From contig NZ_JANHDK010000003.1 in assembly GCF_024494725.1 (NCBI RefSeq), positions 124,001 to 188,000 on the forward strand: a stretch of 64,000 nt of DNA, in the 5' to 3' direction. The notes below the pieces were generated by a model. That model was not told where the DNA came from. It was given only the letters and a program-made list of their open reading frames with translations, and did no database searches. The position numbers were made by a program, and so were the translations under genes. Source of the stretch: Haloplanus ruber. GTDB taxonomy: Archaea > Halobacteriota > Halobacteria > Halobacteriales > Haloferacaceae. Numbering within the stretch: position 1 is the stretch's first letter; each line of letters begins with the position of its first letter. Below are positions 1-64,000 of this stretch, piece by piece.

Positions 1-1209
1 GCGTCGCACGTCGAGTTCTCCGGCGTCTTCGCCGCTCACATCGTAGACGCCCTCGCGTCCCTCGACCGGCGTTCCGTCGCCGGGCGGCGACCGTTCGGTG
101 ATGTTGATCCCGTTCCGGTCACAGACCTTCACGAGTTCGTTGAACAGTGCAACCGGGGTCGTCTGCATGGTGATCCGAGAACTGGATACCTCCTTCGACT
201 CGCCACGGAGTGCCGACGGATCGATCTCCACCTCGGCGGTGATCGTCGTCTTCTCCGAAACCGTCGGCGTCGACTCCTGCCACTGCTGGGTCGACTCGCC
301 GCTCTCGTCGAACAGTTCGGCGACTGTGACGCCGGACAGCGTGCGCCCGCCAAGTGTCGCCTGCAGTCGGGCGTCCAATCGGTCCACCTCCAGCAACTCG
401 GAAATCGGACCGATGATCGCGTACCGCGCCGTATCACCGGGCTGAACGGTACGCGATCCCCACTTCACCTGCCGGCTCTGTGGATCGTACGACGACCCGT
501 GTTCCGGGTCGAACTGGATCTGCGGAAACGTCCGTGACAGCCCGACCTGCAACCCCTCGACCCGAAGCGGCGCGGAGTCGGCTCCCGACTCCGTCCGGTG
601 TTCGATATCGAGCACCAACGCCGCCTGCCCTTCGTACTGTTGTCGTCCCCGAAGGTCGTCGCGCTGTCCGTCCTCCTCGTTGCGAAGCACACGCAAGATC
701 CGCTTGGCGTCACGGTAGAGTTCGGCACGTACGATGATCGGCAACTGGTCGTTCGGCAGCCCCGAGATATCGTAGCGCTCGGTCGCGACCCGAGCCGTGT
801 CGTCCGCCATCGACTCCCGTGCCTCTGCAGCGTCCCAATCGAGATCGACCCCGACCACGCCGTCCTCGGGAATGCCATCCACGTCGATTGCCTTCATGAC
901 GTAGTCGTCTTGGAACGCGTCCTCGTCCTGTTCGAGCGGTGGTTCGCGCGCCACGCCGACATACAGCGTCGTCCCCGGATACGCCGACTCGGACTCCCCG
1001 CTTACGCCGCCCGTCAGCACACCTAGGGGATGGGCGGGCGGATACTCCCGGTCCCTGATCACTTGGTCGTCTGCTCGGTTGAACACGCGGATCTCCCCGT
1101 CCGTCGAGTGCTCGGACTGATAGGCCTCGTCAGTGATCGTGAGATCGAACGAGAGCCGTTCGAGTAACCGCACTTCGGAGACAGTCCGATGTACCTCCGC
1201 CTGATACAT
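1..1209 (-). CDS. Unknown protein, truncated by the left edge
   Basis: An open frame runs without a stop from an ATG at 1209 to the window edge, giving 403 codons and no C-terminus. The protein begins MYQAEVHRTVSEVRLL and is acidic, with alternating hydrophobic and charged stretches that suggest beta-rich structure. I see no signal peptide, membrane segment or catalytic motif and do not recognise the family. The ATG at 1209 is chosen because the DNA upstream turns AT-rich and loses coding character. The gene is visibly less GC-rich than the genes after 1.4 kb, which could mean that an accessory block lies to the left. Nothing in the visible neighbourhood explains its role. Confidence 0.7.
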   Translation of the reverse strand, partial: MYQAEVHRTVSEVRLLERLSFDLTITDEAYQSEHSTDGEIRVFNRADDQVIRDREYPPAHPLGVLTGGVSGESESAYPGTTLYVGVAREPPLEQDEDAFQDDYVMKAIDVDGIPEDGVVGVDLDWDAAEARESMADDTARVATERYDISGLPNDQLPIIVRAELYRDAKRILRVLRNEEDGQRDDLRGRQQYEGQAALVLDIEHRTESGADSAPLRVEGLQVGLSRTFPQIQFDPEHGSSYDPQSRQVKWGSRTVQPGDTARYAIIGPISELLEVDRLDARLQATLGGRTLSGVTVAELFDESGESTQQWQESTPTVSEKTTITAEVEIDPSALRGESKEVSSSRITMQTTPVALFNELVKVCDRNGINITERSPPGDGTPVEGREGVYDVSGEDAGELDVRR

Positions 1210-1307
1210 GCAATCGATGATCCATCCGCTGATAATTATGTTTTTTGACGGTGTCCCCGACGAAATACGCCGACAGCACCGAAAATCACCGATATCCTCA
1301 ATCTGTC

Positions 1308-1323
1308 ATATAGATAACTATAT
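1308..1323. promoter_or_regulatory. AT-rich palindrome in the 1210-1426 gap
   Basis: The gap between the truncated gene and the next gene is unusually AT-rich for this genome. It contains a perfect inverted repeat with six-base arms (ATATAG and CTATAT) around a four-base spacer, about 100 bases upstream of the ATG at 1209. It could be an operator or part of a promoter; no regulator gene lies next to it. Confidence 0.4.
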
Positions 1324-1426
1324 CAGCTGCCTTCGAGTTACAGATCACGGTGAGATCGGTCGCCCCACAACTCGCGATTCCGGCTGTTTCCCGCCCGGTT
1401 CGGATTCGACGGCCCGTCGCGGCTGG

Positions 1427-1657
1427 TCACTCCGTCAGCGGCATGAGGACGCCGAAAACCAGCGGCGACAGCAAGAACAGACACACGCCGAGCACCTCGG
1501 CGTCGAACAGCAGCGTCGCCTCCCATCCCGGAATCCCGAAGCCCATCGCGTGGGCTGCGAGTTCACCGAGCGCGCCGACCGCAAACAGCGCGAGGCCGAG
1601 CAGCGTCCCCCGTTTCGTCAGCGTTCCGTAGTCTAAGTCGCCGTACCGTCCGGTCAT
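1427..1657 (-). CDS. Small two-helix membrane protein
   Basis: A 76-residue protein beginning MTGRYGDLDYGTLTKR. A short soluble N-terminus is followed by two strongly hydrophobic segments (about residues 17-37 and 48-72), and the protein ends in MPLTE. It looks like a haloarchaeal small integral membrane protein of unknown function. The frame extends 19 codons further upstream, but the ATG at 1657 gives the compact N-terminus expected of this kind of protein. It is divergent from the gene at 1740, so the 82-base gap between them probably holds both promoters. Confidence 0.7.
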   Translation of the reverse strand: MTGRYGDLDYGTLTKRGTLLGLALFAVGALGELAAHAMGFGIPGWEATLLFDAEVLGVCLFLLSPLVFGVLMPLTE

Positions 1658-1739
1658 ACGCTCTGGTCGGTCACAGCCGGCAAGAAGGTTCCGTTCCGCG
1701 ACCGAAAGATCCACTACGGGTGATCCTCCATCGGTAGGT

Positions 1740-1991
1740 ATGAACGCGACCCTGCTTGAACTGCTCCCGCAACTGTTCGAACTGCTGGCCTTCGGCCTCG
1801 GAAGCCTCGGCCTGTCGGCCGCTGGCCTCTACTTCGAGCAATTTGCCCTCGCCACCGCCGAGAGCGGACAGGTCAAACTCGGGGCGTGGCTCGGGTTCAT
1901 GGGTCTCATGGCGTTTTACTTCGCCTACCTCATGGGGACCGACAAGTTCCGGCCGAAACTGGCGGCATTCCGGCAGCGCACCGCCGAGTAA
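1740..1991 (+). CDS. Small membrane protein, two predicted helices
   Basis: An 83-residue protein with a hydrophobic N-terminal half (about residues 4-30) and a second hydrophobic stretch (about 47-65). It ends in a basic tail containing KFRPKLAAFRQR, which would sit in the cytoplasm. I do not recognise a named family. It is divergent from the other small membrane protein at 1427-1657. Its stop codon is immediately followed by the repeat block that starts at 1993. Confidence 0.65.
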   Translation: MNATLLELLPQLFELLAFGLGSLGLSAAGLYFEQFALATAESGQVKLGAWLGFMGLMAFYFAYLMGTDKFRPKLAAFRQRTAE

Positions 1992-1992
1992 G

Positions 1993-2161
1993 ACGACCGT
2001 CCCAGACCCACCGTTTACTCGCTCGCAAAAGCTGGAGCAAAACTTACGCCAACGGTGTCCGCTCAACGACCGTCCCAGTCCCACCGTTTACTCGCTCGTT
2101 CGACTCGCTCGCAAACGCTGGAGCAAAACTTACGCCAACGGCGTCCGCTCAACGACCGTCC
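1993..2161. repeat. Direct repeats duplicating the 3' end of the radical SAM gene
   Basis: Two near-identical units (1993-2065 and 2066-2151), and the start of a third at 2152, all begin ACGACCGTCCC. The second unit has about 13 extra bases after CTCGCTCG. Each unit ends with the sequence that, on the minus strand, encodes the last ten residues and stop of the gene at 2130-3125 (GTVVERTPLA). The block therefore carries an upstream relic of that gene's end at about 2043-2075. It looks like an imperfect tandem duplication, not a mobile element. Confidence 0.85.
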
Positions 2162-3125
2162 CGTCGACGGTCGGATACTGCTCGACGATTTCGCCCTCGC
2201 CGACGTCGCCCTCGTCGACCATCTCCTCTAGCAGCCACCACGCCAGTTCGACGTGGTCGGATTTGACGGTGTAGAACTCCTCGGGGATGCCCAGTTCCGA
2301 GAGGCGTTCCTCGGTCACCCACGTCTTGCCGTAGACGAGGGTACCGTCGTCGGTCACCTCGTCGAACTCCCGGCGGATGCTCCGGGCCATTCGCTTCAGG
2401 CGGCGACGGTGCTGGGCGGCGTCCTTGAACACCGAGGTACAGAAGTAGACGCGGTCGTGGTCGCCCATCACCTCCAGAATCTCCTCTTTGGGCGACTCGA
2501 CGGCGCTCATGTGGCCCTCGCGGAGGTCGTAGCCAGCCTCCTGCATCCGCCGGTAGTTCCCGTCGGACATCTCGAACTCGTTGATGTTGCAGAAGTCCGC
2601 GGCGCCCTCGTCCAGAAATTCGAGGAACTCGGGTTCCGCACGGATCCCCGGAATCTCGAACGCCGGGGTGAGTCCCTCCTCGCGGGCGATATGGAGGATC
2701 TCTTCCCACTCGGTGCCGTGGAGGTCGCCCCACAGGTCCAGCGGCGGGTGAAAGCGAATCTCGTCGAGACCCGCCTCGGAGAGGCGGCGCATGTTCTCCC
2801 GCCCGCCGGTGATCCCGGTGTAGAGATGGGTGTGGTGGTCCTCACCGAACTCGTCTTTCAGCAAGGAGAGATAGTGGCAGGTGCGGTCCAGCGCCTCCTG
2901 TGGCTCGCCGCCGGTGATCGACGTGCCCAGCGCGTCCATCCGGTGGGCCTCGGTCAGCACGTCCGCGTCGGATTCGACCTGCCGCTCGTTGGCGTAGACC
3001 GTGTCGACGTTCTTGCGATTCTCACCTAGCGGACAGTAAAAGCAGTCGCGCTGATCGCAGTAGCCGTAGACGAACAGCACCATCTTCCCGCCCTTGGCAC
3101 ACTGTTCACAGCCCTTCGAGATCAT
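2130..3125 (-). CDS. Radical SAM protein, COG2108-like
   Basis: A 331-residue protein with an N-terminal CxxC (C6, C9) and a radical SAM cluster motif CDQRDCFYC (C23, C28, C31), followed by the TGGEP segment that contacts SAM. The layout matches the uncharacterised archaeal family related to pyruvate formate-lyase activating enzymes (COG2108), whose substrate is not known. The spacing between the first two cluster cysteines is four residues instead of the usual three. The last ten codons and stop are duplicated downstream (1993-2151). It is divergent from the nicotinamidase-like gene at 3224. The family call is firm; the function is open. Confidence 0.88.
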   Translation of the reverse strand: MISKGCEQCAKGGKMVLFVYGYCDQRDCFYCPLGENRKNVDTVYANERQVESDADVLTEAHRMDALGTSITGGEPQEALDRTCHYLSLLKDEFGEDHHTHLYTGITGGRENMRRLSEAGLDEIRFHPPLDLWGDLHGTEWEEILHIAREEGLTPAFEIPGIRAEPEFLEFLDEGAADFCNINEFEMSDGNYRRMQEAGYDLREGHMSAVESPKEEILEVMGDHDRVYFCTSVFKDAAQHRRRLKRMARSIRREFDEVTDDGTLVYGKTWVTEERLSELGIPEEFYTVKSDHVELAWWLLEEMVDEGDVGEGEIVEQYPTVDGTVVERTPLA

Positions 3126-3223
3126 TCGTTGTCGACAAGTCGCCCCCGACGCGGGAAAACCCGTCGGTCCGGCGTCGGGAGTCGAACCGACGGTTTACTT
3201 TCCCTGCCACCGTACCGGCGGCC

Positions 3224-3805
3224 ATGCCGTACGATCCCGACAGCACAGCGGTGGTCGTCGTCGACATGCAGAACGGCTTCTGTCACCCCGACGGGAGCCT
3301 CTACGCGCCGGCGAGTGAGGCGGTCGTGGACACGGTGGCGTCGCTGGTCGAGGGTGCCCACGAGGCCGGCGCTCGCGTCGTCTACACGCGCGATGTCCAC
3401 CCGCCGGAACAGTTCGACGGGACCCACTACTACGACGAGTTCGACCGCTGGGGCGAACACGTCCTCGAAGGCTCTTGGGAGGCTTGCCTCGTCGACGCAC
3501 TCGACGTACACGCTGCCGATCATGTCGTCGAGAAACACACCTACGACGCGTTCCACGAGACGGAACTCGACGGCTGGCTCTCGGCGCGTGGAATCGACGA
3601 CCTACTCATCTGTGGCACCCTCGCCAACGTCTGTGTCCTCTACACCGCCGGGAGCGCGGGCCTACGGGACTACCGGCCGGTCCTCGTCACCGACGCCATC
3701 GGGTACCTCGACGAGACCGACCACGAGTACGCCGTCGACCACGCCGACTGGCTGTTCGGCGAGACCACGACCGCTGACGCCGTCGAGTTTCTCCCAACCT
3801 GCTGA
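3224..3805 (+). CDS. Isochorismatase-family hydrolase, probably nicotinamidase
   Basis: A 193-residue cysteine hydrolase. The catalytic triad of the family is visible as D14 (VVVVDMQNGF), K104 (VVEKHTYDAF) and C137 (GTLANVCVLY). A DVH metal-site motif at residues 57-59 is the pattern of nicotinamidases, which convert nicotinamide to nicotinate for NAD recycling. The length is normal for the family. The ATG at 3224 directly precedes the conserved VVVVD strand. A different amide or isochorismate-type substrate cannot be excluded from sequence alone. The neighbouring nikR gene starts 43 bases after its stop and has its own TATA-like element. Confidence 0.85.
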   Translation: MPYDPDSTAVVVVDMQNGFCHPDGSLYAPASEAVVDTVASLVEGAHEAGARVVYTRDVHPPEQFDGTHYYDEFDRWGEHVLEGSWEACLVDALDVHAADHVVEKHTYDAFHETELDGWLSARGIDDLLICGTLANVCVLYTAGSAGLRDYRPVLVTDAIGYLDETDHEYAVDHADWLFGETTTADAVEFLPTC

Positions 3806-3819
3806 CCCGATGGCAATAG

Positions 3820-3826
3820 TTATTAT
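3820..3826 (+). promoter_or_regulatory. TATA box of nikR
   Basis: The AT-rich heptamer TTATTAT lies 23-29 bases before the nikR start codon. This is the normal spacing for a leaderless haloarchaeal transcript. Confidence 0.5.
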
Positions 3827-3848
3827 CTGAGCGTCGATGAGTTAATAC

Positions 3849-4277
3849 ATGACGGTGGTCAGCGTCTCGATGCCCGAGGAACTGGTAGAGCGGATCGACG
3901 CCTTCGCGGACGAACACGGCTACACCGGGCGGAGCGAGGTCGTTCGCGACGCCTCCCGGTCGCTCCTCGGTGAGTTCGAGGACAAGCGACTGGAGAACCG
4001 CGACCTCATGGCCGTCGTGACAGTCATCTTCGACTACGAGACCACGAACGTCGAGGAGCGGATGATGGGACTCCGACACGACTACGAGGGACTCGTCGCC
4101 GCCAACTTCCACAGCCACGTCGGCTCCCACCACTGCATGGAGCTGTTCGTCCTCGAAGGGCGTCTGGAGGCCATCTCTACTTTCGTCGGCAAGATCCGGG
4201 CGACCCAGGACACCCTCAGCGTCGACTACTCCGTGATGCCAGTCGACGAGTTCGGCCCCGTGGCATCCCCGGAGTGA
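3849..4277 (+). CDS. nikR: Nickel-responsive regulator NikR
   Basis: A 142-residue protein with an N-terminal ribbon-helix-helix DNA-binding domain (about 1-45, starting [12 protein letters not shown]) and a C-terminal ACT-like nickel-binding domain. The high-affinity nickel ligands of E. coli NikR (H76, H87, H89, C95) have exact counterparts at H77, H88, H90 and C96. It should repress target genes when nickel is plentiful. No nickel importer is visible in the window, but the [NiFe]-hydrogenase operon begins 4.4 kb downstream and is a natural nickel-linked target. That regulatory link is inference; I could not identify a NikR operator. Confidence 0.93.
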
Positions 4278-4304
4278 CGAGGGTCGGCGATCAGTTCGAC
4301 GGTA

Positions 4305-5171
4305 TCACGCCGACCCCGCCCCCGACTCGACGACGATGGCACCCTTCGCGCCGATGGAGCGGTGTGGCCCACAGTCGTAGCGGTAGGTTCCCGGCTCCTC
4401 GAAGGTGTGCTCGAACTGGACGCCCGGTTCCGTGTACACCTCGGTTTCGATGTCTGCGTCCTCGAAGCGGATCTGGTGGGGACCGCCCGTCCACACCCAG
4501 CGGACGGTCGTTCCGGTCGAGACGCGGGCCGCCGGCGGGGAGAACGTAAACTCGCTTTCCCCCTCGGCGGAGCCAACCGTGACGATGGGTGACTGGAAGT
4601 CCCGCCAGTCGACGACCGTCCCGTCGTAGATGTTCACGCCCGCCAACCACTCGTCGACGGCCGGATAGTCGCTCGACGGGGGGTCCGCGACGACGACGGC
4701 ACCCCGCATGCCCGCGTCACGCGTCGGCTCCGAGACGTAGCGATAGGTGCCCTGTGTCTCGAATCGGTGACTGAACGTCGTCCCGTGAGACCCGACGGGA
4801 CTGCCGCTATCGAACGTCCCGTCGACGGCGACGACGTTCGCGGGGTCGCCGTGGCCGCTCCACTCCCACGTGACGGTCGTGCCGGGAACGACACGAACCG
4901 CGGCGGGACCGAACGCGTCGTGGCCGTTGCCCACCCCGCGGCCGTCGCCCACCGTCACCGTCGGATCGGCGTCGGGGGCGTACCGCTCGACTGCCCCCTC
5001 GTAGCCGTTCGCGTCGGCTAGCCAATCGTCGAGACAGCCACAGTTCTGCTCGTGTTCGTGACCGCCGTCTTCGGTCGTCTGCCCTCGCGCCGTACAGCCG
5101 GCCATCGCGCCGGTTCCGAGGAGGGCGGTGATCACGAACTCGCGCCGGGACCAATCGGACGGATCGTGCAT
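4305..5171 (-). CDS. Two-domain halocyanin-like Tat lipoprotein
   Basis: A 288-residue exported protein. The N-terminus has a twin-arginine motif (SRREFV, R9-R10), a hydrophobic stretch and a lipobox ending at C26, so it is probably anchored to the outer face of the membrane. Two cupredoxin (halocyanin) domains follow at about 57-163 and 178-283. Domain 2 has three blue-copper ligands (H232, C267, H270), but the axial Met is replaced by A275. Domain 1 has lost His, Cys and His (A111, S147, T150) and keeps only M155. The ATG at 5171 is preferred over an upstream ATG at 5192 because a GGAGGTG sequence precedes it. A role as a membrane-bound electron carrier is the family expectation, but the damaged sites make it uncertain. 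Confidence 0.88.
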   Translation of the reverse strand: MHDPSDWSRREFVITALLGTGAMAGCTARGQTTEDGGHEHEQNCGCLDDWLADANGYEGAVERYAPDADPTVTVGDGRGVGNGHDAFGPAAVRVVPGTTVTWEWSGHGDPANVVAVDGTFDSGSPVGSHGTTFSHRFETQGTYRYVSEPTRDAGMRGAVVVADPPSSDYPAVDEWLAGVNIYDGTVVDWRDFQSPIVTVGSAEGESEFTFSPPAARVSTGTTVRWVWTGGPHQIRFEDADIETEVYTEPGVQFEHTFEEPGTYRYDCGPHRSIGAKGAIVVESGAGSA

Positions 5172-5295
5172 AGCTAGTACACCTCCCGCCACGCTTCACA
5201 CGGGGGCGTAAAGTACCCCGGGGCGCGTTCCCGGATTCTCGAAGCGGGTCGGCCCCGCCCGATCCATTTTGTTCCTCCGGGTCCATCTCTCGCGT

Positions 5296-6018
5296 GTGAC
5301 CGACCTCCGCTACCTCCCCGACGCCGACGGTGTCACGACGTTCGAGGCGACTGTAACCGAGGTGACCGACGACTACGTCGTCCTCGACGGGACGTACTTC
5401 TACCCGGGCGGCGGCGGCCAGCCCCCGGATCAGGGCGACCTGTCGTGGGACGGCGGGCGGGCGGCCGTCGTCGACGCCGAGAAAAACCACGGCGACGTAC
5501 GCCACAACGTCGCCGACGTCGAGGGGACGCTCCCCGACCCGGGCACAACCGTCACCGGCCGGATCGATGCCGACCGGCGTGACCGACTCCGGCGGACCCA
5601 CACCGCCCAACACGTCGTCTCGCGGGTCGTCCTCGACGAGTACGGGGCGGCGACGGTCGGCAACCGCGTCTCGGTCGACGGCGCCCGAATCGACTTCGAA
5701 CCCGCCGACTTCGACGACGACGATTTGGCGACAATCGAACGTCTCACCAACCAGACTATCGAGCGGGACCTCCCCGTCGAGAAGACCGAGCGCCCGCGTG
5801 CGGCCGTCGAGGACGCGGTGCCCGAGGGGCGGACACAACTCGACTTGATTCCCGAGAGCGTCGACCCCCTCCGGGTCGTCGCCATCGACGACTTCGACCT
5901 GTGTCCCTGTGGCGGCACCCACGTCGACCAACTGGGCGAGGTGGGGACCGTCCGACTCACGAACCGCGTCTCGAAGGGGGCAGACGTCGAGCGGATCGAG
6001 TACGTCCTCGACCCGTAG
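5296..6018 (+). CDS. alaX: AlaX-type alanyl-tRNA editing hydrolase
   Basis: A 240-residue free-standing editing domain related to alanyl-tRNA synthetase, which hydrolyses mischarged tRNA-Ala. The zinc site is visible as HTAQH and, near the C-terminus, CPCGGTH. The glycine-rich PGGGGQP segment of the family is present near residue 40. The GTG at 5296 gives the expected N-terminus (VTDLRYLPDADGV). A TTG 27 bases upstream also opens the frame but is less likely. It leads a co-directional group with the genes at 6056, 6428 and 7336. Confidence 0.9.
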   Translation: MTDLRYLPDADGVTTFEATVTEVTDDYVVLDGTYFYPGGGGQPPDQGDLSWDGGRAAVVDAEKNHGDVRHNVADVEGTLPDPGTTVTGRIDADRRDRLRRTHTAQHVVSRVVLDEYGAATVGNRVSVDGARIDFEPADFDDDDLATIERLTNQTIERDLPVEKTERPRAAVEDAVPEGRTQLDLIPESVDPLRVVAIDDFDLCPCGGTHVDQLGEVGTVRLTNRVSKGADVERIEYVLDP

Positions 6019-6055
6019 GGGCCACGTATTTCGGGTCGGGGATCGTACCACCGGT

Positions 6056-6427
6056 ATGCTCAGAGCGGTGCTGCACGCGTTCGGCTACGCGGTCGCACAC
6101 GTCCTCTTTCTCGGTGCCGACACCCCAACGACCGTCGCCCGTCGCCTCCGACTGGCCTACCGCCTCGTCGGCGTCGACATCGTCGAGACGCCGGAAGTCG
6201 ACGACGTACAACGAACGATCTTTCTCTGTCCCTACCGATCCCTCGGCGCGTCGTGGGTCGGGGAAAAGTGGCTCTGTCACGACGTCCTCGACCGCGTCGA
6301 CGACGGCTACGTGACCTACCTCCGGCGCCACCGGGACATCGACTACCAGCGCCCCCGCGGCTGTGCCGACCTGGCGTACTGCGACGAGTCGGCGTACTGT
6401 TACTCGGAGGTGTCCGAGCGCGGGTAG
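6056..6427 (+). CDS. Unknown small protein with five cysteines
   Basis: A 123-residue protein I cannot assign. Residues 1-20 are moderately hydrophobic. Five cysteines are concentrated in the second half (C58, C74, C103, C109, C115), the last three spaced CX5CX5C in CADLAYCDESAYC. This suggests a metal or Fe-S site, though no known ferredoxin motif matches. Its TAG stop overlaps the downstream methyltransferase start (TAGATG) with no spacer, so the two are probably co-translated and functionally linked. The ATG at 6056 follows a CCGGT sequence and fits the conserved coding start. Confidence 0.7.
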   Translation: MLRAVLHAFGYAVAHVLFLGADTPTTVARRLRLAYRLVGVDIVETPEVDDVQRTIFLCPYRSLGASWVGEKWLCHDVLDRVDDGYVTYLRRHRDIDYQRPRGCADLAYCDESAYCYSEVSERG

Positions 6428-7303
6428 ATGGGCCGTGACCTCCGGGACCGGATCGCCGACCAGTTCTCCGGCCGCGGCGAACGGGCCGACATCTGGCGCG
6501 GATTCGACCGCCTGTTCGACACCGACGCCTTCCTCAACCTCGGCTACTCCCCGTGGTATCTCCCCCACGCCGTCGGGTCGAGTCAGTCGCGCCTCGCCGA
6601 TCAACTCGGCGCCCGACTCACCGCCGCACTCCCGGCGACCGACGGCGTCCGCCTCCTCGACCTCGGCTGTGGGCGCGGTGGCCCCGCCGCCCGCCTCGCC
6701 AAGCGGTTCGGCTTCGACGTGGTCGGCGTCGACCTCGTCCCCTACAACGCCCGCCAGGCGACCGACACGGCCCAGTCGGCCGGCGTCGACGCGACGTTCG
6801 TCGTCGGCGACGCGACCCGACTCCCGCTTGCCACCGACGCGGTCCCCGCCTGCGTCGCGGCCGACGCGGTCGTCTACGTCCCCGACACCGCCGCCGTCTT
6901 CGCCGAACTGCGGCGCGTTCTCGAACCCGGGGGCGTCCTCGTCTGCTCCGATCTCGTGACGCGAGCCGACGACGCCGACGCCCGCCGCACGGTCGATGCC
7001 TTCGCCGACGCGTGGGACATGCCGCCGTTGCTTGCCGCCGACGAGTACGAACGTGTCGTCACAGCACACCTCGACGTCCACCGATTCGAGGACATCACGG
7101 CACACAGCGTCGGCCGATTTCGGACGTGGACCGCGCTGTACCTGCGACTGGTGGCCCTACTCGGCGGGCGTCCGCTCGCCGCTGCCCTCCGGCGCCTGGG
7201 TCTCGACCCGACGGCCGTCACCGAGCGGATCCGCCGGGCCCACGACGCCCTCCCGCATCTCCGGCACGTCGTGGTCGTCGCGCGGCGAGGCGCGGATCGA
7301 TGA
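6428..7303 (+). CDS. Class I SAM-dependent methyltransferase
   Basis: A 291-residue protein with the Rossmann methyltransferase signature. Motif I is LLDLGCGRGG near residue 76, followed by VVGVDLVPYN and a DATRLP segment. The post-core region LRRVLEPGGVLVCSDLV is typical of enzymes acting on small molecules or lipids. The substrate cannot be named. It starts directly on the stop of the Cys-rich gene and ends in an ATGA overlap with a possible alternative start (7300) of the following nuclease, which points to one transcript from 5296 or 6056 to 8568. Confidence 0.88.
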   Translation: MGRDLRDRIADQFSGRGERADIWRGFDRLFDTDAFLNLGYSPWYLPHAVGSSQSRLADQLGARLTAALPATDGVRLLDLGCGRGGPAARLAKRFGFDVVGVDLVPYNARQATDTAQSAGVDATFVVGDATRLPLATDAVPACVAADAVVYVPDTAAVFAELRRVLEPGGVLVCSDLVTRADDADARRTVDAFADAWDMPPLLAADEYERVVTAHLDVHRFEDITAHSVGRFRTWTALYLRLVALLGGRPLAAALRRLGLDPTAVTERIRRAHDALPHLRHVVVVARRGADR

Positions 7304-7335
7304 ACCCAACACTGACCGCCGTCTACGCTCCGTCG

Positions 7336-8568
7336 ATGGACATCCGGTTTCTGGGCGGCGCTCACGAGGTCGGTCGGAGCGCCATCCTCGTGAACGACGC
7401 CCTCCTTCTCGATTTCGGGATGCTGACGGGCAACCCGCCGCGGTTCCCGGTCGAGACACCGGAGCCCGATGCGGTCGTCGTCAGCCACGGACACCTCGAC
7501 CACGTGGGTGCGATTCCGTCGTTGCTCTCCGGCGACAATCGACCGCCGATTCACTGGACGCCACCGACGTACGAACTCGCACTCACGCTCGCGCGTGACA
7601 CGCTGAAGCTCCACGGCGGCACGTACCACTGTCCGTTCACGGAGAACGACGTCAAGCGCGTCACGGAAACCTCGCAAACACACGGCTACCGGGAGACGTT
7701 CGCGGCGGCGGGCCACGAGGTCACGTTTCACAACGCCGGCCACATTCCCGGCAGCGCCCACGTCACCGTCGACGACGGCGACACCCGCCTGCTCTACACC
7801 GGCGACTTCCACACCGACGACCAACGACTCGTCTCGGGGACGACCGCACGACCCGACGCGGACGTCGTCGTCTGTGAGAGCACCTACGCCGACGTCGACC
7901 ACGACGACCGGGCGGCCGTCGAAAAGCAGTTCGCACAGAGCGTCAAGACGACGCTCTGGGAGGGCGGAACGGTCGTCATTCCGGCCTTTGCCATCGGGCG
8001 CACCCAGGAGATGATGCTCGTCTGTGCGGCGCACGACATCCCGTGTTACGTCGACGGCATGGGCAAGCAAGTCACCGAGATGCTCCGACAGTATCCCGCG
8101 TTCGTCCGGGACGCCGACGCGTTTCGGCGTGCGGCGTCGCACGCTCGATTCGTCACCGGCCGCGACGGACAGCGCAAGCGCATCACCGACCAGAGCGCCG
8201 CGATCATCACCACCAGCGGCATGCTGTCCGGTGGCCCCGCGATGACCTATATCCCCGCAATTCGGTCGAACCCGGTGAACAAGGTCACGATGACCGGCTA
8301 TCAGGTCGAGGGAACTCCCGGGCGAAACCTCGTCGAGTCGGGGCGTGCCGAAATCGACGGCCGCGTCATGCCCGTGAGTGCACAGGTCGAACAGTACGAC
8401 TTTTCGGCACACGCGGACCGGCGTGGCCTCCGTGCGTTTCTCGATTCGTACCACGACACACCGATCCTGATCAACCACGGTGACCGCTGTGAGACGTTCG
8501 CCGCCGAACTCGCCGACGATGGTGCCGACGCGACGGCGCCCGCCGTCGGCGACGAACTCTCCGTCTGA
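7336..8568 (+). CDS. Metallo-beta-lactamase/beta-CASP RNA-processing nuclease
   Basis: A 410-residue protein of the CPSF/RNase J superfamily. The zinc motif SHGHLDHVG is near residue 50. The later metal-binding segments NAGHIPGSAH and YTGDFHTDD are present. The beta-CASP signatures follow: TSGMLSGGPA and FSAHADRRGL. In archaea such proteins are 5'-3' exonucleases or 3'-end processing factors. This one lacks KH domains, so it is the short type. The start is set at the ATG 7336 (MDIRFLGGAHEVG). An ATG at 7300 would add 12 residues and overlap the methyltransferase stop, and remains possible. Confidence 0.9.
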   Translation: MDIRFLGGAHEVGRSAILVNDALLLDFGMLTGNPPRFPVETPEPDAVVVSHGHLDHVGAIPSLLSGDNRPPIHWTPPTYELALTLARDTLKLHGGTYHCPFTENDVKRVTETSQTHGYRETFAAAGHEVTFHNAGHIPGSAHVTVDDGDTRLLYTGDFHTDDQRLVSGTTARPDADVVVCESTYADVDHDDRAAVEKQFAQSVKTTLWEGGTVVIPAFAIGRTQEMMLVCAAHDIPCYVDGMGKQVTEMLRQYPAFVRDADAFRRAASHARFVTGRDGQRKRITDQSAAIITTSGMLSGGPAMTYIPAIRSNPVNKVTMTGYQVEGTPGRNLVESGRAEIDGRVMPVSAQVEQYDFSAHADRRGLRAFLDSYHDTPILINHGDRCETFAAELADDGADATAPAVGDELSV

Positions 8569-8632
8569 GCGTCGGGACGGGCCGGTGTCGGCTCGTGGCC
8601 GTTGTTTTCACTCCGCTGTAATTGCTGTGTGG

Positions 8633-8639
8633 TTTAACA
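8633..8639 (+). promoter_or_regulatory. TATA box of the hydrogenase operon
   Basis: TTTAACA lies 25-31 bases before the ATG at 8664 in the only sizeable gap (95 bases) before the eleven-gene hydrogenase run. The position fits a TATA box for a short-leader transcript. No internal gap in the run is longer than 8 bases, so this is probably the operon's main promoter. Confidence 0.5.
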
Positions 8640-8663
8640 TGCATCATCTTTCCATAGGGGGAT

Positions 8664-9887
8664 ATGACCCAGTCGGGAACATCGAACGGCGGTGGCGGCG
8701 GGACGTTGCGCCGGAACTTCCTGAAACTCGTCGGCGGTGCCGCGGCCGGATCGGTCATGACACGGTACAGTTCGGACGTCGCCGCGGCGCTGGATCGGGC
8801 GACCAACGGCTCGAAGGAGGTCGTCTGGCTCCAGGGACAGACCTGTTCTGCGTGTACGATGTCGACGCTTCAGGGCACGTCACCGAGTCTCGAGGAGGCA
8901 ATCACGGAGTTCAAACTGGATGTCACCTACCACCCGGAGTTGATGGCGGAGACGGGCCAGGCGGCAATCGATGCGATGAGCGACTCGCCGGACATCCTGA
9001 TGATCGAAGGCGCCATCCCGACCAAGATTCCCTCCGCGGCGACGTTCGGACGGGACGAACGTGGTCGGCGCAAACCCATCGTCGACTGGGTGAAAGAACT
9101 CGCCCCCGAGGCGGAGTACGTGATGGGTATCGGCACGTGTGCCTGTTACGGCGGGTGGCAATCCGCCGAAAACGGTGCGCCGGCCGTCATGGACGACCCG
9201 GAGGACGGACCGTGGATGGACCCCAACGTCACCGGGGCCAAGGGCGTCCAGTTCACCCATCAAGAGGGCGACCAGGGCGTTCTCGGCCCCGACTTCACCT
9301 CGAACGCGGGGCTGCCGGTCATCAACGTCCCGGGGTGTATGACCCACCCCGACTACGTGCTGTTGACGGTGGCGACGCTGCTGAACGGACACACGCCCGA
9401 GTTAGACGAGTACAACCGGCCGGAGGCGTTCTACGGCCCGCTGGTTCACGATCAGTGTTCGCGCCGGGGCTACTTCGACCGCGGCGAGTTCGTCGACCAC
9501 GTCGGCGAGGACTCTGAAAAGTGTCTCTACACCGTCGGCTGCAAGGGACCGTACTGCCACTGTGACGACTCGGTTCGGCTCTGGAACGACGGGACGAGCG
9601 TCTGTCGGAACGTCGGCGCGCCGTGTATCGGCTGTATGGAACCGGGATTCTGGGACAACATGACGCCGTTCTACGAACCCATCGAGCAGCAGGGTCTCGC
9701 GATGACCGACATCGAGACGGCGGGGCTCACGGCCGTCGGGGCCACCGTCGCCGGCATCGGCGCCCACGCCGTCCGCAAGGCGACGGGCTACGGCGACACC
9801 GACGACGCCGCGGCCGAGGGCGACCCCGGGGCCGACACCCACGACTGTGACTGTGACGACTGTGACTGCCGGAGCACGGAGGACTGA
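8664..9887 (+). CDS. hyaA: [NiFe]-hydrogenase small subunit (Tat exported)
   Basis: A 407-residue electron-transfer subunit. A twin-arginine signal (RRNFLK, R16-R17) directs the folded enzyme across the membrane, so the active site faces outside. Iron-sulfur ligands are visible: proximal cluster C61, C64, C159, C225; distal cluster H262, C265, C287, C293; medial cluster around C298/C300, C321 and C324 (PCIGC). The proximal site has the ordinary four cysteines, not the six of classic oxygen-tolerant enzymes, although an extra C161 lies next to it. After a weak C-terminal hydrophobic segment (about 352-370) the protein ends in an unusual Cys/Asp tail (C395, C397, C400, C402). It is followed three bases later by the large subunit. 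Confidence 0.95.
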   Translation: MTQSGTSNGGGGGTLRRNFLKLVGGAAAGSVMTRYSSDVAAALDRATNGSKEVVWLQGQTCSACTMSTLQGTSPSLEEAITEFKLDVTYHPELMAETGQAAIDAMSDSPDILMIEGAIPTKIPSAATFGRDERGRRKPIVDWVKELAPEAEYVMGIGTCACYGGWQSAENGAPAVMDDPEDGPWMDPNVTGAKGVQFTHQEGDQGVLGPDFTSNAGLPVINVPGCMTHPDYVLLTVATLLNGHTPELDEYNRPEAFYGPLVHDQCSRRGYFDRGEFVDHVGEDSEKCLYTVGCKGPYCHCDDSVRLWNDGTSVCRNVGAPCIGCMEPGFWDNMTPFYEPIEQQGLAMTDIETAGLTAVGATVAGIGAHAVRKATGYGDTDDAAAEGDPGADTHDCDCDDCDCRSTED

Positions 9888-9890
9888 CCG

Positions 9891-11456
9891 ATGCCAGAGA
9901 TTGAAATCGATCCGACGACGCGCATCGAGGGTCACCACAGCACGACCCTGAACGTGGAGAACGGCGAGGTGACGGAGGCGAAAAGCCACATGGACATGTT
10001 CCGTGGCATGGAACTAGTCGTGTTGAACCGGCCGCCGTCCGACGCGCCGGTGTTCACACAGCGGGTGTGTGGGGTCTGCTTTTCGGTCCACCGACAGACG
10101 TCGCTGCTCGCCATCGAGAACGCGGCCCGGAACGCGGGCGTGTTCGACGGTATTCCGGAGACCGCTCGGAAGATGCGCAACCTCCTCGAGAGCATGGCGA
10201 CGCTGTGGAATCACGCGGTCCACATGTTCGCGCTCGTGGGACCGGATTACAGCGACGCTGTCGCCGACACGGGGTTGACGCGCCTCGATCCGATGGAAGG
10301 CGAGGGATACACGGCCGCCCTAGAGGCACAGCGAAAACTGCTCCAGGGCTTCGCCGAGTTCGGTGGGAAAGCGCCCCACCCTCTGACGTACGCGCCCGGC
10401 GGCATGTCGGCCAACCCCACTATCGAGAAACTCCAACAGATCCGCGACCAGGTGGCGTTTGTCAGCGAGTGGCTCGGCCCGACCGACGCCGTGCCTGACG
10501 TCGTCGAGAACGTCCGCAACGGCGAGTTCGACGACTCGCTCGGCGCGGGACTGCACGACATCGTCTCCATCCTCCTGGCCGCCAAGGAGGCCGGCGCCGA
10601 CGACTTCGGCGTCGGTCCCGGCCGGTACTACTGCAACGGCATCTATCCCGACGCGAACGGCGAGGACAAGATTCCGGCGGGAATCTACGTCGACGGCGAA
10701 CTCTCTCACCCGAGCGACGCGGAGATCAAGGAGGCCATCACCGAGAGCACGGCACGGTCGTGGTACACCGACGACTCCGGCGGGTCGCCGATGGAGGCGT
10801 CCCCGCCCAAACCCGACCCGGACAAGGCCGACGCGTACTCGTGGGGGAAAGCCCCGCGGTACGACGGCATGAACATGGAGACGGGATCGCTGGCGCGCCT
10901 GATCGTCACCGAGCGTGACCCGTTCGACCTGCGGGCGACGCTCGGCGGCGACCCCACGAAAAGCAGCACGCTCAACCGCCTGATCGCGCGGGCACAGGAG
11001 GCCCTGCTCCTCCGCGATCAGATCCTCGACATCCTCGACGACATCGACCCCAACGGGACGGTCAACGTCGGCTGGAGCGACGACTTCAGCGGCGAAGGCG
11101 TCGGCCTCTGGGAGGCGTCTCGCGGTGCGCTCTCCCACTGGGTGAAAGTCGAAGACGGCACCATCACCAACTACCAGATCATTACGCCGACGCTCTGGAA
11201 TCTCGGCCCACGCGACGAGTCGGGAACGCCGAGCATCTTCGAGACGGCCGTCGAGGGGATGGCGGTCGAAGACGTGGAGAACCCGATCAACGTCATGCGA
11301 ACGGTGCGGTCGTTCGACCCGTGTCTGGCGTGTTCGGTCCACGTCGAGAGTCCCGAGGCAAGCTACACCGAGGAGATCACCCCGGCGTCGCCGGGCGGCG
11401 CGATGACCGGCGTCGGCGACACCCCCGTCGCCGGTGAGGAGGTCGACGAGCCGTGA
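9891..11456 (+). CDS. hyaB: [NiFe]-hydrogenase large (catalytic) subunit
   Basis: A 521-residue subunit that binds the Ni-Fe(CN)2CO centre and oxidises H2. The N-terminal ligand motif is RVCGVCFSVH (C60, C63). The C-terminal motif is DPCLACSVH (C478, C481). Maturation proteases cut after the His (H484), here releasing about 37 residues, clearly longer than the usual 15 or so. It has no signal peptide and should ride out with the small subunit through the Tat system. Its TGA overlaps the GTG start of the cytochrome b gene (GTGA). The motifs place it among membrane-bound group 1 enzymes; the subgroup needs a phylogeny. Confidence 0.96.
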   Translation: MPEIEIDPTTRIEGHHSTTLNVENGEVTEAKSHMDMFRGMELVVLNRPPSDAPVFTQRVCGVCFSVHRQTSLLAIENAARNAGVFDGIPETARKMRNLLESMATLWNHAVHMFALVGPDYSDAVADTGLTRLDPMEGEGYTAALEAQRKLLQGFAEFGGKAPHPLTYAPGGMSANPTIEKLQQIRDQVAFVSEWLGPTDAVPDVVENVRNGEFDDSLGAGLHDIVSILLAAKEAGADDFGVGPGRYYCNGIYPDANGEDKIPAGIYVDGELSHPSDAEIKEAITESTARSWYTDDSGGSPMEASPPKPDPDKADAYSWGKAPRYDGMNMETGSLARLIVTERDPFDLRATLGGDPTKSSTLNRLIARAQEALLLRDQILDILDDIDPNGTVNVGWSDDFSGEGVGLWEASRGALSHWVKVEDGTITNYQIITPTLWNLGPRDESGTPSIFETAVEGMAVEDVENPINVMRTVRSFDPCLACSVHVESPEASYTEEITPASPGGAMTGVGDTPVAGEEVDEP

Positions 11457-12289
11457 CCGCCTCCGAATCCGGATCGGGTACGGGCGCCGACGACGCGGCG
11501 TCGCTCCGCCGACGGGCCGGGGCGCTCGTCCGCGCGGCGCTCGCGTCGCCCGAGGAGGCCGACGACCGGTACCGGCGCGTGCAGGCGCTGAAAGGGCGTG
11601 TCACGGTCGAACGCCACAGCCTGGGCGCGCGAATCTCCCACTGGGTGCAGGCGTTTCTGATGTTCGTCCTGATGGCCACCGGCTACGCCATCTGGACGGG
11701 CACGTACGGCCCGCTCAACGTCGTCCCGTGGGACGGCTACTACCTCGCGTTCGGCCTCCACCTCTGGGCGGGGATTCTCCTGCTGTCCGTTTTCTTCGTC
11801 CTCTTTCCGCTGTATCACGTCTACGTCGACGGCCACCGCCAACTGGCCGAACTGACCGACATCCGCGTCGCCGTCCGGGTCGGTCAGGCCTTTGTCGGTC
11901 TCAAGTCGTATATCCCGGGCTATCACGCGGCTCGGCAGACCTACGACGAGACGGACGGCGACTGGGTGGCCTACCACCCTATGCAGAAGACGTTCTTCTG
12001 GTGGGTGTCCATCCTGTTCGGCGTCCTCGCGCTGACCGGGTTCGGGATGTACGCGGAGATGCGCACCGACCCCGCCTGGTGGATCGAGCTTCTGGGCGTG
12101 CTGGACGGGTACGTCGGCTTCGTGGTGTTGAAACAGATCCACCTGCTGGTGTTTTTCCTCATCGTCGCGATGATCGTCGGCCACGTCTACTTCGCGGTGT
12201 TGCCGAGCAACCGGGCGACGCTTCGGTCGATGGTGTTCGGCGACATGGAGGCGTACGTCCTTGGGGGTGAGGATGACGACGAGCAGTGA
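11453..12289 (+). CDS. hyaC: Hydrogenase cytochrome b membrane subunit
   Basis: A 278-residue protein that should anchor the hydrogenase and pass electrons to the quinone pool. It has a charged 55-residue N-terminal extension and then four membrane helices (about 64-82, 98-121, 180-200, 222-248). Candidate haem ligands are H63, H103, H230 and H244. The layout fits the Ni/Fe-hydrogenase b-type cytochrome family. It starts with GTG in a four-base overlap with the large subunit. Its 3' end overlaps the maturation protease gene by 17 bases, so translation of the three is probably coupled. Confidence 0.9.
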   Translation: MTASESGSGTGADDAASLRRRAGALVRAALASPEEADDRYRRVQALKGRVTVERHSLGARISHWVQAFLMFVLMATGYAIWTGTYGPLNVVPWDGYYLAFGLHLWAGILLLSVFFVLFPLYHVYVDGHRQLAELTDIRVAVRVGQAFVGLKSYIPGYHAARQTYDETDGDWVAYHPMQKTFFWWVSILFGVLALTGFGMYAEMRTDPAWWIELLGVLDGYVGFVVLKQIHLLVFFLIVAMIVGHVYFAVLPSNRATLRSMVFGDMEAYVLGGEDDDEQ

Positions 12290-12761
12290 GCCGGCGCGGG
12301 CGTCGACGGACGCGACACAGGCCGTCGTCGGCGTCGGGAGTATGGTCATGCGCGACGACGGCGTCGGCTATCACGCCGTCGAACGCCTCCACGAGCGGTC
12401 GCTGCCAGCGGGCGTAACAGCGACCCACGCCGGGACGACGGCCTTCCTGGCGCTGGAGGCGATGAGCGGAACGGATCGGGCAATCGTGGTCGACGCCCTC
12501 GCGCTGGACGACGAGCCGGGAACGGTTCGTGCGTTCCGCCTCGACGATCCGGCCACGGAGCCTCCGGAGGTAACGATGCACGACTTCAGCTTCAGCGACG
12601 CGCTCAGCGTCGGTGACGCCGCCTACGACCTGCCCGACCGGGTGTCGCTCGTCGGCGTCGTCCCCGCCCGACTCGAACCCGGGGTCGAACTCTCGGACCC
12701 CGTCGCGGCGGCGCTCCCCGACCTGGTGTCGCTGATCGAATCACGACTCACGTCAGCATGA
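12273..12761 (+). CDS. hyaD: Hydrogenase maturation protease
   Basis: A 162-residue endopeptidase of the HyaD/HybD/HycI family, which checks nickel insertion and clips the large subunit C-terminus. The family signature is GVGSMVMRDDGVG (residues 20-32). The probable nickel-sensing ligands corresponding to HybD E16, D62 and H93 are D29, D74 and H103. The ATG at 12273 is chosen because GGGGTGAGG precedes it and it begins at the expected distance from the motif; the frame also has a GTG at 12267 and a TTG at 12261. It overlaps the cytochrome b gene and shares ATGA with the small gene that follows. Confidence 0.9.
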   Translation: MTTSSEPARASTDATQAVVGVGSMVMRDDGVGYHAVERLHERSLPAGVTATHAGTTAFLALEAMSGTDRAIVVDALALDDEPGTVRAFRLDDPATEPPEVTMHDFSFSDALSVGDAAYDLPDRVSLVGVVPARLEPGVELSDPVAAALPDLVSLIESRLTSA

Positions 12762-12934
12762 ACGGACACTGGTACTGCACCGACTGCGAGGAACGGATCG
12801 ACAAGGACAGCATCGACGACCACGAGGCGCGCGGTCACCACGTCAAGGGGCATTTCCGTCCCGACCGCCTGCTACCGGGCGATCCCGAACTCCTCGGCGC
12901 GGAGGTCGGACGCGGCGACGGGGGTGGGCGCTGA
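12758..12934 (+). CDS. 58-residue C2H2-like zinc-finger protein in the hydrogenase operon
   Basis: A small gene whose ATG overlaps the protease stop (ATGA) and whose TGA overlaps the hypC start (TGATG). This tight embedding argues strongly that it is translated. The protein carries C7-X2-C10-X11-H22-X4-H27, close to classic C2H2 zinc-finger spacing, with another His at 28, followed by a Pro/Gly-rich acidic tail. I know no hydrogenase accessory protein of this form. Possible roles, all inference, are nickel or zinc handling, a chaperone for the protease or the large subunit, or regulation of the operon. It is too short to be confident about the fold. Confidence 0.75.
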   Translation: MNGHWYCTDCEERIDKDSIDDHEARGHHVKGHFRPDRLLPGDPELLGAEVGRGDGGGR

Positions 12935-13269
12935 TGTGTCTCGGCGTCCCCGGGGAGATTCGCGAGATCGACGGCACCGAGGCGGTTGCCGACTTCTGGG
13001 GTGTCGAACGCCGCGTCCGACTCGACGTGGTCGGCGACGCCGTCGAGGTCGGCGACTACATCCTCAATCACGCCGGCTTCGCCATCCGGAAGATCCCCGA
13101 ACGCGAGGTCGAGGAGACGATGGCCATCTACGAGTCGCTCTTTGGCGACGACGTCGACGAGGCGCTCGACGAGATCGGTGCCCCCCGCGGCGCCGACATC
13201 GACCTCGGCGGGGAGCAGGGCGACGCGGAGGCGGACGCGGCGGTTCCGGGTGATACCGATGGCGACTGA
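12934..13269 (+). CDS. hypC: Hydrogenase assembly chaperone HypC
   Basis: A 111-residue protein beginning MCLGVPGEI, the invariant HypC start whose Cys2 binds the Fe(CN)2CO fragment and escorts it from HypD to the large subunit. The core is normal for about the first 85 residues. The remainder is an acidic Ala/Gly/Asp tail longer than usual for the family, perhaps a halophilic extension. It overlaps the small zinc-finger gene by one base and hypD by 11 bases. Confidence 0.95.
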   Translation: MCLGVPGEIREIDGTEAVADFWGVERRVRLDVVGDAVEVGDYILNHAGFAIRKIPEREVEETMAIYESLFGDDVDEALDEIGAPRGADIDLGGEQGDAEADAAVPGDTDGD

Positions 13270-14368
13270 GGCCGACGACCTGAAGTTCCGCGATCCGGAG
13301 GCGGCCCAGGAACTCGCCGCCGACATCGAGCGGCAGATGGAGCGCATCGACCACCCGGTCGAGATCATGCACGTCTGTGGGAGTCACGAACAGGTCATCG
13401 CCAAGTTCGGCCTGCGGAGCATGCTCCCGTCCGATCTGTCGGTGACGATGGGACCGGGCTGTCCGGTGTGTGTGACGAACATGCCGGAGGTCGACGAGGC
13501 GGTGGCGCTGGCCGAAGCCGGCACGACCGTCGCGACCTACGGCGATATGTTTCGGGTGCCGGGAACCGTCAAGAGCCTCGCGGACGCCAAAGCCGAGGGG
13601 GCAGCGGTCGAAGTCGTCTACAGCGCGAGCGAGGCGGTCGAGTACGCGGCCGCCCACCCCGACGAGGACGTGGTCTTTTTCGCTACTGGCTTCGAGACGA
13701 CCGCCGCCCCCACCGCGGCCGTCCTCCAGGCCGATCCCCCGGAGAACTTCTACGTCCTCTCGGCGCACAAGTACGTCCCGCCCGCGATGGAGGTGGTCGC
13801 GGAGATGCCCGACACCGACGTCGACGCCTTTCTCGCCGCGGGACACGCCGCGACGATCACGGGCTACGGCCTCTTCGAGGAGTTCGTCGACGAGTACGAC
13901 ACCCCGGTCGTCGTCGGAGGGTTCGAACCGCTCGACGTGCTCTACGGCGTCCGGCGCATCCTGGAGTTCGTCGAGTCGGGGACGAGCGGCCTCGACAACG
14001 CCTATCCCCGGTGTGTCTCGCGTGACGGCAACGAGGCGGCGATGAGCGCTATCGACGAGGTGTTCGCGCTGACCTCGGGTGAGTGGCGCGGCATCGCCGA
14101 CATCCCGGACGCCAACTTCGTCCTCCGGGAGGCGTACGCCGCACACAGCGCCCGCCGGCAGTTCGACGTCGACCCCGTCTCGGGCGATGGCGACCCGCTC
14201 ACCGAGGAGTGTATCTGTGGCGACATCATGGCTGGCACCGCCACGCCGGAGGACTGTGCCCTGTTCGGCGAGGAGTGTACGCCACAGAATCCGGTCGGCG
14301 CCTGTATGGTCTCCGACGAGGGCACCTGCAAGATCCGACACGAGTACGGGGGCCATCCGGAGCTATGA
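13259..14368 (+). CDS. hypD: Hydrogenase maturation protein HypD
   Basis: A 369-residue Fe-S protein that with HypC carries the iron to which CO and cyanide are added. Conserved signatures are HVCGSHEQ near residue 38, GPGCPVCVTN near residue 64, and a C-terminal [4Fe-4S] cysteine set that includes ECICGDIM, EDCALFG and GACMVSD. The ATG at 13259 gives MATEADDLKFRDPE and overlaps hypC by 11 bases; the frame is open further upstream only inside hypC. It ends in an ATGA overlap with hypE. Confidence 0.95.
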   Translation: MATEADDLKFRDPEAAQELAADIERQMERIDHPVEIMHVCGSHEQVIAKFGLRSMLPSDLSVTMGPGCPVCVTNMPEVDEAVALAEAGTTVATYGDMFRVPGTVKSLADAKAEGAAVEVVYSASEAVEYAAAHPDEDVVFFATGFETTAAPTAAVLQADPPENFYVLSAHKYVPPAMEVVAEMPDTDVDAFLAAGHAATITGYGLFEEFVDEYDTPVVVGGFEPLDVLYGVRRILEFVESGTSGLDNAYPRCVSRDGNEAAMSAIDEVFALTSGEWRGIADIPDANFVLREAYAAHSARRQFDVDPVSGDGDPLTEECICGDIMAGTATPEDCALFGEECTPQNPVGACMVSDEGTCKIRHEYGGHPEL

Positions 14369-15405
14369 GCGACGACGCCCGCGACGAGGAGACGGTCACC
14401 GTCGCACACGGTGGCGGCACGGGACGAACCCGTGACTTCCTCGAAGACAGCGTTGTCCCGCGGTTTGGCGGCGACGCGGACGGACTCGCGGTCGGCCTCG
14501 ACGCCCTCGACGACGGCGCGGTTCACGAGGTGGGTGACCGGTCGGTGGTCGTTACGACCGACAGCCACGTGGTCTCGCCGCTCTCCTTCCCGGGGGGTGA
14601 CATCGGGCGCCTGGCCGTCTCGGGGACGGTCAACGACCTCGCGGTCATGGGCGCGACGGAGCCGCTCTCGCTGACCTGCTCGCTCGTCGTCGAGGAGGGC
14701 GTCTCCGTCGGGTTGCTGGAGGACGTTCTTGATTCGATGCAGGCCGCGTGCGAGGCGGCGGGCTGTGCGGTTACGACCGGCGACACGAAGGTGATGGGTA
14801 GCGGCGACGTCGACGGCGTCGTGATCAACACGACCGGCGTCGGTGTCCTGCCACAGGGGGCGCACGTCCCCGACGCCGGTCTCTCGCCCGGCGACAAACT
14901 CGTCGTCTCCGGCCCGGTCGGTGATCACGGCATCACGCTTCTGGCCGAGCGCGAGGGGTTCGACATCGAGGGCGATCTGACGAGCGACGTCGCGCCGGTC
15001 AACGACCTCGTCGCGGCCGCCCTCGACGCCGGCACCGTCACCGCCATGACGGACCCGACGCGTGGCGGCCTCTCGACGGCGCTCAACGAGATGGCCCGGA
15101 AAGCCGACGTCGGTGCCCTCGTCGACGAGACGGCCGTGCCGGTGCGCGACTCGGTCGCCGCTACCGGCGAACTCCTGGGGATCGACCCGTTCGACGTGGC
15201 AAACGAGGGGACGGTCGTCTTCGGCGTCGACGCCGCCACCGCCGACGCCGTCGTCGACGCACTCCGAGCCACGCCGCTCGGCGCGGAGGCCGCCGTCGTC
15301 GGCGAGGCCGTCACAGAGCACACCGGGCGGGTCGTCCTCGACACCGGCTTCGGGCGCCGCTATCTGAGCGAACCGGAGGGCGAACAGTTGCCGCGGATCT
15401 GTTGA
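14365..15405 (+). CDS. hypE: Hydrogenase maturation protein HypE
   Basis: A 346-residue enzyme that dehydrates a thiocarbamoyl group to thiocyanate, the source of the cyanide ligands. The N-terminal AHGGGTGR segment and the central TGDTKVM nucleotide-binding region match the AIR-synthase-like fold. The protein ends in PRIC; the terminal Cys346 is the residue that HypF carbamoylates. It overlaps hypD by four bases and is followed two bases later by hypA. Confidence 0.95.
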   Translation: MSDDARDEETVTVAHGGGTGRTRDFLEDSVVPRFGGDADGLAVGLDALDDGAVHEVGDRSVVVTTDSHVVSPLSFPGGDIGRLAVSGTVNDLAVMGATEPLSLTCSLVVEEGVSVGLLEDVLDSMQAACEAAGCAVTTGDTKVMGSGDVDGVVINTTGVGVLPQGAHVPDAGLSPGDKLVVSGPVGDHGITLLAEREGFDIEGDLTSDVAPVNDLVAAALDAGTVTAMTDPTRGGLSTALNEMARKADVGALVDETAVPVRDSVAATGELLGIDPFDVANEGTVVFGVDAATADAVVDALRATPLGAEAAVVGEAVTEHTGRVVLDTGFGRRYLSEPEGEQLPRIC

Positions 15406-15407
15406 CG

Positions 15408-15806
15408 ATGCACGAACTCAGCGTGGCGGAGGCGTTGCTCGACCACGCCGCCGCGGCGGCCGCCGACCACGACGCCGCCAGCGTCGAGGCCATCACGGTC
15501 GAACTCGGGGCGGCGACGCACGTCAACCCGACGCAGTTGCGGTTCTGCATCGAGACTGTCGCCGAGGCGACCTTCGACGCCGACCTCACCGTCCATATCG
15601 ACCCCGTCGATCCGCGAGCGACCTGCGAGTGTGGTTGGGCTGGCGACCCCCCGTCGTTCGAGGGCACCGCCGCGGTGGTGCCGACAGCGCGCTGTCCGGA
15701 GTGTGGCGGCCCGACGGAGTTCACCCGCGGAATGGAGTGTCGTCTGGCGAGTGTCACCGTCCCCGACACGCCGGCGGCGGCCAACGCGACCGACACGGAG
15801 GACTAA
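15408..15806 (+). CDS. hypA: Nickel insertion protein HypA
   Basis: A 132-residue nickel chaperone. It begins MHELSVAEAL; the MHE start includes the His2 nickel ligand. The zinc site is formed by CECGW and CPECGG, the second pair 24 residues after the first, followed by a short acidic tail. The ATG at 15408 is fixed by the conserved MHE. It works with HypB to place nickel in the large subunit, and hypB follows after three bases. Confidence 0.95.
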   Translation: MHELSVAEALLDHAAAAAADHDAASVEAITVELGAATHVNPTQLRFCIETVAEATFDADLTVHIDPVDPRATCECGWAGDPPSFEGTAAVVPTARCPECGGPTEFTRGMECRLASVTVPDTPAAANATDTED

Positions 15807-15809
15807 CAT

Positions 15810-16631
15810 ATGAAACCTGTTCACGCACACTCGACGCACTGTCCGCCAATCGACCACCTGCTCGCGGCCCTGTTCGGACGCCGTGAGGCGTCGCCTGTCG
15901 CCCGCACTCACCGATTCGGACACGACGACGCGGCCGAGACGGCGACGGGCGACGACGTGCTTGCGGAGTTTCGCGCACAGGCGCGGGACCTGCACGAACG
16001 ACTCGTCCACGAGCACGGCGTCTTCGTCGCCGAGTTCCTCGGGGCGACCGGGAGCGGCAAGACCACCCTCGTCGAGCGCCTCATCGAGCGGGCACCGGCC
16101 GACGAACGGATCGGCGTCATCGTCGGCGACGTGGCCGGCGACGACGACGCGAGCCGCTACCGAGACCACGGTGTCGCCGTCACGAACGTCACCACCGGCA
16201 AGGAGTGTCACCTCGATCCGGGCCTGATCGAGGACGCCCTCGCCGACTTCGACCTCCACGCGCTGGACACGCTCTACGTCGAAAACGTCGGCAACATGGT
16301 CTGTCCCGCGGACTTCCCGCTCGGTGCCCAACTTCGCGTCCTCGTCGTGAGCACGACCGAGGGCGACGACGTGGTGCGCAAACACCCACTGCTCTTCCAG
16401 GCCTGCGACGCCGCGGTCGTGAACAAGGCAGACCTCGCGGACGCGGTGGGCGCCGACATCGACCGGATGGCCGCCGACGTCGCGGACGTGGCTCCGGGGT
16501 TGGACCTGTTCCGCACCAGCGCCCGCGACGGCGACGGGGTCGAACCGCTGGCGTCCTTCCTCGATGGGGTTCGCGCCGACGGTCACGACCACCACGGCCA
16601 CCGCCACGGCGCAGACGAACACCTGGGGTGA
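15810..16631 (+). CDS. hypB: Nickel-handling GTPase HypB
   Basis: A 273-residue SIMIBI GTPase. Walker A is GATGSGKT (residues 78-85), the base-recognition motif is NKAD, and the metal-binding GKECH segment at the dimer interface is present. The histidine-rich nickel-storage region sits at the C-terminus (HDHHGHRHGADEH), not in the N-terminal stretch where bacterial HypB usually carries it. The N-terminus itself has scattered His and Cys residues. The gene lies three bases after hypA and two bases before hypF. Confidence 0.95.
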   Translation: MKPVHAHSTHCPPIDHLLAALFGRREASPVARTHRFGHDDAAETATGDDVLAEFRAQARDLHERLVHEHGVFVAEFLGATGSGKTTLVERLIERAPADERIGVIVGDVAGDDDASRYRDHGVAVTNVTTGKECHLDPGLIEDALADFDLHALDTLYVENVGNMVCPADFPLGAQLRVLVVSTTEGDDVVRKHPLLFQACDAAVVNKADLADAVGADIDRMAADVADVAPGLDLFRTSARDGDGVEPLASFLDGVRADGHDHHGHRHGADEHLG

Positions 16632-16633
16632 GG

Positions 16634-18937
16634 ATGTCCGCCGAACGCCGTGCCACCGTTCGCGTCTCCGGTGTCGTTCAGGGCGTCGGATTTCGCCCGT
16701 TCGTCTACCGAACCGCCGTCGACGCCGGCGTCACGGGCTACGTCCGCAACGCCGGCGGCGTCGTCGAGGCTGCCTTCGAGGGGACACAGGCCGACGTCGA
16801 GCGTGTCGTTACGGCGATCCGAACGGACGCACCGCCGCTGGCGTCGGTCGACGCGGTCGACGTCTCCTGGGGTGTGCCACGCGGCACCGAATCCTTCGAG
16901 ATTCGGGACTCGACCGCGGGACCGGGAGAGGCGCTCGATACGCCGGTGCCGCCGGATACGGGGGTCTGTGACGCGTGTCTCTCGGAGATGCGGGACCCCG
17001 ACTCCCGCTATCACGGCTACTGGGCGACGGCCTGTGTCGACTGCGGCCCGCGGTTCACCGTCGTTAGGGACGTCCCCTACGACCGATCCCGGACGGCGAT
17101 GGACGACTTCCCGATGTGTGCGGCCTGTCGGGAGTCCTACGAGACGCCGACCGACCGCCGCTACCACGGGCAGGCCATCGCCTGCCCCGACTGCGGGCCG
17201 ACGCTGCGCTTCGAGGTCGACGGCCGGACCGTCTCGCGTGGCCACGACGCGCTCGGTGCCGTCGCCGACGGCCTCGCCGACGGCGAGGTGCTCGCGGTCA
17301 AGGGAATCGGCGGCGTCCACCTCGTCTGTGACGCGACCGATCCGGCGGCGGTCGACCGCCTCCGCTCGCGCACGGGCCGACCCGCCAAACCCTTCGCCTG
17401 TATGGCCCCCTCTCTCGACGCCGTCGCGTCGTTCGCCCGCGTCGGCGACGCCGAGCGGGCGGCCCTGCGGGACGTTCGGCGACCGATCGTCCTTCTCGAC
17501 CGGACGGCCGAGGCGGACTGGCTGGACGCCGTCGCGCCGGGGCTGTCGACGGTGGGCGTCATGCTCCCGTACGCCGGCCTGCATCACCGTATCTTCGATC
17601 ACGTCGACGGGCCACTGGTCGCCACGAGCGCCAACATGCCCGGAGGGCCGATGTGTACGACCGCCGCGGCGGTCCGGTCCCGTTTGGACGGGGTCGTCGA
17701 CGGGGGACTCTTTCACGACCGCGATATCGTCGCTCGGTGTGACGACAGCGTGCTCCAGGTCGTCGACGGCGCCACGCGGTTCGTCAGGCGCTCCCGTGGC
17801 TGGACGCCGCGCGCGCTTCCGAACCCCGTGGCCGGCGACGGCTCTCCTGTGCTGGCGGTCGGCCCGGAGCGAGACGCGACCGTCGCGCTCGCCGAGGGTG
17901 ACCGCGTCGTCCTCTCCCAACACCTCGGCGACGTGACCGGCCCGGACACGACGGCGTTCCACCGCGAGGCCGTCGCCCACCTGCGCGACCTCACCGGCAT
18001 CGACCCGGCTGTGGTCGCCCGTGACCGCCATCCCGACTTCCAGACGACGGCGGAGGCGGAACGGTACGCTAGCCAGGGCATGGACGGTCCCGTCGCCGTC
18101 CAGCACCACCACGCACACGCCGCGGGCCTGTGCGCCGAACATGGCGTCGAGCGGGCCATCGTCGTCGCCGCCGACGGGACGGGATACGGTCCGGACGGGA
18201 CCGTCTGGGGTGGCGAAGTGCTCGATGTCACCTACCAGGGATACGAGCGGATCGGCGGTCTCTCGCCGTTCACTCTGCCGGGCGGCGAGGCGGCCGTCGA
18301 GTATCCGGCGCGAATCCTCGCGGCTCTGCTCGCCGACCCGGACCGCATCGACGAGCGCCTCGTCGCGACGGACGCCGTCGACTCGCCGTCCGACGCCGCG
18401 GTGGTCAGACGGCAAGCCGCCGGCGACGTGAACGCGCCGACGACCACGAGCGCCGGTCGGTATCTCGATGCGGTCGGTGCCCTCCTAGACGTCTGTGATC
18501 GGCGGACGTACGAGGGCGAACCGGCACAGCGGCTTGAGGCGACGGCGACCGATGGGGACGCCCACGCGGTGTCTCTCCCGTTCGATACCCAGGCGGGGCG
18601 TCGCGTGCTCGATACGCACGCGCTCGTCGGAACGCTCGCCGAGCTAACGGGTGAGCTGTCGGTCGCCGATATCGCCGCGACGGCACAGGACACACTCGCC
18701 CGCGGACTCGCGGACATCGCGATTGAGGCCGCCGACGAACGCAGTGTCGACGCCGTCGGCTTCACCGGCGGCGTCGCCTACAACGACGCCATCTCGCGAC
18801 GGTTCCGCGCGTGCGTCACGGACGCGGGCCACACCGTTCTCGCCCCGGACGCCGTTCCACCGGGTGACGGCGGGGTTGCGTACGGACAGGCCATCGTGGC
18901 GCTCGCCCGCCGGCGCGACGGAGCCGTCGACCGCTGA
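16634..18937 (+). CDS. hypF: Carbamoyltransferase HypF
   Basis: A 767-residue protein that transfers a carbamoyl group from carbamoyl phosphate to HypE for cyanide synthesis. Domains in order: acylphosphatase-like (VQGVGFRPFVYR, about 10-95), two zinc-finger units built from CDAC/CVDC and CAAC/CPDC pairs, a YrdC-like domain, and a Kae1-like domain with HHHAHAA. The length is normal. The ATG at 16634 precedes the acylphosphatase domain directly; the open frame reaches further into hypB but without coding sense. It closes the hydrogenase run and converges on the regulator at 18981. Confidence 0.95.
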   Translation: MSAERRATVRVSGVVQGVGFRPFVYRTAVDAGVTGYVRNAGGVVEAAFEGTQADVERVVTAIRTDAPPLASVDAVDVSWGVPRGTESFEIRDSTAGPGEALDTPVPPDTGVCDACLSEMRDPDSRYHGYWATACVDCGPRFTVVRDVPYDRSRTAMDDFPMCAACRESYETPTDRRYHGQAIACPDCGPTLRFEVDGRTVSRGHDALGAVADGLADGEVLAVKGIGGVHLVCDATDPAAVDRLRSRTGRPAKPFACMAPSLDAVASFARVGDAERAALRDVRRPIVLLDRTAEADWLDAVAPGLSTVGVMLPYAGLHHRIFDHVDGPLVATSANMPGGPMCTTAAAVRSRLDGVVDGGLFHDRDIVARCDDSVLQVVDGATRFVRRSRGWTPRALPNPVAGDGSPVLAVGPERDATVALAEGDRVVLSQHLGDVTGPDTTAFHREAVAHLRDLTGIDPAVVARDRHPDFQTTAEAERYASQGMDGPVAVQHHHAHAAGLCAEHGVERAIVVAADGTGYGPDGTVWGGEVLDVTYQGYERIGGLSPFTLPGGEAAVEYPARILAALLADPDRIDERLVATDAVDSPSDAAVVRRQAAGDVNAPTTTSAGRYLDAVGALLDVCDRRTYEGEPAQRLEATATDGDAHAVSLPFDTQAGRRVLDTHALVGTLAELTGELSVADIAATAQDTLARGLADIAIEAADERSVDAVGFTGGVAYNDAISRRFRACVTDAGHTVLAPDAVPPGDGGVAYGQAIVALARRRDGAVDR

Positions 18938-18980
18938 CGACGCCGGAGTCGGCCGTCTGTGGGCGACGCCGCCCGCCGAA

Positions 18981-19787
18981 TCACTCCGCCGTGTCCACGA
19001 CTTCGTAGTTGATATTGCCGTCCCGGAGGCGATCTAGGTGCGTCGAGAGTTCGTCCGCGGCGGCGAGCAACAGGACGTCCAGCCCGCGGGCGGCGGCCGC
19101 CCCGACGGCCGCCGGCGTCCCGAAGCGCACGTCGGGGTCGAGGTCGGCCGCTAGCGCCGCCGCGTACGCCTCGGTCCCCGCCGTCGCGACCAGGTCCGCG
19201 TCGGCAGCGTGGCCGGCGAACGTCGCCGTCTCCACCGCCGCGCTCCCGCCGTCCTGTACCCGCGGGATCGAGACGGCGGTCACGCGCCCGAGGTCGTAAT
19301 CGAGGACGCCCTCGAAGTCGGTGACGCCCACGTCCCGCCCCGGATCGGCGCTCGTGACCGCAACCGCGGTTGTGCTCCCGGTCGCGCCGGGGGTTGCCCG
19401 GAGGACGCCGTCGCGCATCGACAGCGAGACGGCCTCGCCCTCCATAATGGGCGCCGTGGCGAGTGCGGTCTCGATCTCGACTTGCCCGATCACGTCCTCG
19501 GCGACGTGGCCGACGAACTCCCGGAGTTCGTCCGTCCGGCCGATGAGCCAGTCGACGCCCTCTTTGGTCACCTCGTACCGTCCGCGTCCCGGACTCCGGA
19601 CGTAGCCCTCCTCGATGAGTCCCTGGAGGTAGTCGCTCACCGCCTGTGCGGTGATGCCGATGTCGTCAGCGATCTCCCGCTGACTGACGGCCGGCTGTCG
19701 CTCCGCGATTCCGACCAGGATCTGATACCGGGTCGCAGCGCGCTTGCTCCGCAGGACGCCCGCCTCGCGGTCGGCGCTCTCTTCCAT
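18981..19787 (-). CDS. Winged-helix transcriptional regulator
   Basis: A 268-residue protein with an N-terminal MarR/IclR-like winged helix (about residues 12-85, including QREIADDIGITAQAVSDYLQ) and a C-terminal alpha/beta domain of unknown ligand. The haloarchaeal family is recognisable by this layout, but I know no function. The ATG at 19787 starts just before the helix-turn-helix; 70 upstream codons in the same frame lack the acidic haloarchaeal composition. It is convergent with hypF, 43 bases apart, so proximity alone is weak evidence for control of the hydrogenase. Confidence 0.85.
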   Translation of the reverse strand: MEESADREAGVLRSKRAATRYQILVGIAERQPAVSQREIADDIGITAQAVSDYLQGLIEEGYVRSPGRGRYEVTKEGVDWLIGRTDELREFVGHVAEDVIGQVEIETALATAPIMEGEAVSLSMRDGVLRATPGATGSTTAVAVTSADPGRDVGVTDFEGVLDYDLGRVTAVSIPRVQDGGSAAVETATFAGHAADADLVATAGTEAYAAALAADLDPDVRFGTPAAVGAAAARGLDVLLLAAADELSTHLDRLRDGNINYEVVDTAE

Positions 19788-19903
19788 CGTCGTCTTTCCG
19801 CCCGCGTTCGTCAAGTACTTTTTCCCTAGTCCGGGCGTAGTTGTGGTTTTCGCGCCGATACGGCAAGACAGCTTTGCTCGGCGCAGATCCACTTGTGCGG
19901 AGA

Positions 19904-20194
19904 TCAACCACGCCTGCCGTCCTCCTCGTACCGACGAACCTCGAATTCGGCGTAGCCGCCGTACGCGACATCGAGTGCGCCGACCCACCAGTTCCACCGC
20001 TCGGCGAGCGACGAGCCTTCGGGGGCGTCGGCGAGTTCCGCGACGAGCGTCTCGGTAGCCAGCGGCGTCCCCCGGTCGGCCGCCAGACGGCCGGCGTCCG
20101 TCAGGTCACGGGCCGCCCGGACCACCGCCCGACGCTCTCCCGCGTCGGCGTCGAAGGCGTCGGCGAGCGCGGCGTCGAGGCGGTTCTCGTCCAC
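19904..20194 (-). CDS. Small acidic protein coupled to the metalloprotease
   Basis: A 96-residue protein starting VDENRLDAALADAF, with mostly helical acidic sequence and a WNWWVGALDVAYGGYAEF segment near the C-terminus. I do not recognise it. The GTG start at 20194 shares one base with the TAG stop of the upstream protease gene (TAGTG), which suggests translational coupling and a related function, for example a partner or immunity-type protein. GTGs a few codons upstream are possible alternative starts. Confidence 0.65.
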   Translation of the reverse strand: MDENRLDAALADAFDADAGERRAVVRAARDLTDAGRLAADRGTPLATETLVAELADAPEGSSLAERWNWWVGALDVAYGGYAEFEVRRYEEDGRRG

Positions 20195-21252
20195 TATCGC
20201 CACCACTCGCTCCGCCGTTCGCGGTAGCTCGCGTCCCGGAACGGCGGGGGTTTCTCGCCGTCGGCCTCGGCGCCGAAGACGTGTGCCAGCCAGTAGCCGA
20301 CGTGCCACCCCACCGCCTCGGTGTCGAGGCCGACCAGCCGAATCTCGACCCGGGTGTACGTCTCGATGGCGCCGTCGCCGTCCGGATCGGTGCCGTACGT
20401 GTTGACACACGAGCCACTCGATGCCCCACAGGCTGGCGTCGCGCCGAACTGGACCCGGACCGTCGCGTCCGTCGCGCTCGTCCGCTCGAAGGAGAGGTTG
20501 TCGGGCATCCCCGGCGCACCCGCCTCGTAGTACGACAGGGTGTGTCCGACCTGCTGGTCGACTCCCTCCGGGTCCGAGGCGTTCTCCCGGTCGACCTGGA
20601 CGGTGAACTCGCCGCCGTCCCACGGGAACGCCCGCTCCGTCGCGTTGGGCTGCGGTTCGGTGTAGATGACCGACCGCGCCTGCATCACCGACTGTGGCTC
20701 GTCGTCGTGCCCTCGCCCGAGCGTGTGCCCGAGTTCGTGTTCGGTGACGAGCGTCGTCGAGTCGTTCGACAGCCCCGTTTTCACCCACACCTGCTCCGGG
20801 CGCTCGACCATCCGAGGGTCGGTGATCCGCGGGGCACACCCCACCGCGTCGGTCACGCCGCCACAGTCGGGTAGCGTGTCGGTGAACGTGACCACGAGGT
20901 CCGGGTTCTCGGCGTCGGGGCGCACCTCGTACCGGACCGGAAAGCCGAGATACTGCTCGTCGTTCGCCTCCCAGAAGGCCGCCGCCTCGCGCACCCGCGG
21001 CGCGAACGCTCGCTCGCGCTCACCCCGGTTGCGGACGGCGATCACCACCGGACCGCTCCCCCAGGGGTTTCCGCCCGGCGTCGGCGTAGCGGTCGGCGCC
21101 GTCGGCGTCGGCGTCCCGCCTGATCGCGTCGCCGGGTCGTCGGCCGCCGCCTGGACTGGGGTCGGCGTCGCCGTCGTCGTCCCCGGATCGAACGGCGTCG
21201 TACACCCCGCGAGGACGAGCAAGCCGACGACCACGACCGTCCGTGCCGTCAT
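20194..21252 (-). CDS. Metzincin-type zinc protease, lipoprotein
   Basis: A 352-residue exported protein. A short hydrophobic signal ends in a lipobox with C17, followed by a Thr/Pro-rich linker (about 22-62) typical of haloarchaeal surface proteins. The catalytic zinc motif is HELGHTLGRGH (H172, E173, H176, H182), the extended HExxHxxGxxH of metzincins, with a Met-turn candidate at M190. Four cysteines elsewhere could form disulfides outside the cell. Target proteins are unknown. The gene at 19904 is translationally coupled downstream. Confidence 0.88.
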   Translation of the reverse strand: MTARTVVVVGLLVLAGCTTPFDPGTTTATPTPVQAAADDPATRSGGTPTPTAPTATPTPGGNPWGSGPVVIAVRNRGERERAFAPRVREAAAFWEANDEQYLGFPVRYEVRPDAENPDLVVTFTDTLPDCGGVTDAVGCAPRITDPRMVERPEQVWVKTGLSNDSTTLVTEHELGHTLGRGHDDEPQSVMQARSVIYTEPQPNATERAFPWDGGEFTVQVDRENASDPEGVDQQVGHTLSYYEAGAPGMPDNLSFERTSATDATVRVQFGATPACGASSGSCVNTYGTDPDGDGAIETYTRVEIRLVGLDTEAVGWHVGYWLAHVFGAEADGEKPPPFRDASYRERRSEWWR

Positions 21253-21316
21253 ACCGCCTTTCGGGGACGAGGGCGCAAAAACCGTTTCCCCCCGGCGGTC
21301 GACGCCCGGACGACGA

Positions 21317-23899
21317 TTACTCCTCCGGGTCGACGTTCGCCAGCCGCATCGCGTTGCCCGTGACCGCGAGGCTCATGCCCATGTCACCGATCACGACGGC
21401 GTGGATAACGCTCACCAGACCGAGCGGCGCCCCCGCCGCGAGGACTAGCTTCACGCCCAGCGACGACCAGATGTTCGTCTTGATGACGCCGTTCGCCTGC
21501 TGGGAGAGCGCAACGAGGTAGGGGAGCCGCGTCAGGTCGTCACCCATCAGCGCCACGTCGGCCGTCTCGATGGCGGTGTCGGTGCCCGCGGCGCCCATCG
21601 CGACCCCGACCGTCGCGGCCGCGAGCGCCGGGGCGTCGTTGACGCCGTCGCCAACCATCGCCACGCCGCCATTCGTCCGATTCCACGGCAGGCGAGCGTC
21701 GTCGGCCGCGGCGGCCTCGGAGTCGGCCGCGAACTCGCGGATCGCCGCCACCTTCTCGTCGGGCAGGAGGTCGGCCCGCACCTCGTCGACCCCCACTTGC
21801 GACGCGATGGCGCGGGCGGTCCGCTCGTTGTCGCCGGTCAGCATGACCACCCGCTCGATCCCGAGGTCGTGCAGACGGTCGACGGTCGCGGCCGCCGCCG
21901 GGCGGACCGTATCGGCCACGGCGATCACCCCTTCCAGTTCGTCGGCCGTGCCCACGAGGACGACGGTCTTGCCCGCGGCCTGCAGGCGCGGGACCACGTC
22001 GTTCACCAGGTCGAGATACCCCCCCTGACCGTGGTCACAGCTTGCGGGTTCGATGTCGCCGACGGCGAGACCCCCGTCGGTCGCCACGTGAGCGTGTTCG
22101 AGGTCGAACCCCAGCGACTCGAACAGCGCCGGCTTGCCCGCGTAGTGAGTGACCCCGTCCAGGTCGGCGCGGACGCCCTCGCCCGTGATCGACTCGAAGC
22201 CGGTCACCTCACGCTCCCCGACCCCGGCGTCGGTCGCGTGCTCGACGATGGCCGTCGCGATGGGGTGTTCGCTCCGTCGCTCCATCGCGGCCGCACACGC
22301 CAACACGTCGCCCTCGCTCGCTCCGTTCAGGCCAACCACGTCCGTCACGCCGAGTTCGCCGGTCGTGATCGTCCCGGTCTTATCGAGGGCAACGGTGTCC
22401 ACCTCGCCCATCGCCTCTAAGCGGTCGCCGCCCTTGATGAGGACGCCGTTGCGCGCCGCGCTCGTGATTCCCGAGACGACGCTGACGGGCGTGCTGATGA
22501 CGAAGGCGCACGGACAGGCGACGACCAGCAGCGTCAGCCCGCGGACGAACCACGTCTCGAACGGCGCGCCGACGAGCAGGGGTGGGACGAGCGTCGTCGC
22601 CACCGCCAGCGCCACCACCGCCGGCGTGTAGTAGGACGCGAACCGGTCGACGAATCGCTCGCGCTCGGACTTGTCGCGTTCGGCGTCCTCGACCAGGTCG
22701 ATCACCTTCGACAGCGTCGACTCCGCCGCGAGCGCCGTCGCCTCCACCTCTAGGTAGCCCTCGGCGACGATGCTTCCGGCGTACACCTCGTCGCCCGGCG
22801 CGACGTCGACGGGCACGCTCTCGCCGGTGATCGGCGACTCGTCGACCGCACTCCGACCCTCGCGGACGACGCCGTCGACGGGCACGCGGTCGCCCGGTCG
22901 CACCACCACCAGGTCGCCGACGGCCACCTCGTCGACCGGGACCGTCTCCTCGTCGTCTCCGGCGGCTTCGCCGCCCTCACCGGGCGTCCCCGACGCTTCG
23001 CGTCGCACCGTCGCCGTGTCGGGCGAGAGGTCCATCAGCTCCGACATCGACGACCGGGCGCGATCCATCGAGTAGCGTTCGAGGAGTTCGGAGACCGAAA
23101 ACAGCACCGCGAGCGTCGCCGCCTCGAAGGGGAGATCGACCGCGACGGCGCCGACCACGCCGGCGCTCATCAGGAAGTCGATGTCGAGGCTGCGGGTCCG
23201 CACCGAGTACCACCCGTTCCGCAAGATGGCCTGCCCAGCCACCACTGCCGCGAGGACGTACAGCGCCCAATCGACGGTGATCGTCCGCCCGAACCCGGAC
23301 GCGAGCGTCGCGTTCGCCCCCGTGAGAGCGTACTCGAAGGCGACCCCGAGGAGCAACGCGACGGCGCCGAGGCCGGTCTTCAGCGCCCGCCGACTCCGCC
23401 AGACCGACGACGACTCACGCTCGCCGTCGATCACCTCGTAGCCGGCGTTCTCCACCGCCGCCACCACGTCGCCGCGGGCCGCCCGCTCGGGGTCGTACCG
23501 CACCTCGACGCGGCCGGACGCCGGCCGCGTGTCGTACTCGACGACGCCGTCCAGACCAGCCAGCGCCGACTCGACTTTGCCGGCACACGACGAACAGTCC
23601 ATCGACGGCACCGCGAACGTCTCCGTCTCGGCATCGGCGACGGTGTAGCCCGCCGTGTCGACCTGCTCTCGAATCGCCGCCGCCGTCGTCGCCTCGGGGT
23701 CGAAGTCGACGATCAGCGTCCCCGAGGCCGGTCGGGTCTCGACCGACCGCACCCCCGCAAGCGTCCGGACGCTCCGCTCGACCTTCCCGGCACACGAGGG
23801 ACAGTCCATCGCCGGAACGGACGCACGGAAGCGCTCGCCCCCGTTTGTCTCCGGGTGGCCCTCTGCCCCCCCGGCCGTACAGTCGCACTCGTCGCTCAT
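21317..23899 (-). CDS. P1B-type heavy-metal ATPase, probably Zn/Cd exporter
   Basis: An 860-residue membrane pump. Two heavy-metal-associated domains sit at the N-terminus (CPSC at 33-36 and CSSC at 102-105), preceded by a CDC-containing leader. The core has the CPC transport motif (VVACPCAF), the phosphorylation site DKTGT and GDGVND. In the last helices LGVKLVLA and VIGDMG place a Lys and an Asp as in the ZntA (P1B-2) group, which favours Zn, Cd or Pb over copper. No metalloregulator gene is adjacent. A TATA box and an inverted repeat lie just before the start. Confidence 0.92.
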   Translation of the reverse strand: MSDECDCTAGGAEGHPETNGGERFRASVPAMDCPSCAGKVERSVRTLAGVRSVETRPASGTLIVDFDPEATTAAAIREQVDTAGYTVADAETETFAVPSMDCSSCAGKVESALAGLDGVVEYDTRPASGRVEVRYDPERAARGDVVAAVENAGYEVIDGERESSSVWRSRRALKTGLGAVALLLGVAFEYALTGANATLASGFGRTITVDWALYVLAAVVAGQAILRNGWYSVRTRSLDIDFLMSAGVVGAVAVDLPFEAATLAVLFSVSELLERYSMDRARSSMSELMDLSPDTATVRREASGTPGEGGEAAGDDEETVPVDEVAVGDLVVVRPGDRVPVDGVVREGRSAVDESPITGESVPVDVAPGDEVYAGSIVAEGYLEVEATALAAESTLSKVIDLVEDAERDKSERERFVDRFASYYTPAVVALAVATTLVPPLLVGAPFETWFVRGLTLLVVACPCAFVISTPVSVVSGITSAARNGVLIKGGDRLEAMGEVDTVALDKTGTITTGELGVTDVVGLNGASEGDVLACAAAMERRSEHPIATAIVEHATDAGVGEREVTGFESITGEGVRADLDGVTHYAGKPALFESLGFDLEHAHVATDGGLAVGDIEPASCDHGQGGYLDLVNDVVPRLQAAGKTVVLVGTADELEGVIAVADTVRPAAAATVDRLHDLGIERVVMLTGDNERTARAIASQVGVDEVRADLLPDEKVAAIREFAADSEAAAADDARLPWNRTNGGVAMVGDGVNDAPALAAATVGVAMGAAGTDTAIETADVALMGDDLTRLPYLVALSQQANGVIKTNIWSSLGVKLVLAAGAPLGLVSVIHAVVIGDMGMSLAVTGNAMRLANVDPEE

Positions 23900-23904
23900 T
23901 AGGT

Positions 23905-23930
23905 CGTGCTAGCCCGCACGTACATATTAA
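23905..23930 (-). promoter_or_regulatory. Promoter and inverted repeat of the metal ATPase
   Basis: On the minus strand TTAATATGTA (23921-23930) lies 22-31 bases before the ATPase ATG at 23899 and fits a TATA box. Between the two, CGTGC and GCACG (23905-23920) form an inverted repeat with a six-base spacer, where a repressor would block transcription. The arms are short, so this could be chance. Confidence 0.4.
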
Positions 23931-24065
23931 CCCTCCTGCCAACAAACACGTTCTGGAATGTAATGACTAGTAACTCGAAGCAAATTTATTAATAACTCGC
24001 CCGTTGGCCACCGGCGGTCGTCCGGGTCCCGGGCGCGTCGGCCGCGACGCTCGGTTTCGACGTGC

Positions 24066-24072
24066 TTTTTAT
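24066..24072 (+). promoter_or_regulatory. TATA box of rps6e
   Basis: TTTTTAT lies 23-29 bases before the S6e start codon in an otherwise GC-rich stretch, as expected for a leaderless transcript. Confidence 0.5.
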
Positions 24073-24094
24073 CGGCGGCCGTCTGAATCCGGGC

Positions 24095-24493
24095 ATGGCA
24101 GACTTCAAGGTCGTCGTTTCGGACCCGGCCACGGGTCGAACGGAGCAGTTCGAGGCCGACGGACAGGACGCGAACCGATTTCTCGGGCGCGAACTCGGTG
24201 ACGAGGTCGACGGCGGCGCCGTCGGCCTCGACGGCACGACGCTCGAACTGACCGGCGGGTCCGACGACGCCGGCCGCCCCCTCCACGCCGATGTCGCCGG
24301 CCCGGCGCTCAAGGAGGTTCTCCTCGAAGGTGGCGTCGGCTTCGACCCCTCCCGTGACGGCGAGCGAAAGCGTGTGACCGTCCGCGGCCGCGAGATCAGT
24401 GAAGCGGTGGCACAGATTAACGTGAAGGTCGTCGACGGCGACGCCGGCTTCGGCGAGGACGAGGCCGACGAGGACGCCGACGCCGAGGAGTAG
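24095..24493 (+). CDS. rps6e: 30S ribosomal protein S6e
   Basis: A 132-residue archaeal/eukaryotic-type ribosomal protein. It begins [14 protein letters not shown], and the conserved [11 protein letters not shown] segment is near residue 88. The tail is extremely acidic, a halophilic adaptation. The ATG at 24095 matches the family start; an upstream TTG in frame lies within the promoter. The gene at 24496 follows after two bases and may be co-transcribed. Confidence 0.95.
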
Positions 24494-24495
24494 TC

Positions 24496-24930
24496 GTGTC
24501 CGACCGCGTCGCCAGCGACGGGGATGCGGTGACGACGTATCGCGCCGAACTCGCTCGGAGCGGCGGCACCCGTCGGCCCTGTCTCCGCCTCCCCGACGAC
24601 GCCGCTCTCGACCCCGGCGAGTTCGTTCGCCTCGTTCTCGACGGCGACGAGTATCACGCCCGCGTCGACGCCGACGCGTCCGGACTCCTGCTCCGTGGTG
24701 CCTACGACAACCGTCGCCTGGCGCGGAGCGACCGCGAAGGGACGAACCGCCTCGTCGAGTGGGTTCGCGGGACCGACCTCGAGGCCGGCCGGAGCGTGGA
24801 CTTCGACGAGGTGACGCCGGGACACCTCTACGGCGCCCGCGTGCCCGGTCGCCGGACGGTATATACGGTCACGCGCCAACCGGACGACTCTCTCGCTGCT
24901 ATCGCCGAGGACCTACACGACGACCAGTAG
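24496..24930 (+). CDS. Conserved haloarchaeal protein of unknown function
   Basis: A 144-residue soluble protein starting with GTG (VSDRVASDGDAVTTYRAEL). It looks like a beta-rich small domain, with RPCLRLPDD and GEFVRLVLDGDEYHARV segments, and no catalytic motif is evident. It follows rps6e by two bases, so it is probably co-transcribed with it. Its last 18 bases overlap the convergent gene at 24913. Confidence 0.8.
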   Translation: MSDRVASDGDAVTTYRAELARSGGTRRPCLRLPDDAALDPGEFVRLVLDGDEYHARVDADASGLLLRGAYDNRRLARSDREGTNRLVEWVRGTDLEAGRSVDFDEVTPGHLYGARVPGRRTVYTVTRQPDDSLAAIAEDLHDDQ

Positions 24931-25200
24931 CCGGAGCACTCCCCCGGCGAGCAACAGCGTTCCCGCCAGCGCGAGCAGAACGATCACCCACGTCGGCCGT
25001 TCGCCAATGCCGACCCGTTCGCCGAGTGGGGTGTCCGCGCCGACGACGCTCACGACGCCGACGATCAGGATCCCGACCCCGAAGAGGGCAGTCAGCGCCG
25101 AGAGGATGTCCAGCGACCCGCGCAGGTCGACCGCCCCGTCGACCACTAGGCCGGCGCCGAATATCGTGTAGGCCACACCCGAGAGCTGTGATCGGTTCAC
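24913..25200 (-). CDS. Small membrane protein, three helices
   Basis: A 95-residue hydrophobic protein with three predicted membrane segments (about 8-24, 32-53 and 70-94) and almost no soluble domain. No family is recognised. It overlaps the 3' end of the convergent gene at 24496 by 18 bases, so each transcript is antisense to the other's end. Coding character is good throughout. Confidence 0.7.
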   Translation of the reverse strand: MNRSQLSGVAYTIFGAGLVVDGAVDLRGSLDILSALTALFGVGILIVGVVSVVGADTPLGERVGIGERPTWVIVLLALAGTLLLAGGVLRLLVVV

Positions 25201-25298
25201 GGCGGACCGACGGTGACGACCCTCAAAATCCCGTCGACCGTCAGCGGTCGCTCGTCCGGAAACGACTCTTCTTTACGCCTCGACCGCCTGCCGACGGT

Positions 25299-25721
25299 AT
25301 GAGCGACCCCGACCTCGCCGCCTTCCTCGCGGGCGACTACCTCGACCACATCGCGCTCTATCTCACCGACGACTACCTCGACGACGACGGCGCACTCGCC
25401 GACCACGGCACCCCCGTCGACGGCGGCGTCGTCCTCGTCGTCCCCGGCGAGCAGGGCCGCCGCCTGTTCTCGGCCGGCACCGGCATGGATGCCATGGCCT
25501 TCGCCAAGGAGGCGATGGGTGCCGAGGGCGACATCGACTCCGGGTTGACCGGGGGCACCTGCCCCGACTGTGGCGAGAGTGCGGCCTTCGTCCTCGCCTT
25601 CGCGGAGGCGCAAAACGAGGAGGTCGGTGGCATCTACGCCGCGGGCGACGTGATCCACGCCTACGCCGCCTGCCCCGACGGCACCGCCTTCTCGGATCGC
25701 TGGGTCGTCGGCGAGGCGTAG
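25299..25721 (+). CDS. Conserved haloarchaeal protein with CxxC (DUF5807-like)
   Basis: A 140-residue acidic protein beginning MSDPDLAAFLAGDYLD. It contains GTCPDCGES near residue 88 and a later single Cys, so it may bind a metal, and a GVVLVVPGEQGR strand-turn near residue 47. It resembles a haloarchaea-restricted family I know as DUF5807; function unknown. The ATG at 25299 follows a GACGGT context and fits the family start. It ends one base before the convergent mannonate dehydratase gene. Confidence 0.8.
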   Translation: MSDPDLAAFLAGDYLDHIALYLTDDYLDDDGALADHGTPVDGGVVLVVPGEQGRRLFSAGTGMDAMAFAKEAMGAEGDIDSGLTGGTCPDCGESAAFVLAFAEAQNEEVGGIYAAGDVIHAYAACPDGTAFSDRWVVGEA

Positions 25722-26675
25722 CTACTCGCCTGCGGCTTCGAGCAACCCGGTCATGTAGCCGACGGCGAACAGCCGTCCGAGTGTGTGATACCCCGGGTTC
25801 GAGTTATCTTCGCCGGCCATCGTCGGCACGTGATCGGGGCGCATCGGCCCGTCGAACCCCACCTCCTCGTAAGCGCGCATGGCGGCGAGCATGTCGGTCG
25901 GGCCGTCGTCGTGCCACGTCTCGACGAACCGGTCGCCGTCGCCCTCGACGTCGCGGAAGTGGACGAAGTTGATCCGGTCGCCGAACCGTCGAATGGCCGC
26001 CGGGATGTCAGCGCCCATGGCCGCGAAGTTCCCCTGACAAAACGTGATGCCGTTGTACTCGCTGTCGTAGCTGTCCAGTACGCGGTCGTACGCCTCGACG
26101 CTAGTGATGATCCGTGGCGTCCCGCGCACCCACTCGCGTGGCGGGTCGTCGGGGTGCAAGCCGAGTTTCACCCCCGCCTCCTCCGCGACGGGAACGACCG
26201 TCTCGAGGAAGTAGTCGAGTGCCTCCCACAACTGTTCGTGAGTCACCGCCTCGCCGTCGTCGCGTCCCCGCAGTTTCGCGTCGGTGTACCCGGTCACGTA
26301 GGAGCCCCCGCGGGACTCGACGTGAGCCTCGGTCCGCGCCCAGCGGAGACCAGCCATCCAGTCGTAACAGACGACCGGAATCCCGACCCGGCCGCAGTCC
26401 CGGAGAAAGGTCTTGAACGTCTCGATGTCCTCGTCGCGGCCCTCGTGGCCGAGGCGAATCCGGTCGGAGATGGGGACCGATCCTTCGAGCACCGCAAACT
26501 CTAGGCCCGCGTCTTCGAGCCAGTTTCGGAGTCCGAGCAGGTCGTCGAACGACCACTCCGTCCGCCCGTCGCCGATCTCCAGCGGGTGGATGACGGCCTG
26601 CGTGACGCCCATCTGTTTGGCGAGTTGCCACCGTTTGTCCGGTTTGGGGGGAAGGATGAGCGCGGGTTCCACCAT
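25722..26675 (-). CDS. uxuA: Mannonate dehydratase UxuA
   Basis: A 317-residue TIM-barrel enzyme that dehydrates D-mannonate to 2-keto-3-deoxygluconate in hexuronate breakdown. Recognisable metal and substrate segments are GLHPDDPP, FCQGNF, NFVHFRDVEGDGD and RPDHVPTM. It is shorter than the roughly 390 residues of E. coli UxuA but similar to other archaeal and bacterial short forms. No other uronate genes are next to it, so it stands alone in this window. The substrate is inferred from family membership. Confidence 0.85.
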   Translation of the reverse strand: MVEPALILPPKPDKRWQLAKQMGVTQAVIHPLEIGDGRTEWSFDDLLGLRNWLEDAGLEFAVLEGSVPISDRIRLGHEGRDEDIETFKTFLRDCGRVGIPVVCYDWMAGLRWARTEAHVESRGGSYVTGYTDAKLRGRDDGEAVTHEQLWEALDYFLETVVPVAEEAGVKLGLHPDDPPREWVRGTPRIITSVEAYDRVLDSYDSEYNGITFCQGNFAAMGADIPAAIRRFGDRINFVHFRDVEGDGDRFVETWHDDGPTDMLAAMRAYEEVGFDGPMRPDHVPTMAGEDNSNPGYHTLGRLFAVGYMTGLLEAAGE

Positions 26676-26728
26676 GCGTGGGGATACGCCCCGGCGTAGA
26701 TATATGCCAGGGGTGACCCCGACGCCGT

Positions 26729-27913
26729 CTACTCGTCGGCCGTCTCGTCGTCTTCGAGTAACCGCTTGAACGCCGACAGGATCACCCGCTTGGTCGTGGC
26801 TCCCTCGGTGGTCCAGTGGTGGGCGTAATCGAGCATGTCGTCGTAGATGTCGGGCTTACAGCCCGCCGCGCGGGGGTGGCCGCCGCCGTTGACCTGTTCT
26901 GCCACCTCGTGACACCGCTCGAACCCCTCGCTGCCGCGGATGCTGGCGCTCCCAGCGGGTTTGACGATCACCGAGGCGTCGGCGCCCTGTTCGCGGAGCG
27001 CCTCGGCCACCTCGTTTTGCGAACACCGGCCGTAGGTAACCCCGACCGTCCACGGGCCGACGGCGTGCAGGTCGGCGCGGTCGACCGCTCGTTCGATCAG
27101 TCGCTCTTTCTCGACGCGCCGGTGGTCGAGGTAGTCGACGACCGGCTCTGGGAGTGCCGGGCCGTACCGCCCGACGACGGTTACGTACTCCTCGGCGCTC
27201 GCCCAGTGGGCGTAGTCCGCAAGGTCGTCGCTCCGGGGGTCCTCCTTGATCCAGAGGTCGTGATCCCGCGTGACCGCCGCGAGGTCGACGAGATGCTCGG
27301 GAAAGTCGTCGTCCAGGGAACGAAGCGCCACGTCGGCGGTACACTCCTCGTCGGACGCGCCGATCACGAGGTCGACACCTGCCGCCCGAACCGCGGCCGC
27401 CACGTCGTCGTCCCACTGGTGGTGGTCGAACCAGCGAACCGTCGACGCCCGGGCGGTCACCGCCTCGACCGTCTCGGTGATCGACTCGTCGTCCGGACAG
27501 AGGTCACAGACGTAGACGTCGACGCCGGGGTCGGCGTAGTCGGCGACACGGTCGAGCGCCTCGGACAGCGAGTGGGGGCTCGCGGTCACGAGACCGACCG
27601 GCGAGTCCTCGGTTTCGTCCTCGTCGTTCTCCTCTCCGTCGTTCGATTCCGGGGCCAGCCGCGCCGCGAGCGACGCCTCGAACGGTGCCACGTCGAGTGC
27701 GGCGTCGTAGCGTTCCCGCAGGAGGGCCACGCAGGCGAGGCCGTCGGCGTCACCGTCGGCGACCACCACCGCCTCCGCGCCCTCGATGGCCTCACGGGCG
27801 CGGCGGTCGGCGTACTCCTCGTCGAGCGAGTCGGGGTAGAAAAAGCCCGCCCCGGGCAGTCGGGACTTCCGCGAGAGGGAGATGTCGTCGTCGTCGATCA
27901 GGTCGTCGTCCAT
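26729..27913 (-). CDS. DHH-family phosphoesterase
   Basis: A 394-residue protein with the manganese-binding DHH motif (RWFDHHQW) and an upstream VVVADGDADG metal site. The C-terminal DHHA1-type substrate domain ends in NGGGHPRAAGC. Relatives are RecJ-like nucleases and oligoribonuclease/NrnA or cyclic-dinucleotide phosphodiesterases. The haloarchaeal form has an acidic linker around residues 92-105. The exact substrate cannot be read from the sequence. Confidence 0.88.
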   Translation of the reverse strand: MDDDLIDDDDISLSRKSRLPGAGFFYPDSLDEEYADRRAREAIEGAEAVVVADGDADGLACVALLRERYDAALDVAPFEASLAARLAPESNDGEENDEDETEDSPVGLVTASPHSLSEALDRVADYADPGVDVYVCDLCPDDESITETVEAVTARASTVRWFDHHQWDDDVAAAVRAAGVDLVIGASDEECTADVALRSLDDDFPEHLVDLAAVTRDHDLWIKEDPRSDDLADYAHWASAEEYVTVVGRYGPALPEPVVDYLDHRRVEKERLIERAVDRADLHAVGPWTVGVTYGRCSQNEVAEALREQGADASVIVKPAGSASIRGSEGFERCHEVAEQVNGGGHPRAAGCKPDIYDDMLDYAHHWTTEGATTKRVILSAFKRLLEDDETADE

Positions 27914-27988
27914 ATCGACTGGATGCGGGCCGTCCCGAAGTATCCCGCGATTCGGCCCGTGACGGCCGAACGCCGGCGGTCGCCCCGA

Positions 27989-28462
27989 TCAGGCGCTCGC
28001 GGCCGCGTCGCCCACGCCGTCCGCGTCGTCGCGTTCGGCCTCGTCGAGTTGGCGGACCGTCAGCACGGGCACCGGACAGGTGCGGACGACCCGCTCGGCG
28101 ACGCTGCCGATGAGAAATCGGTTTTCGCCGTGGCGGCCGCGGGTCCCCATCGCCACCATGTCGGCGCCGTGTTCGGTCGCGTACTCTCTGATCTCCGTCG
28201 CGGGTCGCCCCTGACGGGCGGCGGTCCTGACCGGACGGTCGGCGGCCGATTCGACGTCCTCGAGGGCCGCCTGCCCGGAGTCGTCGAGAGCGGCGCGCAT
28301 CTCCTCGCGCACCTGTTCCGGTGAACTCTCCACTTCCCCCTCGTCGACGACGTAGAGCGCGTGCACCGTCGCGTCGAAGCGCTCGGCTAAGTCGAGGGCG
28401 ACGCTCACGGCCCGGCGAACGCTCTCGGAGCCGTCCGTCGCGATGACGATGGTGTCGAACAC
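27989..28462 (-). CDS. Universal stress protein, ATP-binding type
   Basis: A 157-residue UspA-fold protein. It begins VFDTIVIATDGSESV and near the C-terminus carries the nucleotide-binding pattern GTRGRHGENRFLIGS (G-X2-G-X9-G-S), so it should bind ATP. The GTG at 28462 gives the standard Usp start; an in-frame ATG at 28489 would add nine residues. It is divergent from another Usp gene at 28562. Confidence 0.85.
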   Translation of the reverse strand: MFDTIVIATDGSESVRRAVSVALDLAERFDATVHALYVVDEGEVESSPEQVREEMRAALDDSGQAALEDVESAADRPVRTAARQGRPATEIREYATEHGADMVAMGTRGRHGENRFLIGSVAERVVRTCPVPVLTVRQLDEAERDDADGVGDAAASA

Positions 28463-28561
28463 GCTCGCGGCTTCGCCCGGTCGGAACATAAACCCGTGGT
28501 CCGGGGGCACGGGGCGGGCCTTGGGGGAGCGTTTTTGCCCGTGGCCCGCACAGACCCGCCC

Positions 28562-29014
28562 ATGACCGATCCGCTCTCGCCGTCGCTCGTACTCGTCCCC
28601 GTAGACGGGAGCGAGGAGTCGCTCGCGGCCGTCGAGTATGCTGCGGCCATCGCCGAGGAGTACGACGCCGCGGTCCACGCGCTCTACGTCGTCGGCGACG
28701 ACGTCGCCCGCGCCATCGACACCGGGGCGGTCGACGACGAGACGCTCGCGGCCGACTCCGAGGCGTTCCTCGAGGCTGTCGTCGACACCGTGGCCGAGGC
28801 GAACGCTCCGCTTTCGACGTCGATGGCCCACGGCTTTTCCACCAGTCGCCTCTCCCGGCATCCGGGCAACGTCGTCCTCGACACCGCGGAGGAACTCGGT
28901 GCCGACTTCGTGGTCGTCCCCCGTGAACCGCTCTCGGGTGAGACAGATGACGTCCTAGCGAAGGCCGCGGAGTACGTCCTCCTCTACGCGAGTCAGCCCG
29001 TGCTCTCGGTCTGA
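28562..29014 (+). CDS. Universal stress protein without the ATP-binding motif
   Basis: A 150-residue UspA-like protein with the LVPVDGSEES start strand and an ALYVV segment. The C-terminal G-X2-G-X9-G-S/T nucleotide motif is absent (the region reads PREPLSGETDDVLAKAAEY), so it may be a non-ATP-binding type. Its 3' end overlaps the convergent acetyltransferase gene by 22 bases. Confidence 0.85.
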   Translation: MTDPLSPSLVLVPVDGSEESLAAVEYAAAIAEEYDAAVHALYVVGDDVARAIDTGAVDDETLAADSEAFLEAVVDTVAEANAPLSTSMAHGFSTSRLSRHPGNVVLDTAEELGADFVVVPREPLSGETDDVLAKAAEYVLLYASQPVLSV

Positions 29015-29541
29015 TCGGCCAACCGGATCGACATCTCGTGTTCGAAGCTCTCGGTGTCGCTGGCGCGAAAGCCAACCTTCTCGTAGAGGCTGATCGCCGG
29101 ATCGTTCCATCGCTCGACGCTCAGCCACACGCGCTCGAAGCCCACCGCGGCGCCGGCACCGAGAAGCGTCTTCAGTAGCCGGGTGCCGATGCCCGCGTGC
29201 TGGTAGTCCTGCAGGACGAAGATGGCGAGTTCCGCGGTGTTCGCGGGTTCGTCGGGGACGAGCGTCGCGTGGCCGACGGCGCTGCCCTCGTGGACCGCCA
29301 CCACGTTCACCGTCTCCTCGCCCGTAATAGCATCGAGCCACTCGGTGATGCGCTTCTCGCTCGTCGGCGGGATGCCTTGGGCGCGGTCCGCCGGATCGAA
29401 CGCCTCGTACATCGCCGTCAGCGCCTCGCGGTCCTCGGGGTCGTATCGTCGGATGGTGATCGACCGCCCCTCGCGGTCCTCGAACGTCGTTGGCGGTCGG
29501 GGGAACGGCCCCGCAACCTCGTCCGGATAGTCGTCGGTCAT
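28993..29541 (-). CDS. GNAT-family N-acetyltransferase
   Basis: A 182-residue acetyltransferase. The acetyl-CoA-binding region reads LAIFVLQDYQHAGIGTRLL, with the Q/R-x-x-G-x-G/A-type loop as HAGIGT. The C-terminal NDPAISLYEKVGF motif is typical of the fold. The substrate is unknown. It shares ATGA with the upstream Usp gene at 29538, which suggests one transcript. It overlaps the convergent Usp gene at its 3' end. Confidence 0.88.
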   Translation of the reverse strand: MTDDYPDEVAGPFPRPPTTFEDREGRSITIRRYDPEDREALTAMYEAFDPADRAQGIPPTSEKRITEWLDAITGEETVNVVAVHEGSAVGHATLVPDEPANTAELAIFVLQDYQHAGIGTRLLKTLLGAGAAVGFERVWLSVERWNDPAISLYEKVGFRASDTESFEHEMSIRLADQTESTG

Positions 29542-29906
29542 CGGACCAACGTCACCGAGACGTGGGAGTTCAACAGGACGAACTCGGCGATGCCGCCCAG
29601 TTTGATCTTGCCCATGGGGCTGGTTTCGCCGCCACCGAGGACGATTCGGTCGTACTCCTCTTGCTCCGCGAGTTCGACCAGCCGACTCCCCGGGTCGCCA
29701 TCGAGGTGTCGAACCGACGCGGAAGTGGCCGCGTCGTCGAGGACTGCCCGTACCCGCTGTTCGATCCCTTCGGGGTCCGCCTCCGTTGCCGGGTTCCGGA
29801 GGATGGCGACCGTCAGGTCGTCGCCCGTCTCGGCGACGCGGGCGACGGTGCGCTCCAGTGCGCGGATCGAGTCGTCGCTCCCGCCGATGCCCAGCAGTAG
29901 CTTCAT
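29538..29906 (-). CDS. Short universal stress protein
   Basis: A 122-residue protein with the MKLLLGIGGSDDSI start of Usp proteins and a C-terminal GGGETSPMGKIKLGG loop that partly matches the nucleotide-binding pattern. It is shorter than the other two Usp proteins in this region. The ATG at 29906 fixes the conserved first strand. It is the first gene of a two-gene unit with the acetyltransferase. Confidence 0.82.
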   Translation of the reverse strand: MKLLLGIGGSDDSIRALERTVARVAETGDDLTVAILRNPATEADPEGIEQRVRAVLDDAATSASVRHLDGDPGSRLVELAEQEEYDRIVLGGGETSPMGKIKLGGIAEFVLLNSHVSVTLVR

Positions 29907-30011
29907 AGGCGGTTCCTCGGAACGCCGAGTGAAAAAGGTACGCGCCACGCCGTCAGACGGCCGGCGGACGGCGACGGAACGCTTTTGACTCGGCGACCGG
30001 AACGCCGGCAC

Positions 30012-30635
30012 ATGAGCGACGACGCGCCGGCGACCGAGGACGGCGTGGAACGGGGGGCCGCCGACGACCGGAGCGGCACCCACGGCGCCGATCCGGCGGA
30101 CGACGCTACCGCGACTGGGGAGACCGACGCCGACGACACGGGGTCGGTTCCCGCCGACGTGCGCAAATACGAGCGCTTCAAGAAGATGGACGGCGCCGAG
30201 TACGAGCGTGTCAACTCCTTTCTTCGCGACCGGACGTACGTCACGGCCCGCGAGTGGGCCATCGCACGGCTCTGTGTCGACTTCCGCACCGAAACCGGCG
30301 TCGAGATGACCAAGATTGGCGAGAACCTGCCACGACTCGTCCCCTTCATGACCGACACCTACACGCCACAGGCGGTCAACCAGGCCCGCTCCTCCTTCGA
30401 GGATAAGGTCCAGAAGGCGGGCGCGACCTTCCTCTACGGCGCGATGTCCGGCTTTTTCACCGCCGAGGAACTCGACGAACTGATGTACGAGGTGACGGAA
30501 GTCGCGAAGTTCTTACTGGAGGTGGAGGGTGTCGACCTCTCGGTCGCCGAGGAACTCGACGCGGAGGACCGCGTCTCCGAGGCCATGCGCGAGGTCCGAG
30601 AGTCGAGTGCGGAACTCCGGGACGACCTCGACTAG
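30012..30635 (+). CDS. Conserved haloarchaeal protein (DUF5806-like)
   Basis: A 207-residue soluble protein. The first 45 residues are an acidic, low-complexity extension. The rest is a conserved, mostly helical domain beginning VPADVRKYERFKKMDG, with RTYVTAREWAIARLC and GATFLYGAMSGFF. It resembles a haloarchaea-restricted family I know as DUF5806; function unknown. It is convergent with dihydroorotase and overlaps it by four bases. Confidence 0.8.
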   Translation: MSDDAPATEDGVERGAADDRSGTHGADPADDATATGETDADDTGSVPADVRKYERFKKMDGAEYERVNSFLRDRTYVTAREWAIARLCVDFRTETGVEMTKIGENLPRLVPFMTDTYTPQAVNQARSSFEDKVQKAGATFLYGAMSGFFTAEELDELMYEVTEVAKFLLEVEGVDLSVAEELDAEDRVSEAMREVRESSAELRDDLD

Positions 30636-31927
30636 CCGATGTTCTCGCCGGCGGCGGTTCCGAACGTGTCCATGATCGCGTCGTAGGCTCGATCCCCGCG
30701 CACCGTCGTCCACTCGGGGAAGACCCCCTCGAACCCCTCGAAGGGGGTCCAGCCGCACTTCGAGTGGAGTCGCGCCCCGTCTATCGGCCGTGTCTGTGCT
30801 ACATCGTACAGCGCTAGATCGGCGTCCATCCCCGCCTCGATCCGCCCCTTGCGATCCAGGCCGAAGGTCGCGGCCGGCGCCGCGGCCGTCAGGTCGCGAA
30901 CCCGTTCGACCGTCAGCGGGCCGTCCCGGGTTTCCGCCAACAACAGCGGCACCATCGTCTCGACGCCGGGGACGCCGCTCGGCGCCGCGAGCAGCGGCGC
31001 CTCCTTCTCGGCGCGGGTGTGTGGCGCGTGGTCCGTCGCCACCAGATCGACCCGACCGTCGACCACCCGTTCGTAGAGGGCCGCCCGCCGCGTCTCGCTC
31101 CGAAGCGGCGGGTTCATCCGCCCGAAGGTGCCCAACTCGTCGAGGTCCGCTCGGGAGAGCAGGCAGTGGTGTGGCGTCACCTCGCAGGTCACCCGGTCGG
31201 GGGCGTCGGCGACGATATCCACCGCCTCCGGCGTGCTGGTGTGGGCGACATGGAGGTGAGCGCCGGCGTCGGCGCCGACCTCGACCGCCCGTTCGACGGC
31301 CGCAATCTCGGCCTCAGGGGTGCGGTACGCGCTCCAGGCGTCGGCGTCGGCGTCCTTACCCACCCCGTCGCCGGCGGCGTCGCGAGCGTCGGTGTCGAAG
31401 CGGGTCGCGTCCTCGGCGTGGACGGTCACGGGGACGCCCGCCTCGACGGCTCGGTGGACGGCGTCCTCGAATAGGTCGCCGTCGATCCCCATCTCGCCCG
31501 TGGAGTCGGCGAGAAACACCTCGCCCAGTGCGACGAGTTGGCGGTCGAACAGCGTTTCGGGGTCCCACGACTCGGTGACGCCGCCGTTGATGCCGTAGTC
31601 GACGAGCGAGTCTCCGGCACACAACTCCTTCTGGTCGAACGCCGCGCCGGTCGTCGTCGCCGGGTCGGTGTTGGGCTGGTCGATTACCGCCGTCACCCCG
31701 CCGGCGGCGGCGCTTCGTGACCCCGACCGCCACGTTTCCTTGTGCGGCGCGCCGGGTTCTCTGAAGTGGACGTGGACGTCGATGGCGCCGGGGAGCAACA
31801 GACGCTCTCGGGCGTCGATCACCTCCCCCACGGCGTCGAGACCGGTTCCCACGGCCGTCACCTGCGTATCCTCCACCCGGACGTCGCGAACCCGGCCGTC
31901 GGCTAGCCGTGCGTTCCTGACGAGCAT
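30632..31927 (-). CDS. pyrC: Dihydroorotase PyrC
   Basis: A 431-residue amidohydrolase for the third step of pyrimidine synthesis. The metal-binding HVHFREPGAPHKE segment and later LHVAHTSTPEA, EVTPHHCLL and ATDHAPHT are characteristic of type I dihydroorotases. The ATG at 31927 (MLVRNARLADG) is preferred over 31942 because a GGTGGGGG run sits just upstream. No other pyr genes are nearby. An allantoinase or hydantoinase identity is less likely. Confidence 0.9.
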   Translation of the reverse strand: MLVRNARLADGRVRDVRVEDTQVTAVGTGLDAVGEVIDARERLLLPGAIDVHVHFREPGAPHKETWRSGSRSAAAGGVTAVIDQPNTDPATTTGAAFDQKELCAGDSLVDYGINGGVTESWDPETLFDRQLVALGEVFLADSTGEMGIDGDLFEDAVHRAVEAGVPVTVHAEDATRFDTDARDAAGDGVGKDADADAWSAYRTPEAEIAAVERAVEVGADAGAHLHVAHTSTPEAVDIVADAPDRVTCEVTPHHCLLSRADLDELGTFGRMNPPLRSETRRAALYERVVDGRVDLVATDHAPHTRAEKEAPLLAAPSGVPGVETMVPLLLAETRDGPLTVERVRDLTAAAPAATFGLDRKGRIEAGMDADLALYDVAQTRPIDGARLHSKCGWTPFEGFEGVFPEWTTVRGDRAYDAIMDTFGTAAGENIG

Positions 31928-31964
31928 ACCCCCACCTGTCACCCGGTCGCCGTAAGTCTCCCGC

Positions 31965-32642
31965 TCACACCGCCTGCCGGCGAACGGCCGTATCGTCGCC
32001 GATCAACGCCCGTTCGACCGCCGTCCGGACCTGTTCCGGATCGGCCGGCCCGCCGGCGGCTGCGACGCTTCCGACGCTCGACGGATCGAACGGCTGGCCG
32101 AGGGCGTCGTACACCGGCGCGAGGACCCCTGCCAGCGTCTCGCGGTCGGCCACCACGACACATCCGGCCACCAGCGCCGCGTCGGGTCGCACCCGCTGGG
32201 CGATTCCGACCACCTTGCCGCCCGCCTGCAACGAGTGACTGCCGGGGCAGAAGGAGGCTGACGGCTCCCCCGGTGTCGCCTCGACGCCCACTTCGGCCAG
32301 CGCCCGCCGCACCTGCTCGGTCGTCGTCTCGTAGCGAGCCGTCATCCCGGCACGAGGGTCCGCTACTGGCATCGAGCGGGCGAACGCGACTGTTGACGCC
32401 GTGTGCGCGACGGCCCGGCCGCCGACGCGCCGCTCGACCGGTTCGTACCCCTGCTTTCTCGCCACCGCGCGGGCACGCTCGTATCCCGGTTCTGCGGCGT
32501 CGCGCCGGCCGAAGGCAACCTGTCGGTGGGGAGTCCACACCCGCACCGCCGGTTCGCCCGTCTCCCCCGTCCGCGCGAGCATCGCCCCGGTCCGCTCCCG
32601 GTCGGCCTCGACCGTCGCCGCCCGGCCGCACAGGACACGCAT
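31965..32642 (-). CDS. lplA: Lipoate-protein ligase A family protein
   Basis: A 225-residue BPL/LplA-fold protein. The substrate-loop motif is RRVGGRAVAHT, and the catalytic-lysine segment GGKVVGIAQR follows at about residue 155. It would attach lipoyl groups to 2-oxoacid dehydrogenase or glycine-cleavage H proteins. At 225 residues it lacks the C-terminal accessory domain of E. coli LplA, as in the archaeal split form or octanoyltransferases. The ATG at 32642 (MRVLCGRAATV) is chosen as the start of the fold. Confidence 0.83.
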   Translation of the reverse strand: MRVLCGRAATVEADRERTGAMLARTGETGEPAVRVWTPHRQVAFGRRDAAEPGYERARAVARKQGYEPVERRVGGRAVAHTASTVAFARSMPVADPRAGMTARYETTTEQVRRALAEVGVEATPGEPSASFCPGSHSLQAGGKVVGIAQRVRPDAALVAGCVVVADRETLAGVLAPVYDALGQPFDPSSVGSVAAAGGPADPEQVRTAVERALIGDDTAVRRQAV

Positions 32643-32824
32643 GCAGGGTCGTTGGGGTGGATGCACATAATTGGCGAGGCCGAGCGACCGACGGGAGCGA
32701 GGCCTCGGGACGGAGCGGCGAGGTGGTGGTGAGTCGCCCGGCGGCGTGCGCCCACAACCCGGCGACCGGTGGCGTCTTCGCCCGAGATATCAAGGTATAT
32801 CCCTCGCCTCACCCGAATCTCTCC

Positions 32825-33268
32825 ATGACCGCCGACGCGATGAGTCGAGACGAGATCGACGGCGCACTCCGTGACACCGGTGCTGGCGTCCTGTCGCTGA
32901 CCGACGGGGCGGAGACGTACGCGGTGCCCGAATCATTCGGCTACGACGGTGACGCCGTCTACTTCCAGTTCATGAACGGGGCGGACAGCGACAAGATGCA
33001 CTTTGTCGAGACGACGGAGGTGGCAACGCTCACCGCGTTCACCCAGGACCCTGCGCGTAGCGTGATCGTTCGCGGCGGGCTTTGCCCCGTCGCCGACGCG
33101 GACGAACCGATCGCGATGCGAGCTATCGCGGCCAACGCAACTATTCCGACCGTCGACGTGAGCCTCGACACTAATCCCGACGAACTCACGTTCGCGTTCT
33201 ATCAGCTGTGCCCGGACGAGCGCTCGGGCCGAGCGTTCGGCGTCTCGCCGCCTGTTCCCGGCGCCTGA
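32825..33268 (+). CDS. Pyridoxamine-5'-phosphate-oxidase-like flavin protein
   Basis: A 147-residue split-barrel protein of the FMN/F420-binding type common in haloarchaea. It contains GAGVLSLTDG, YAVPESFGYDGDAVYFQF and the DKMHFVE turn. It lacks features that define true PdxH. The substrate is unknown; proteins of this kind often act as flavin or F420 reductases or in detoxification. The first ATG (MTADAMSRDEI) is used; a second ATG five codons later is possible. Confidence 0.85.
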   Translation: MTADAMSRDEIDGALRDTGAGVLSLTDGAETYAVPESFGYDGDAVYFQFMNGADSDKMHFVETTEVATLTAFTQDPARSVIVRGGLCPVADADEPIAMRAIAANATIPTVDVSLDTNPDELTFAFYQLCPDERSGRAFGVSPPVPGA

Positions 33269-33304
33269 TCGTCGCCCGCACCGGCCGACGAACGGCGGTG
33301 TGTG

Positions 33305-33312
33305 CATATAAG
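33305..33312 (+). promoter_or_regulatory. TATA box of the M23-fold gene
   Basis: CATATAAG lies 23-30 bases before the ATG at 33335, standard spacing for a leaderless transcript. Confidence 0.5.
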
Positions 33313-33334
33313 GCCGTCCGCCCCAACCCCGGGT

Positions 33335-34156
33335 ATGGTCACCGTTCCAGCCTCGGCGCTGTCGCACTTTCGGCGGTTCTCCCTGTTTAACTCCCCGTAC
33401 GCCGCCCACGACCGCGGGTGTGCCATCGACCTCTATCCGGCGAGCGACCGCGCGCCGTCGCCCGTCGCGGGCGTCGTGACAGACGTTCGGAGCGTCCGTG
33501 CGCCACCCCAGCCTTATGCCGTCGCCGAGGACCACCTGATCCTGATCGACACCGGCGACCGGGTCGCCCGCATCCTGCACGTCGACCCCGCGGTCGGTCC
33601 GGGGGACCGCGTCGCGGTCGGCGACACCCTCGGTGAGACGATCCGCTCGGGGTTTTTCGCCCCCTGGGTCGACGATCACGTCCACCTCGGCTTCCGGGAC
33701 CCGGACGCGAACCCCTACCGCGCCGCCGGATCGTTGCCGGTCACGGTCGACGTGCCCGTCCGCGCACTCGACTGGGACGGGAGCGGGACCGTCCGCGAGG
33801 TGGGCGAGACGTACGTCGTCCTCGACCGACCCCGACACCCCGATCCGGGGTCGTGGGTCGGTCTCGCCGGCGCTCCGGGCGTCGTCCTCGACGGCGGGTG
33901 TCCACACTACGACGGGGGTGGCGTCCTCCCGGCCGCCGGAGACGCCACGGCCGTCTCGGTGGCCGGGGACCGCGTCGGCATCGCCGCAGACCGGACGGTG
34001 ACCTGGGACGACGTCACCCTCCGGGCGAACGGCCGCCCGCTCACCGGTCTGTCGCTGTTTGTCGCCCGCGACGCCGGGTTCGGCGCGAAACTCGTCGCAC
34101 CGGACCACGAGTTCGCGCGCGGTGATCGGGTCCGGGTGTCGGTGACGCCGTCGTGA
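33335..34156 (+). CDS. M23/LytM-fold peptidase-like protein
   Basis: A 273-residue protein whose first 130 residues follow the layout of the M23 metallopeptidase barrel: AAHDRGCAIDL, a SPVAGVVTDVR strand, LILIDTGDRVARILHV, PGDRVAVGDTLG and the HxH segment DDHVHLGF. The first metal motif is spaced more widely than the usual HxGxD, so activity is uncertain. The C-terminal half is beta-rich with no motif I know. No signal peptide is seen, so it would be cytoplasmic. The family cuts peptidoglycan in bacteria, which this organism lacks. Confidence 0.72.
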   Translation: MVTVPASALSHFRRFSLFNSPYAAHDRGCAIDLYPASDRAPSPVAGVVTDVRSVRAPPQPYAVAEDHLILIDTGDRVARILHVDPAVGPGDRVAVGDTLGETIRSGFFAPWVDDHVHLGFRDPDANPYRAAGSLPVTVDVPVRALDWDGSGTVREVGETYVVLDRPRHPDPGSWVGLAGAPGVVLDGGCPHYDGGGVLPAAGDATAVSVAGDRVGIAADRTVTWDDVTLRANGRPLTGLSLFVARDAGFGAKLVAPDHEFARGDRVRVSVTPS

Positions 34157-34217
34157 GCCGCGGTTCGACGCACGCCCGCGAGACACTTTTGGGTATGCTC
34201 GCCAAACGGACGGTACG

Positions 34218-34889
34218 ATGAGCGACGACTCCGATGTGCCCGGCCGCCCGGCGGACCGAGAGTCGCCGGTCGGCGAACCGGTCGTCCGCGCCGACCCGTC
34301 GGTGACGGGCGAACGGGCGAACGAGGCCGTGGGATTCGACCCCGACGACCCCGAAAGCGTGCAACTCGCCGCGGACGTGGTCCGCTCGTTCGCCGAGGAC
34401 ACCGTCGGGTCCGAGGACCACGTTTACATGCTCCGCGGGGCGGCGGCGTGTGCCGCGCTGGTCCGCGGCGTCGGCTCGTATAAGGCCGCCGCCGAGCGCG
34501 CCGGGGGTGACGTGTCGGTCGCCTTCATCCGCAAGTGGGCGCGGGTTCACGACCTCCCGCAGGCGATCCGCCGTCACGTCGCCCGGGGAACCATCGCCCC
34601 CACGGCGGCAAAACACATCGCCCGTGTCGGTGGCGACGACCGCTATGCGCTGGCGTGGGCGACGCTCGAACACGGTCTCACCGTCCGCGAGATTCGTCGC
34701 CTCGCGAGCGAGGTAAGCGACGGCCGCTCCGTCGACGCGGCCCTCGACGACCGTGGCCTCACCTTTGGCCGCATGGGGCTGACGCTCCCGCCCGCGCAGT
34801 ATATCGAACTCCGGCGCCGGGCGTCAATCGAGAACCGTGAGCCGGACGACCTGGTGGCCGAGGCGCTCTCGACGTATCTGGACTTGTGA
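34218..34889 (+). CDS. Haloarchaeal protein with ParB/KorB-like helical domain
   Basis: A 223-residue protein. After an acidic 45-residue N-terminus, the middle contains YKAAAERAGGDVSVAFIRKW followed by IAPTAAKHIARVGGDDRYAL and LTVREIRRLASE. This succession of helices is the pattern of the ParB/KorB helix-turn-helix domain. It lacks the ParB N-terminal CTP-binding box. The C-terminal end resembles a small ribbon-helix-helix. A DNA-binding role is inference; no ParA gene is nearby. Confidence 0.8.
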   Translation: MSDDSDVPGRPADRESPVGEPVVRADPSVTGERANEAVGFDPDDPESVQLAADVVRSFAEDTVGSEDHVYMLRGAAACAALVRGVGSYKAAAERAGGDVSVAFIRKWARVHDLPQAIRRHVARGTIAPTAAKHIARVGGDDRYALAWATLEHGLTVREIRRLASEVSDGRSVDAALDDRGLTFGRMGLTLPPAQYIELRRRASIENREPDDLVAEALSTYLDL

Positions 34890-34929
34890 CCGGCGTTCCC
34901 TCCGCCGGCGGCCGTCGTCGCTGAAAACG

Positions 34930-34936
34930 CTTATAC
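34930..34936 (+). promoter_or_regulatory. TATA box of tRNA-Lys
   Basis: CTTATAC lies 26-32 bases before the tRNA 5' end, the usual position for an archaeal tRNA promoter. Confidence 0.5.
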
Positions 34937-34961
34937 GTGTGCCAACGATATTTTTCGGTGA

Positions 34962-35035
<74 letters not shown>

Positions 35036-35217
35036 TGAGAAATCCGCGAGCGACAGCGAGCGGTTTCGAACGACCCGTGGAGGAGTTGAATCGGGGAACG
35101 GAGCGAAGCGGAGTGACCGTGGTTCACCTCTCTCCCCGCTTCTTCGGCAAACGAGAGCGAGAAGCGACGAGGCTACTGAAGGCCGCTCCACGAGCGGGCG
35201 GCGACACGCTTCACCGC

Positions 35218-35808
35218 TCATCCGACGACGACCAGTCGTGCCTCGACCGGCCGGCGCCCGTTGACGACCACGCCGACCGTGTGGTGGCCGCCGGCCGGAT
35301 TTCGGGTGACACCGTACTCGACGAACAGGGTGCAGTCGGTTGGTGGGTCGGCGAACCGCGCGACGAGCGCTCCGTCGGTCGTGACCTGCCACGACGTCGC
35401 CTCAACGGTCCGGTCGTCGTCGGTCCGAACTTGCAGGTCGCGGGTTCGCGCCGCCGCGGCATCGAGCGATCCGTAGTCGACCCGGACGGTTCGTACGGGG
35501 GTGGTAGCCCCCAGTACGAGCGTATGCTCGACGGGTCCGCCGGTGTCGCCCGGTACAGCAGGATCCGCGAGAAGCGTCGCTGTCGGGGGGCGGCCACCCT
35601 CGGCGTCCGCCCACCCGGAACGGGGCTGTCCCTCGGCGAGCGGCGTCCAGCACGCGAGATCAACGGCATCCGGCCGCGTCGATGGTGCCACGGTCGGTCC
35701 CGTGTTCCCGCCGGTGTCGACCGATCTGTCTCGAACCCGGGGTGGCGGCGGGCTGACGAGGGCTTCGAGCGCCGCACGTGGTGACCGCTGACTCTCTCGT
35801 GGATGCAT
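35218..35808 (-). CDS. Hypothetical protein
   Basis: A 196-residue frame with haloarchaeal coding character, especially after residue 45. It begins MHPRESQRSPRAALEAL, has a Pro/Asp-rich N-terminal third and ends in a beta-rich region with PVEHTLVLGATTPVRTVRVD and NGRRPVEARLVVVG, as in an immunoglobulin-like domain. No family is recognised. The real start could be a later GTG, since the first 20 residues are basic and atypical. Confidence 0.55.
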   Translation of the reverse strand: MHPRESQRSPRAALEALVSPPPPRVRDRSVDTGGNTGPTVAPSTRPDAVDLACWTPLAEGQPRSGWADAEGGRPPTATLLADPAVPGDTGGPVEHTLVLGATTPVRTVRVDYGSLDAAAARTRDLQVRTDDDRTVEATSWQVTTDGALVARFADPPTDCTLFVEYGVTRNPAGGHHTVGVVVNGRRPVEARLVVVG

Positions 35809-35901
35809 AGCCGTCGGTGTACGGGTGAATTCCTGTCAGTAACCGCTCCCTGTGGGTCGGGTAAGCGAGGCTTACCCCAACCCGCCCCAGGGTACGGGAC
35901 G

Positions 35902-36369
35902 TCACTCCAGGTTCTCGCCCTGGTAGCTCCCGTCGTAGGTGCCGTCGTGGTTCGCCTCCGCGAGAACGAGCTGTGCCACCCGTGCGCCCGGCTCGATTTC
36001 GATTCCGGCGTGGACGGCCAACAGTCCCTCGCCGCGGCCCTCGTAGCCGGCGTCCCAGACGGCGGTGTGGAGCATGGCGGCGTTGCGCATCAGCGACGAC
36101 CGCGGGTAGACGAATCCGATGTGACCCTCGGGAATCTGAAGCCGCTCGCCGTACTGAAGAACGTACCCGCCGGGCGACAGCGCCCACGCCTCGGCGTCGG
36201 CGTCGGGCTCTACGGGGTCGCGTTCGCCGATCCGCTTGTCGTCGCGGCCGATCCGGCCACCCGTGGGTTCGAGAATCGCTTCGGCGGTCAGATCGAGGCC
36301 GTTCGGTTGCACCTGTTCGGGGGCCACCGGCGTCGCGTGTTCGGCGACGAACGAACCGGAACGGAACAT
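35902..36369 (-). CDS. dut: dUTPase / dCTP deaminase-fold protein
   Basis: A 155-residue trimeric beta-barrel nucleotidohydrolase. Conserved blocks are QPNGLDLTAEAI, YPRSSLMRNAAML, DAGYEGRGEG and ARVAQLVLAEA. It removes dUTP to keep uracil out of DNA. In archaea dUTPase, dCTP deaminase and bifunctional forms share this fold; the haloarchaeal form is usually called dUTP diphosphatase. The start MFRSGSFV at 36369 fits the family. Confidence 0.85.
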   Translation of the reverse strand: MFRSGSFVAEHATPVAPEQVQPNGLDLTAEAILEPTGGRIGRDDKRIGERDPVEPDADAEAWALSPGGYVLQYGERLQIPEGHIGFVYPRSSLMRNAAMLHTAVWDAGYEGRGEGLLAVHAGIEIEPGARVAQLVLAEANHDGTYDGSYQGENLE

Positions 36370-36534
36370 ACCGGACTGTCGCCGACGGTGGACAAAACCG
36401 TGCCGATGGACGGCTCATCGCCGGAATCTCGGGACTCCTCGTCACCAGGTGCGCCATATATATTCATACAGAGATGGCCTAAAACTTGTGGTAGACGCCC
36501 CGGCGAACGGATTTAGGGTCAGCGAAGGCGCGGG

Positions 36535-36540
36535 ATTTAT
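36535..36540 (+). promoter_or_regulatory. TATA box of aconitase copy 1
   Basis: ATTTAT lies 29-34 bases before the ATG at 36569. A second AT-rich run (CATATATATTCATACA, 36455-36470) lies further up in the same 199-base gap and might be another promoter. Confidence 0.45.
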
Positions 36541-36568
36541 GTCCATCGGCGAGCGATGCCCGGACGTT

Positions 36569-38545
36569 ATGGGACAGACGCTCACAGAGAAGATCCTCGA
36601 CGACCACCTCGTTGAGGGGGATCTCGAACCCGGCGAGGAGATCGGGATCGAGATCGATCAGGTGCTCACACAGGACACGACTGGGACGATGGTCTGGCTC
36701 CAGTTCGAGGCGCTCGAACTCGACGAAGTCCAGACCGAACTCGCCGCGCAGTACTGTGACCACCAGACCTACCAGTTTGACTTCAAGAACACCGACGACC
36801 ACCGCTTCCTCCGGTCGGCCGCCGGCACCTACGGCGCCTACTTCTCCCGGCCGGGCAACGGCATCTGCCACAACGTCCACAAGGAGAACTTCGCCGCACC
36901 CGGGAAGACGATGCTCGGATCGGACTCCCACACCCCGACGCCGGGCGGCCTCGGCGAACTCGCCATCGGCGCGGGTGGGCTAGACGTCGCCGTCGCGATG
37001 GGCGGTGGCCCCTACTTCGTCGAGATGCCCGAAGTCGTGAACGTCCGCTTGGAGGGCGAACTGCCCGAGTGGGCGACCGCCAAGGACCTCATCCTCGAGA
37101 TGCTCCGTCGTCTGTCGGTCAAAGGCGGCGTCGGCAAGGTCTTCGAGTACACCGGGCCGGGCGTCGAGAGTTTGACCGTCCCCGAGCGCACCACGATCAC
37201 GAACATGGGGACGGAACTCGGCGCGACCACCTCCATCTTCCCGACCGACGAGCGCACGAAGACCTACCTCGAACGACAGGGTCGCGGCGAGGAGTACGTC
37301 GAACTCTCGCCCGACGAGGACGCGGAGTACGCCGACGAAATCGTCGTCGACCTCTCGGAACTCGAACCGCTGATCTCCGCGCCGTCGATGCCGGACAACG
37401 TCGTCCCCGTCCGCGAGGTAGCGGGCGAGGACGTCGAACAGGTCATCGTCGGCTCCTGTACCAACGGCGGCTACGCCGACATCCTGCCCGCGGCGAAGAT
37501 GGTCGCGGACCGCGAGATCAAAAAGGACCTCGAGATGATCGTCGCGCCCGGATCGAAACAGGCCGGCGAACTCCTCGCCCGCGAGGGCTGGACCGCCGAG
37601 ATGATGGCCGCCGGGGTCAACGTCTCCGAGTCGACCTGTGGCCCCTGTATTGGCATCGGGCACGTTCCCGCCTCTGACTCCGTCTCCCTGCGGACCTTCA
37701 ACCGCAACTTCGAGGGCCGTTCGGGAATCGAGGACGACTCCGTCTACCTCTGCTCGCCGCAGGTCGCCGCCGCGGCGGCGCTCAAAGGCGAAATCGTCGA
37801 CCCGCGGGATCTGGCCGAGGAACTCGGCGACCTAGAGTCGCCGGGTGTCGAACTCCCCGACCAGTACGACGGCTCGAAAGCCGACATCATCGACCCCGAC
37901 GATGCCGTCGACGACGACCTGATCAAGGGGCCGAACATCGGTGACGTCCCGCTCAAGGACCCCCTGGGTGCGGACATCGCCGGTGAGACGCTCCTGAAGA
38001 TGCCCGACAACATCACGACCGACCACATCATCCCGGCCACGTCGGACATCCTGAAGTACCGCTCGAACATCGACAAGCTCTCTGAGTTCACCCTCTCCCG
38101 GGTCGACGAGTCCTTCGCGGAGCGCGCCAAGGCGTCGGACCACGGCGTCCTCGTCGCCGGCGAGAACTACGGTCAGGGGTCCTCGCGTGAACACGCCGCG
38201 ATGTGTCCGATGTATCTCGGCGTTGAGGCCGTTCTCGCGCAGTCGTTCGCTCGCATCCACAAGGCGAACCTGTACAACTTCGGTCTCCTGCCGCTGACCA
38301 TCGACGAAGAGACCTACGAGCGGATTGAGCAAGGCGACCACGTCGAAGTCGTCGACGACGTGGCCGCCGCGGTGGAGTCGGGCGCCGAGGAGTTCACGGT
38401 GCGCGTCAACGACGAGTGGGAGGCAACCGCCGAGTTCGACGCCTCCGAGCGCGAACGCGAAATCCTCGCGGCCGGTGGCAAGCTCACGCTGACGAAACAG
38501 CAGTACGACGAGGACGCGGGCGGCGCGACGCCAGCCGACGACTGA
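36569..38545 (+). CDS. acn: Aconitate hydratase, copy 1
   Basis: A 658-residue [4Fe-4S] enzyme that interconverts citrate and isocitrate. Cluster cysteines are visible in GSCTNGGY and STCGPCIGIGH. Substrate-binding segments DSHTPT, NMGTELGATTSIFP and GENYGQGSSREHA are intact, as is the small swivelling domain after about residue 480. The ATG at 36569 (MGQTLTEKIL) matches the paralogue at 52025. Over the first 56 residues the two copies are identical at 41 positions. Which copy serves the citrate cycle cannot be decided from sequence alone. Confidence 0.93.
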   Translation: MGQTLTEKILDDHLVEGDLEPGEEIGIEIDQVLTQDTTGTMVWLQFEALELDEVQTELAAQYCDHQTYQFDFKNTDDHRFLRSAAGTYGAYFSRPGNGICHNVHKENFAAPGKTMLGSDSHTPTPGGLGELAIGAGGLDVAVAMGGGPYFVEMPEVVNVRLEGELPEWATAKDLILEMLRRLSVKGGVGKVFEYTGPGVESLTVPERTTITNMGTELGATTSIFPTDERTKTYLERQGRGEEYVELSPDEDAEYADEIVVDLSELEPLISAPSMPDNVVPVREVAGEDVEQVIVGSCTNGGYADILPAAKMVADREIKKDLEMIVAPGSKQAGELLAREGWTAEMMAAGVNVSESTCGPCIGIGHVPASDSVSLRTFNRNFEGRSGIEDDSVYLCSPQVAAAAALKGEIVDPRDLAEELGDLESPGVELPDQYDGSKADIIDPDDAVDDDLIKGPNIGDVPLKDPLGADIAGETLLKMPDNITTDHIIPATSDILKYRSNIDKLSEFTLSRVDESFAERAKASDHGVLVAGENYGQGSSREHAAMCPMYLGVEAVLAQSFARIHKANLYNFGLLPLTIDEETYERIEQGDHVEVVDDVAAAVESGAEEFTVRVNDEWEATAEFDASEREREILAAGGKLTLTKQQYDEDAGGATPADD

Positions 38546-38686
38546 GACGGCCCGTCGCGACTGTCTCCGCGTCGTCGCTTCCGTGACGCCGTCCGGGCCG
38601 TTCGACTCTCGATTTTTTGCGGTACGGAGAACGTCGACCCGCGCACTCGCTAGGAACCGAGACGCAAGCGGCCCGTGAGATGGCGG

Positions 38687-39820
38687 TTACTCCTCGGTCA
38701 CGACCGTGCCGCCCACGGACGGCTCGTGGTCGGCCGGGCGTTCGATGCGCGGGCTTTCGGGCCGCACACCGTCGAAGAGATCGATCTTCTCGGGGGGCAA
38801 CCGAAGGGAGAGGGTATCGCCCTGTTCGACTGCGAGGTCGGGGTCGATTTCGGCCAGGAACTCGGTGTCGTCGAGGACGATGTGGACGATCTGGACGTTC
38901 CCCATCAGTTCGACCACGTCGACGGTCGCCTCGAAGGTGTACTCGTCGGGGGAGTCGACGATCTGGACACTCTCGGGGCGGACGCCGAGCGTGAGCGGAG
39001 TGGCCGTCGACGCGTCGGCGAGGCCGTCGGGGACGCGAACGGACACGTCCCCGGCGTCGGCGTGGAACGTTCCGTCGGACAGCGATCCGGTGAGGAGGTT
39101 CATGCTCGGACTGCCGATGAACTCCGCGACGAACCGGTTGGCGGGCCGCTGGTACACCTCCTTCGGTGGGGCGAGTTGCTGGATCTTCCCTTCGTTCATC
39201 ACCGCGACGCGGTCGCCCATCGTCATCGCCTCCTCCTGGTTGTGTGTCACGTGGACCATCGTCACCCCGAGGTTCTGCTGGAGACGGACCACCTCCGTTC
39301 GCATCTCCTTGCGGAGCTTCGCGTCGAGATTCGCGAGCGGCTCGTCCATCAGGAACGCCTGTGGGTCGCGAACGAGCGCGCGGCCGAGCGCGACCCGCTG
39401 TTGTTGCCCGCCCGAGAGGTTCGCCGGTTTTCGGTCGAGTAGCTCCGTGATGTCGAGCATGGCCGCGGCCTCCTCGACGCGGCCGTCGACTTCCGCGTCG
39501 GGCACGTCACGGGCCTCCAGCGGGAAGGAGATATTCCCCCGGACGGTCCGATGTGGATAGAGCGCGAACGACTGGAACACCATCGCGATGTCGCGGTTCT
39601 GCGGCTGGACATCGTTGACGCGAATGCCGTCGATGCGGACGTCGCCGCTGGTCGGGGCTTCGAGGCCGGCGATCATCCGGAGTGTCGTCGACTTTCCGGA
39701 CCCCGACGGCCCGACGAGGACGACGAGTTCGCCGTCTTCGATGGTCAGCGATACGTCGTCGACGGCGACGATGTCGTCGCCGAACTCCTTGCGTACCGTA
39801 TCGAGTTCGATAGTAGTCAT
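38687..39820 (-). CDS. Sugar ABC transporter ATPase (MalK/UgpC type)
   Basis: A 377-residue ATPase. Walker A is GPSGSGKST, the signature motif is LSGGQQQR, Walker B is AFLMDEP, and the H-loop THNQEEA is present. The C-terminal OB-like regulatory domain after about residue 240 is typical of carbohydrate (CUT1) importers. It is the last gene of a four-gene unit (binding protein, two permeases, ATPase) and lies 79 bases after the second permease. The sugar is not known. Confidence 0.93.
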   Translation of the reverse strand: MTTIELDTVRKEFGDDIVAVDDVSLTIEDGELVVLVGPSGSGKSTTLRMIAGLEAPTSGDVRIDGIRVNDVQPQNRDIAMVFQSFALYPHRTVRGNISFPLEARDVPDAEVDGRVEEAAAMLDITELLDRKPANLSGGQQQRVALGRALVRDPQAFLMDEPLANLDAKLRKEMRTEVVRLQQNLGVTMVHVTHNQEEAMTMGDRVAVMNEGKIQQLAPPKEVYQRPANRFVAEFIGSPSMNLLTGSLSDGTFHADAGDVSVRVPDGLADASTATPLTLGVRPESVQIVDSPDEYTFEATVDVVELMGNVQIVHIVLDDTEFLAEIDPDLAVEQGDTLSLRLPPEKIDLFDGVRPESPRIERPADHEPSVGGTVVTEE

Positions 39821-39899
39821 TGTGTCAGGTGGTGAGGCTGGTGGGTGGCTGCGTTGCGCTGTCCGTCCCCGGACAGACGGACGGGGGTCGTCGCGGCGG

Positions 39900-40784
39900 T
39901 CATCCTTTCACCGCCCCGAGGGTGAGCCCGCGGACGAGCCGTTTCTGCATCAACAGCGAGATGACGATGATCGGGATCATGGCGAGCACCGATAGCGCGG
40001 CGACCTGGTTCCACAGGGTCGCGTGTCCGCCGACCAGCGACGGGATGATGACCGGGTAGGTCTGGGCGGCGTTGCGCGTAAACACGAGCGCGAACTGGAA
40101 CTCGTTCCACGAGAAGATCCAGACCAGTAGCGTCGTCGTGACGATACCCGGCGAGACGAGCGGTAACGACACCTTGAAGAACGCTTCGAGCCGCGAGTAG
40201 CCGTCCATGATCGCCGCCTCCTCGACGGCCTGGGGGATGTCCTGGAAGAAACTCCGCATCAGCCAGACGACGAGCGGGACGTTGAACGTCAGATACAGCA
40301 GCATCATCGTCGGATACGTGTCGATCATGCCGACCTGCCGGAACATGAAGAAGAGTGGGAGGATCGGGGCGATTGGTGGGAACATCCGAAGCGAGAGAAT
40401 CCAGAACGCCAGATGTTTTCCCCCGACCTTGCCCGGATTCCGGGCGTAGGCGTACCCCGCGGGCACGCCGATGAGCATGGCGATGGCCGTCGCGCCGACG
40501 CTGACGATGACGCTGTTTACGAGCACCGACGAGCCCGCACCGGTGAGGATATCGACGTACGGCGAGACGGTGAACGTCTCGGGGACGAACGTCGGCGGGA
40601 ACGTCTGGGTTTCGGGCGCCGGCTTGAACGACGTGTTCACCGTCCAGTACAGCGGGAACAGCGTCGTCACGAGAATGACGCTGACGAGGGAGGTGACCCC
40701 GATGGTACGGAAGGCTCCCCGAAGCGAGACGGGGTCCTCGGTGGCGCCGAACAGTCGGTGGCGAGTCCACTCGACGACGCTCAT
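39900..40784 (-). CDS. Sugar ABC transporter permease (MalG type)
   Basis: A 294-residue inner-membrane permease with six predicted helices. The cytoplasmic coupling loop (EAA motif) reads EEAAIMDGYSRLEAF, where it contacts the ATPase. The conserved WNEFQFALVF segment is in the last third. It shares four bases (ATGA) with the MalF-type partner at 40781, so the two are co-translated. Confidence 0.92.
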   Translation of the reverse strand: MSVVEWTRHRLFGATEDPVSLRGAFRTIGVTSLVSVILVTTLFPLYWTVNTSFKPAPETQTFPPTFVPETFTVSPYVDILTGAGSSVLVNSVIVSVGATAIAMLIGVPAGYAYARNPGKVGGKHLAFWILSLRMFPPIAPILPLFFMFRQVGMIDTYPTMMLLYLTFNVPLVVWLMRSFFQDIPQAVEEAAIMDGYSRLEAFFKVSLPLVSPGIVTTTLLVWIFSWNEFQFALVFTRNAAQTYPVIIPSLVGGHATLWNQVAALSVLAMIPIIVISLLMQKRLVRGLTLGAVKG

Positions 40785-41725
40785 ACGACCCGATCACCCC
40801 CCTCGCCCCGTTCGAGCACGGATAGGAACACGTTCGCGAGGACGACTGCGAACAGCAAGAGAAGCCAGCTCATCGCGGTTGCCTTCCCCATCGAGAAGGA
40901 GTCGAATCCGAGCAGGTAGTTGTAGTACGTCGCCAGTTCCGACGAGGTGCCGGGGCCGCCGCCGGTCATGACGAACATCTTATCGAAGAACTTGAACGCG
41001 TCCATCGCCCGCAGCAGAATCGCGATGGCGATGACACCTTTCATCTGTGGGAGCGTGACGTGACGGAAGGTAAACCACCGGTCGGCGCCGTCGATACGTG
41101 CAGCCTCGTAGAGGTCCTCGCTGATCGACAGTCGCCCGGTATAGAGGATGAGGATCATGAACGGCGTCCACTGCCAGATGTCGGCGATGAGGACGCTGTT
41201 CAGCGACATCGCCGTCGACGACAGCCACGGCGGTTGGCCCACACCGACCGCCCCCAGTAGGTAGTTGATCGGCCCGAACGACTCCTGAAAGAGGAGCCGC
41301 CAGATGAGTCCCGCGACGATAGGGGCCATCATCATCGGGAGCAAGAGCAACGTAAACAGGACCGTCGTCACGCGACCACGCGTGTAGTTCGCCATGAACA
41401 GCGCGATGGCGAAGCCGAGTGTGAACTCGATGGCGACGCCGAAGCCAACGTAGTAGGCCGTGTTGCCGATGGTCGTCCAGAACCGCTCGCTCGTCAGCAG
41501 ATCCGCGTAGTTCGCGAGGCCGACGAACGCACCGTTGCGTGTTGCCACAGAGAGGTTGAGGTCGGTGAAACTGGTCCACAGCGACCAGAGCATCGGAAAG
41601 ATGACCAGCGCGAGCAGGATGAGTAGCGCCGGAATCGCGAACCAGTATTCGAGGTGTTCGTTTCGGACGTAGCTACTGAGGCCGGTCGAGCGATGTGCCT
41701 GCGTATCGTCGGATGATGATGCCAT
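40781..41725 (-). CDS. Sugar ABC transporter permease (MalF type)
   Basis: A 314-residue permease with a cytoplasmic N-terminus, six or more membrane helices and the EAA loop YEAARIDGADRWFTFRH. It forms the channel with the MalG-type protein. It starts 82 bases after the stop of the binding protein gene. Length and layout are normal for CUT1 transporters. Confidence 0.92.
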   Translation of the reverse strand: MASSSDDTQAHRSTGLSSYVRNEHLEYWFAIPALLILLALVIFPMLWSLWTSFTDLNLSVATRNGAFVGLANYADLLTSERFWTTIGNTAYYVGFGVAIEFTLGFAIALFMANYTRGRVTTVLFTLLLLPMMMAPIVAGLIWRLLFQESFGPINYLLGAVGVGQPPWLSSTAMSLNSVLIADIWQWTPFMILILYTGRLSISEDLYEAARIDGADRWFTFRHVTLPQMKGVIAIAILLRAMDAFKFFDKMFVMTGGGPGTSSELATYYNYLLGFDSFSMGKATAMSWLLLLFAVVLANVFLSVLERGEGGDRVV

Positions 41726-41807
41726 CGATGATTACCTCCGTCGTCGCGTCCGCCCGGACCGGTACAGTCTGGCGGGGACCGGGCTCGCTCGGCGCACTGC
41801 CATCTCC

Positions 41808-43301
41808 TCACTCCCAGATGCCCGCGTTCTGCCAGGCCTCGATGACGTTGCTGTAGTACTCCTGTTGCTGTTCGCGACCGAGGTCCTCGACGATACTCTC
41901 CCACTCGCTCTCGACGTTCTCGAGGGTCTCCTCGACGCCGGTTTCGCCGCTGACGAACCGCGAGATTTCGACGTCGAGGGCGTTGATGTAATCCTGTGAT
42001 CCGGGCCAGTACGGCACCGGGTACCCCTGTTCGAGGGTCGCCTGCACGGCCGAGGTGTACTGCTCCGCGCTCTCCATATCCTGGAAGGCGACGGACTCCT
42101 CTGGGGCGTCACGGTACGGGTTCTCCTGGGTGAACGGTTCGGGATCGGAGAGTTGCGAGGTGCGGAACGGGTCCTCGCCACAGCCGGGGTCGGAGACCAT
42201 ATGCGTGCTGTACTCCGGCAGCGTGAACGTCTGTGCGAAGCGGTAGGCGGCGAGTTTCTGTTCGTCGCTGACGCCCGACGTGACACCGAGGACGCGCCCG
42301 ACCGGCATCGAACTGGCGGCACGACCGTCCTCCCAGCCGGGGACGGCCGCCCCACCCCAGTTACCCCGCGTCGCCTCCGACACCGCCGCCTTCTTCGGCA
42401 CGTCCGTCCACTGGATGACCATCGCGACGTTGCCGCCGGTGAACGCGTCCCGAAGCTCGGGGTAGCCGTAGCTTGCCGTATCGTCCGGGGAGTACTGAAT
42501 CGTCTCCTGCCACGACTCTAGGGCGCGTCGCCCCGCCTCGGTGTTGATCTGCGGGTTCATCTCTTCGTCGAAGTACACCCCGCCGAGGCCGCCAAAGCGG
42601 GTGAGGAACCAGCCGTAGGCGTTGCCCCGCTTTCCGTAGGTGGCGACGCCGTGGTCGATATCGTCGGTCTCCTCGGTGAAGTAGCGCGCAACCTCGTTGA
42701 ACTCGGCCCAGGTTTCTGGCACCTCGATGTCGTGTTGCTCGAAGAGGTCCCGGCGGTAGACGAGCATCAACACGTCGCCGTCGATGGGGAGCGCGTACGT
42801 GCTCCCACCCCACTGGGTGTACATATCGCGATACGGCTTGAGCAGGTCGTCGAACTGGGGATTCCAGCCCTCGATTTCCATCATGTCGTCCAGCGGCTGG
42901 AGGTGGCCGTTGGCGGCGAACGTTCCCAGATACTGCGGGTAGAAGCTCACGAGGTCGAACGCCCCGGAGTTGCTCGTGAACTCCGTCATCAGATTCGAGT
43001 ACAGGTTGTTGAACCCGAAGCCGTTGATCTCGCCGAGTTCGACACCGGTGTCCTCCTGAATCGAGTCGCTGAACCACTGGAAGGGGTTCGTGTTGTGTCC
43101 CTCGTCGATGGCAAGCGAGATGGACGTCCCGTCGACCGCCGAATCAGGGTCGTCCGGAATGCTCATCTCACCGCCGCCGCCACCGCCACCACCACCGATA
43201 CAACCCGACAGCCCGGCCGCCGCGGCAGCGCTCGCCGCGCTCATCCCGCGGATGAACCGCCGCCGGCTCATCCCGTCGGTTTGGTTGTGAGTGTCAGTCA
43301 T
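41808..43301 (-). CDS. Sugar-binding lipoprotein of ABC transporter
   Basis: A 497-residue family 1 extracellular solute-binding protein. The N-terminus has a twin-arginine signal (SRRRFIRG) and a lipobox (GLSGC), followed by a run of nine glycines that forms a flexible tether. The mature domain contains segments typical of sugar binders, such as YALPIDGDVLMLVYRRDLF and NVAMVIQW. The start at 43301 (MTDTHNQTDG) places the Tat motif 12 residues in. It heads the transporter operon, behind an AT-rich promoter. Confidence 0.92.
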   Translation of the reverse strand: MTDTHNQTDGMSRRRFIRGMSAASAAAAAGLSGCIGGGGGGGGGEMSIPDDPDSAVDGTSISLAIDEGHNTNPFQWFSDSIQEDTGVELGEINGFGFNNLYSNLMTEFTSNSGAFDLVSFYPQYLGTFAANGHLQPLDDMMEIEGWNPQFDDLLKPYRDMYTQWGGSTYALPIDGDVLMLVYRRDLFEQHDIEVPETWAEFNEVARYFTEETDDIDHGVATYGKRGNAYGWFLTRFGGLGGVYFDEEMNPQINTEAGRRALESWQETIQYSPDDTASYGYPELRDAFTGGNVAMVIQWTDVPKKAAVSEATRGNWGGAAVPGWEDGRAASSMPVGRVLGVTSGVSDEQKLAAYRFAQTFTLPEYSTHMVSDPGCGEDPFRTSQLSDPEPFTQENPYRDAPEESVAFQDMESAEQYTSAVQATLEQGYPVPYWPGSQDYINALDVEISRFVSGETGVEETLENVESEWESIVEDLGREQQQEYYSNVIEAWQNAGIWE

Positions 43302-43328
43302 GCCGTCCTTGACGATCACGACGATTAC

Positions 43329-43338
43329 TAATAAAAAT
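43329..43338 (-). promoter_or_regulatory. TATA box of the sugar ABC operon
   Basis: The minus-strand sequence ATTTTTATTA lies 28-37 bases before the ATG at 43301, the best promoter candidate for the four-gene transporter operon. The SDR gene upstream on the same strand ends at 43394, so it may be transcribed separately. Confidence 0.5.
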
Positions 43339-43393
43339 TGCCGACGGTTCTCTCGGGTGACACCGCGGGTCCCGTCCCGGCGTCGCCGGCGGG

Positions 43394-44185
43394 TCAGTAC
43401 ATGACGACCCCTGCGGTGACGTTGAGGTCCTGTCCAGTCACGTGCCGAGTTCGCTCGGAGCACAGGATGAGGACGGTGTCAGCGACATCGTCGGGCGTGA
43501 CGAACTCGTCCATCGGTGAGGCCGACCGGAACTCGGCTTCCACCGCCGCGACGGAGCGGTCCTGTGCGGCCGCCTGCCCCTCGATGACGGCGTCGAGGCG
43601 TGGCCCCTCGACACTTCCCGGGCAGACGGCGTTGACGTTGACATCGTGGTCGGCCAGTTCCACCGCGAGCGTCCGGGTGAAGCCGATCACGCCCATCTTC
43701 GAGGTGGTGTAGGGTGTCCGGTCCTCGAGGGGGCGCTTTCCGCTCATCGAGGAGATGTTGACGACGCGCCCGCCCCCGCGCTTGAGGTGGGGAATCGCGG
43801 CCGACGTCGTGTTGAAGAGACTTCCGAGGTTCACCGACAGCGTCGACATGAACTCCTCGTGAGTGAGGTCCTCGCAGGACTTCGTCGGGCCTGCAATCCC
43901 GACGTTGTTGACGACGATATCGAGGCCGCCGAACGCGTCGGCTGCCGTCTCCACGAACGCCGCGGCCGCCTCCGGGTCGCTCGCGTCGGCCTCGTGGGTG
44001 AGCAAGTCACCGTCGGCGTCGTCGAGCGTTGCTTCCGCCTCGGCGAGGGCATCCGCGTCGACGTCGTTGACCGCGACGTCGACGCCGGTGTCGAGAAATG
44101 CCGCCGCGATGTGTCGACCGATGCCCCGTCCGGCTCCGGTCACGACTGCCGACTCCCCGGTGAGAGAGAGGTTAGTGGCTGGCAT
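43394..44185 (-). CDS. Short-chain dehydrogenase/reductase
   Basis: A 263-residue classical SDR. The cofactor loop is TGAGRGIG, and an Asp after the second strand (VNDVD) favours NAD over NADP. NNVGIAG, a Ser in NISSMSG and the catalytic YTTSK are all present. Proteins of this shape oxidise sugars, sugar acids or secondary alcohols. Its place directly upstream of the sugar transporter operon suggests that it acts on the imported compound. Confidence 0.9.
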   Translation of the reverse strand: MPATNLSLTGESAVVTGAGRGIGRHIAAAFLDTGVDVAVNDVDADALAEAEATLDDADGDLLTHEADASDPEAAAAFVETAADAFGGLDIVVNNVGIAGPTKSCEDLTHEEFMSTLSVNLGSLFNTTSAAIPHLKRGGGRVVNISSMSGKRPLEDRTPYTTSKMGVIGFTRTLAVELADHDVNVNAVCPGSVEGPRLDAVIEGQAAAQDRSVAAVEAEFRSASPMDEFVTPDDVADTVLILCSERTRHVTGQDLNVTAGVVMY

Positions 44186-44343
44186 GGCGATGGTGTGTCC
44201 GTTCGCCGATGTGTGTGCTCCGCGCCTTAGCTGTACTGGTTAGATTACAAACACGATGTGGGCGGAGACGTCGGCCCTCGCCGGTCGCCATCCGCGATAA
44301 CCTGCCCCGAATTTCATTACAGACCGGGCCGTTAGGGTGGACG

Positions 44344-45345
44344 ATGCAGTTCGACTGGATGGTCCAATGTTATCCGGGAGCGGGGGTCCACCGCGACGCG
44401 CCGTTGTTGGATGATCTCGACAGGGAGACGACGATGGCCGGCGTCGACGCCGTCGAGGCGGCGGGTCTCAAAGGGTTGTGGGCACCCGATCACTTCATGC
44501 TCGGACCGAAACACCAGGAGTACGAGGTCTGGACGCTCCTCTCCGCGCTCGCCGAACGAACCGACGACATGGAGATCGGGCCGCTTGTCGGCTCCGTCAC
44601 CTACCGCAACCCCGCCCTGCTGGCGAAGATGGCCACGACGGTGGACATCCTCTCCGGGGGAAACCTTCGGCTCGGCCTCGGCGCCGGCTGGCACGACGAG
44701 GAACACCGCGCCTACGACTTCGACTACCCGGACATCGAGCAGCGCATCGAGATGCTCGACGAGACCATCCGCGTAGCGAAGGCGATGTTCACCGAGGACG
44801 AGCCGAGTTTCGACGGCGAGCATTACCAGATCGAAGACGCGTACAACGAGCCGAAACCCGTTCAGGACCCGCACCCACCCATCGTCGTCGGGGGTGCCGG
44901 GCCGAAGCTACTCCGCGTGGCCGCCCGCCACGCCGACGAGTGGAACGTCGAGATCAGCGGCCGTGCCCGTGGACCGCCTATCGACTTCAAAGTCGAGAAG
45001 TTCGACGAGTATCTCGAAGAGGCGGGGCGTGATCCCGCGGACGTCGAGCGGTCGTGGCTCGCACACATCCTCGTCCGCGAGGACGAAGCCGAACTCCAGC
45101 GGCTCTGCGACCAGATCTTCCCGCTTCCGTGGGGCGAGGAAGGAGATATCGACGAGAACCTCTCGAACGCCCAGGAGGCACGGGAACGCGGCGACTTCCT
45201 CATCGGCACGCCCGCCGAGGTGATCGAGGCAATCGAATCGATCCGCGACCTTGGCTTCGAGAAGCTTCAACTCATGTTCCTAGATTTCCCCGATACGCGC
45301 GGCATCGAGTTGTTCGGCGACGAGGTCCGGCCAGCGCTCCAGTGA
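44344..45345 (+). CDS. LLM-class (luciferase-like) F420-type oxidoreductase
   Basis: A 333-residue TIM-barrel flavin/F420 enzyme. It begins MQFDWMVQCYPG, with WAPDHFML, the loop LRLGLGAGWHDEEH and PIVVGGAGPKLLR. The family uses F420 or FMN to oxidise or monooxygenate small molecules. It is divergent from the SDR gene and followed 49 bases later by a cyclase-type hydrolase, so it may take part in the same degradation route. The substrate is unknown. Confidence 0.88.
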   Translation: MQFDWMVQCYPGAGVHRDAPLLDDLDRETTMAGVDAVEAAGLKGLWAPDHFMLGPKHQEYEVWTLLSALAERTDDMEIGPLVGSVTYRNPALLAKMATTVDILSGGNLRLGLGAGWHDEEHRAYDFDYPDIEQRIEMLDETIRVAKAMFTEDEPSFDGEHYQIEDAYNEPKPVQDPHPPIVVGGAGPKLLRVAARHADEWNVEISGRARGPPIDFKVEKFDEYLEEAGRDPADVERSWLAHILVREDEAELQRLCDQIFPLPWGEEGDIDENLSNAQEARERGDFLIGTPAEVIEAIESIRDLGFEKLQLMFLDFPDTRGIELFGDEVRPALQ

Positions 45346-45394
45346 CCGTCACTTCGCCCGAACATCTATGTGGTGATCGGTCGCCCACACGAGT

Positions 45395-46060
45395 ATGAGC
45401 GAGTGGATCGACCTGACACAGACGCTCGCGGAGGATAGCCCGACGCTCCCGCCCCTGCATCCGAAACCGGAGTTCGAGGCGTACGCCACCCTCGACGAGG
45501 ACGACTACAACTCCACGCTTCTGCATCTAGAGACCCACTGTGGAACGCATATGGACGCGCCGACGCACTTTCTCTCGAAAGACGAACATCGCACCATCGA
45601 CGAAATCACCGTCGACGAGATGGTCACCGAGGGGGTGATCTGCGATTTCAGTCACAAGGACCCCGGAAGCGGCGTCTCCCGCGAGGAGTTGGCCGACCAA
45701 GCCGAACGGTACGACCTCTCGGCGGGTGACTACCTCATCTTCGACTGCGGGATGGCGCCGGCGGATACGGACCACTACCTCCGGAACTTCGTCTACCCCG
45801 AGGCGGAGGCCGCCGAGTACATGGTCGAACAGGACATCGCGTGTTTTGCAATCGACGCGCTGTCGGCGGACAGACCGGGCGCCGAACTCGCGGAACACCA
45901 CGTCCATTATACGCTCCTCCCCGAAGATATCCTGATCATCGAGGGCGTCGCCAACCTCCAGGCTGTCAGCCCCGGACGATACGACGTGATTGCGACGCCG
46001 ATCCCTTACGAGAACCGCGACGGGTCCCAGATCCGACTGCTCGTCCGCCCACAGGGGTAA
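45395..46060 (+). CDS. Cyclase-family metal hydrolase (kynurenine formamidase-like)
   Basis: A 221-residue protein with the metal-binding HCGTHMDAPTH motif of the putative-cyclase/formamidase family. Members open rings or hydrolyse amides and lactones, for example N-formylkynurenine or isatin. No tryptophan-degradation genes are nearby, so a role in the catabolic block with the SDR, LLM enzyme and sugar transporter is as likely. The ATG start fits the DLTQTL opening of the family. Confidence 0.88.
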   Translation: MSEWIDLTQTLAEDSPTLPPLHPKPEFEAYATLDEDDYNSTLLHLETHCGTHMDAPTHFLSKDEHRTIDEITVDEMVTEGVICDFSHKDPGSGVSREELADQAERYDLSAGDYLIFDCGMAPADTDHYLRNFVYPEAEAAEYMVEQDIACFAIDALSADRPGAELAEHHVHYTLLPEDILIIEGVANLQAVSPGRYDVIATPIPYENRDGSQIRLLVRPQG

Positions 46061-46109
46061 CTCCCCGCTCGCCCGAGGGCTTTTGCTCCCGTCGGTCGTA
46101 TCCGTCGGT

Positions 46110-46595
46110 GTGGCCGTCCCGACACAGCCCGCAGACGTGACGGTTCGCGACGCCGAGCAGTCGGACCTGGGCGCTATCGTCCGGATCGAACGGGAGTCGT
46201 TCGGTCAACCCTGGCCCTACACGGCCTTCGAGCGTTTCCTCGACGAACCCGGATTTCTGGTCGCCACCCACGAGGGCGGGGTCGTCGGCTACGTCGTCAG
46301 CGACGTGACGCCCAACTTCGGGCGTGACATCGGACACGTGAAGGACTTGGCTGTTGCCGAAAGCGCTAGGCGCCGGGGCATCGGCCGGTCGTTGCTCGTC
46401 CGCTCGCTCGTCGCCCTCGCCGTCGAGGGGGCGGCACTCGTGAAGTTGGAGGTCCGGAGAGGCAACGACCCGGCACAGGCGCTCTACCGAGATATCGGCT
46501 TCGAGACGGCACGACATATCCCCCGGTACTACCGCGACGGCGAGGACGCTCTCGTGATGATCCTCGACGTTCCCGAGTGGCAGGAGCGGCGCTAA
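46110..46595 (+). CDS. rimI: RimI-type N-terminal acetyltransferase
   Basis: A 161-residue GNAT protein. It contains VRDAEQSDLGAIVRIERESF, the HVKDLAVAESARRRGIGRSL acetyl-CoA site and a conserved ALYRDIGFE segment with RYY nearby. These match the archaeal RimI/Ard1-like enzymes that acetylate protein N-termini, which is widespread in haloarchaea. It starts with GTG at 46110, the best start before the first strand. Confidence 0.88.
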   Translation: MAVPTQPADVTVRDAEQSDLGAIVRIERESFGQPWPYTAFERFLDEPGFLVATHEGGVVGYVVSDVTPNFGRDIGHVKDLAVAESARRRGIGRSLLVRSLVALAVEGAALVKLEVRRGNDPAQALYRDIGFETARHIPRYYRDGEDALVMILDVPEWQERR

Positions 46596-46625
46596 ACGTT
46601 TTACTCGGGAGTTCGAACAGTGGCT

Positions 46626-47045
46626 ATGGGATACGCCTGTCCGGTGTGCGAGACGCCCCAGCGCGACGCCGAACATCTCGCCAACCATCTTGCGTTTACC
46701 GCCATGCTCCACGGTGACGCTCACGAGCGATGGCTCGACGAGACGGTGCCCGGGTGGGCGTCCGAGGGTGCCGCGGAGTTGGCACCCATCGTCGCGGATC
46801 ACGCCGAGGAGACGCCCTACGACGAGGTGTTCGAGGAGTCACTCCCCGCGGACCGACACGACCACGCCGACCACGCTCACGACACCCCGGCGGGCGGCGC
46901 CACGGCCTTCGAGGCCGACGACCTGGACGCCGAAGCTCAGCAGACTCTCGCGGCGGCCAAGGAGATGACGCGGGCGATGCTCGGAGGGGACGGCGACACG
47001 GGCCGGGACGGTGCCGACGACCCGGACGGCGACGGAAAGGCGTAA
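46626..47045 (+). CDS. Zinc-finger protein (DUF5810-like)
   Basis: A 139-residue protein beginning MGYACPVCETPQRDAEHLANH, a CxxC...HxxxH finger at residues 5-21 that probably binds zinc. Further on a His-rich stretch (DRHDHADHAHD) and an acidic, helical tail follow. The family is haloarchaeal (I know it as DUF5810), function unknown. The next gene belongs to a family often found beside it. The ATG at 46626 is preferred to a GTG two codons earlier. Confidence 0.82.
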   Translation: MGYACPVCETPQRDAEHLANHLAFTAMLHGDAHERWLDETVPGWASEGAAELAPIVADHAEETPYDEVFEESLPADRHDHADHAHDTPAGGATAFEADDLDAEAQQTLAAAKEMTRAMLGGDGDTGRDGADDPDGDGKA

Positions 47046-47069
47046 ACCCCGGCCCCGGGAGGCACACGT

Positions 47070-47483
47070 ATGGAGACAGAGGGTGTCTTCGATCCCGAGA
47101 CGCTCGATGCGGCCCGCGAGGCCTACGAATCGGTCGGCCCGGCGGCCCAAACCGCGGTCCGCGAGACGGCGACAGCCATGGAGTTCGACCGCGAGGAGTA
47201 CACCGACCGCGTGACGAGCGAGGTGGTAGAGACGGCTCGCGACGCCATCTTCGCCTCGTTGCTGGTCGTCCGGGTGGCCGACCGCGACGCCTTCGAGGCC
47301 TGGCGGGCCGACGCCGACGTCGACGTGACGGTGCTTGGGAGTCCGGACGTCTCCCGGGTAGTCTGGCACGTCGCCCCCTTCGCCGACGCCGCCGTCGCCG
47401 CCACCTTCGAGGCGGAGCGCGACGCCGCGGTCGCCACCCTGCGCCGGCAGGCGTTCGGGCGGCTCTATCGCGACCGACTGTAA
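47070..47483 (+). CDS. Conserved haloarchaeal protein (DUF5809-like)
   Basis: A 137-residue acidic, mainly helical protein beginning METEGVFDPETLDAAREAY. A core strand LLVVRVADRDAFEAW and DVTVLGSPDVSRVVWHVAPF follow. No catalytic motif is visible. It lies 24 bases after the zinc-finger gene, and the two are probably one transcript, as they appear together in related genomes as far as I know. Confidence 0.8.
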   Translation: METEGVFDPETLDAAREAYESVGPAAQTAVRETATAMEFDREEYTDRVTSEVVETARDAIFASLLVVRVADRDAFEAWRADADVDVTVLGSPDVSRVVWHVAPFADAAVAATFEAERDAAVATLRRQAFGRLYRDRL

Positions 47484-47525
47484 CCGGGTCGAAATCGCTT
47501 TGCCCGCCCCGGCCCAACTCCGGGC

Positions 47526-47903
47526 GTGCGACAGATCACGCGCCGCGCGATTGTCGGCTTCGCGCTCGTCGTCCTCGCGCTCCTCGCTCTCGGCGCCTTG
47601 CCCTCGTTTCTGGCGTCCGGCGAGCCTTACTACCTGACGGCGACGCCGACCGACGCCGACGGCCCCGCCGTCGACGTCACGAACCTCACGGAGCGTCGCT
47701 ACCCCTACCTCGTCGAGGCTATCGACACCGGACGGTCGGCCCCCTACCGGCGCGGGCCGGTCGGCCTGAAGGAGTCGTTCTCGCACTCACCGTTCGACGA
47801 GCGACAGGGATTGGTCGCCCGCAACCCGGACGCCCGCCGGGACGGTGCCGTCCTCGTTGCCGACGGCGAGGACCGCTACCTCGTGGAAGTGACCCGGTCG
47901 TGA
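47526..47903 (+). CDS. Membrane-anchored small protein
   Basis: A 125-residue protein starting with GTG. One N-terminal hydrophobic helix (about 8-31) is followed by an exported domain with RRYPYLVEAIDTG and DRYLVEVTRS segments. It is probably tethered on the outside. No family is recognised. It shares GTGA with the downstream NUDIX gene, so the two are coupled. Confidence 0.75.
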   Translation: MRQITRRAIVGFALVVLALLALGALPSFLASGEPYYLTATPTDADGPAVDVTNLTERRYPYLVEAIDTGRSAPYRRGPVGLKESFSHSPFDERQGLVARNPDARRDGAVLVADGEDRYLVEVTRS

Positions 47904-48442
47904 GCGATGGCCGAGGCCACGACTGGCCGGTCATCGAGTCGGTCGCCGAGTACGAGAACGGCTGGTACACCGGCGGCTATGACCTCGTGGAACAGCCGGA
48001 CGGCTCGACGAAACGCTACTACTGGGCGGAACTCCCGTCCGCCGTCGTCGTCGTCGCCGTCGCCGATGGGAACGTGCTTTTCGTCGAGCAGTATCGGCCG
48101 ACGATCCGCGAGACCCACTTCGAACTCCCCGCAGGGATCGTCGAGTCCGGCGAGTCGTTCACGACGGCGGGGGCGCGCGAACTCCGCGAGGAGACCGGCT
48201 TCGACCCCGACGGGACCGCGCTCCTTCAGGAGTTCTGGACCTGCACCGGGATTCTCAGACACCGCCGCGGCATCGTCTTCGCGGAGGGCCTGACGCCGAC
48301 CGACCGCGATCTCGACGGCAACGAGTTTCTCTCCCCTGCCCCGATCCCCGTCGAGGAGGCCATCGACGTCGCCCGCAGCCAGCCCACCAACGACGCCACG
48401 GTCGAGGGGGTGCTGCTGGCCCGGGAGGAGGGTCTCCTGTAA
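47900..48442 (+). CDS. NUDIX hydrolase (ADP-ribose pyrophosphatase-like)
   Basis: A 180-residue protein with a complete Nudix box, from GIVESGESFTTAG to REETGF, near residue 75. The preceding VEQYRPTIRETHFELPAG is typical of ADP-ribose or nucleoside-diphosphate-sugar hydrolases. It starts with GTG in a four-base overlap with the membrane-anchored gene. The substrate is inferred from overall similarity only. Confidence 0.88.
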   Translation: MSDGRGHDWPVIESVAEYENGWYTGGYDLVEQPDGSTKRYYWAELPSAVVVVAVADGNVLFVEQYRPTIRETHFELPAGIVESGESFTTAGARELREETGFDPDGTALLQEFWTCTGILRHRRGIVFAEGLTPTDRDLDGNEFLSPAPIPVEEAIDVARSQPTNDATVEGVLLAREEGLL

Positions 48443-48588
48443 CGCGGGTCCCCGACTGCGTGGCCGGACGACATCGCCGCCACCCCACGGTATAAGTTCG
48501 CTCGGCATCCAGTCTCCGGTGATGGTCCCCAACCACGCTCTCTGCTCGTCTCGCCCTCCCACTGCCGACGGCTCCCGGTGGCGGTGCC

Positions 48589-50115
48589 ATGCCTGATCGG
48601 TCGCCGTACTCCGCTCTCCTGTTGGTCGTCGTGTTAGCGACCAGCGCGGCCACGCTCGGCATCGGTGTCGCGACGGCCGACAGTCAGGTAGCGATCCAGT
48701 CCGCGACCGTCGACCCCGGGTCGCCGAACGTCGGTGAGGACGTGACGATTCGGACGACGATCCGCAACTTCGAGAGCGCCACCACGGCCGCCCAGATCAA
48801 CCAGGTGTCGCTCCGGCGGGGCACCCGCACGCTCACCACGACGAAAGATCCCGGAACCATCGGGACCGGTGGCTCCATCGAACTGCCCCTGACGACGACC
48901 TTCAATTCGCCCGGGCGCAAGCAGCTCTCGGTCCACGTCTACGGCGTGAGCGCCGACGGCGGCGTGTTCAACATTGAGTATCCGGTGGCGGTGACGGTCA
49001 ACGAACGCGACAGCGACGTGCAACTGTCGCTGGAGACGCCGACCGATCCCTCCACCGAGAGCCGGGTGAACGTCACCATCGCCAACGGTGCGACCACCAA
49101 CATCTCGACGCTCCAACTGGCGCTCTCGGGGCCGAACGCGACAGCCGAGGAACCGAGCCGCGTGATTGCGTCGCTTCCTGCCGGCCGCGAGCGCGTTATG
49201 GAGTACGACGTGACCTTCGACGGCGCCGGCTCTCGCCCGCTCACCGCGACGCTCGAGTACCGTGACCCCGATGGGAACCGCGAAACGGTCACCGAGACCC
49301 GCACGTTCGTCGTCGACCCTCCGCGGGTCGACGCCGAACTCGACGCGGAGGTGGTCCGTGAGAACGGTACGGCCCGCATCGACGCGTCGCTCACCAACTT
49401 CGGCAACGTCCCAATGGAGGAGGTCCGCCTGCGTGCCGTCGCGGACGACGAGACGGTCGCGCGAAAACTCGTCGACGACGTGGGAATCGAATCCACGCGG
49501 AATCTCTCTATCGGCGAGTCCAGCCTGCCGGCCGGCGAGGTGACCCTCCACGCGGTTTACGAGGCTGTCGGCGACACCCACGAGACGACGACGACTGTCG
49601 ACTTCGCGCCGACGACCGACGGGCGGATCGCCCTAACCGGTATCGAGGTGATTCCGGCCGGCAACTCGATCAGACTCGCCGGGAGCGCCTCGAACACCGG
49701 TGAGACGGCCGTGACCGGCGCCGTCGTGAGCGTCGTCGGCAGCGACCGCGTGACACCCGTCTCGCCGGCGAAAGACTACTTTGTCGGTAACGTGCCCGCC
49801 GGCGAGTTCACCTCCTTCGAGTTAACGGCGCGCCTGCAGGGCAACCGCACGGACGCGGTACCCGTTCGCATCAGCTACATCGCCGACGGCCAGCAGTACT
49901 CCCGGGTCGTCGAGGTGACCCTCGCCGACGCCGGTGGTACCGCCGCCGGCTCGGGGGCAGGCGATCAGGAGTCCGAGGGACCGCCCGGTGGCGGCGGCTT
50001 CCTCGGCATCGGCCGGATCGACGTGGTCGGCATCCTGCTTCGTCTCGCCGCCGTCGTCGCCGTGGGCGCCGGCGTGGTCTACTGGTGGTCCCGTCGCCGT
50101 GGCGACGAGCGATGA
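48589..50115 (+). CDS. Exported CARDB-like protein with C-terminal membrane anchor
   Basis: A 508-residue protein. A signal peptide (residues 1-30) is followed by repeated beta-sandwich domains with NVTIANGATTNISTL- and ASLTNFGNVPMEEV-type segments, as in CARDB/COG1361 adhesion-like modules. A Gly-rich linker leads to one C-terminal membrane helix (about 478-500) and a basic stop-transfer end. Its stop overlaps the ABC ATPase start (ATGA), so it is the exported partner of the MacB-type transporter. It may collect or pass the exported substrate. Confidence 0.85.
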   Translation: MPDRSPYSALLLVVVLATSAATLGIGVATADSQVAIQSATVDPGSPNVGEDVTIRTTIRNFESATTAAQINQVSLRRGTRTLTTTKDPGTIGTGGSIELPLTTTFNSPGRKQLSVHVYGVSADGGVFNIEYPVAVTVNERDSDVQLSLETPTDPSTESRVNVTIANGATTNISTLQLALSGPNATAEEPSRVIASLPAGRERVMEYDVTFDGAGSRPLTATLEYRDPDGNRETVTETRTFVVDPPRVDAELDAEVVRENGTARIDASLTNFGNVPMEEVRLRAVADDETVARKLVDDVGIESTRNLSIGESSLPAGEVTLHAVYEAVGDTHETTTTVDFAPTTDGRIALTGIEVIPAGNSIRLAGSASNTGETAVTGAVVSVVGSDRVTPVSPAKDYFVGNVPAGEFTSFELTARLQGNRTDAVPVRISYIADGQQYSRVVEVTLADAGGTAAGSGAGDQESEGPPGGGGFLGIGRIDVVGILLRLAAVVAVGAGVVYWWSRRRGDER

Positions 50116-50840
50116 CCGACAGTCCCCACGACGCCGCCGAGACCGAGTCCGGCGCCACCGCTTCGCCGGAGCGAGCGGCCGGCCACGTCGCCGAACTCGA
50201 CGGCGTGACCAGGGAGTACCGGAGCGGCGGCGAGACCATCGCCGCACTCGCAGACGTTAATTTCGCGGTCGATCCCGGCGAGATGGTCGCCGTCATCGGC
50301 CCCAGCGGCTCCGGCAAAAGCACGCTCCTCAACGTGCTCGGCCTCCTCGACGTGCCGACCGCGGGGACGGTTCGCCTCGACGGCGACGACGTGACCGACT
50401 ACGACGACGAGGCGCGCACGATGGCCCGTCGGCGCACCATCGGCTTTGTCTTCCAGTCGTTTCACCTCGTCCCGATGTTGACCGCCGTCGAGAACGTCCT
50501 CGTTCCGACGATGTTCGTTGAAGGCGACCAGCGCCCGCGGGCACGCGACCTTCTCGAACGGGTCGGTCTCGGTGACCGCCTCGATCACCGCCCCGATCAG
50601 CTCTCTGGCGGCCAGCGTCAGCGCGTCGCCATCGCCCGCGCGCTGGTGAACGAACCGCGCCTCCTCCTAGCCGACGAGCCGACGGGCAACCTCGACCGCG
50701 ACACCGGCCGCAACATCTTAGACGAGTTCGAGCGCATCAGCGCCGAGGAGGAGGTCGGCGTGGTCGCGGTCACCCACGACGAACTGGTCACGGAGTTCAC
50801 CGACCGAACGGTCGAACTGATCGACGGGGTGATCCAGTGA
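50112..50840 (+). CDS. ABC transporter ATPase (LolD/MacB type)
   Basis: A 242-residue ATPase. Walker A is GPSGSGKST, the signature is LSGGQRQR and Walker B is LLLADEP with GNLD. This is the LolD/FtsE/MacB-like subgroup that powers mechanotransmission exporters instead of a transport channel. The ATG at 50112 overlaps the CARDB-like gene, and its end overlaps the permease GTG (GTGA). Confidence 0.92.
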   Translation: MTDSPHDAAETESGATASPERAAGHVAELDGVTREYRSGGETIAALADVNFAVDPGEMVAVIGPSGSGKSTLLNVLGLLDVPTAGTVRLDGDDVTDYDDEARTMARRRTIGFVFQSFHLVPMLTAVENVLVPTMFVEGDQRPRARDLLERVGLGDRLDHRPDQLSGGQRQRVAIARALVNEPRLLLADEPTGNLDRDTGRNILDEFERISAEEEVGVVAVTHDELVTEFTDRTVELIDGVIQ

Positions 50841-51961
50841 TCGACCTCCTCGAGTTCCCGGCGCTCCGGATGGCGTGGCTCAACCTCCGGCGGAACACCC
50901 TGCGTACGGGCCTGGCGACCCTCGGTATCGTCATCGGCGTCGTCGCCATCGCGGCCATCGGCATCACGGGCACGGCGCTTCAGTACGGCGCGACTCAGGA
51001 ACTCGGCGGGCTGTCGAACACGGTGACTGTCTTCCCCGGCGAGGAGAACGCCGACAACGTCATCACCGACCAGCAGGTCGACTCCATCGAGCGGGTGGCG
51101 ACCGGCGCAGTGGTCGCCCCCCAGCGCTCGGACACGATGGAGGTGGCCTCCCGCTCCGAGCGCCGGCAAGTGAACGTCGAGGCCGTCTCCCGACCCGCCG
51201 CGCTCTACGACGCCGCCGAGGGGACGATCCCTTCGCCGATGCGAAGCGGCGTCTTACTCAACGCCGACCTCGCGGACGAACTCGGCGTCGAACTCGGCCA
51301 GACGGTCTCCGTCGGCGGGCGGTCCTACCGGATCATCGCCATCCTCGACGAACCCGGCGGCTTCGGGCAGGGCGTCTCGGTCGTCATCCCGCTTGACGAC
51401 ATCGACCAGGACGGCTACGACCAGGTGACCGTCGTCGCCGAGGACGGCGACGCCGCCCAGCGACTCGCCGAGGAGATTCCGGCGGAGGTGAATCAGCGCG
51501 ACGAGGTGGTCGATACGTTCACGCCCGCCGACATCCAGGAGAGCGTCAGCGGCTTTTTCGCCACGCTGAACGCCGCACTCCTCGGTGTCGGCTCCATCTC
51601 GCTGGTCGTCGCCGGCGTCAGCATCCTGAACGTGATGCTGATGAGCGTCATCGAACGGCAGGCCGAAATCGGGGTGTTTCGGGCCGTCGGCATCCGCCGA
51701 CGCGAGGTGATGCGGATGGTCGTCGCCGAGGCGACGCTCTTGGGCGTTGTCGGCGGGGTCCTCGGTGTCGTCCTCTCTTTGCTGATCGGCTACGCGGTCA
51801 ACGGCCTGCTCAACGGCCAGCCCATGCTCGTCTTCCAGCCTCGGAACCTCGAGTTCCTCGCGCTCGGGTTCGGCTTCGCGGTGCTCGCGAGCACGCTCAG
51901 CGGCGTCTACCCTGCGTGGAAGGCCTCGACGGCCAATCCCGTCGAGGTACTCCGCGGGTAA
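50837..51961 (+). CDS. MacB/FtsX-type ABC permease
   Basis: A 374-residue protein with the FtsX/MacB topology: one N-terminal helix (about 27-46), a large external domain (about 47-245) and three C-terminal helices. Conserved features are LRTGLATLGIVIGV, the segment EIGVFRAVGIRRREVMRMV and the ending PVEVLRG. With the ATPase it forms an exporter for lipoproteins, peptides or lipids. The start is GTG, coupled to the ATPase gene. Confidence 0.92.
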   Translation: MIDLLEFPALRMAWLNLRRNTLRTGLATLGIVIGVVAIAAIGITGTALQYGATQELGGLSNTVTVFPGEENADNVITDQQVDSIERVATGAVVAPQRSDTMEVASRSERRQVNVEAVSRPAALYDAAEGTIPSPMRSGVLLNADLADELGVELGQTVSVGGRSYRIIAILDEPGGFGQGVSVVIPLDDIDQDGYDQVTVVAEDGDAAQRLAEEIPAEVNQRDEVVDTFTPADIQESVSGFFATLNAALLGVGSISLVVAGVSILNVMLMSVIERQAEIGVFRAVGIRRREVMRMVVAEATLLGVVGGVLGVVLSLLIGYAVNGLLNGQPMLVFQPRNLEFLALGFGFAVLASTLSGVYPAWKASTANPVEVLRG

Positions 51962-52024
51962 TCGCCGGGGCACCCCGTTACCGGAGGAAACGGTTATGTG
52001 ACACAGTCTGCAAGCCAACCTACT

Positions 52025-53980
52025 ATGGGACGGACGCTCACGGAGAAGATACTCGCCGATCACCTCGTCGACGGCGACATCGAGACCGGCGAGGAGATCG
52101 GCATCGCAGTCGACCAGACCATCGCCCACGACCTGACGGGGACGATGGCGTGGCTCCAGTTCGAGGCGCTCGGCCTCGACGAGGTGCAAGTCGAGGTGGC
52201 TGGCCAGCACTGTGACCACCAGACCTACCAACCGGACTTCAAGGTCTCCGACGACCACCGGTTCCTCCGGTCGGCGGCGGGCACCTACGGGGCCTACTTC
52301 GCGCGGCCCGGCACCGGCATCCTCCACCAGGTCCACAAGGAGAACTTCACCGCGCCGGGGAAGACCCTGATCGGCGCCGACTCCCACACCCCGACCGCGG
52401 GGGGCTTGGGATCGCTCGGCATCGGGACCGGCGGCCTCGACGTGGCCACCGCGATGGGTGGCGCGCCCTTCTACCTCGACGTGCCGGAGGTAGTGAACGT
52501 CCGCCTCGAGGGTGAACTCTCCGCGTGGGCGACCGCGAAGGACGTCATCCTCGAACTCCTCCGCCGGTACTCCGTCAAGTTCGGCGTCGACAAGGTGTTC
52601 GAGTACACCGGCCCGGGCGTCGAGAGTCTCTCCGCCCACGAGCGGACCGTCATCACGAACATGGGGACGGAACTCGGCGCCACAACCTCGGTCTTCCCGA
52701 GCGACGAGCGCACGAAAGCGTTTTTCCAACGGTTGGAGCGCCCCGAGGACTACGTCGAACTCGCGCCCGACCCCGACGCCGAGTACGACGACGAAATCGT
52801 CGTCGACCTCGGAGAGATCGAACCGCTGATCTCCTGCCCGTCGATGCCGGACAACGTCGTCCCCGTCCGCGAGGTGTCGGGTATCGCGGTCGATCAGGTG
52901 CTCGTCGGCTCCTGTACCAACGGCGCCTACGAGGATATCCTCCCGGTGGCGAAGATGCTCGACGGCCGCGAGGTGGCCAAACGGACCGAGGCCGTCGTCG
53001 CCCCGGCGTCGAAACAGGCCTCGGAGATGCTTGCGCGCAACGGCTTCACCGCGGAACTGATGGCCGCCGGCGTCAACGTCTCCGAGGCGACGTGTGGCGC
53101 CTGCATCGGCGCCGGCCACGTCCCCGCCAGCGACTCCGTGAGCGTCCGCACCTTCAACCGCAACTTCGAGGGTCGTTCGGGGATGGAGGAGGACGCCGTC
53201 TATCTCTGCTCGCCCGAGGTGGCTGCCGCGACGGCGCTGACCGGTGAGATCACCGATCCACGGGACCTCGATATCGACATCGAGGCGCCGGGCTTCGAGT
53301 ACCCCGAGCGCTACATCGGTGCCAGCGAGTCGGACATCATCATGCCCGACGAGGCCGTCGACGACGGACTGGTCAAGGGGCCGAACATCGACGAGGTGCC
53401 GCTGAAGGACCCGCTGGGCGCCACCCTCGGCGGCCCCGCGCTCCTGAAGATGCCCGACAACATCACGACCGATCACGTCATTCCAGCGACTCAGGAGGTG
53501 TCGGTCTACCGGTCGAACGTCCCCAAACTCTCCGAGTTCACGCTCAAGCGGGTCGACGAGACGTTCGCCGCCCGCGCCGCCGAAGCCGACGGCGGCTTCC
53601 TCGTCGCCGGCGAGAACTACGGCCAGGGGTCCTCGCGTGAACACGCCGCGCTCTGCCCGATGTATCTGGGGGTCCACGCCGTCCTCGCGCAGTCCTTTGC
53701 CCGCATCCACAAGTCCAACCTGCTCAACTTCGGGCTCTTGCCGCTGACCATCGACGAGGCGACCTACGAGCGGATCGACCAAGGTGACGAGATCGAAATC
53801 GTCGACGACGCCGTCGACGCCGTCGAGAGCGGGCAGGAGACGCTGACGATCCGCGTCGACGACGAGTGGGAGGCGACGGTCGGCCTCGACGCCAACGAGC
53901 GCGAACGGGACCTGCTCGCGGCCGGCGGGAAACTCCCGCACACCCGCCAACAGTTCGCCGACGCTGGCGAAAACGCCTGA
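52025..53980 (+). CDS. acn: Aconitate hydratase, copy 2
   Basis: A 651-residue paralogue of the enzyme at 36569, with the same cluster and substrate motifs (GSCTNGAY, ATCGACIGAGH, DSHTPT, GENYGQGSSREHA). Compared with copy 1, the cluster motif has CGAC instead of CGPC and several active-site neighbours differ, which may mean a different substrate such as 2-methylcitrate-derived acids. The start ATG 52025 (MGRTLTEKIL) is chosen to match copy 1; a GTG at 51998 in frame would add nine residues. Confidence 0.92.
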   Translation: MGRTLTEKILADHLVDGDIETGEEIGIAVDQTIAHDLTGTMAWLQFEALGLDEVQVEVAGQHCDHQTYQPDFKVSDDHRFLRSAAGTYGAYFARPGTGILHQVHKENFTAPGKTLIGADSHTPTAGGLGSLGIGTGGLDVATAMGGAPFYLDVPEVVNVRLEGELSAWATAKDVILELLRRYSVKFGVDKVFEYTGPGVESLSAHERTVITNMGTELGATTSVFPSDERTKAFFQRLERPEDYVELAPDPDAEYDDEIVVDLGEIEPLISCPSMPDNVVPVREVSGIAVDQVLVGSCTNGAYEDILPVAKMLDGREVAKRTEAVVAPASKQASEMLARNGFTAELMAAGVNVSEATCGACIGAGHVPASDSVSVRTFNRNFEGRSGMEEDAVYLCSPEVAAATALTGEITDPRDLDIDIEAPGFEYPERYIGASESDIIMPDEAVDDGLVKGPNIDEVPLKDPLGATLGGPALLKMPDNITTDHVIPATQEVSVYRSNVPKLSEFTLKRVDETFAARAAEADGGFLVAGENYGQGSSREHAALCPMYLGVHAVLAQSFARIHKSNLLNFGLLPLTIDEATYERIDQGDEIEIVDDAVDAVESGQETLTIRVDDEWEATVGLDANERERDLLAAGGKLPHTRQQFADAGENA

Positions 53981-53983
53981 CCC

Positions 53984-54259
53984 TCACGTCAGCAGGTCTT
54001 CGTCGCACTCGGGGCAGACCTGCATGTCGTTGACCGAACGGGCCGCCGGGTTCTCGCCACAGATTTCACACGTCGGGACCGACCGCTCGGCGGGCATCAC
54101 GCGTGTGTCCCCGCTTCCGTCCTCGTCAACGCCACCCCCTTCTCCACCCTCGGTCATCGCCGCCTCGTGCGGGAGGGAGGGGCCCCGAACCCGCGTGAAG
54201 TAGAGGACGACCCCGAGGATGGCGAGCGACCCGATGAGGAAGCCGAGTTCGAAGGCCAT
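53984..54259 (-). CDS. Membrane protein with C-terminal zinc ribbon
   Basis: A 91-residue protein. One N-terminal helix (residues 4-22, LGFLIGSLAILGVVLYF) is followed by an acidic linker and a short zinc-ribbon with CEICG and CPECD. It is probably anchored with the ribbon in the cytoplasm. The ATG at 54259 begins exactly at the membrane helix; the frame continues upstream but without coding character. It is convergent with aconitase copy 2, three bases apart. Confidence 0.75.
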   Translation of the reverse strand: MAFELGFLIGSLAILGVVLYFTRVRGPSLPHEAAMTEGGEGGGVDEDGSGDTRVMPAERSVPTCEICGENPAARSVNDMQVCPECDEDLLT

Positions 54260-54506
54260 CAGCCTCACTACGCGCTCGACGGACGTTAGCTTTTCCCACG
54301 AACTCCGCTCGATCACCCTCGGAAGTCCGCTCGCAGCGCCGTTCGTCAGTGCGTGCCCGTCTTCACGAGCGCTCGGCGCCGCGTCTGTCCGGCCTTCGCG
54401 CGGTGGTGGCTCCGGACGTGTCTCGTTGGACGGATCGTCCGACTGTGACGGCGAACAGTCCCTTCAGCAGTGGAGTCGCGGGTCCCCCGCGACACGGCGG
54501 CGGGAC

Positions 54507-56120
54507 CTATTCGAGGTCGGGCCGCGAGAGTTCGGTGTACTTGGCGGTGAGGAACTCCAGCAGGACCGGGGTGCCCTCCTTGGTCTTCTCGACGCCGCGT
54601 TCGATGGCGTCGGCGACGTTGTCGGGGTCCTCGACACGCTCGCCGTAGCCGCCCATTGACTCGGCGAAGTCGGCGTAGTGGCCCGAGAACGGCGTATCGT
54701 AGCTCGCCATCTCGAAGTTGTTGAGGACGATTTCGAGAACTGGGATGTCCTCGCGAGCGGCTGTCTCGAAGTCCATGCCGGTCATGCCGATGGCGCCGTC
54801 GCCCATGACGTGGACACAGACCTTCTCGGGGTGTGTGAGCTTCGCGCCCATCATCAGCCCGAGACCGTAGCCGAGCTGCGTGGTCTTCCCCCAGCCGAGG
54901 TAGGAGAGCGGTTCGGTCACCTCGAAGAAGGGGGCCATGAAGTCGCGGGCGTTGCCGGCGTCGGCGGTGGCGACGACTTCGTCCTTGTCGACGGTTTCGT
55001 TCAGTTCGTGGACGACTCGGTAGGGGTTGATCGGCGTCTCGTCGGATTCGAGCACGTCGGCCCAGTCGTCGAGCCACTCGGACTCGATTGTCGCAATCTC
55101 CGTCGTCACGTCATCGTACCGGCCGAAGTCGGTGTCGTCGACCCGGCTCCGGACCTCGTCGACGATTGCCTCGAGGACGAGTTTCGCGTCGCCGATGACC
55201 GCGAGGTCGGACTTGTAGTCCTTGTCCACGTCGCCGGGGTCGTTCGTCGAGTGGATGAGGGTGTTGTCCTCGGTGGGCGGCGTGATGCCGTAGGCGGTCT
55301 TGGTGAAGCTACACCCAATCCCGAAGAGCACGTCGGCCTCGTGGATGAAGTGGTTGAGCTGACGGGGTTCGCTCTTCGATCCGGCGCCGAGCGAGAGTGG
55401 GTGATCCTCGGGGAAGGCGCTCTTGCCGTTGAGCGTGGTCGCGACCGGCGCCTCCAGCAGTTCCGCGAGTTCCTGCAGCGGCTCCCAGCCCTTCGCGTAG
55501 TGGACGCCCTGCCCGGCGTTGATCACCGGCAGGTCGGCGTCAAGCAACGCGTCCACGGCGTCGGAGACGGCCTCGGGGTCCGGTCCCGAACGCGTCGATG
55601 TGGTGGGTTCGTAGTCGAGGTCGTCGACCTCCTCGTAGAAGACGTCCTTCGGAATCTCGACGAGTCCCGGCCGCTGGCGCCCGTTACGGGCCGCCTGGAA
55701 CGCCCGGCGGATCGTCTCCTCGGTCGCCTCGGGATCGGTCAACTGCTCGGTCGTCTTCGTGACCGCCTGGTAGTTGACGAGCGAACTGAACTTGGGGTCC
55801 GTGTTCGTCTTCGCCCGGGAGTAGCCCGCCGGGAGTGCGACGATAGGCGCCGACTCGGCGTAGGCCTGGGCGATCCCGCCGACGGAGTTCTCCGTCCCCG
55901 GCCCGTGCTGACAGGCGAACGCCTCGACCTGATCTCCCGAGGTGATCCGGGCGATGCCGTCGAGGATGTGGGCGCCGGTTCGCTCCTGCCGAACGACGAT
56001 GGGGCGGATGCCCGCCTCCTCGGCGGCGTTGTCATCGAACAGGGGGTTGCTCGGGAACCCGATCAGGTGTTCGACGCCTTCCTCGGCCAGTATCTCCGCG
56101 ACTGCATCTGTTACGTTCAT
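54507..56120 (-). CDS. Thiamine-diphosphate-dependent enzyme (acetolactate synthase-like)
   Basis: A 537-residue protein with the three-domain layout of acetolactate synthase and related decarboxylases. The N-terminal catalytic Glu lies in RQERTGAH and GPGTENSVGG follows. The C-terminal cofactor motif is GDGAIGMTGMDFETAA with NNFEMASY. It lacks the FAD/herbicide features needed to call acetolactate synthase firmly, and no small regulatory subunit is adjacent. Glyoxylate carboligase, oxalyl-CoA or sulfopyruvate-type activity is possible. A hydroxyacid dehydrogenase is divergent from it. Confidence 0.85.
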   Translation of the reverse strand: MNVTDAVAEILAEEGVEHLIGFPSNPLFDDNAAEEAGIRPIVVRQERTGAHILDGIARITSGDQVEAFACQHGPGTENSVGGIAQAYAESAPIVALPAGYSRAKTNTDPKFSSLVNYQAVTKTTEQLTDPEATEETIRRAFQAARNGRQRPGLVEIPKDVFYEEVDDLDYEPTTSTRSGPDPEAVSDAVDALLDADLPVINAGQGVHYAKGWEPLQELAELLEAPVATTLNGKSAFPEDHPLSLGAGSKSEPRQLNHFIHEADVLFGIGCSFTKTAYGITPPTEDNTLIHSTNDPGDVDKDYKSDLAVIGDAKLVLEAIVDEVRSRVDDTDFGRYDDVTTEIATIESEWLDDWADVLESDETPINPYRVVHELNETVDKDEVVATADAGNARDFMAPFFEVTEPLSYLGWGKTTQLGYGLGLMMGAKLTHPEKVCVHVMGDGAIGMTGMDFETAAREDIPVLEIVLNNFEMASYDTPFSGHYADFAESMGGYGERVEDPDNVADAIERGVEKTKEGTPVLLEFLTAKYTELSRPDLE

Positions 56121-56150
56121 CCTACCGTCTATCCATTACCTCGGGGGTTG

Positions 56151-56160
56151 TAAAGTTAAT
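56151..56160 (-). promoter_or_regulatory. Promoter region of the ThDP enzyme
   Basis: The minus-strand sequence ATTAACTTTA lies 31-40 bases before the ATG at 56120, within the strongly AT-rich part (56149-56175) of the divergent gap to the dehydrogenase gene at 56289. It could serve either gene. Confidence 0.4.
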
Positions 56161-56213
56161 TTTTATTAAAGATAAGGACAGATACCTAATAGCCTATCGT
56201 CGATTGTCGATAA

Positions 56214-57227
<1,014 letters not shown>

Positions 57228-57253
57228 CCCCCCGGCCGCCGTACCGACGCTCG

Positions 57254-58669
57254 ATGGACGGCCGCCCGTTCGACGCGTTCGCCCGCACCCTCGACCGCGC
57301 CGGCGTCATCGACCCGCGTCGCCTCGACGAGACGCTGGATCTGGCGTGGCCCCGGATCATCACCGGCCTCGCCATCATGTCCAAGAGCACGGTCGACCTG
57401 GCGATGGTCGGGTGGGACGTCGGCGCCGCGGCCGTCGCCGGCCTCGCCTTCGCCAACGTCTACTGGCAGGTTGGGAAGTACCTCGGCATCGGCCTCGCGG
57501 GCGGGACCGTCACCCTCGTCTCGCAGGCCTACGGCGCCGACGACACCACGCGGGCGAGCGCCGCCGTCGCCGTCTCTCTCGTCGTCTCGCTCCTGATCGC
57601 GGTCCCCCTTGCCGCCGTCTACGCCGCCTTCGCACCCGAACTGGTCGCGGTACTTGGCTCCGAGCCGGCACCCCTGCGACACGCGGCCACCTACCTCGCT
57701 CTCGTTGCCCCCGCCCTCTGCTTCGAGTTCCCAAATCTGATCGCCAGTCGCACCTACGCCGGCGTCGGCGACACGCTGACGCCCATGGTTGTCCGTGCCG
57801 GCGGCGCGCTGGCGAACATCGTCGTCTCGGCGACACTGATCTTCGGCTACGGCCTCGGCGTCGCCGGCGCCGCCATCGGCACCTCACTCGCCACGGGTGC
57901 CGTCACCCTCGTCTTCGCGTGGGGACTTGCCGGCCGTTCCTACGCCGGCCGCGGCGCCTGTCCCGTTGCCGTCACTCGCGCGACGCTCGGCTTCGACCTT
58001 CCGCTCGTCCGGCGACTCCTCGCCGTCTCCGCGCCGCTGATGGCCCGCCGTACCGCCGAGATGCTCGTCGCCTTCCCGCTGGTGGCCATCGCCGCCACCT
58101 TCGGCCCCGCCGTCGTCGCCGCCTACGAGGTGGCTCGGCGCGTCCGCACCCTCGTCGACAGCCTCTCGTGGGGCTTTTCTATCGCCGCGAGCACGCTCGT
58201 CGGCCAGCGCCTCGGTGCCGGCGACGCGGCCGACGCCGAGGCCTACGCCCGCGCCATCGTCCGCCTCTCGGCGACGGTGTATCTCGTCGTCGGGTCGCTC
58301 GTCCTCGCGCTCTCGGGGCGGGTCGCCGGACTCTTCGTCGACGACCCAGCCGTCGTCGGCGTCGCCGGTCCCTTCGTCGCCGCCGCGGCTGTGAGCGTCG
58401 TCTTCCTCGGCATCGACGGCTCCGCTACCGGGACGCTCCGGGGTGCCGGCGATACGCGCTATCCCTTCCTCGTCTCCCTGTTCGGTCGGTACGCCTGTGC
58501 GCTCCCACTCGCCGCGCTCGGCCTCGTGACGCCTCTCGGCGCCGCCGCCTTGCTCGCCGCGATGGTCGTCGAGTCGGCGGTGCCCGCCGCGCTGAACGTC
58601 TCCCGCGTGCGGTCGAACCGCTGGAAGGCCGTCGGCCGGGCACACGTCGCCGCCGATGCGGGTGATTGA
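57254..58669 (+). CDS. MATE-family multidrug/toxin exporter
   Basis: A 471-residue integral membrane protein with about twelve helices and two MATE halves. Conserved segments include MVGWDVGAAAVAGLAFAN, GLAGGTVTLVSQAYGA and ASTLVGQRLGAGDA. It exports organic cations or metabolites using Na+ or H+. The substrate is unknown. The ATG at 57254 follows the dehydrogenase gene by 26 bases and may be in the same transcript. Confidence 0.9.
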   Translation: MDGRPFDAFARTLDRAGVIDPRRLDETLDLAWPRIITGLAIMSKSTVDLAMVGWDVGAAAVAGLAFANVYWQVGKYLGIGLAGGTVTLVSQAYGADDTTRASAAVAVSLVVSLLIAVPLAAVYAAFAPELVAVLGSEPAPLRHAATYLALVAPALCFEFPNLIASRTYAGVGDTLTPMVVRAGGALANIVVSATLIFGYGLGVAGAAIGTSLATGAVTLVFAWGLAGRSYAGRGACPVAVTRATLGFDLPLVRRLLAVSAPLMARRTAEMLVAFPLVAIAATFGPAVVAAYEVARRVRTLVDSLSWGFSIAASTLVGQRLGAGDAADAEAYARAIVRLSATVYLVVGSLVLALSGRVAGLFVDDPAVVGVAGPFVAAAAVSVVFLGIDGSATGTLRGAGDTRYPFLVSLFGRYACALPLAALGLVTPLGAAALLAAMVVESAVPAALNVSRVRSNRWKAVGRAHVAADAGD

Positions 58670-58744
58670 CGACTCCCTGCGGGTGTGGTCGACTCTCGAC
58701 GCCTTTCGTCCGTGCTGTTTTGTCGCTCCGCGCGTACTGTCGGT

Positions 58745-59776
58745 ATGACCGATATCGGCATCGTGGGCGCGGGGGCGGCTGCCGCGGCCGCCACCTACGT
58801 CCTCGACGGCGCGCTTCCCGACGCATCGATCACCGTTCTCGAGAAATCGGGCGGTCTCTGTGGCCGCGCGGCGACGCGTCGCCGCGGCGACGTGACCTAC
58901 GACTACGGCGCCAACTACATCAAGGACGACGACGACCGGGTGGTCGACCTCGTCTCTACCTTCGACGACGGTCTCGTCGAGGTGGCGGGCGACGTCCACG
59001 TCTTCGACCGTTCGGGCACGGTGAGCGAAGGGCGCGACGCCGACGAGCGCAAGTGGACCTACCGGACCGGGCTGACGCGCCTGGCGAAACACCTCTTCGA
59101 CGCCAGCGACGCGACGGTTCGCCGGCGGACCCGCGTCGAACACATCGCCCGCGCCGACGACACGTGGACGCTCACGGACGCCGAGGGCAACGCCCACGGA
59201 CCCTTCGACGCCCTCCTGTTGAACCCACCGGCGCCACAGACGGCGACGCTCCTAGAGACGGCCGACTGGGACGCCGACGCCCGAACCGACCTCCTCGATG
59301 CGACCCGCGAAGTCGACTACCGCACGATATGGACGGCTGTCTTGGGCTACCCCTTCGAACTCGACCGGCCGTACTACGCCCTCGTGAACACCGACAAGGA
59401 ACACGCGGTCGGGTGGGTCGCCCGCGAGGCGTGTAAGCCGGGCCACGTCCCCGACGGCGAGTCGGTGTTAGTGGTACAGGCCAACCACGAGTGGTCAGTC
59501 GAGCGCTACGACGCGGATCCGGAGCGAAACGTCGCCGACCTGGCCGACCACACGGCCGCCATCCTCGACGACGACCGATTGGCCGACCCCGCGTGGACCG
59601 ACCACCAGGGCTGGCGGTACGCGCTCCCCGAATCGGGGCTTCGCCGCGGCGCCCGGACCCCCGCCGAGGACGCCGGCTGCTACGTCGTCGGCGACTGGGT
59701 CGCCGGCGAGGCCCGTCTCCACGCTGCCCTCCGGAGCGGCCTCGACACCGGTGAGCGGATGGTCCACGCGCTGTAG
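58745..59776 (+). CDS. FAD-dependent amine-oxidase-like protein
   Basis: A 343-residue flavoprotein. The dinucleotide motif GIVGAGAAAAAA sits at the N-terminus, followed by LEKSGGLCGRAAT. The C-terminal FAD-binding part reads YVVGDWVAGEARLHAALRSG. It resembles renalase-type NAD(P)-linked amine oxidases. The substrate is unknown. It is preceded by a 75-base gap after the MATE gene. Confidence 0.88.
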   Translation: MTDIGIVGAGAAAAAATYVLDGALPDASITVLEKSGGLCGRAATRRRGDVTYDYGANYIKDDDDRVVDLVSTFDDGLVEVAGDVHVFDRSGTVSEGRDADERKWTYRTGLTRLAKHLFDASDATVRRRTRVEHIARADDTWTLTDAEGNAHGPFDALLLNPPAPQTATLLETADWDADARTDLLDATREVDYRTIWTAVLGYPFELDRPYYALVNTDKEHAVGWVAREACKPGHVPDGESVLVVQANHEWSVERYDADPERNVADLADHTAAILDDDRLADPAWTDHQGWRYALPESGLRRGARTPAEDAGCYVVGDWVAGEARLHAALRSGLDTGERMVHAL

Positions 59777-59817
59777 TCGATTCCACATAGTTGTAACTCG
59801 AATCACAAATCGGCGTG

Positions 59818-59823
59818 TTTATT
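59818..59823 (+). promoter_or_regulatory. TATA box of the surface glycoprotein gene
   Basis: TTTATT lies 26-31 bases before the ATG at 59849, in an AT-rich stretch after the flavoprotein gene. Confidence 0.5.
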
Positions 59824-59848
59824 GGGTCCATCAGCTTACGGTCTCGGA

Positions 59849-62377
59849 ATGAAGACGCCCGCATCCGTGACAGTTCTCGTGACGGCGTTCGTGGTGCTGT
59901 CGGTGGTCGGCGCCGGCGTCGCCGTCGAGGAGACGGGAACGACGCCGGTTGCGCCAGAGACGGCAGCACAGCACTCCCAGACGAGCGGCGCGAGCGCGCT
60001 TGCGCCCCGCGGTCGGTGGAACCCCGCGACGAGTCGCGGCGAGATCATCCTCGACGCCGGGAGCTACCACCGGGTCTATCAGGGCGAACGCGACGTTGAC
60101 CGGTGGCGACGCGCCGCCGACGACGGCGACGTGACGGGGTCGTCGTTGGTCGGCGAGAGTGGGGCCGCCGAGGGTGAGGGACTCGACCTCTCGGGATCGA
60201 TCCCGCGCAGCCAGCCGACCGGCCGGTACTCCGACGGCGGCCTCTCTGCACGGGTCGTCGAGCCACGGATCACCTCGCTTCGCCTGCTCAACCGCCGGGG
60301 TGTCGCACTCGGGTCGAACGCCACCGTTCCTCGTGACAGCCGACTGCTCCTCCGGGCCGACTGGAACTACGTCGAGGCCGAGGACGTACAGATCGACCTG
60401 CTCCGCAATGGGGTCCGCTACGAGCGTGAGGTGTTGTCGACCGACGCGTCGAGCGAGCAGTCGGCGGCGTTGCCCAGCGGGTTCCCGACCGCAGATCTGG
60501 TCCACGAGATCCAGGGATCGGGAACTACCGGCCGCTCGACCGCCGCGTGGCTGCTCGATTTCTCCGATCTGAGCACCGGCACCTACACCCTGCGGGTCGA
60601 GGGCGTCGACGACATGACCGAGGGGGAGGCCGCCCGGACCCTGACGGTCCGAATCAGCGCGGAGTCGTCGCCGACCCTCGGCCTCGACAGCCGGGACGTG
60701 ACACGCGGTGAGTGGTCGCGGTACACCGTCTCTGGCGCCGACCCCGGCGACTACCACGCCGTCTCCGTCGAGCGGTCCCGGCTCCGGAGTTCGTCGACCG
60801 ATCCGACTGGCCTGTTCCGTTCGGTCGGCGACGTGGTGGCGACCGGCGCCACGAACCGAGCGGCCTACGCCGTCGTCCGTATTCCCGAGAGCGGGCACGC
60901 GGTGGGTGTCGTCGACACCGGATTGCTCGACACCGGGCGGACGACGGTGCGACTGCACGCGGCCCGGCCGACCCGTGACGAGGCGGTCACGACCGTCGAC
61001 GACCGGGTCGGCGGGGTGCAACAGGTCACCGTCGACGTTGCGGCGGGCGCCCTCTCGACGAACGTCGGGGAACTCACCTACACCATCGGCTCCGAAATCG
61101 ACGTGCGTGGGACGGGCGAGGGCGCGGACCGGGTGGCGCTGTACGTCCGCGACGGCGGCGACTGGTACCTCCTGACCCTCGACGGCCGTGCGACGACGCG
61201 AGTCGGCTCCAACGGCGTCTGGGAGGCGCGGCGGGTCGTCCTCTCGCGGGAAGGCGACGGCGGCCGACTGCTGAGCATCCCCGGCACCCACCGGCTTGGC
61301 GTCGTCGACGCCGACGAGTTGGAGAGCGACCCGCCCCGCCGCATCTCGCGGTCGGCGTTCGCCCGCCTCCGGAGCACCCAGAAGAACATCCGGAGCGTCG
61401 CGCCCGGCCTCGCCGCCCGCCCGACCACGTACGGCGGTGAGGTCGCCGACGTCGACGACGTGACCGTCAGCGGGACCGCTGCCGGTGCGACCGAGGTTGC
61501 GGTCGTCCTCGTCGACGAACGGGGTGGGGTTCGAACCGAGCGGGTCCGTGTCGACCGCGATACCACCTTCGAGCGGACGTTCTCCCCCGACGGAATCGAG
61601 CGGGGCCGCGTCACAGCCCTCTTTGTGACCCCTGGGCGCGACGGCCGGTTCGGGAGCGGGAGCGTCCGTACGCCCGACGGGACGACGATCACCCTCGACT
61701 CCGTGAGTGCCTTCCTGCGTTACGTCGAGTCACAGCGTAACCGCGGGTTGACCGGCCAGCAGATCCTCGCCCGTCTCGACGGGCAGGTGCTGGGCGTCGC
61801 CGGCGGCGACGACCTCGCCGTCCGGGAGTCGTTCCGTCTGGCCGGACCGCGGACGACGGTGACCGACGTGGTGCCGGCGTCGACTCCCGACGCGACCGGC
61901 GTGCAAGCCGTCCCGCCCGGCGAGACGATGCTCGTGCGCGGGCGGACGAACCGGAACCCCGATGACGCCACCGTCGTCGTTGAGGTGATCGAAGGGCCGT
62001 CGGCGGCGTCGTTCCCGATGGTGACCGCGTCGTCGTGGTCGACTGACGGCGTCTGGACGGCGCGGCTGGCAGTGCCAAGCGGCGCCACGCCCGGCACCTA
62101 CACGATTGAGGTCGACGACGGCGAGAACACGGTCACCCGGGCGGTCGTGGTGGAGCGGACGCCGACGGCCACCCCGACGCCGACGCCGACGGAGCGTCCG
62201 ACCGCCACCGCGACGGCGACACGGACGCCGACGGCGACGACACAACCGGCCACTTCGACCGCTACCGCGACGACGGCCGCATCCCCGACGAGCGGCGGTG
62301 GTCCCGGCTTCGGGCCGCTCGCGTCCGTGGTGGCGTTCGCGCTTCTCGCGCTGGCGGCGGCGGCCCGGCGGCGCTGA
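59849..62377 (+). CDS. PGF-CTERM cell-surface glycoprotein
   Basis: An 842-residue exported protein. A signal peptide (about 1-27) is followed by an EIILDAGSYHRVYQGE segment close to the N-terminal repeat of haloarchaeal S-layer glycoproteins, and then many beta-rich modules. A Thr/Pro stalk (about 765-815, built on TPTATPTP-like repeats and likely O-glycosylated) precedes GGGPGFGPLASVVAFALLAL and an RRR end, the PGF-CTERM signal processed by archaeosortase A. The ATG at 59849 (MKTPASVTVLV) fits a signal peptide. It may be an S-layer component or an adhesion protein. Confidence 0.9.
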   Translation: MKTPASVTVLVTAFVVLSVVGAGVAVEETGTTPVAPETAAQHSQTSGASALAPRGRWNPATSRGEIILDAGSYHRVYQGERDVDRWRRAADDGDVTGSSLVGESGAAEGEGLDLSGSIPRSQPTGRYSDGGLSARVVEPRITSLRLLNRRGVALGSNATVPRDSRLLLRADWNYVEAEDVQIDLLRNGVRYEREVLSTDASSEQSAALPSGFPTADLVHEIQGSGTTGRSTAAWLLDFSDLSTGTYTLRVEGVDDMTEGEAARTLTVRISAESSPTLGLDSRDVTRGEWSRYTVSGADPGDYHAVSVERSRLRSSSTDPTGLFRSVGDVVATGATNRAAYAVVRIPESGHAVGVVDTGLLDTGRTTVRLHAARPTRDEAVTTVDDRVGGVQQVTVDVAAGALSTNVGELTYTIGSEIDVRGTGEGADRVALYVRDGGDWYLLTLDGRATTRVGSNGVWEARRVVLSREGDGGRLLSIPGTHRLGVVDADELESDPPRRISRSAFARLRSTQKNIRSVAPGLAARPTTYGGEVADVDDVTVSGTAAGATEVAVVLVDERGGVRTERVRVDRDTTFERTFSPDGIERGRVTALFVTPGRDGRFGSGSVRTPDGTTITLDSVSAFLRYVESQRNRGLTGQQILARLDGQVLGVAGGDDLAVRESFRLAGPRTTVTDVVPASTPDATGVQAVPPGETMLVRGRTNRNPDDATVVVEVIEGPSAASFPMVTASSWSTDGVWTARLAVPSGATPGTYTIEVDDGENTVTRAVVVERTPTATPTPTPTERPTATATATRTPTATTQPATSTATATTAASPTSGGGPGFGPLASVVAFALLALAAAARRR

Positions 62378-62382
62378 CGCCG

Positions 62383-63558
62383 TCACGCCCGGCCGAGTTC
62401 GACACCGAATCGGCGGAAGGCGGGAAGCGTCGCCGCCGCGAGCGTGATTTCGAGACCGCCGACAGCCAGGAACGCGGCGCGGTAGCCGTAGGCGTCGGCG
62501 ACGAGGCCGCCGGCGACGATGCCGACGAGGAAGCCGACGCTCCCGGCGATGTTGAAGCCGGCCATGGCGACGCCGCGTCGCTCCGGGTCCGCGAGGTCCG
62601 TCACCAGCGCCAGCGTCGCCGGCGCCATGAACGCCCCGAGAACGCCCACGAGCACCATCCCCGCTTGGGCGGCCCGCAGCCCCGGCACGACGCCGACGAG
62701 AATCACTGCCCCACCGTACAGCGCCGACCCGCCGACGATGGGCAGCGTCCGGCCGATCCGATCCGAAACGACGCCGAAGGGGTACTGCAACAGGGCGAAG
62801 GGGGCGAAAAACAGCGCGAGCGTCAACCCTGTCGCACCCGGACTCAGACCGAAGACGGTGCGGAAATAGAGGGTGCCGACCAGCGAGAAGAACCCGGCGG
62901 TGAGCCGATCAGCGAAGCCGAAACAGTAGGGGAGCGCGAGCCGCGGCGTCCGGCGGAGGCCGGCAAGCGGCGACGCGCGCTCGCGGGCGTCGGGCGCCCG
63001 ATCCACCACGAACGGCACACAGAGCGCCACCAAGACGAAGACGCCGCTCGCCACATACAGGGGAACGAACGGCCCCAGCGCGTAGAGTGCGCCGCCGACG
63101 GGGGCGCCCGTGGCCGTCCCGAGGCCGATAGCGATGCCCGCGGCGCCCATGTTGCGCCCGTGTGATCCTTCCAGGTCCATGAGCATCGTCATCGACAGGG
63201 AGAAGGCGCCGACGACGACTGCCCCTTGGAACGCCCGAAGCGCCAGCACGGCGGCGAAGGTCAGGCCCAGAACGCCGGGTAGGACCGCGAGCAGGGCGTA
63301 GCCGAGGGCGCCGAGCGTGGCGCCCGCGGCCACGAACGGCACTCGACGCCCGGCGGCATCGCTCGCCACGCCCCAGGGCACCGCGAAGACGACGAACGCC
63401 GCAAACTCGACAGCCAGGAACCACATGCTCGCGTCGAGGGCCGTCGTGGCGCCGAGCGCATCGACGAGCGCGTCGATCCCTGGATAGAGGAGGACCTGCG
63501 CGAACAGTGTCGCATAGACGACGCCGGCGAGCGCGACGCGACTGCGGGTCCGGGACAC
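62383..63558 (-). CDS. Major facilitator superfamily transporter
   Basis: A 391-residue membrane protein with about twelve helices. The loop-2 motif GVASDAAGRRVP and its counterpart GVVSDRIGRTLP in the second half are typical of drug/H+ antiporters of the MFS. The substrate is unknown. It is convergent with the surface glycoprotein gene, five bases apart. Confidence 0.9.
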   Translation of the reverse strand: MSRTRSRVALAGVVYATLFAQVLLYPGIDALVDALGATTALDASMWFLAVEFAAFVVFAVPWGVASDAAGRRVPFVAAGATLGALGYALLAVLPGVLGLTFAAVLALRAFQGAVVVGAFSLSMTMLMDLEGSHGRNMGAAGIAIGLGTATGAPVGGALYALGPFVPLYVASGVFVLVALCVPFVVDRAPDARERASPLAGLRRTPRLALPYCFGFADRLTAGFFSLVGTLYFRTVFGLSPGATGLTLALFFAPFALLQYPFGVVSDRIGRTLPIVGGSALYGGAVILVGVVPGLRAAQAGMVLVGVLGAFMAPATLALVTDLADPERRGVAMAGFNIAGSVGFLVGIVAGGLVADAYGYRAAFLAVGGLEITLAAATLPAFRRFGVELGRA

Positions 63559-63760
63559 GACTCTCCGTCGTCGAAACGCAGGCGCCCACCGTCTACTGTC
63601 TTTCGGGACGGCGAGTTGTGACGAACTCTAGACGGAGTTCAGTCGGAGCTTGAAAAACCCATTACCCGGTGGCACACCTCGATTCGGGTATGCGTCCACC
63701 GACTCGCCCCGACACGTCCGGTCGCGCGCCGAACCACTGTCCCCGCCCGAGGAGGCTGCC

Positions 63761-64000
63761 ATGATCCCCGCCGCGTGGCGGGCCCGCCTGGCCGCCGCCA
63801 CCGTCGCGCTGACGGGTGGAATCGCCGCCGTCGCCGGGTCGTACGCCGTCGTCGGCGGCACGCCGACCTTCGTCGCGGCACCGGTCGCCAACCTGACCAA
63901 CACGCTCGCGCCCGCCGCTCTCGTCACGTTCGCCATCACCGTCCTCGGTGATCTGGGGAGCAAACTGGCCTACGCGTCGGGGCTGGCGGCGACGGCCGCC
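63761..64000 (+). CDS. Membrane protein, N-terminal part (cut by the right edge)
   Basis: An open frame of 80 codons that runs past the window edge. It begins MIPAAWRARLAAATVALTGG with a GGAGG ribosome-binding site just upstream. Two hydrophobic segments (about 12-32 and 45-62) are visible, and GSYAVVGGTPTFVAAPVAN lies between them. It may be the membrane-anchored N-terminus of a molybdopterin oxidoreductase of the haloarchaeal sulfite-oxidase type, but this is a weak resemblance. The 202-base gap before it holds no other convincing gene. Confidence 0.65.
   Translation, partial: MIPAAWRARLAAATVALTGGIAAVAGSYAVVGGTPTFVAAPVANLTNTLAPAALVTFAITVLGDLGSKLAYASGLAATAA

Follow-up and report, generated by a model that had tools for sequence, protein, structure and literature searches.

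Haloarchaeal hydrogenases of the kind reported here have been described since 2017-2018 (PMC6176080, PMC5437934). A self-contained cluster of identical eleven-gene order, with a group 1 enzyme and a cytochrome b, is known from Natrarchaeobaculum sulfurireducens AArc1 (on plasmid pAArc1-02) and AArc-Mg; in 2018 it was presented as a module that lends itself to lateral transfer (PMC6176080). Sorokin et al. report these enzymes as group 1a by HydDB and as O2-sensitive, and Natrarchaeobaculum grows on H2 and sulfur (PMC6176080). Halodesulfurarchaeum formicicum HTSR1, a strict anaerobe respiring sulfur, thiosulfate or DMSO, likewise has, by its description, a haloarchaeal group 1 HydABC, and its use of H2 has been demonstrated (PMC5437934); strain HSR6 carries the same hydrogenase cluster as HTSR1, yet fails to use H2. 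In the literature that we found, H2 use by haloarchaea is demonstrated only with anaerobic, sulfur-type respiration (PMC6176080, PMC5437934). The initial annotation had stated that most haloarchaea have no known hydrogenase. Given these descriptions, and a PF00374 hydrogenase in 40 of 392 genomes and 21 of 95 genera of the order (about 10% of genomes), this statement needs correcting.

The window, that is, the whole stretch of 64,000 nucleotides analyzed, carries at 8664-18937 on the + strand another member of this already described type: a membrane-bound respiratory module from the haloarchaeal clade of group 1 [NiFe] hydrogenases, with its maturation set and a predicted H2-uptake activity. 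The host is indeed a haloarchaeon, its own family including Halonotius aquaticus and Halohasta salina. Eleven co-directional ORFs follow one another closely, most of them overlapping by 1-17 nt and the rest separated by 2-3 nt, within the 8 bases first proposed as the largest gap. As in the haloarchaeal HydABCD-Hyp module (Sorokin 2018), hydABC, hydD and hypA-F are adjacent, with HydB in the haloarchaeal clade. The full order is found again in relatives and is thus not due to chance. HydB is the only PF00374 large subunit of the genome; Haloferax volcanii, one of the control genomes, gave no PF00374 match. The Natrarchaeobaculum cluster shares the small unnamed gene between the protease gene and hypC (L079: 15077-15307), and its products are 62% (large subunit), 59% (small subunit) and 43% (cytochrome b) identical to those of our operon; it differs in being plasmid-borne, in its sulfur-respiring host and in a small subunit that has no Cys-rich tail.

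Pfam and NCBIfam families agree with the hydrogenase, cytochrome b, maturation protease and HypABCDEF named initially; that list counted eleven genes correctly but named ten proteins, leaving out a zinc-finger ORF at 12758-12934. The small subunit HydA (8664-9887, 407 aa) matches NiFe_hyd_SSU_C (1e-29) and the large subunit HydB (9891-11456, 521 aa) NiFeSe_Hases (3.4e-87). HydC (11453-12289), a b-type cytochrome (PF01292; Ni_hydr_CYTB, 1.5e-16), has four conserved His in transmembrane segments (SHW, LHxWAG, QIHL and GHVYF), and its link to quinone is predicted from family and ligands. HydD (12273-12761, 162 aa) is a HyaD/HybD-type maturation endopeptidase (HycI, 2.4e-19). After the zinc-finger ORF come the chaperone HypC (12934-13269), HypD (13259-14368), HypE (14365-15405; 9.6e-108), the nickel metallochaperone HypA (15408-15806, with an alternative TTG start at 15402), the GTPase HypB (15810-16631), with a His-rich C-terminus (DGHDHHGHRHGADEH), and the carbamoyltransferase HypF (16628-18937, 769 aa); HypC, HypD, HypA, HypB and HypF all match their families far above cut-off. 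A scan for sigma-70 promoters and terminators is uninformative for archaea.

HydB falls in group 1 by its L1/L2 Cys motifs, its cleavable C-terminus and its tree position. The active-site motifs are intact: L1 reads RVCGVCxxxH, and L2 reads DPCLACSVH, after which comes a C-terminal extension of 37 aa that the protease could remove. In a tree that leaves out groups 3 and 4 and whose references comprise 1c, 1d, 2b, Vht-like and Archaeoglobi-like enzymes, with no confirmed 1a or 1g, HydB lies in a haloarchaeal clade of 32 rows (SH-aLRT 100), next to which stand the Archaeoglobi (95). The 1c, 1d and methanogen Vht enzymes occupy other positions within group 1, and the 2b enzyme falls outside it. 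This placement, the protein families and the small-subunit motifs together support the early view of a quinone-linked, outward-facing group 1 uptake enzyme. The Archaeoglobi group 1 enzymes, the nearest relatives outside the haloarchaea, have the same four-Cys medial set as our enzyme but are only about 40% identical to it, and neither zinc-finger nor hyp genes were found beside them in the two flanking stretches examined; we infer that their family (f21) is archaeoglobal from Sorokin's tree and from kinship.

HydA contains the Tat motif RRNFLK, as expected of the exported enzyme first proposed; its anchor helix, at the C-terminus, aligns with E. coli HyaA. Motifs for three Fe-S clusters are present. 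Cys 61, 64, 159 and 225 are the proximal ligands, one His and three Cys form the distal site, and four Cys the medial one. Since a Cys replaces the usual Pro, the medial cluster is predicted to be [4Fe-4S]. The six-Cys proximal [4Fe-3S] site that marks O2-tolerant group 1d enzymes is absent: HydA has the four standard Cys and, in the alignment, lacks both supernumerary Cys of HyaA/HoxK. Such a four-Cys cluster fits badly with O2 as acceptor. An extra Cys in GTCAC (C161) is no mark of O2 tolerance, as it also occurs in the standard Desulfovibrio-type enzyme 1e3d. E. coli Hyd-1 and C. necator MBH (1d) have in common with our operon the Tat signal and C-terminal anchor helix, large subunit, cytochrome b and HyaD-type protease, and C. 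necator also has Hyp genes nearby. In contrast to them, our enzyme has no extra proximal Cys, carries Cys for the medial Pro and reaches 27-28% large-subunit identity; no accessory genes of the HyaE/HyaF or HoxO/Q/R/T type were seen in the operon. The best solved-structure match of HydA is 'Hydrogenase-2' of 7utd, which we take to be M. smegmatis Huc and which prompted the idea of kinship with this atmospheric-H2 enzyme. The idea is unsupported, as HydA has a standard proximal CxxC and HydB best matches other group 1 enzymes. A Cys-rich tail (CxCx2-3CxC; CDCDDCDC at residues 395-402 of HydA) is, by our alignments, a new marker of the sub-clade to which HydA belongs.

From established family functions, HypF and HypE would make the cyanide ligands, HypC and HypD would build Fe(CN)2CO, HypA and HypB would insert Ni, and HydD would trim the large subunit. 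Once folded, the HydAB dimer would be exported by Tat and dock on HydC through the small-subunit C-terminal helix. H2 would be oxidized on the outer face, electrons passing from the proximal through the medial and distal clusters and two b-haems to the menaquinone pool. We are quite confident of this overall reading, in which a group 1 module of predicted H2-uptake activity is matured by Hyp proteins and HydD, delivers electrons to menaquinone and was gained horizontally as 10.4 kb.

The 58-aa product of the ORF at 12758-12934 carries W-x-C-x2-C-x11-H-x4-H and reaches no family at cut-off; its best Pfam matches, zf_UBZ and Zn_Ribbon_TF, are weak. Its predicted structure has a mean pLDDT of 67, with no PDB fold matched at E <= 0.001. 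Across the order the gene tracks the HydB clade: it is found in 25 of 27 hosts, with no strong match elsewhere. This co-occurrence with the haloarchaeal group 1 hydrogenase, seen in genome comparison, is new. Because of it and of its position in the operon, the protein probably acts as a maturation helper specific to this hydrogenase.

Comparison with congeners indicates how the operon arrived. A block of 10,412 bp (8569-18980), consisting of the operon with 95 bp upstream and 43 bp downstream, is missing from the same site in congeners. Its neighbors are a beta-CASP/RMMBL metallo-beta-lactamase-fold nuclease on the left (6988-8568, + strand; region aligned, exact start unsure) and an HTH/DUF7839 regulator-like protein on the right (18981-19997, - strand). 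In six congeners these two genes stand tail-to-tail, 6-49 bp apart, and the G711 junction matches both flanks with nothing between. Judging from these empty sites, the block was inserted as one piece, a new observation that bears out the early suggestion of acquisition as a unit; the donor of this single 10.4-kb horizontal insertion was probably another haloarchaeon. No integrase, transposase or target-site duplication was seen at the ends, the best shared direct repeat being 9 bp, at chance level (8.5% of shuffles). GC content does not single out the insert (68.9%, against 68.4-71.2% in the flanks). No flanking genes adjoining the operon are common to relatives; a USP/DUF5806 block near the operon in Halonotius and G248 lies on the other side, at a non-orthologous position. 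Nor has the module always moved whole. In the Halovenus/Natronomonas branch, and in a genome with a distant hydrogenase (G010), the history of the hyp block differs from that of the structural genes. That hyp genes were exchanged separately in some relatives, as these histories indicate, is also new; the self-contained unit proposed initially, with its own maturation set, holds here, but the module is not indivisible.

Could the operon instead be ancestral to the genus and lost many times, leaving the flanking genes adjacent? Loss would likewise yield sporadic presence, and the insertion bears neither mobility genes nor a clear target-site duplication. However, loss would be required at one site in all 11 congeners, several times so cleanly that 6-49 bp remain. 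In the nearest congener (96% on the neighboring regulator) the site is empty, and another, G370, has a different hydrogenase instead. The tree places our enzyme in a four-row group mixing Haloferacaceae and Haladaptataceae (97), with Halorussus, a member of another family. We consider vertical descent very improbable. That the locus is decayed or cryptic, with intact genes left unexpressed or unassembled, also appears improbable: haloarchaeal hydrogenases are little studied, the operon is known here from its sequence and HSR6 shows that a cluster may be present without H2 use, but each of the 11 frames and every catalytic motif is intact and also conserved in relatives, and the tight gene overlaps are preserved.

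The electron acceptor is more contested. The Mo enzymes of the host (PF00384) are NasA and formate dehydrogenase-like proteins only, with no Psr, Dms, Nar or Ttr type as best match among the matches listed; other forms of coupling between the hydrogenase and the formate dehydrogenase-like enzymes are conceivable. Three clade members, the hosts in Halonotius, Halorussus and Halovenus, lack any match to PF00384. Among close relatives, Halohasta, Natronomonas and Halobiforma carry additional Mo enzymes, among them a TtrA-like protein in Halohasta. The host has several haem-copper oxidase-family proteins, two of which, of the COX1 family, resemble quinol-dependent NO reductases in length and N-terminus. 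Because the host and several relatives have no recognisable DMSO, nitrate or sulfur reductases, a new observation, the gene content points to aerobic H2 oxidation, despite the missing O2-tolerance cysteines. Quinol would most likely be oxidized by haem-copper oxidases, hence by O2, for lithoheterotrophic energy or survival, a step for which we see the chances as about balanced. The hydrogenase may instead supply electrons only to anaerobic respiration (with sulfur, DMSO, nitrate, nitric oxide or Fe(III)), on the model of Natrarchaeobaculum and Halodesulfurarchaeum, and be silent or inactive in the presence of air. The sister enzyme sustains anaerobic growth on H2 and sulfur (PMC6176080), and the four proximal Cys, the two NO reductase-like proteins and the reported anaerobic growth of Halonotius aquaticus with DMSO and arginine fit this possibility; the PF00384 profile of the host and the three clade members stands against it, and no PF00384 protein was found in the apparent H. 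aquaticus genome. We give this alternative a substantial chance, somewhat short of even. A bolder proposal, which we offer tentatively and think rather unlikely to hold in full, is that the sub-clade moved between aerobic haloarchaea by horizontal transfer of a 10-kb block and couples H2 oxidation to O2 respiration by other protection or wiring, perhaps the four-Cys medial cluster and the cytoplasmic Cys-rich tail, in dependence on the new zinc-finger maturation protein.

The precise empty site offers a clean case in which a multi-gene energy module was gained complete and in a single step, and the hydrogenase-linked zinc-finger gene is a so far unstudied candidate for a maturation factor. The genus Halonotius has been described as having no chemolithotrophic capabilities (PMC6719526). 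The operon and its close relatives often occur in genomes where O2 is the only evident respiratory sink, including that of Halonotius aquaticus, so that aerobic or trace-H2 oxidation in brines becomes a directly testable idea.

All eleven open reading frames of the proposed operon are present on the forward strand: hydA (8664-9887), hydB (9891-11456), hydC (11453-12289), hydD (12273-12761), a 58-amino-acid reading frame (12758-12934), hypC (12934-13269), hypD (13259-14368), hypE (14365-15405), hypA (15408-15806), hypB (15810-16631) and hypF (16628-18937). The initial annotation named ten products, each supported by Pfam and NCBIfam searches; the eleventh gene, which it left unnamed, is the 58-amino-acid frame and has no family at cut-off. 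Neighbouring genes overlap by at most 17 nt or are separated by at most 3 nt, within the limit of 8 nt first put forward. The host genome (3.28 Mb, 9 contigs, 99.7% complete) encodes a single PF00374 protein, the HydB of this operon.

That the operon was acquired as a unit, as suggested initially, is borne out by an empty site in congeners. We compared the insertion site in 11 other species of the genus. The operon is flanked by a beta-CASP nuclease gene and a DUF7839 regulator-like gene, which are adjacent without it in six species, with tail-to-tail spacings of 6 bp (G711), 15 bp (G708), 12 bp (G707), 42 bp (G709), 27 bp (G710) and 49 bp (G257). The G711 junction, where CACCGTCTGA abuts TCACTCCGCCGTG, matches the window on the left up to 8568 and on the right from 18981, without any intervening sequence. 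The alignment runs colinearly through the two flanks at 86-89%; positions 8569-18980 (10,412 bp) were thus inserted as one block. No transposase, integrase or target-site duplication was seen at this block. Other DNA separates the flanking genes in G293, and a contig ends there in G712. In three congeners (loci L124, L125 and L126 of G370, G367 and G713) the nuclease gene is inverted, which indicates that this intergenic spot is prone to rearrangement. A NikR-type nickel-responsive regulator gene (3849-4277, forward strand; NikR_C, 1.1e-20) lies outside the block, 4.4 kb upstream of the operon, and could control nickel supply.

Scanning genomes turned up nine loci from haloarchaea at 74-90% identity, in Halonotius aquaticus, Halorussus halobius, Halohasta salina, Natronomonas, Halobiforma haloterrestris, two Halovenus and two Salinibaculum. 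Phylogenetically, the window joins Halonotius, Halohasta and Halorussus in a group (bootstrap 99, SH-aLRT 98) that mixes two families, and identity to these genomes is 75-81% for aconitase versus 83-90% for the large subunit. The simplest explanation is transfer between haloarchaea. Across the order, 40 of 392 genomes, in 21 of 95 genera, carry PF00374 proteins. In the HydB tree, a single clade of 32 haloarchaeal rows (SH-aLRT 100) adjoins family f21 enzymes, which we read here as Archaeoglobi (support 95); the methanogen enzymes, C. necator HoxG and E. coli HyaB/HybC are placed away from it. This position matches the deep cluster of archaeal enzymes seen by Sorokin et al., who nevertheless assigned haloarchaeal sister enzymes to group 1a by HydDB (PMC6176080); the references in our tree covered 1c, 1d, 2b, Vht-like and Archaeoglobi-like enzymes, with no confirmed 1a or 1g among them.

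Other large subunits were encountered in this survey. Nine loci (L026, L032, L035, L036 and L040-L044; genomes G143, G319, G248, G109, G348, G182, G298, G292 and G215) represent a second type of haloarchaeal hydrogenase locus, with no cytochrome b homologue found beside the large subunit; where aligned (G109b, G248, G348), the small-subunit C-terminus differs too. A third, very divergent haloarchaeal large subunit, with identity of about 29% and open frames that span about 700 amino acids, occurs at L046, L047 and L099, the last in the congener G370, which lacks the window's operon at the insertion site. Weaker PF00374 proteins of about 440-550 amino acids, present in certain haloarchaeal genera with several per genome (G075, G119, G143, G195, G198, G271, G277, G319, G003), are possibly group 3-type hydrogenases.

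In some relatives the maturation genes have a history of their own. Ten close relatives form a clade by large subunit, which hypD rejects (AU p 9e-5) and hypE also opposes (p 0.016); the hypD/E pair is a different one in Halovenus and Natronomonas. Conversely, the hydrogenase of genome G010 is only 37% identical, yet its hypD/E nest within the window's cassette type. As judged from these phylogenies, the hyp block can be swapped separately, and the module is not indivisible.

Across 16 homologues of the 58-amino-acid protein, a P-[DE]-R-L-L motif is shared along with W5, C7, C10, H22 and H27. When 384 genomes of the order were searched with a profile, 25 strong matches (E < 1e-22) emerged, every one of them from a genome that bears a hydrogenase; among 27 genomes with this hydrogenase clade, the gene is missing only from G143 and G319. 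The predicted structure is a hairpin-helix finger of modest confidence, with no significant match in the PDB. We infer that the protein is a candidate maturation helper.

HydB retains the RVCGVC and DPCLACSVH motifs, the latter followed by a 37-amino-acid extension, so that the protease substrate is encoded beside its own protease gene. HydA, aligned with 26 other small subunits, has four proximal cysteines (61, 64, 159, 225) and lacks the two extra ones that give E. coli HyaA and C. necator HoxK a six-cysteine site; a cysteine also replaces their medial proline, making four medial cysteines, and the ligand set predicts a medial [4Fe-4S] cluster. The distal site comprises a histidine and three cysteines. 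Beyond the C-terminal segment ETAGLTAVGATVAGIGAHAVRKA, which aligns with the HyaA membrane anchor, is a tail containing CDCDDCDC (9846-9869), predicted from topology to be cytoplasmic. Relatives have CGCGSDCAC and similar tails: the four cysteines occur in most of the window's sub-clade, and a CxCx2-3CxC tail follows the anchor helix at loci L003, L004, L006, L009, L010 and L011, whereas Natronomonas has the first pair only and the tail is absent from the aligned Halovenus. Among aligned small subunits the four-cysteine tail is absent from Natrarchaeobaculum and most other haloarchaeal enzymes, and partial in G248; we found no known counterpart. HydC keeps four histidines in its membrane-spanning segments, which fits the binding of two b-haems.

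Where the electrons go can be approached from the hosts' other enzymes. Our host has four PF00384 proteins (an assimilatory NasA and three formate-dehydrogenase-like) and four COX1-family proteins, among them an aa3-type oxidase and two that, by length and N-terminus, look like NO reductases. Such PF00384-type enzymes are present in Halohasta, Natronomonas, Halobiforma and Natrarchaeobaculum, and no PF00384 match was found in the genomes of Halonotius aquaticus, Halorussus halobius and Halovenus aranensis. Halonotius was described as an aerobic heterotroph without genomic evidence of chemolithotrophy (PMC6719526); despite this, the H. aquaticus genome (L003) holds a complete hydrogenase operon. 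This pattern favors O2 as the electron sink. Against it stand the four-cysteine proximal site and a report of anaerobic growth with DMSO, apparently for H. aquaticus by our reading of the table's columns. We give coupling of H2 oxidation to O2 respiration about an even chance.

The operon is a known kind of module, and the initial observation was correct. Haloarchaeal H2 use was first demonstrated in Halodesulfurarchaeum HTSR1 (PMC5437934), and a 2024 paper noted divergent clades within group 1, Halobacteriota among them (PMC11018855). Gene order is identical on Natrarchaeobaculum pAArc1-02, unnamed small gene included; the 2018 paper reported growth on H2 with sulfur and a plasmid-borne hydABC with hydD and hypA-F adjoining, and called the cluster compact, complete and fit for lateral gene transfer (PMC6176080). 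The main points were thus already known for this family, to which the present analysis adds proof of an empty site, a mosaic hyp history, a linked zinc-finger gene and a pattern of aerobic hosts.

Follow-up and report, generated by a model that had tools for sequence, protein, structure and literature searches.

The window, a stretch of 64,000 nucleotides from Haloplanus ruber, carries a block of [NiFe] hydrogenase genes in the order small subunit (SSU), large subunit (LSU), cytochrome b, HycI, Z58, HypC, D, E, A, B and F, where Z58 is the name given here to a 58-codon open reading frame (ORF). The features are as follows, with the basis of each in brackets.

8664..9887, + strand: small subunit HydA, with an RRNFLK Tat-like signal and NiFe_hyd_SSU_C (ORF list, family search)
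9891..11456, + strand: large subunit HydB, with DPCLACSVH and a C-terminal extension, the presumed HycI substrate (ORF list, family search)
11453..12289, + strand: cytochrome b subunit HydC (family search)
12273..12761, + strand: hycI/hydD, hydrogenase maturation protease and likely Z58 partner (Pfam HycI, TIGR00072; Z58 fusion in six relatives)
12758..12761, + strand: ATGA overlap of the Z58 start with the hycI stop (sequence; -3 geometry common to 13 of 19 unfused operons)
12758..12934, + strand: Z58, 58-amino acid C2H2-type zinc-finger protein with a conserved tail RPDRLLxxDP (translation, orthologues, dN/dS)
12932..12936, + strand: TGATG overlap of the Z58 stop with the hypC start (sequence)
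12934..13269, + strand: hypC (family search)
13259..14368, + strand: hypD (family search)
14365..15405, + strand: hypE (family search)
15402..15806, + strand: hypA, the operon's known zinc-binding nickel chaperone (family search)
15810..16631, + strand: hypB (family search)
16631..18937, + strand: hypF, with its start taken from the ORF layout (ORF list; as a tblastn query it retrieves syntenic homologues from relatives)

The hydABC-hydD-hypA-F block of haloarchaea has already been described (PMC6176080). As the original prediction had it, the Z58 gene overlaps both of its neighbors, through the ATGA shared with hycI and through the TGATG in which its stop codon TGA (12932-12934) has one base in common with the HypC ATG at 12934. 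Among the unfused operons of relatives, the Z58 start overlaps the hycI stop as ATGA in 13 of 19, the remaining gaps being 0 to 32 bases, and translation of hycI and Z58 may be coupled through this overlap. The predicted ligand pattern C7-x2-C10-x11-H22-x4-H27 is likewise present, followed by an additional His (H28), and its four residues are invariant in all 28 orthologues. That such a gene should have homologues in other haloarchaeal hydrogenase operons, free of frameshifts and stops, was borne out by these 28 orthologues, every aligned copy of which is open.

The orthologues were collected in three ways. Among 392 Halobacteriales genomes searched, 44 gave a match with E up to 0.01 and 25 a strong match (E up to 1.2e-11); a search of 60 genomes of relatives added one strong Z58 (G026), and a scan of named contigs added two new carriers, Salinibaculum sp. 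KK48 and Halovenus salina; the remaining three loci of that scan belong to genomes already counted. All 28 orthologues are haloarchaeal, and all adjoin hycI (26, together with L035 and L037), with hypC directly downstream in 24, the exceptions being four genomes of genus g68 (L013-L016). Fourteen positions are invariant in the alignment of 28 rows (M1, W5, C7, C10, I14, H22, E23, H27, V29, P35, R37, L38, L39, and P43), so that conservation is as strict in the tail as in the finger, whereas the extra His at position 28 is found in part of the family only. The net charge is -5 to -15 in every member, and dN/dS is 0.04-0.38 in 14 pairs, with dS saturated in some (up to 2.9), showing that Z58 is under purifying selection. 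Because it lies at the same place in 28 genomes, with invariant residues and low dN/dS, Z58 is a real gene encoding a conserved protein; a spurious or chance ORF is ruled out by the orthologues, the conserved residues, and the purifying selection.

The distribution of Z58 follows that of a particular hydrogenase. HypD and the NiFe large-subunit family are both present in the same 40 of the 392 genomes, and 25 of these 40 have a strong Z58 versus none of the 352 HypD-negative genomes (Fisher p 2e-29, kinship ignored). Profile searches of the 15 HypD-positive genomes lacking a strong Z58 gave a best E of 0.026, leaving aside a weak 45-residue finger in the genomes of genus g60, and a general role in Hyp-dependent maturation is therefore disfavored. 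No convincing Z58 was found outside the order when 246 genomes of the phylum were searched with a profile, nor by tblastn in eight non-haloarchaeal loci, where the small Cys/His ORFs listed are unlike Z58. The 19 genomes with weak matches comprise seven g60 genomes, three g85 genomes, and nine scattered short matches. The 45-residue WYCKDC finger is present in all seven HypD-positive g60 genomes (e.g. L061:6216-6386 and L062:6475-6708). In the three regions examined (L061-L063), no hydrogenase genes adjoin this finger, and it was treated as a distant paralogue of Z58. Its neighbor in both regions with a called ORF is presumably a methyltransferase gene.

In a tree of 39 large subunits, the 29 haloarchaeal sequences form one clade (support 100/100), and 25 of them are accompanied by Z58. 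Z58 thus goes with a single clade of respiratory [NiFe] hydrogenases in haloarchaea; next to other hydrogenases served by the same Hyp proteins, none was found. The clade members without Z58 are L050 and L051 (from G172 and G335), as well as L054 and L056, which are second large subunits of genomes carrying Z58 elsewhere. Twelve of the 15 HypD-positive genomes without Z58 have distant large subunits only (about 30% identity where the regions were read, or group-4-like partial matches); among the Z58-less genomes, large-subunit identity is 39% in G044 and 60-61% in G172 and G335. On the large-subunit tree, the Z58 label needs three changes, which fits one gain and two losses. The long HydB C-terminal extension was considered as a reason for the presence of Z58; tails are 13-16 residues in the outgroup and longer in the Z58 clade, but their length is non-discriminating because Z58-less haloarchaeal enzymes also have tails of 21-54 residues.

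Two kinds of Z58-less enzyme occur within the clade. In two g60 genomes (L050:5260-6309 and L051:5180-6175), the C-terminal iron-sulfur domain has been lost from the small subunit, which terminates in an Arg-rich tail that is polar and in part repetitive, and neither Z58 nor a cytochrome b gene was matched nearby; given this loss and the missing cytochrome b match, these are unusual enzymes. L054 and L056 belong to second SSU-LSU pairs in g68 genomes, near which HycI, cytochrome b, and Z58 were unmatched.

The decisive evidence is a gene fusion in relatives. HycI and Z58 form a single uninterrupted in-frame ORF in 6 of 25 operons (L065, L066, L073, L074, L075, and L081), and the N-terminal part of all six matches Pfam HycI (43.0-51.7 bits, cut-off 23), whereas ten other kinds of neighboring pair in the same 25 operons, used as a control, are fused in 0 of 203 cases. 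The length of the linker varies by whole codons, as expected if selection keeps the joined frame. The six fused loci are one large-subunit clade (support 100/99), perhaps reflecting one event. All six fused ORFs keep the ancestral Z58 start (five ATG, one GTG), and four have a Shine-Dalgarno-like stretch of at least 5 nt before it (722 of 7958 ATGs in the background); because of this retained start codon and Shine-Dalgarno-like stretch, free Z58 may also be made in the fused clade and might still be the working form there.

Z58 also stays with HycI where the hyp genes do not. In the g68 genomes (L013-L016), the hyp genes lie elsewhere and Z58 still adjoins hycI. In the Halovenus-type operons (L036, L037, and L080), HypC, D, E, and A have been exchanged and Z58, HycI, LSU, and SSU kept, with the breakpoint between Z58 and hypC. 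Identity between Halovenus-type and window-type operons is 0.64 for HypC, 0.65 for HypD, 0.54 for HypE, and 0.48 for HypA versus 0.79, 0.84, 0.77, and 0.62 within the window type, whereas for Z58 (0.75 versus 0.77), HycI (0.69 versus 0.71), LSU (0.83 in both), and SSU (0.80 in both) the two comparisons are close. A mirror-tree analysis of pairwise distances over 22 operons, in which correlations are uncorrected for relatedness, placed HycI highest for correlation with Z58 (0.85), ahead of HypB (0.815), LSU (0.76), HypF (0.74), and SSU (0.73), with lower values for HypC (0.66), HypD (0.62), HypA (0.58), and HypE (0.55). The partial correlation of HycI with Z58 is 0.56 given LSU and SSU, that of LSU 0.09 given HycI, and that of HypB 0.41 given LSU, SSU, and HycI. 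Adjacency and shared recombination tracts alone could give such co-inheritance of Z58 and HycI.

The original description of Z58 as undescribed holds as far as the databases and literature searched go: no Pfam or NCBIfam family is matched above cut-off, RefSeq annotates one orthologue (WP_117362505.1, from Natrarchaeobaculum sulfurireducens AArc1) as hypothetical protein, and no paper describing Z58 was found. The structural model of Z58 alone has the succession strand, strand, helix, strand (residues 2-7, 12-14, 16-24, and 29-34), with a mean pLDDT of 70.5, values of 80-88 in residues 1-30, and a weak tail, and Foldseek returned no match for it at E 0.001 or better; the best hit of a Z58 profile against PDB sequences (E 0.0027) covers a 12-residue WYCxDC stretch. 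The AlphaFold model of the fused L074 protein (pLDDT 87.8, pTM 0.71) gives high values for the finger (96/95), and leaves the linker (79, 72) and the tail (56, 55) weak, so that no docking of the two parts can be read from it.

The conserved Cys and His residues at C2H2 finger spacing in 28 of 28 members resemble those of a classical C2H2 protein, p06 of the archaeal virus AFV1 (2lvh), which shares C-x2-C-x11-H-x4-H and hydrophobic residues at the usual places (14 and 19); the structural match is weak (Z 2.2, rmsd 2.8, 34 aligned), and Z58 differs in its extra strand 29-34 and conserved tail and in matching no Pfam C2H2 model. The ubiquitin-binding zinc finger zf_UBZ (PF18439) is matched weakly, at E up to 0.1 (best 5.9e-4), by 14 of 28 members; for fused L081, where score and curated cut-off can be compared, the match reaches 16.8 of the 25.6 bits needed, and the window Z58 is unmatched at E 0.1. 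The relation to the HycI/HybD/HyaD/HydD proteases (PF01750) is one of adjacency, and of fusion in six genomes: in a Foldseek comparison, the fused L074 model hits E. coli HybD (1cfz, E 3.9e-11) along with further members of solved structure, none of which, among the matches listed, is described with a zinc-finger domain, and Z58 itself has neither a protease signature nor a HycI domain match. Nor does it match the HypA family, hypA being a gene of its own at 15402-15806. HupI and HoxR are, like Z58, small metal-binding proteins of group 1 hydrogenase operons, but these rubredoxin-type accessory proteins need four Cys, whereas Z58 has two Cys and two His; a rubredoxin-like iron protein, with four Cys in two CxxC(G) knuckles, is ruled out by ligand count. 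The CPxCG-related haloarchaeal proteins, including Brz, are also small with paired Cys/His patterns; they are defined by at least one CPxCG, CPxCx, or CxxCG paired with two Cys/His 2-3 residues apart (PMC2253796). Z58 falls outside this published motif: the window protein has CTDCE and H-x4-H, and within the family CxxCG occurs in 4 of 28 members (L011, L010, L037, and L028) and H22-x4-H27 in all. A Brz-type identity was rejected on this ground; moreover, Brz is encoded by a separate gene upstream of bop, unlike Z58, which lies mid-operon and is fused to an enzyme in some genomes.

We propose, with a probability of roughly 0.55, that Z58 serves the HycI/HydD-type protease of one haloarchaeal clade of Tat-exported respiratory (group 1) [NiFe] hydrogenases as a dedicated accessory subunit, in the manner of an adaptor or docking factor; most likely it helps HycI mature the hydrogenase. 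This is the best explanation because HycI and Z58 are fused in one clade and Z58 keeps its place beside HycI where hypC has moved away or been exchanged. One Zn2+ held by C7, C10, H22, and H27 would fold a beta-beta-alpha finger, which together with the conserved tail RPDRLLxxDP(W) would form a protein-binding surface. With this surface Z58 could dock on HycI, or bridge HycI to the HydB precursor, such that holding or cleavage of the HydB C-terminal extension would be properly timed, following the insertion of nickel, with the overlapping genes keeping HycI and Z58 in step and a covalent link doing so in the fused clade. The conserved tail and net acidity of the predicted protein would suit binding to protein more than to DNA. 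Against this reading, HycI works without Z58 in most organisms, and Z58 was not found in two haloarchaea of the same hydrogenase clade (G172 and G335) or in G044. In its favor, a Salmonella protease of the HycI family and the large subunit it serves associate in a stable complex (PMC5299533). We suggest only tentatively that HycI and Z58 make up a two-part maturation protease, in which the Z58 subunit might recognize the HydB precursor or its C-terminal extension and gate cleavage.

The original prediction had offered large-subunit processing, metal transfer, or regulation as roles for Z58. The first of these is supported by the HycI-Z58 fusions, found in 6 of 25 operons, and by the fact that Z58 is inherited together with HycI and not with HypC, whereas nothing found favors metal transfer or transcription regulation. 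Much the same association could arise if Z58 were a chaperone that stays with the HydB precursor or the Tat-exported HydA until maturation is complete, like HyaE, HybE, and HupG-H of proteobacteria, its link to HycI then coming only through both binding HydB. The tie of Z58 to one hydrogenase clade and not to Hyp proteins as such, the Tat-like signal on the small subunit, and the absence of a proteobacterial chaperone homologue among ten operon proteins scanned would all agree with this; on the other hand, the sole fusion partner is HycI, never HydA or HydB, and comparison with Pfam and NCBIfam gives Z58 no sequence likeness to the proteobacterial chaperones, making a chaperone unlikely. Regulation of operon transcription has a precedent in Brz, one of many small zinc-finger proteins in haloarchaea, which acts on its neighbor gene, raising bop expression in Halobacterium salinarum (PMC2253796). 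A Brz-like regulator is nevertheless a decidedly poor prospect, since Z58 fails the CPxCG-related motif, is acidic, and is fused to a protease, and its gene sits mid-operon with overlapping neighbors.

Less probable still is a metal carrier or sensor (of Zn, Ni, or Fe) that feeds or checks the metal site during maturation. The four invariant Cys/His residues and the extra His28 in part of the family could serve such a function, and nickel in the precursor is reported to be recognized by HycI proteases; however, HypA and HypB are already in the operon, the CxxC...H...H pattern and conserved hydrophobic core residues fit a structural zinc site, and a rubredoxin-type Fe(Cys)4 site is excluded by there being only two Cys. 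Finally, the operon is patchy, Z58 being absent from all 11 further genomes searched in the genus of the window, and it moves as a block, as a mere passenger would. That Z58 has no role in maturation is nonetheless highly improbable in view of purifying selection, its one place in 28 of 28 genomes, the lack of a strong Z58 in 352 HypD-negative genomes, and the fusion with HycI.

The preferred reading, an accessory subunit of HycI, bears on a step that is not settled, namely how maturation proteases tell a nickel-loaded from an empty large subunit and meet their one substrate; a conserved partner fused to the protease offers a small testable handle on it, in a lineage whose hydrogenases function at molar salt, and gives a likely role to one of many unnamed small haloarchaeal zinc-finger proteins. 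Should the two-part protease be true, a dedicated subunit of such an enzyme would be known for the first time, its tie to HycI consisting of a gene overlap in most lineages and of a covalent fusion in one. Z58 itself appears to be new; its kind, an accessory protein of hydrogenase maturation, is already known. No paper linking a zinc finger with a hydrogenase maturation protease or a HypC-containing operon was found in the mostly open-access literature searched; the main text of PMC6176080, on haloarchaeal hydrogenase operons, has zero occurrences of "zinc finger", and one paper among those joining hydrogenase, haloarchaea, and zinc finger deals with zinc fingers, as far as its available text goes, only in general terms.

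Two further features of the window may concern metals. The C terminus of HydA (about 9826-9884) is a Cys-rich tail, HDCDCDDCDCRSTED, which is perhaps metal-binding; small-subunit tails with a similar CxC..CxC arrangement occur in L034, L035, L038, L077, and L079, partially in L080, and not in L036 or L037. Downstream of the operon, at 21317-23899 on the reverse strand, lies an ORF that by eye resembles a P-type ATPase for heavy metals, with a pair of metal-binding repeats near its N terminus.
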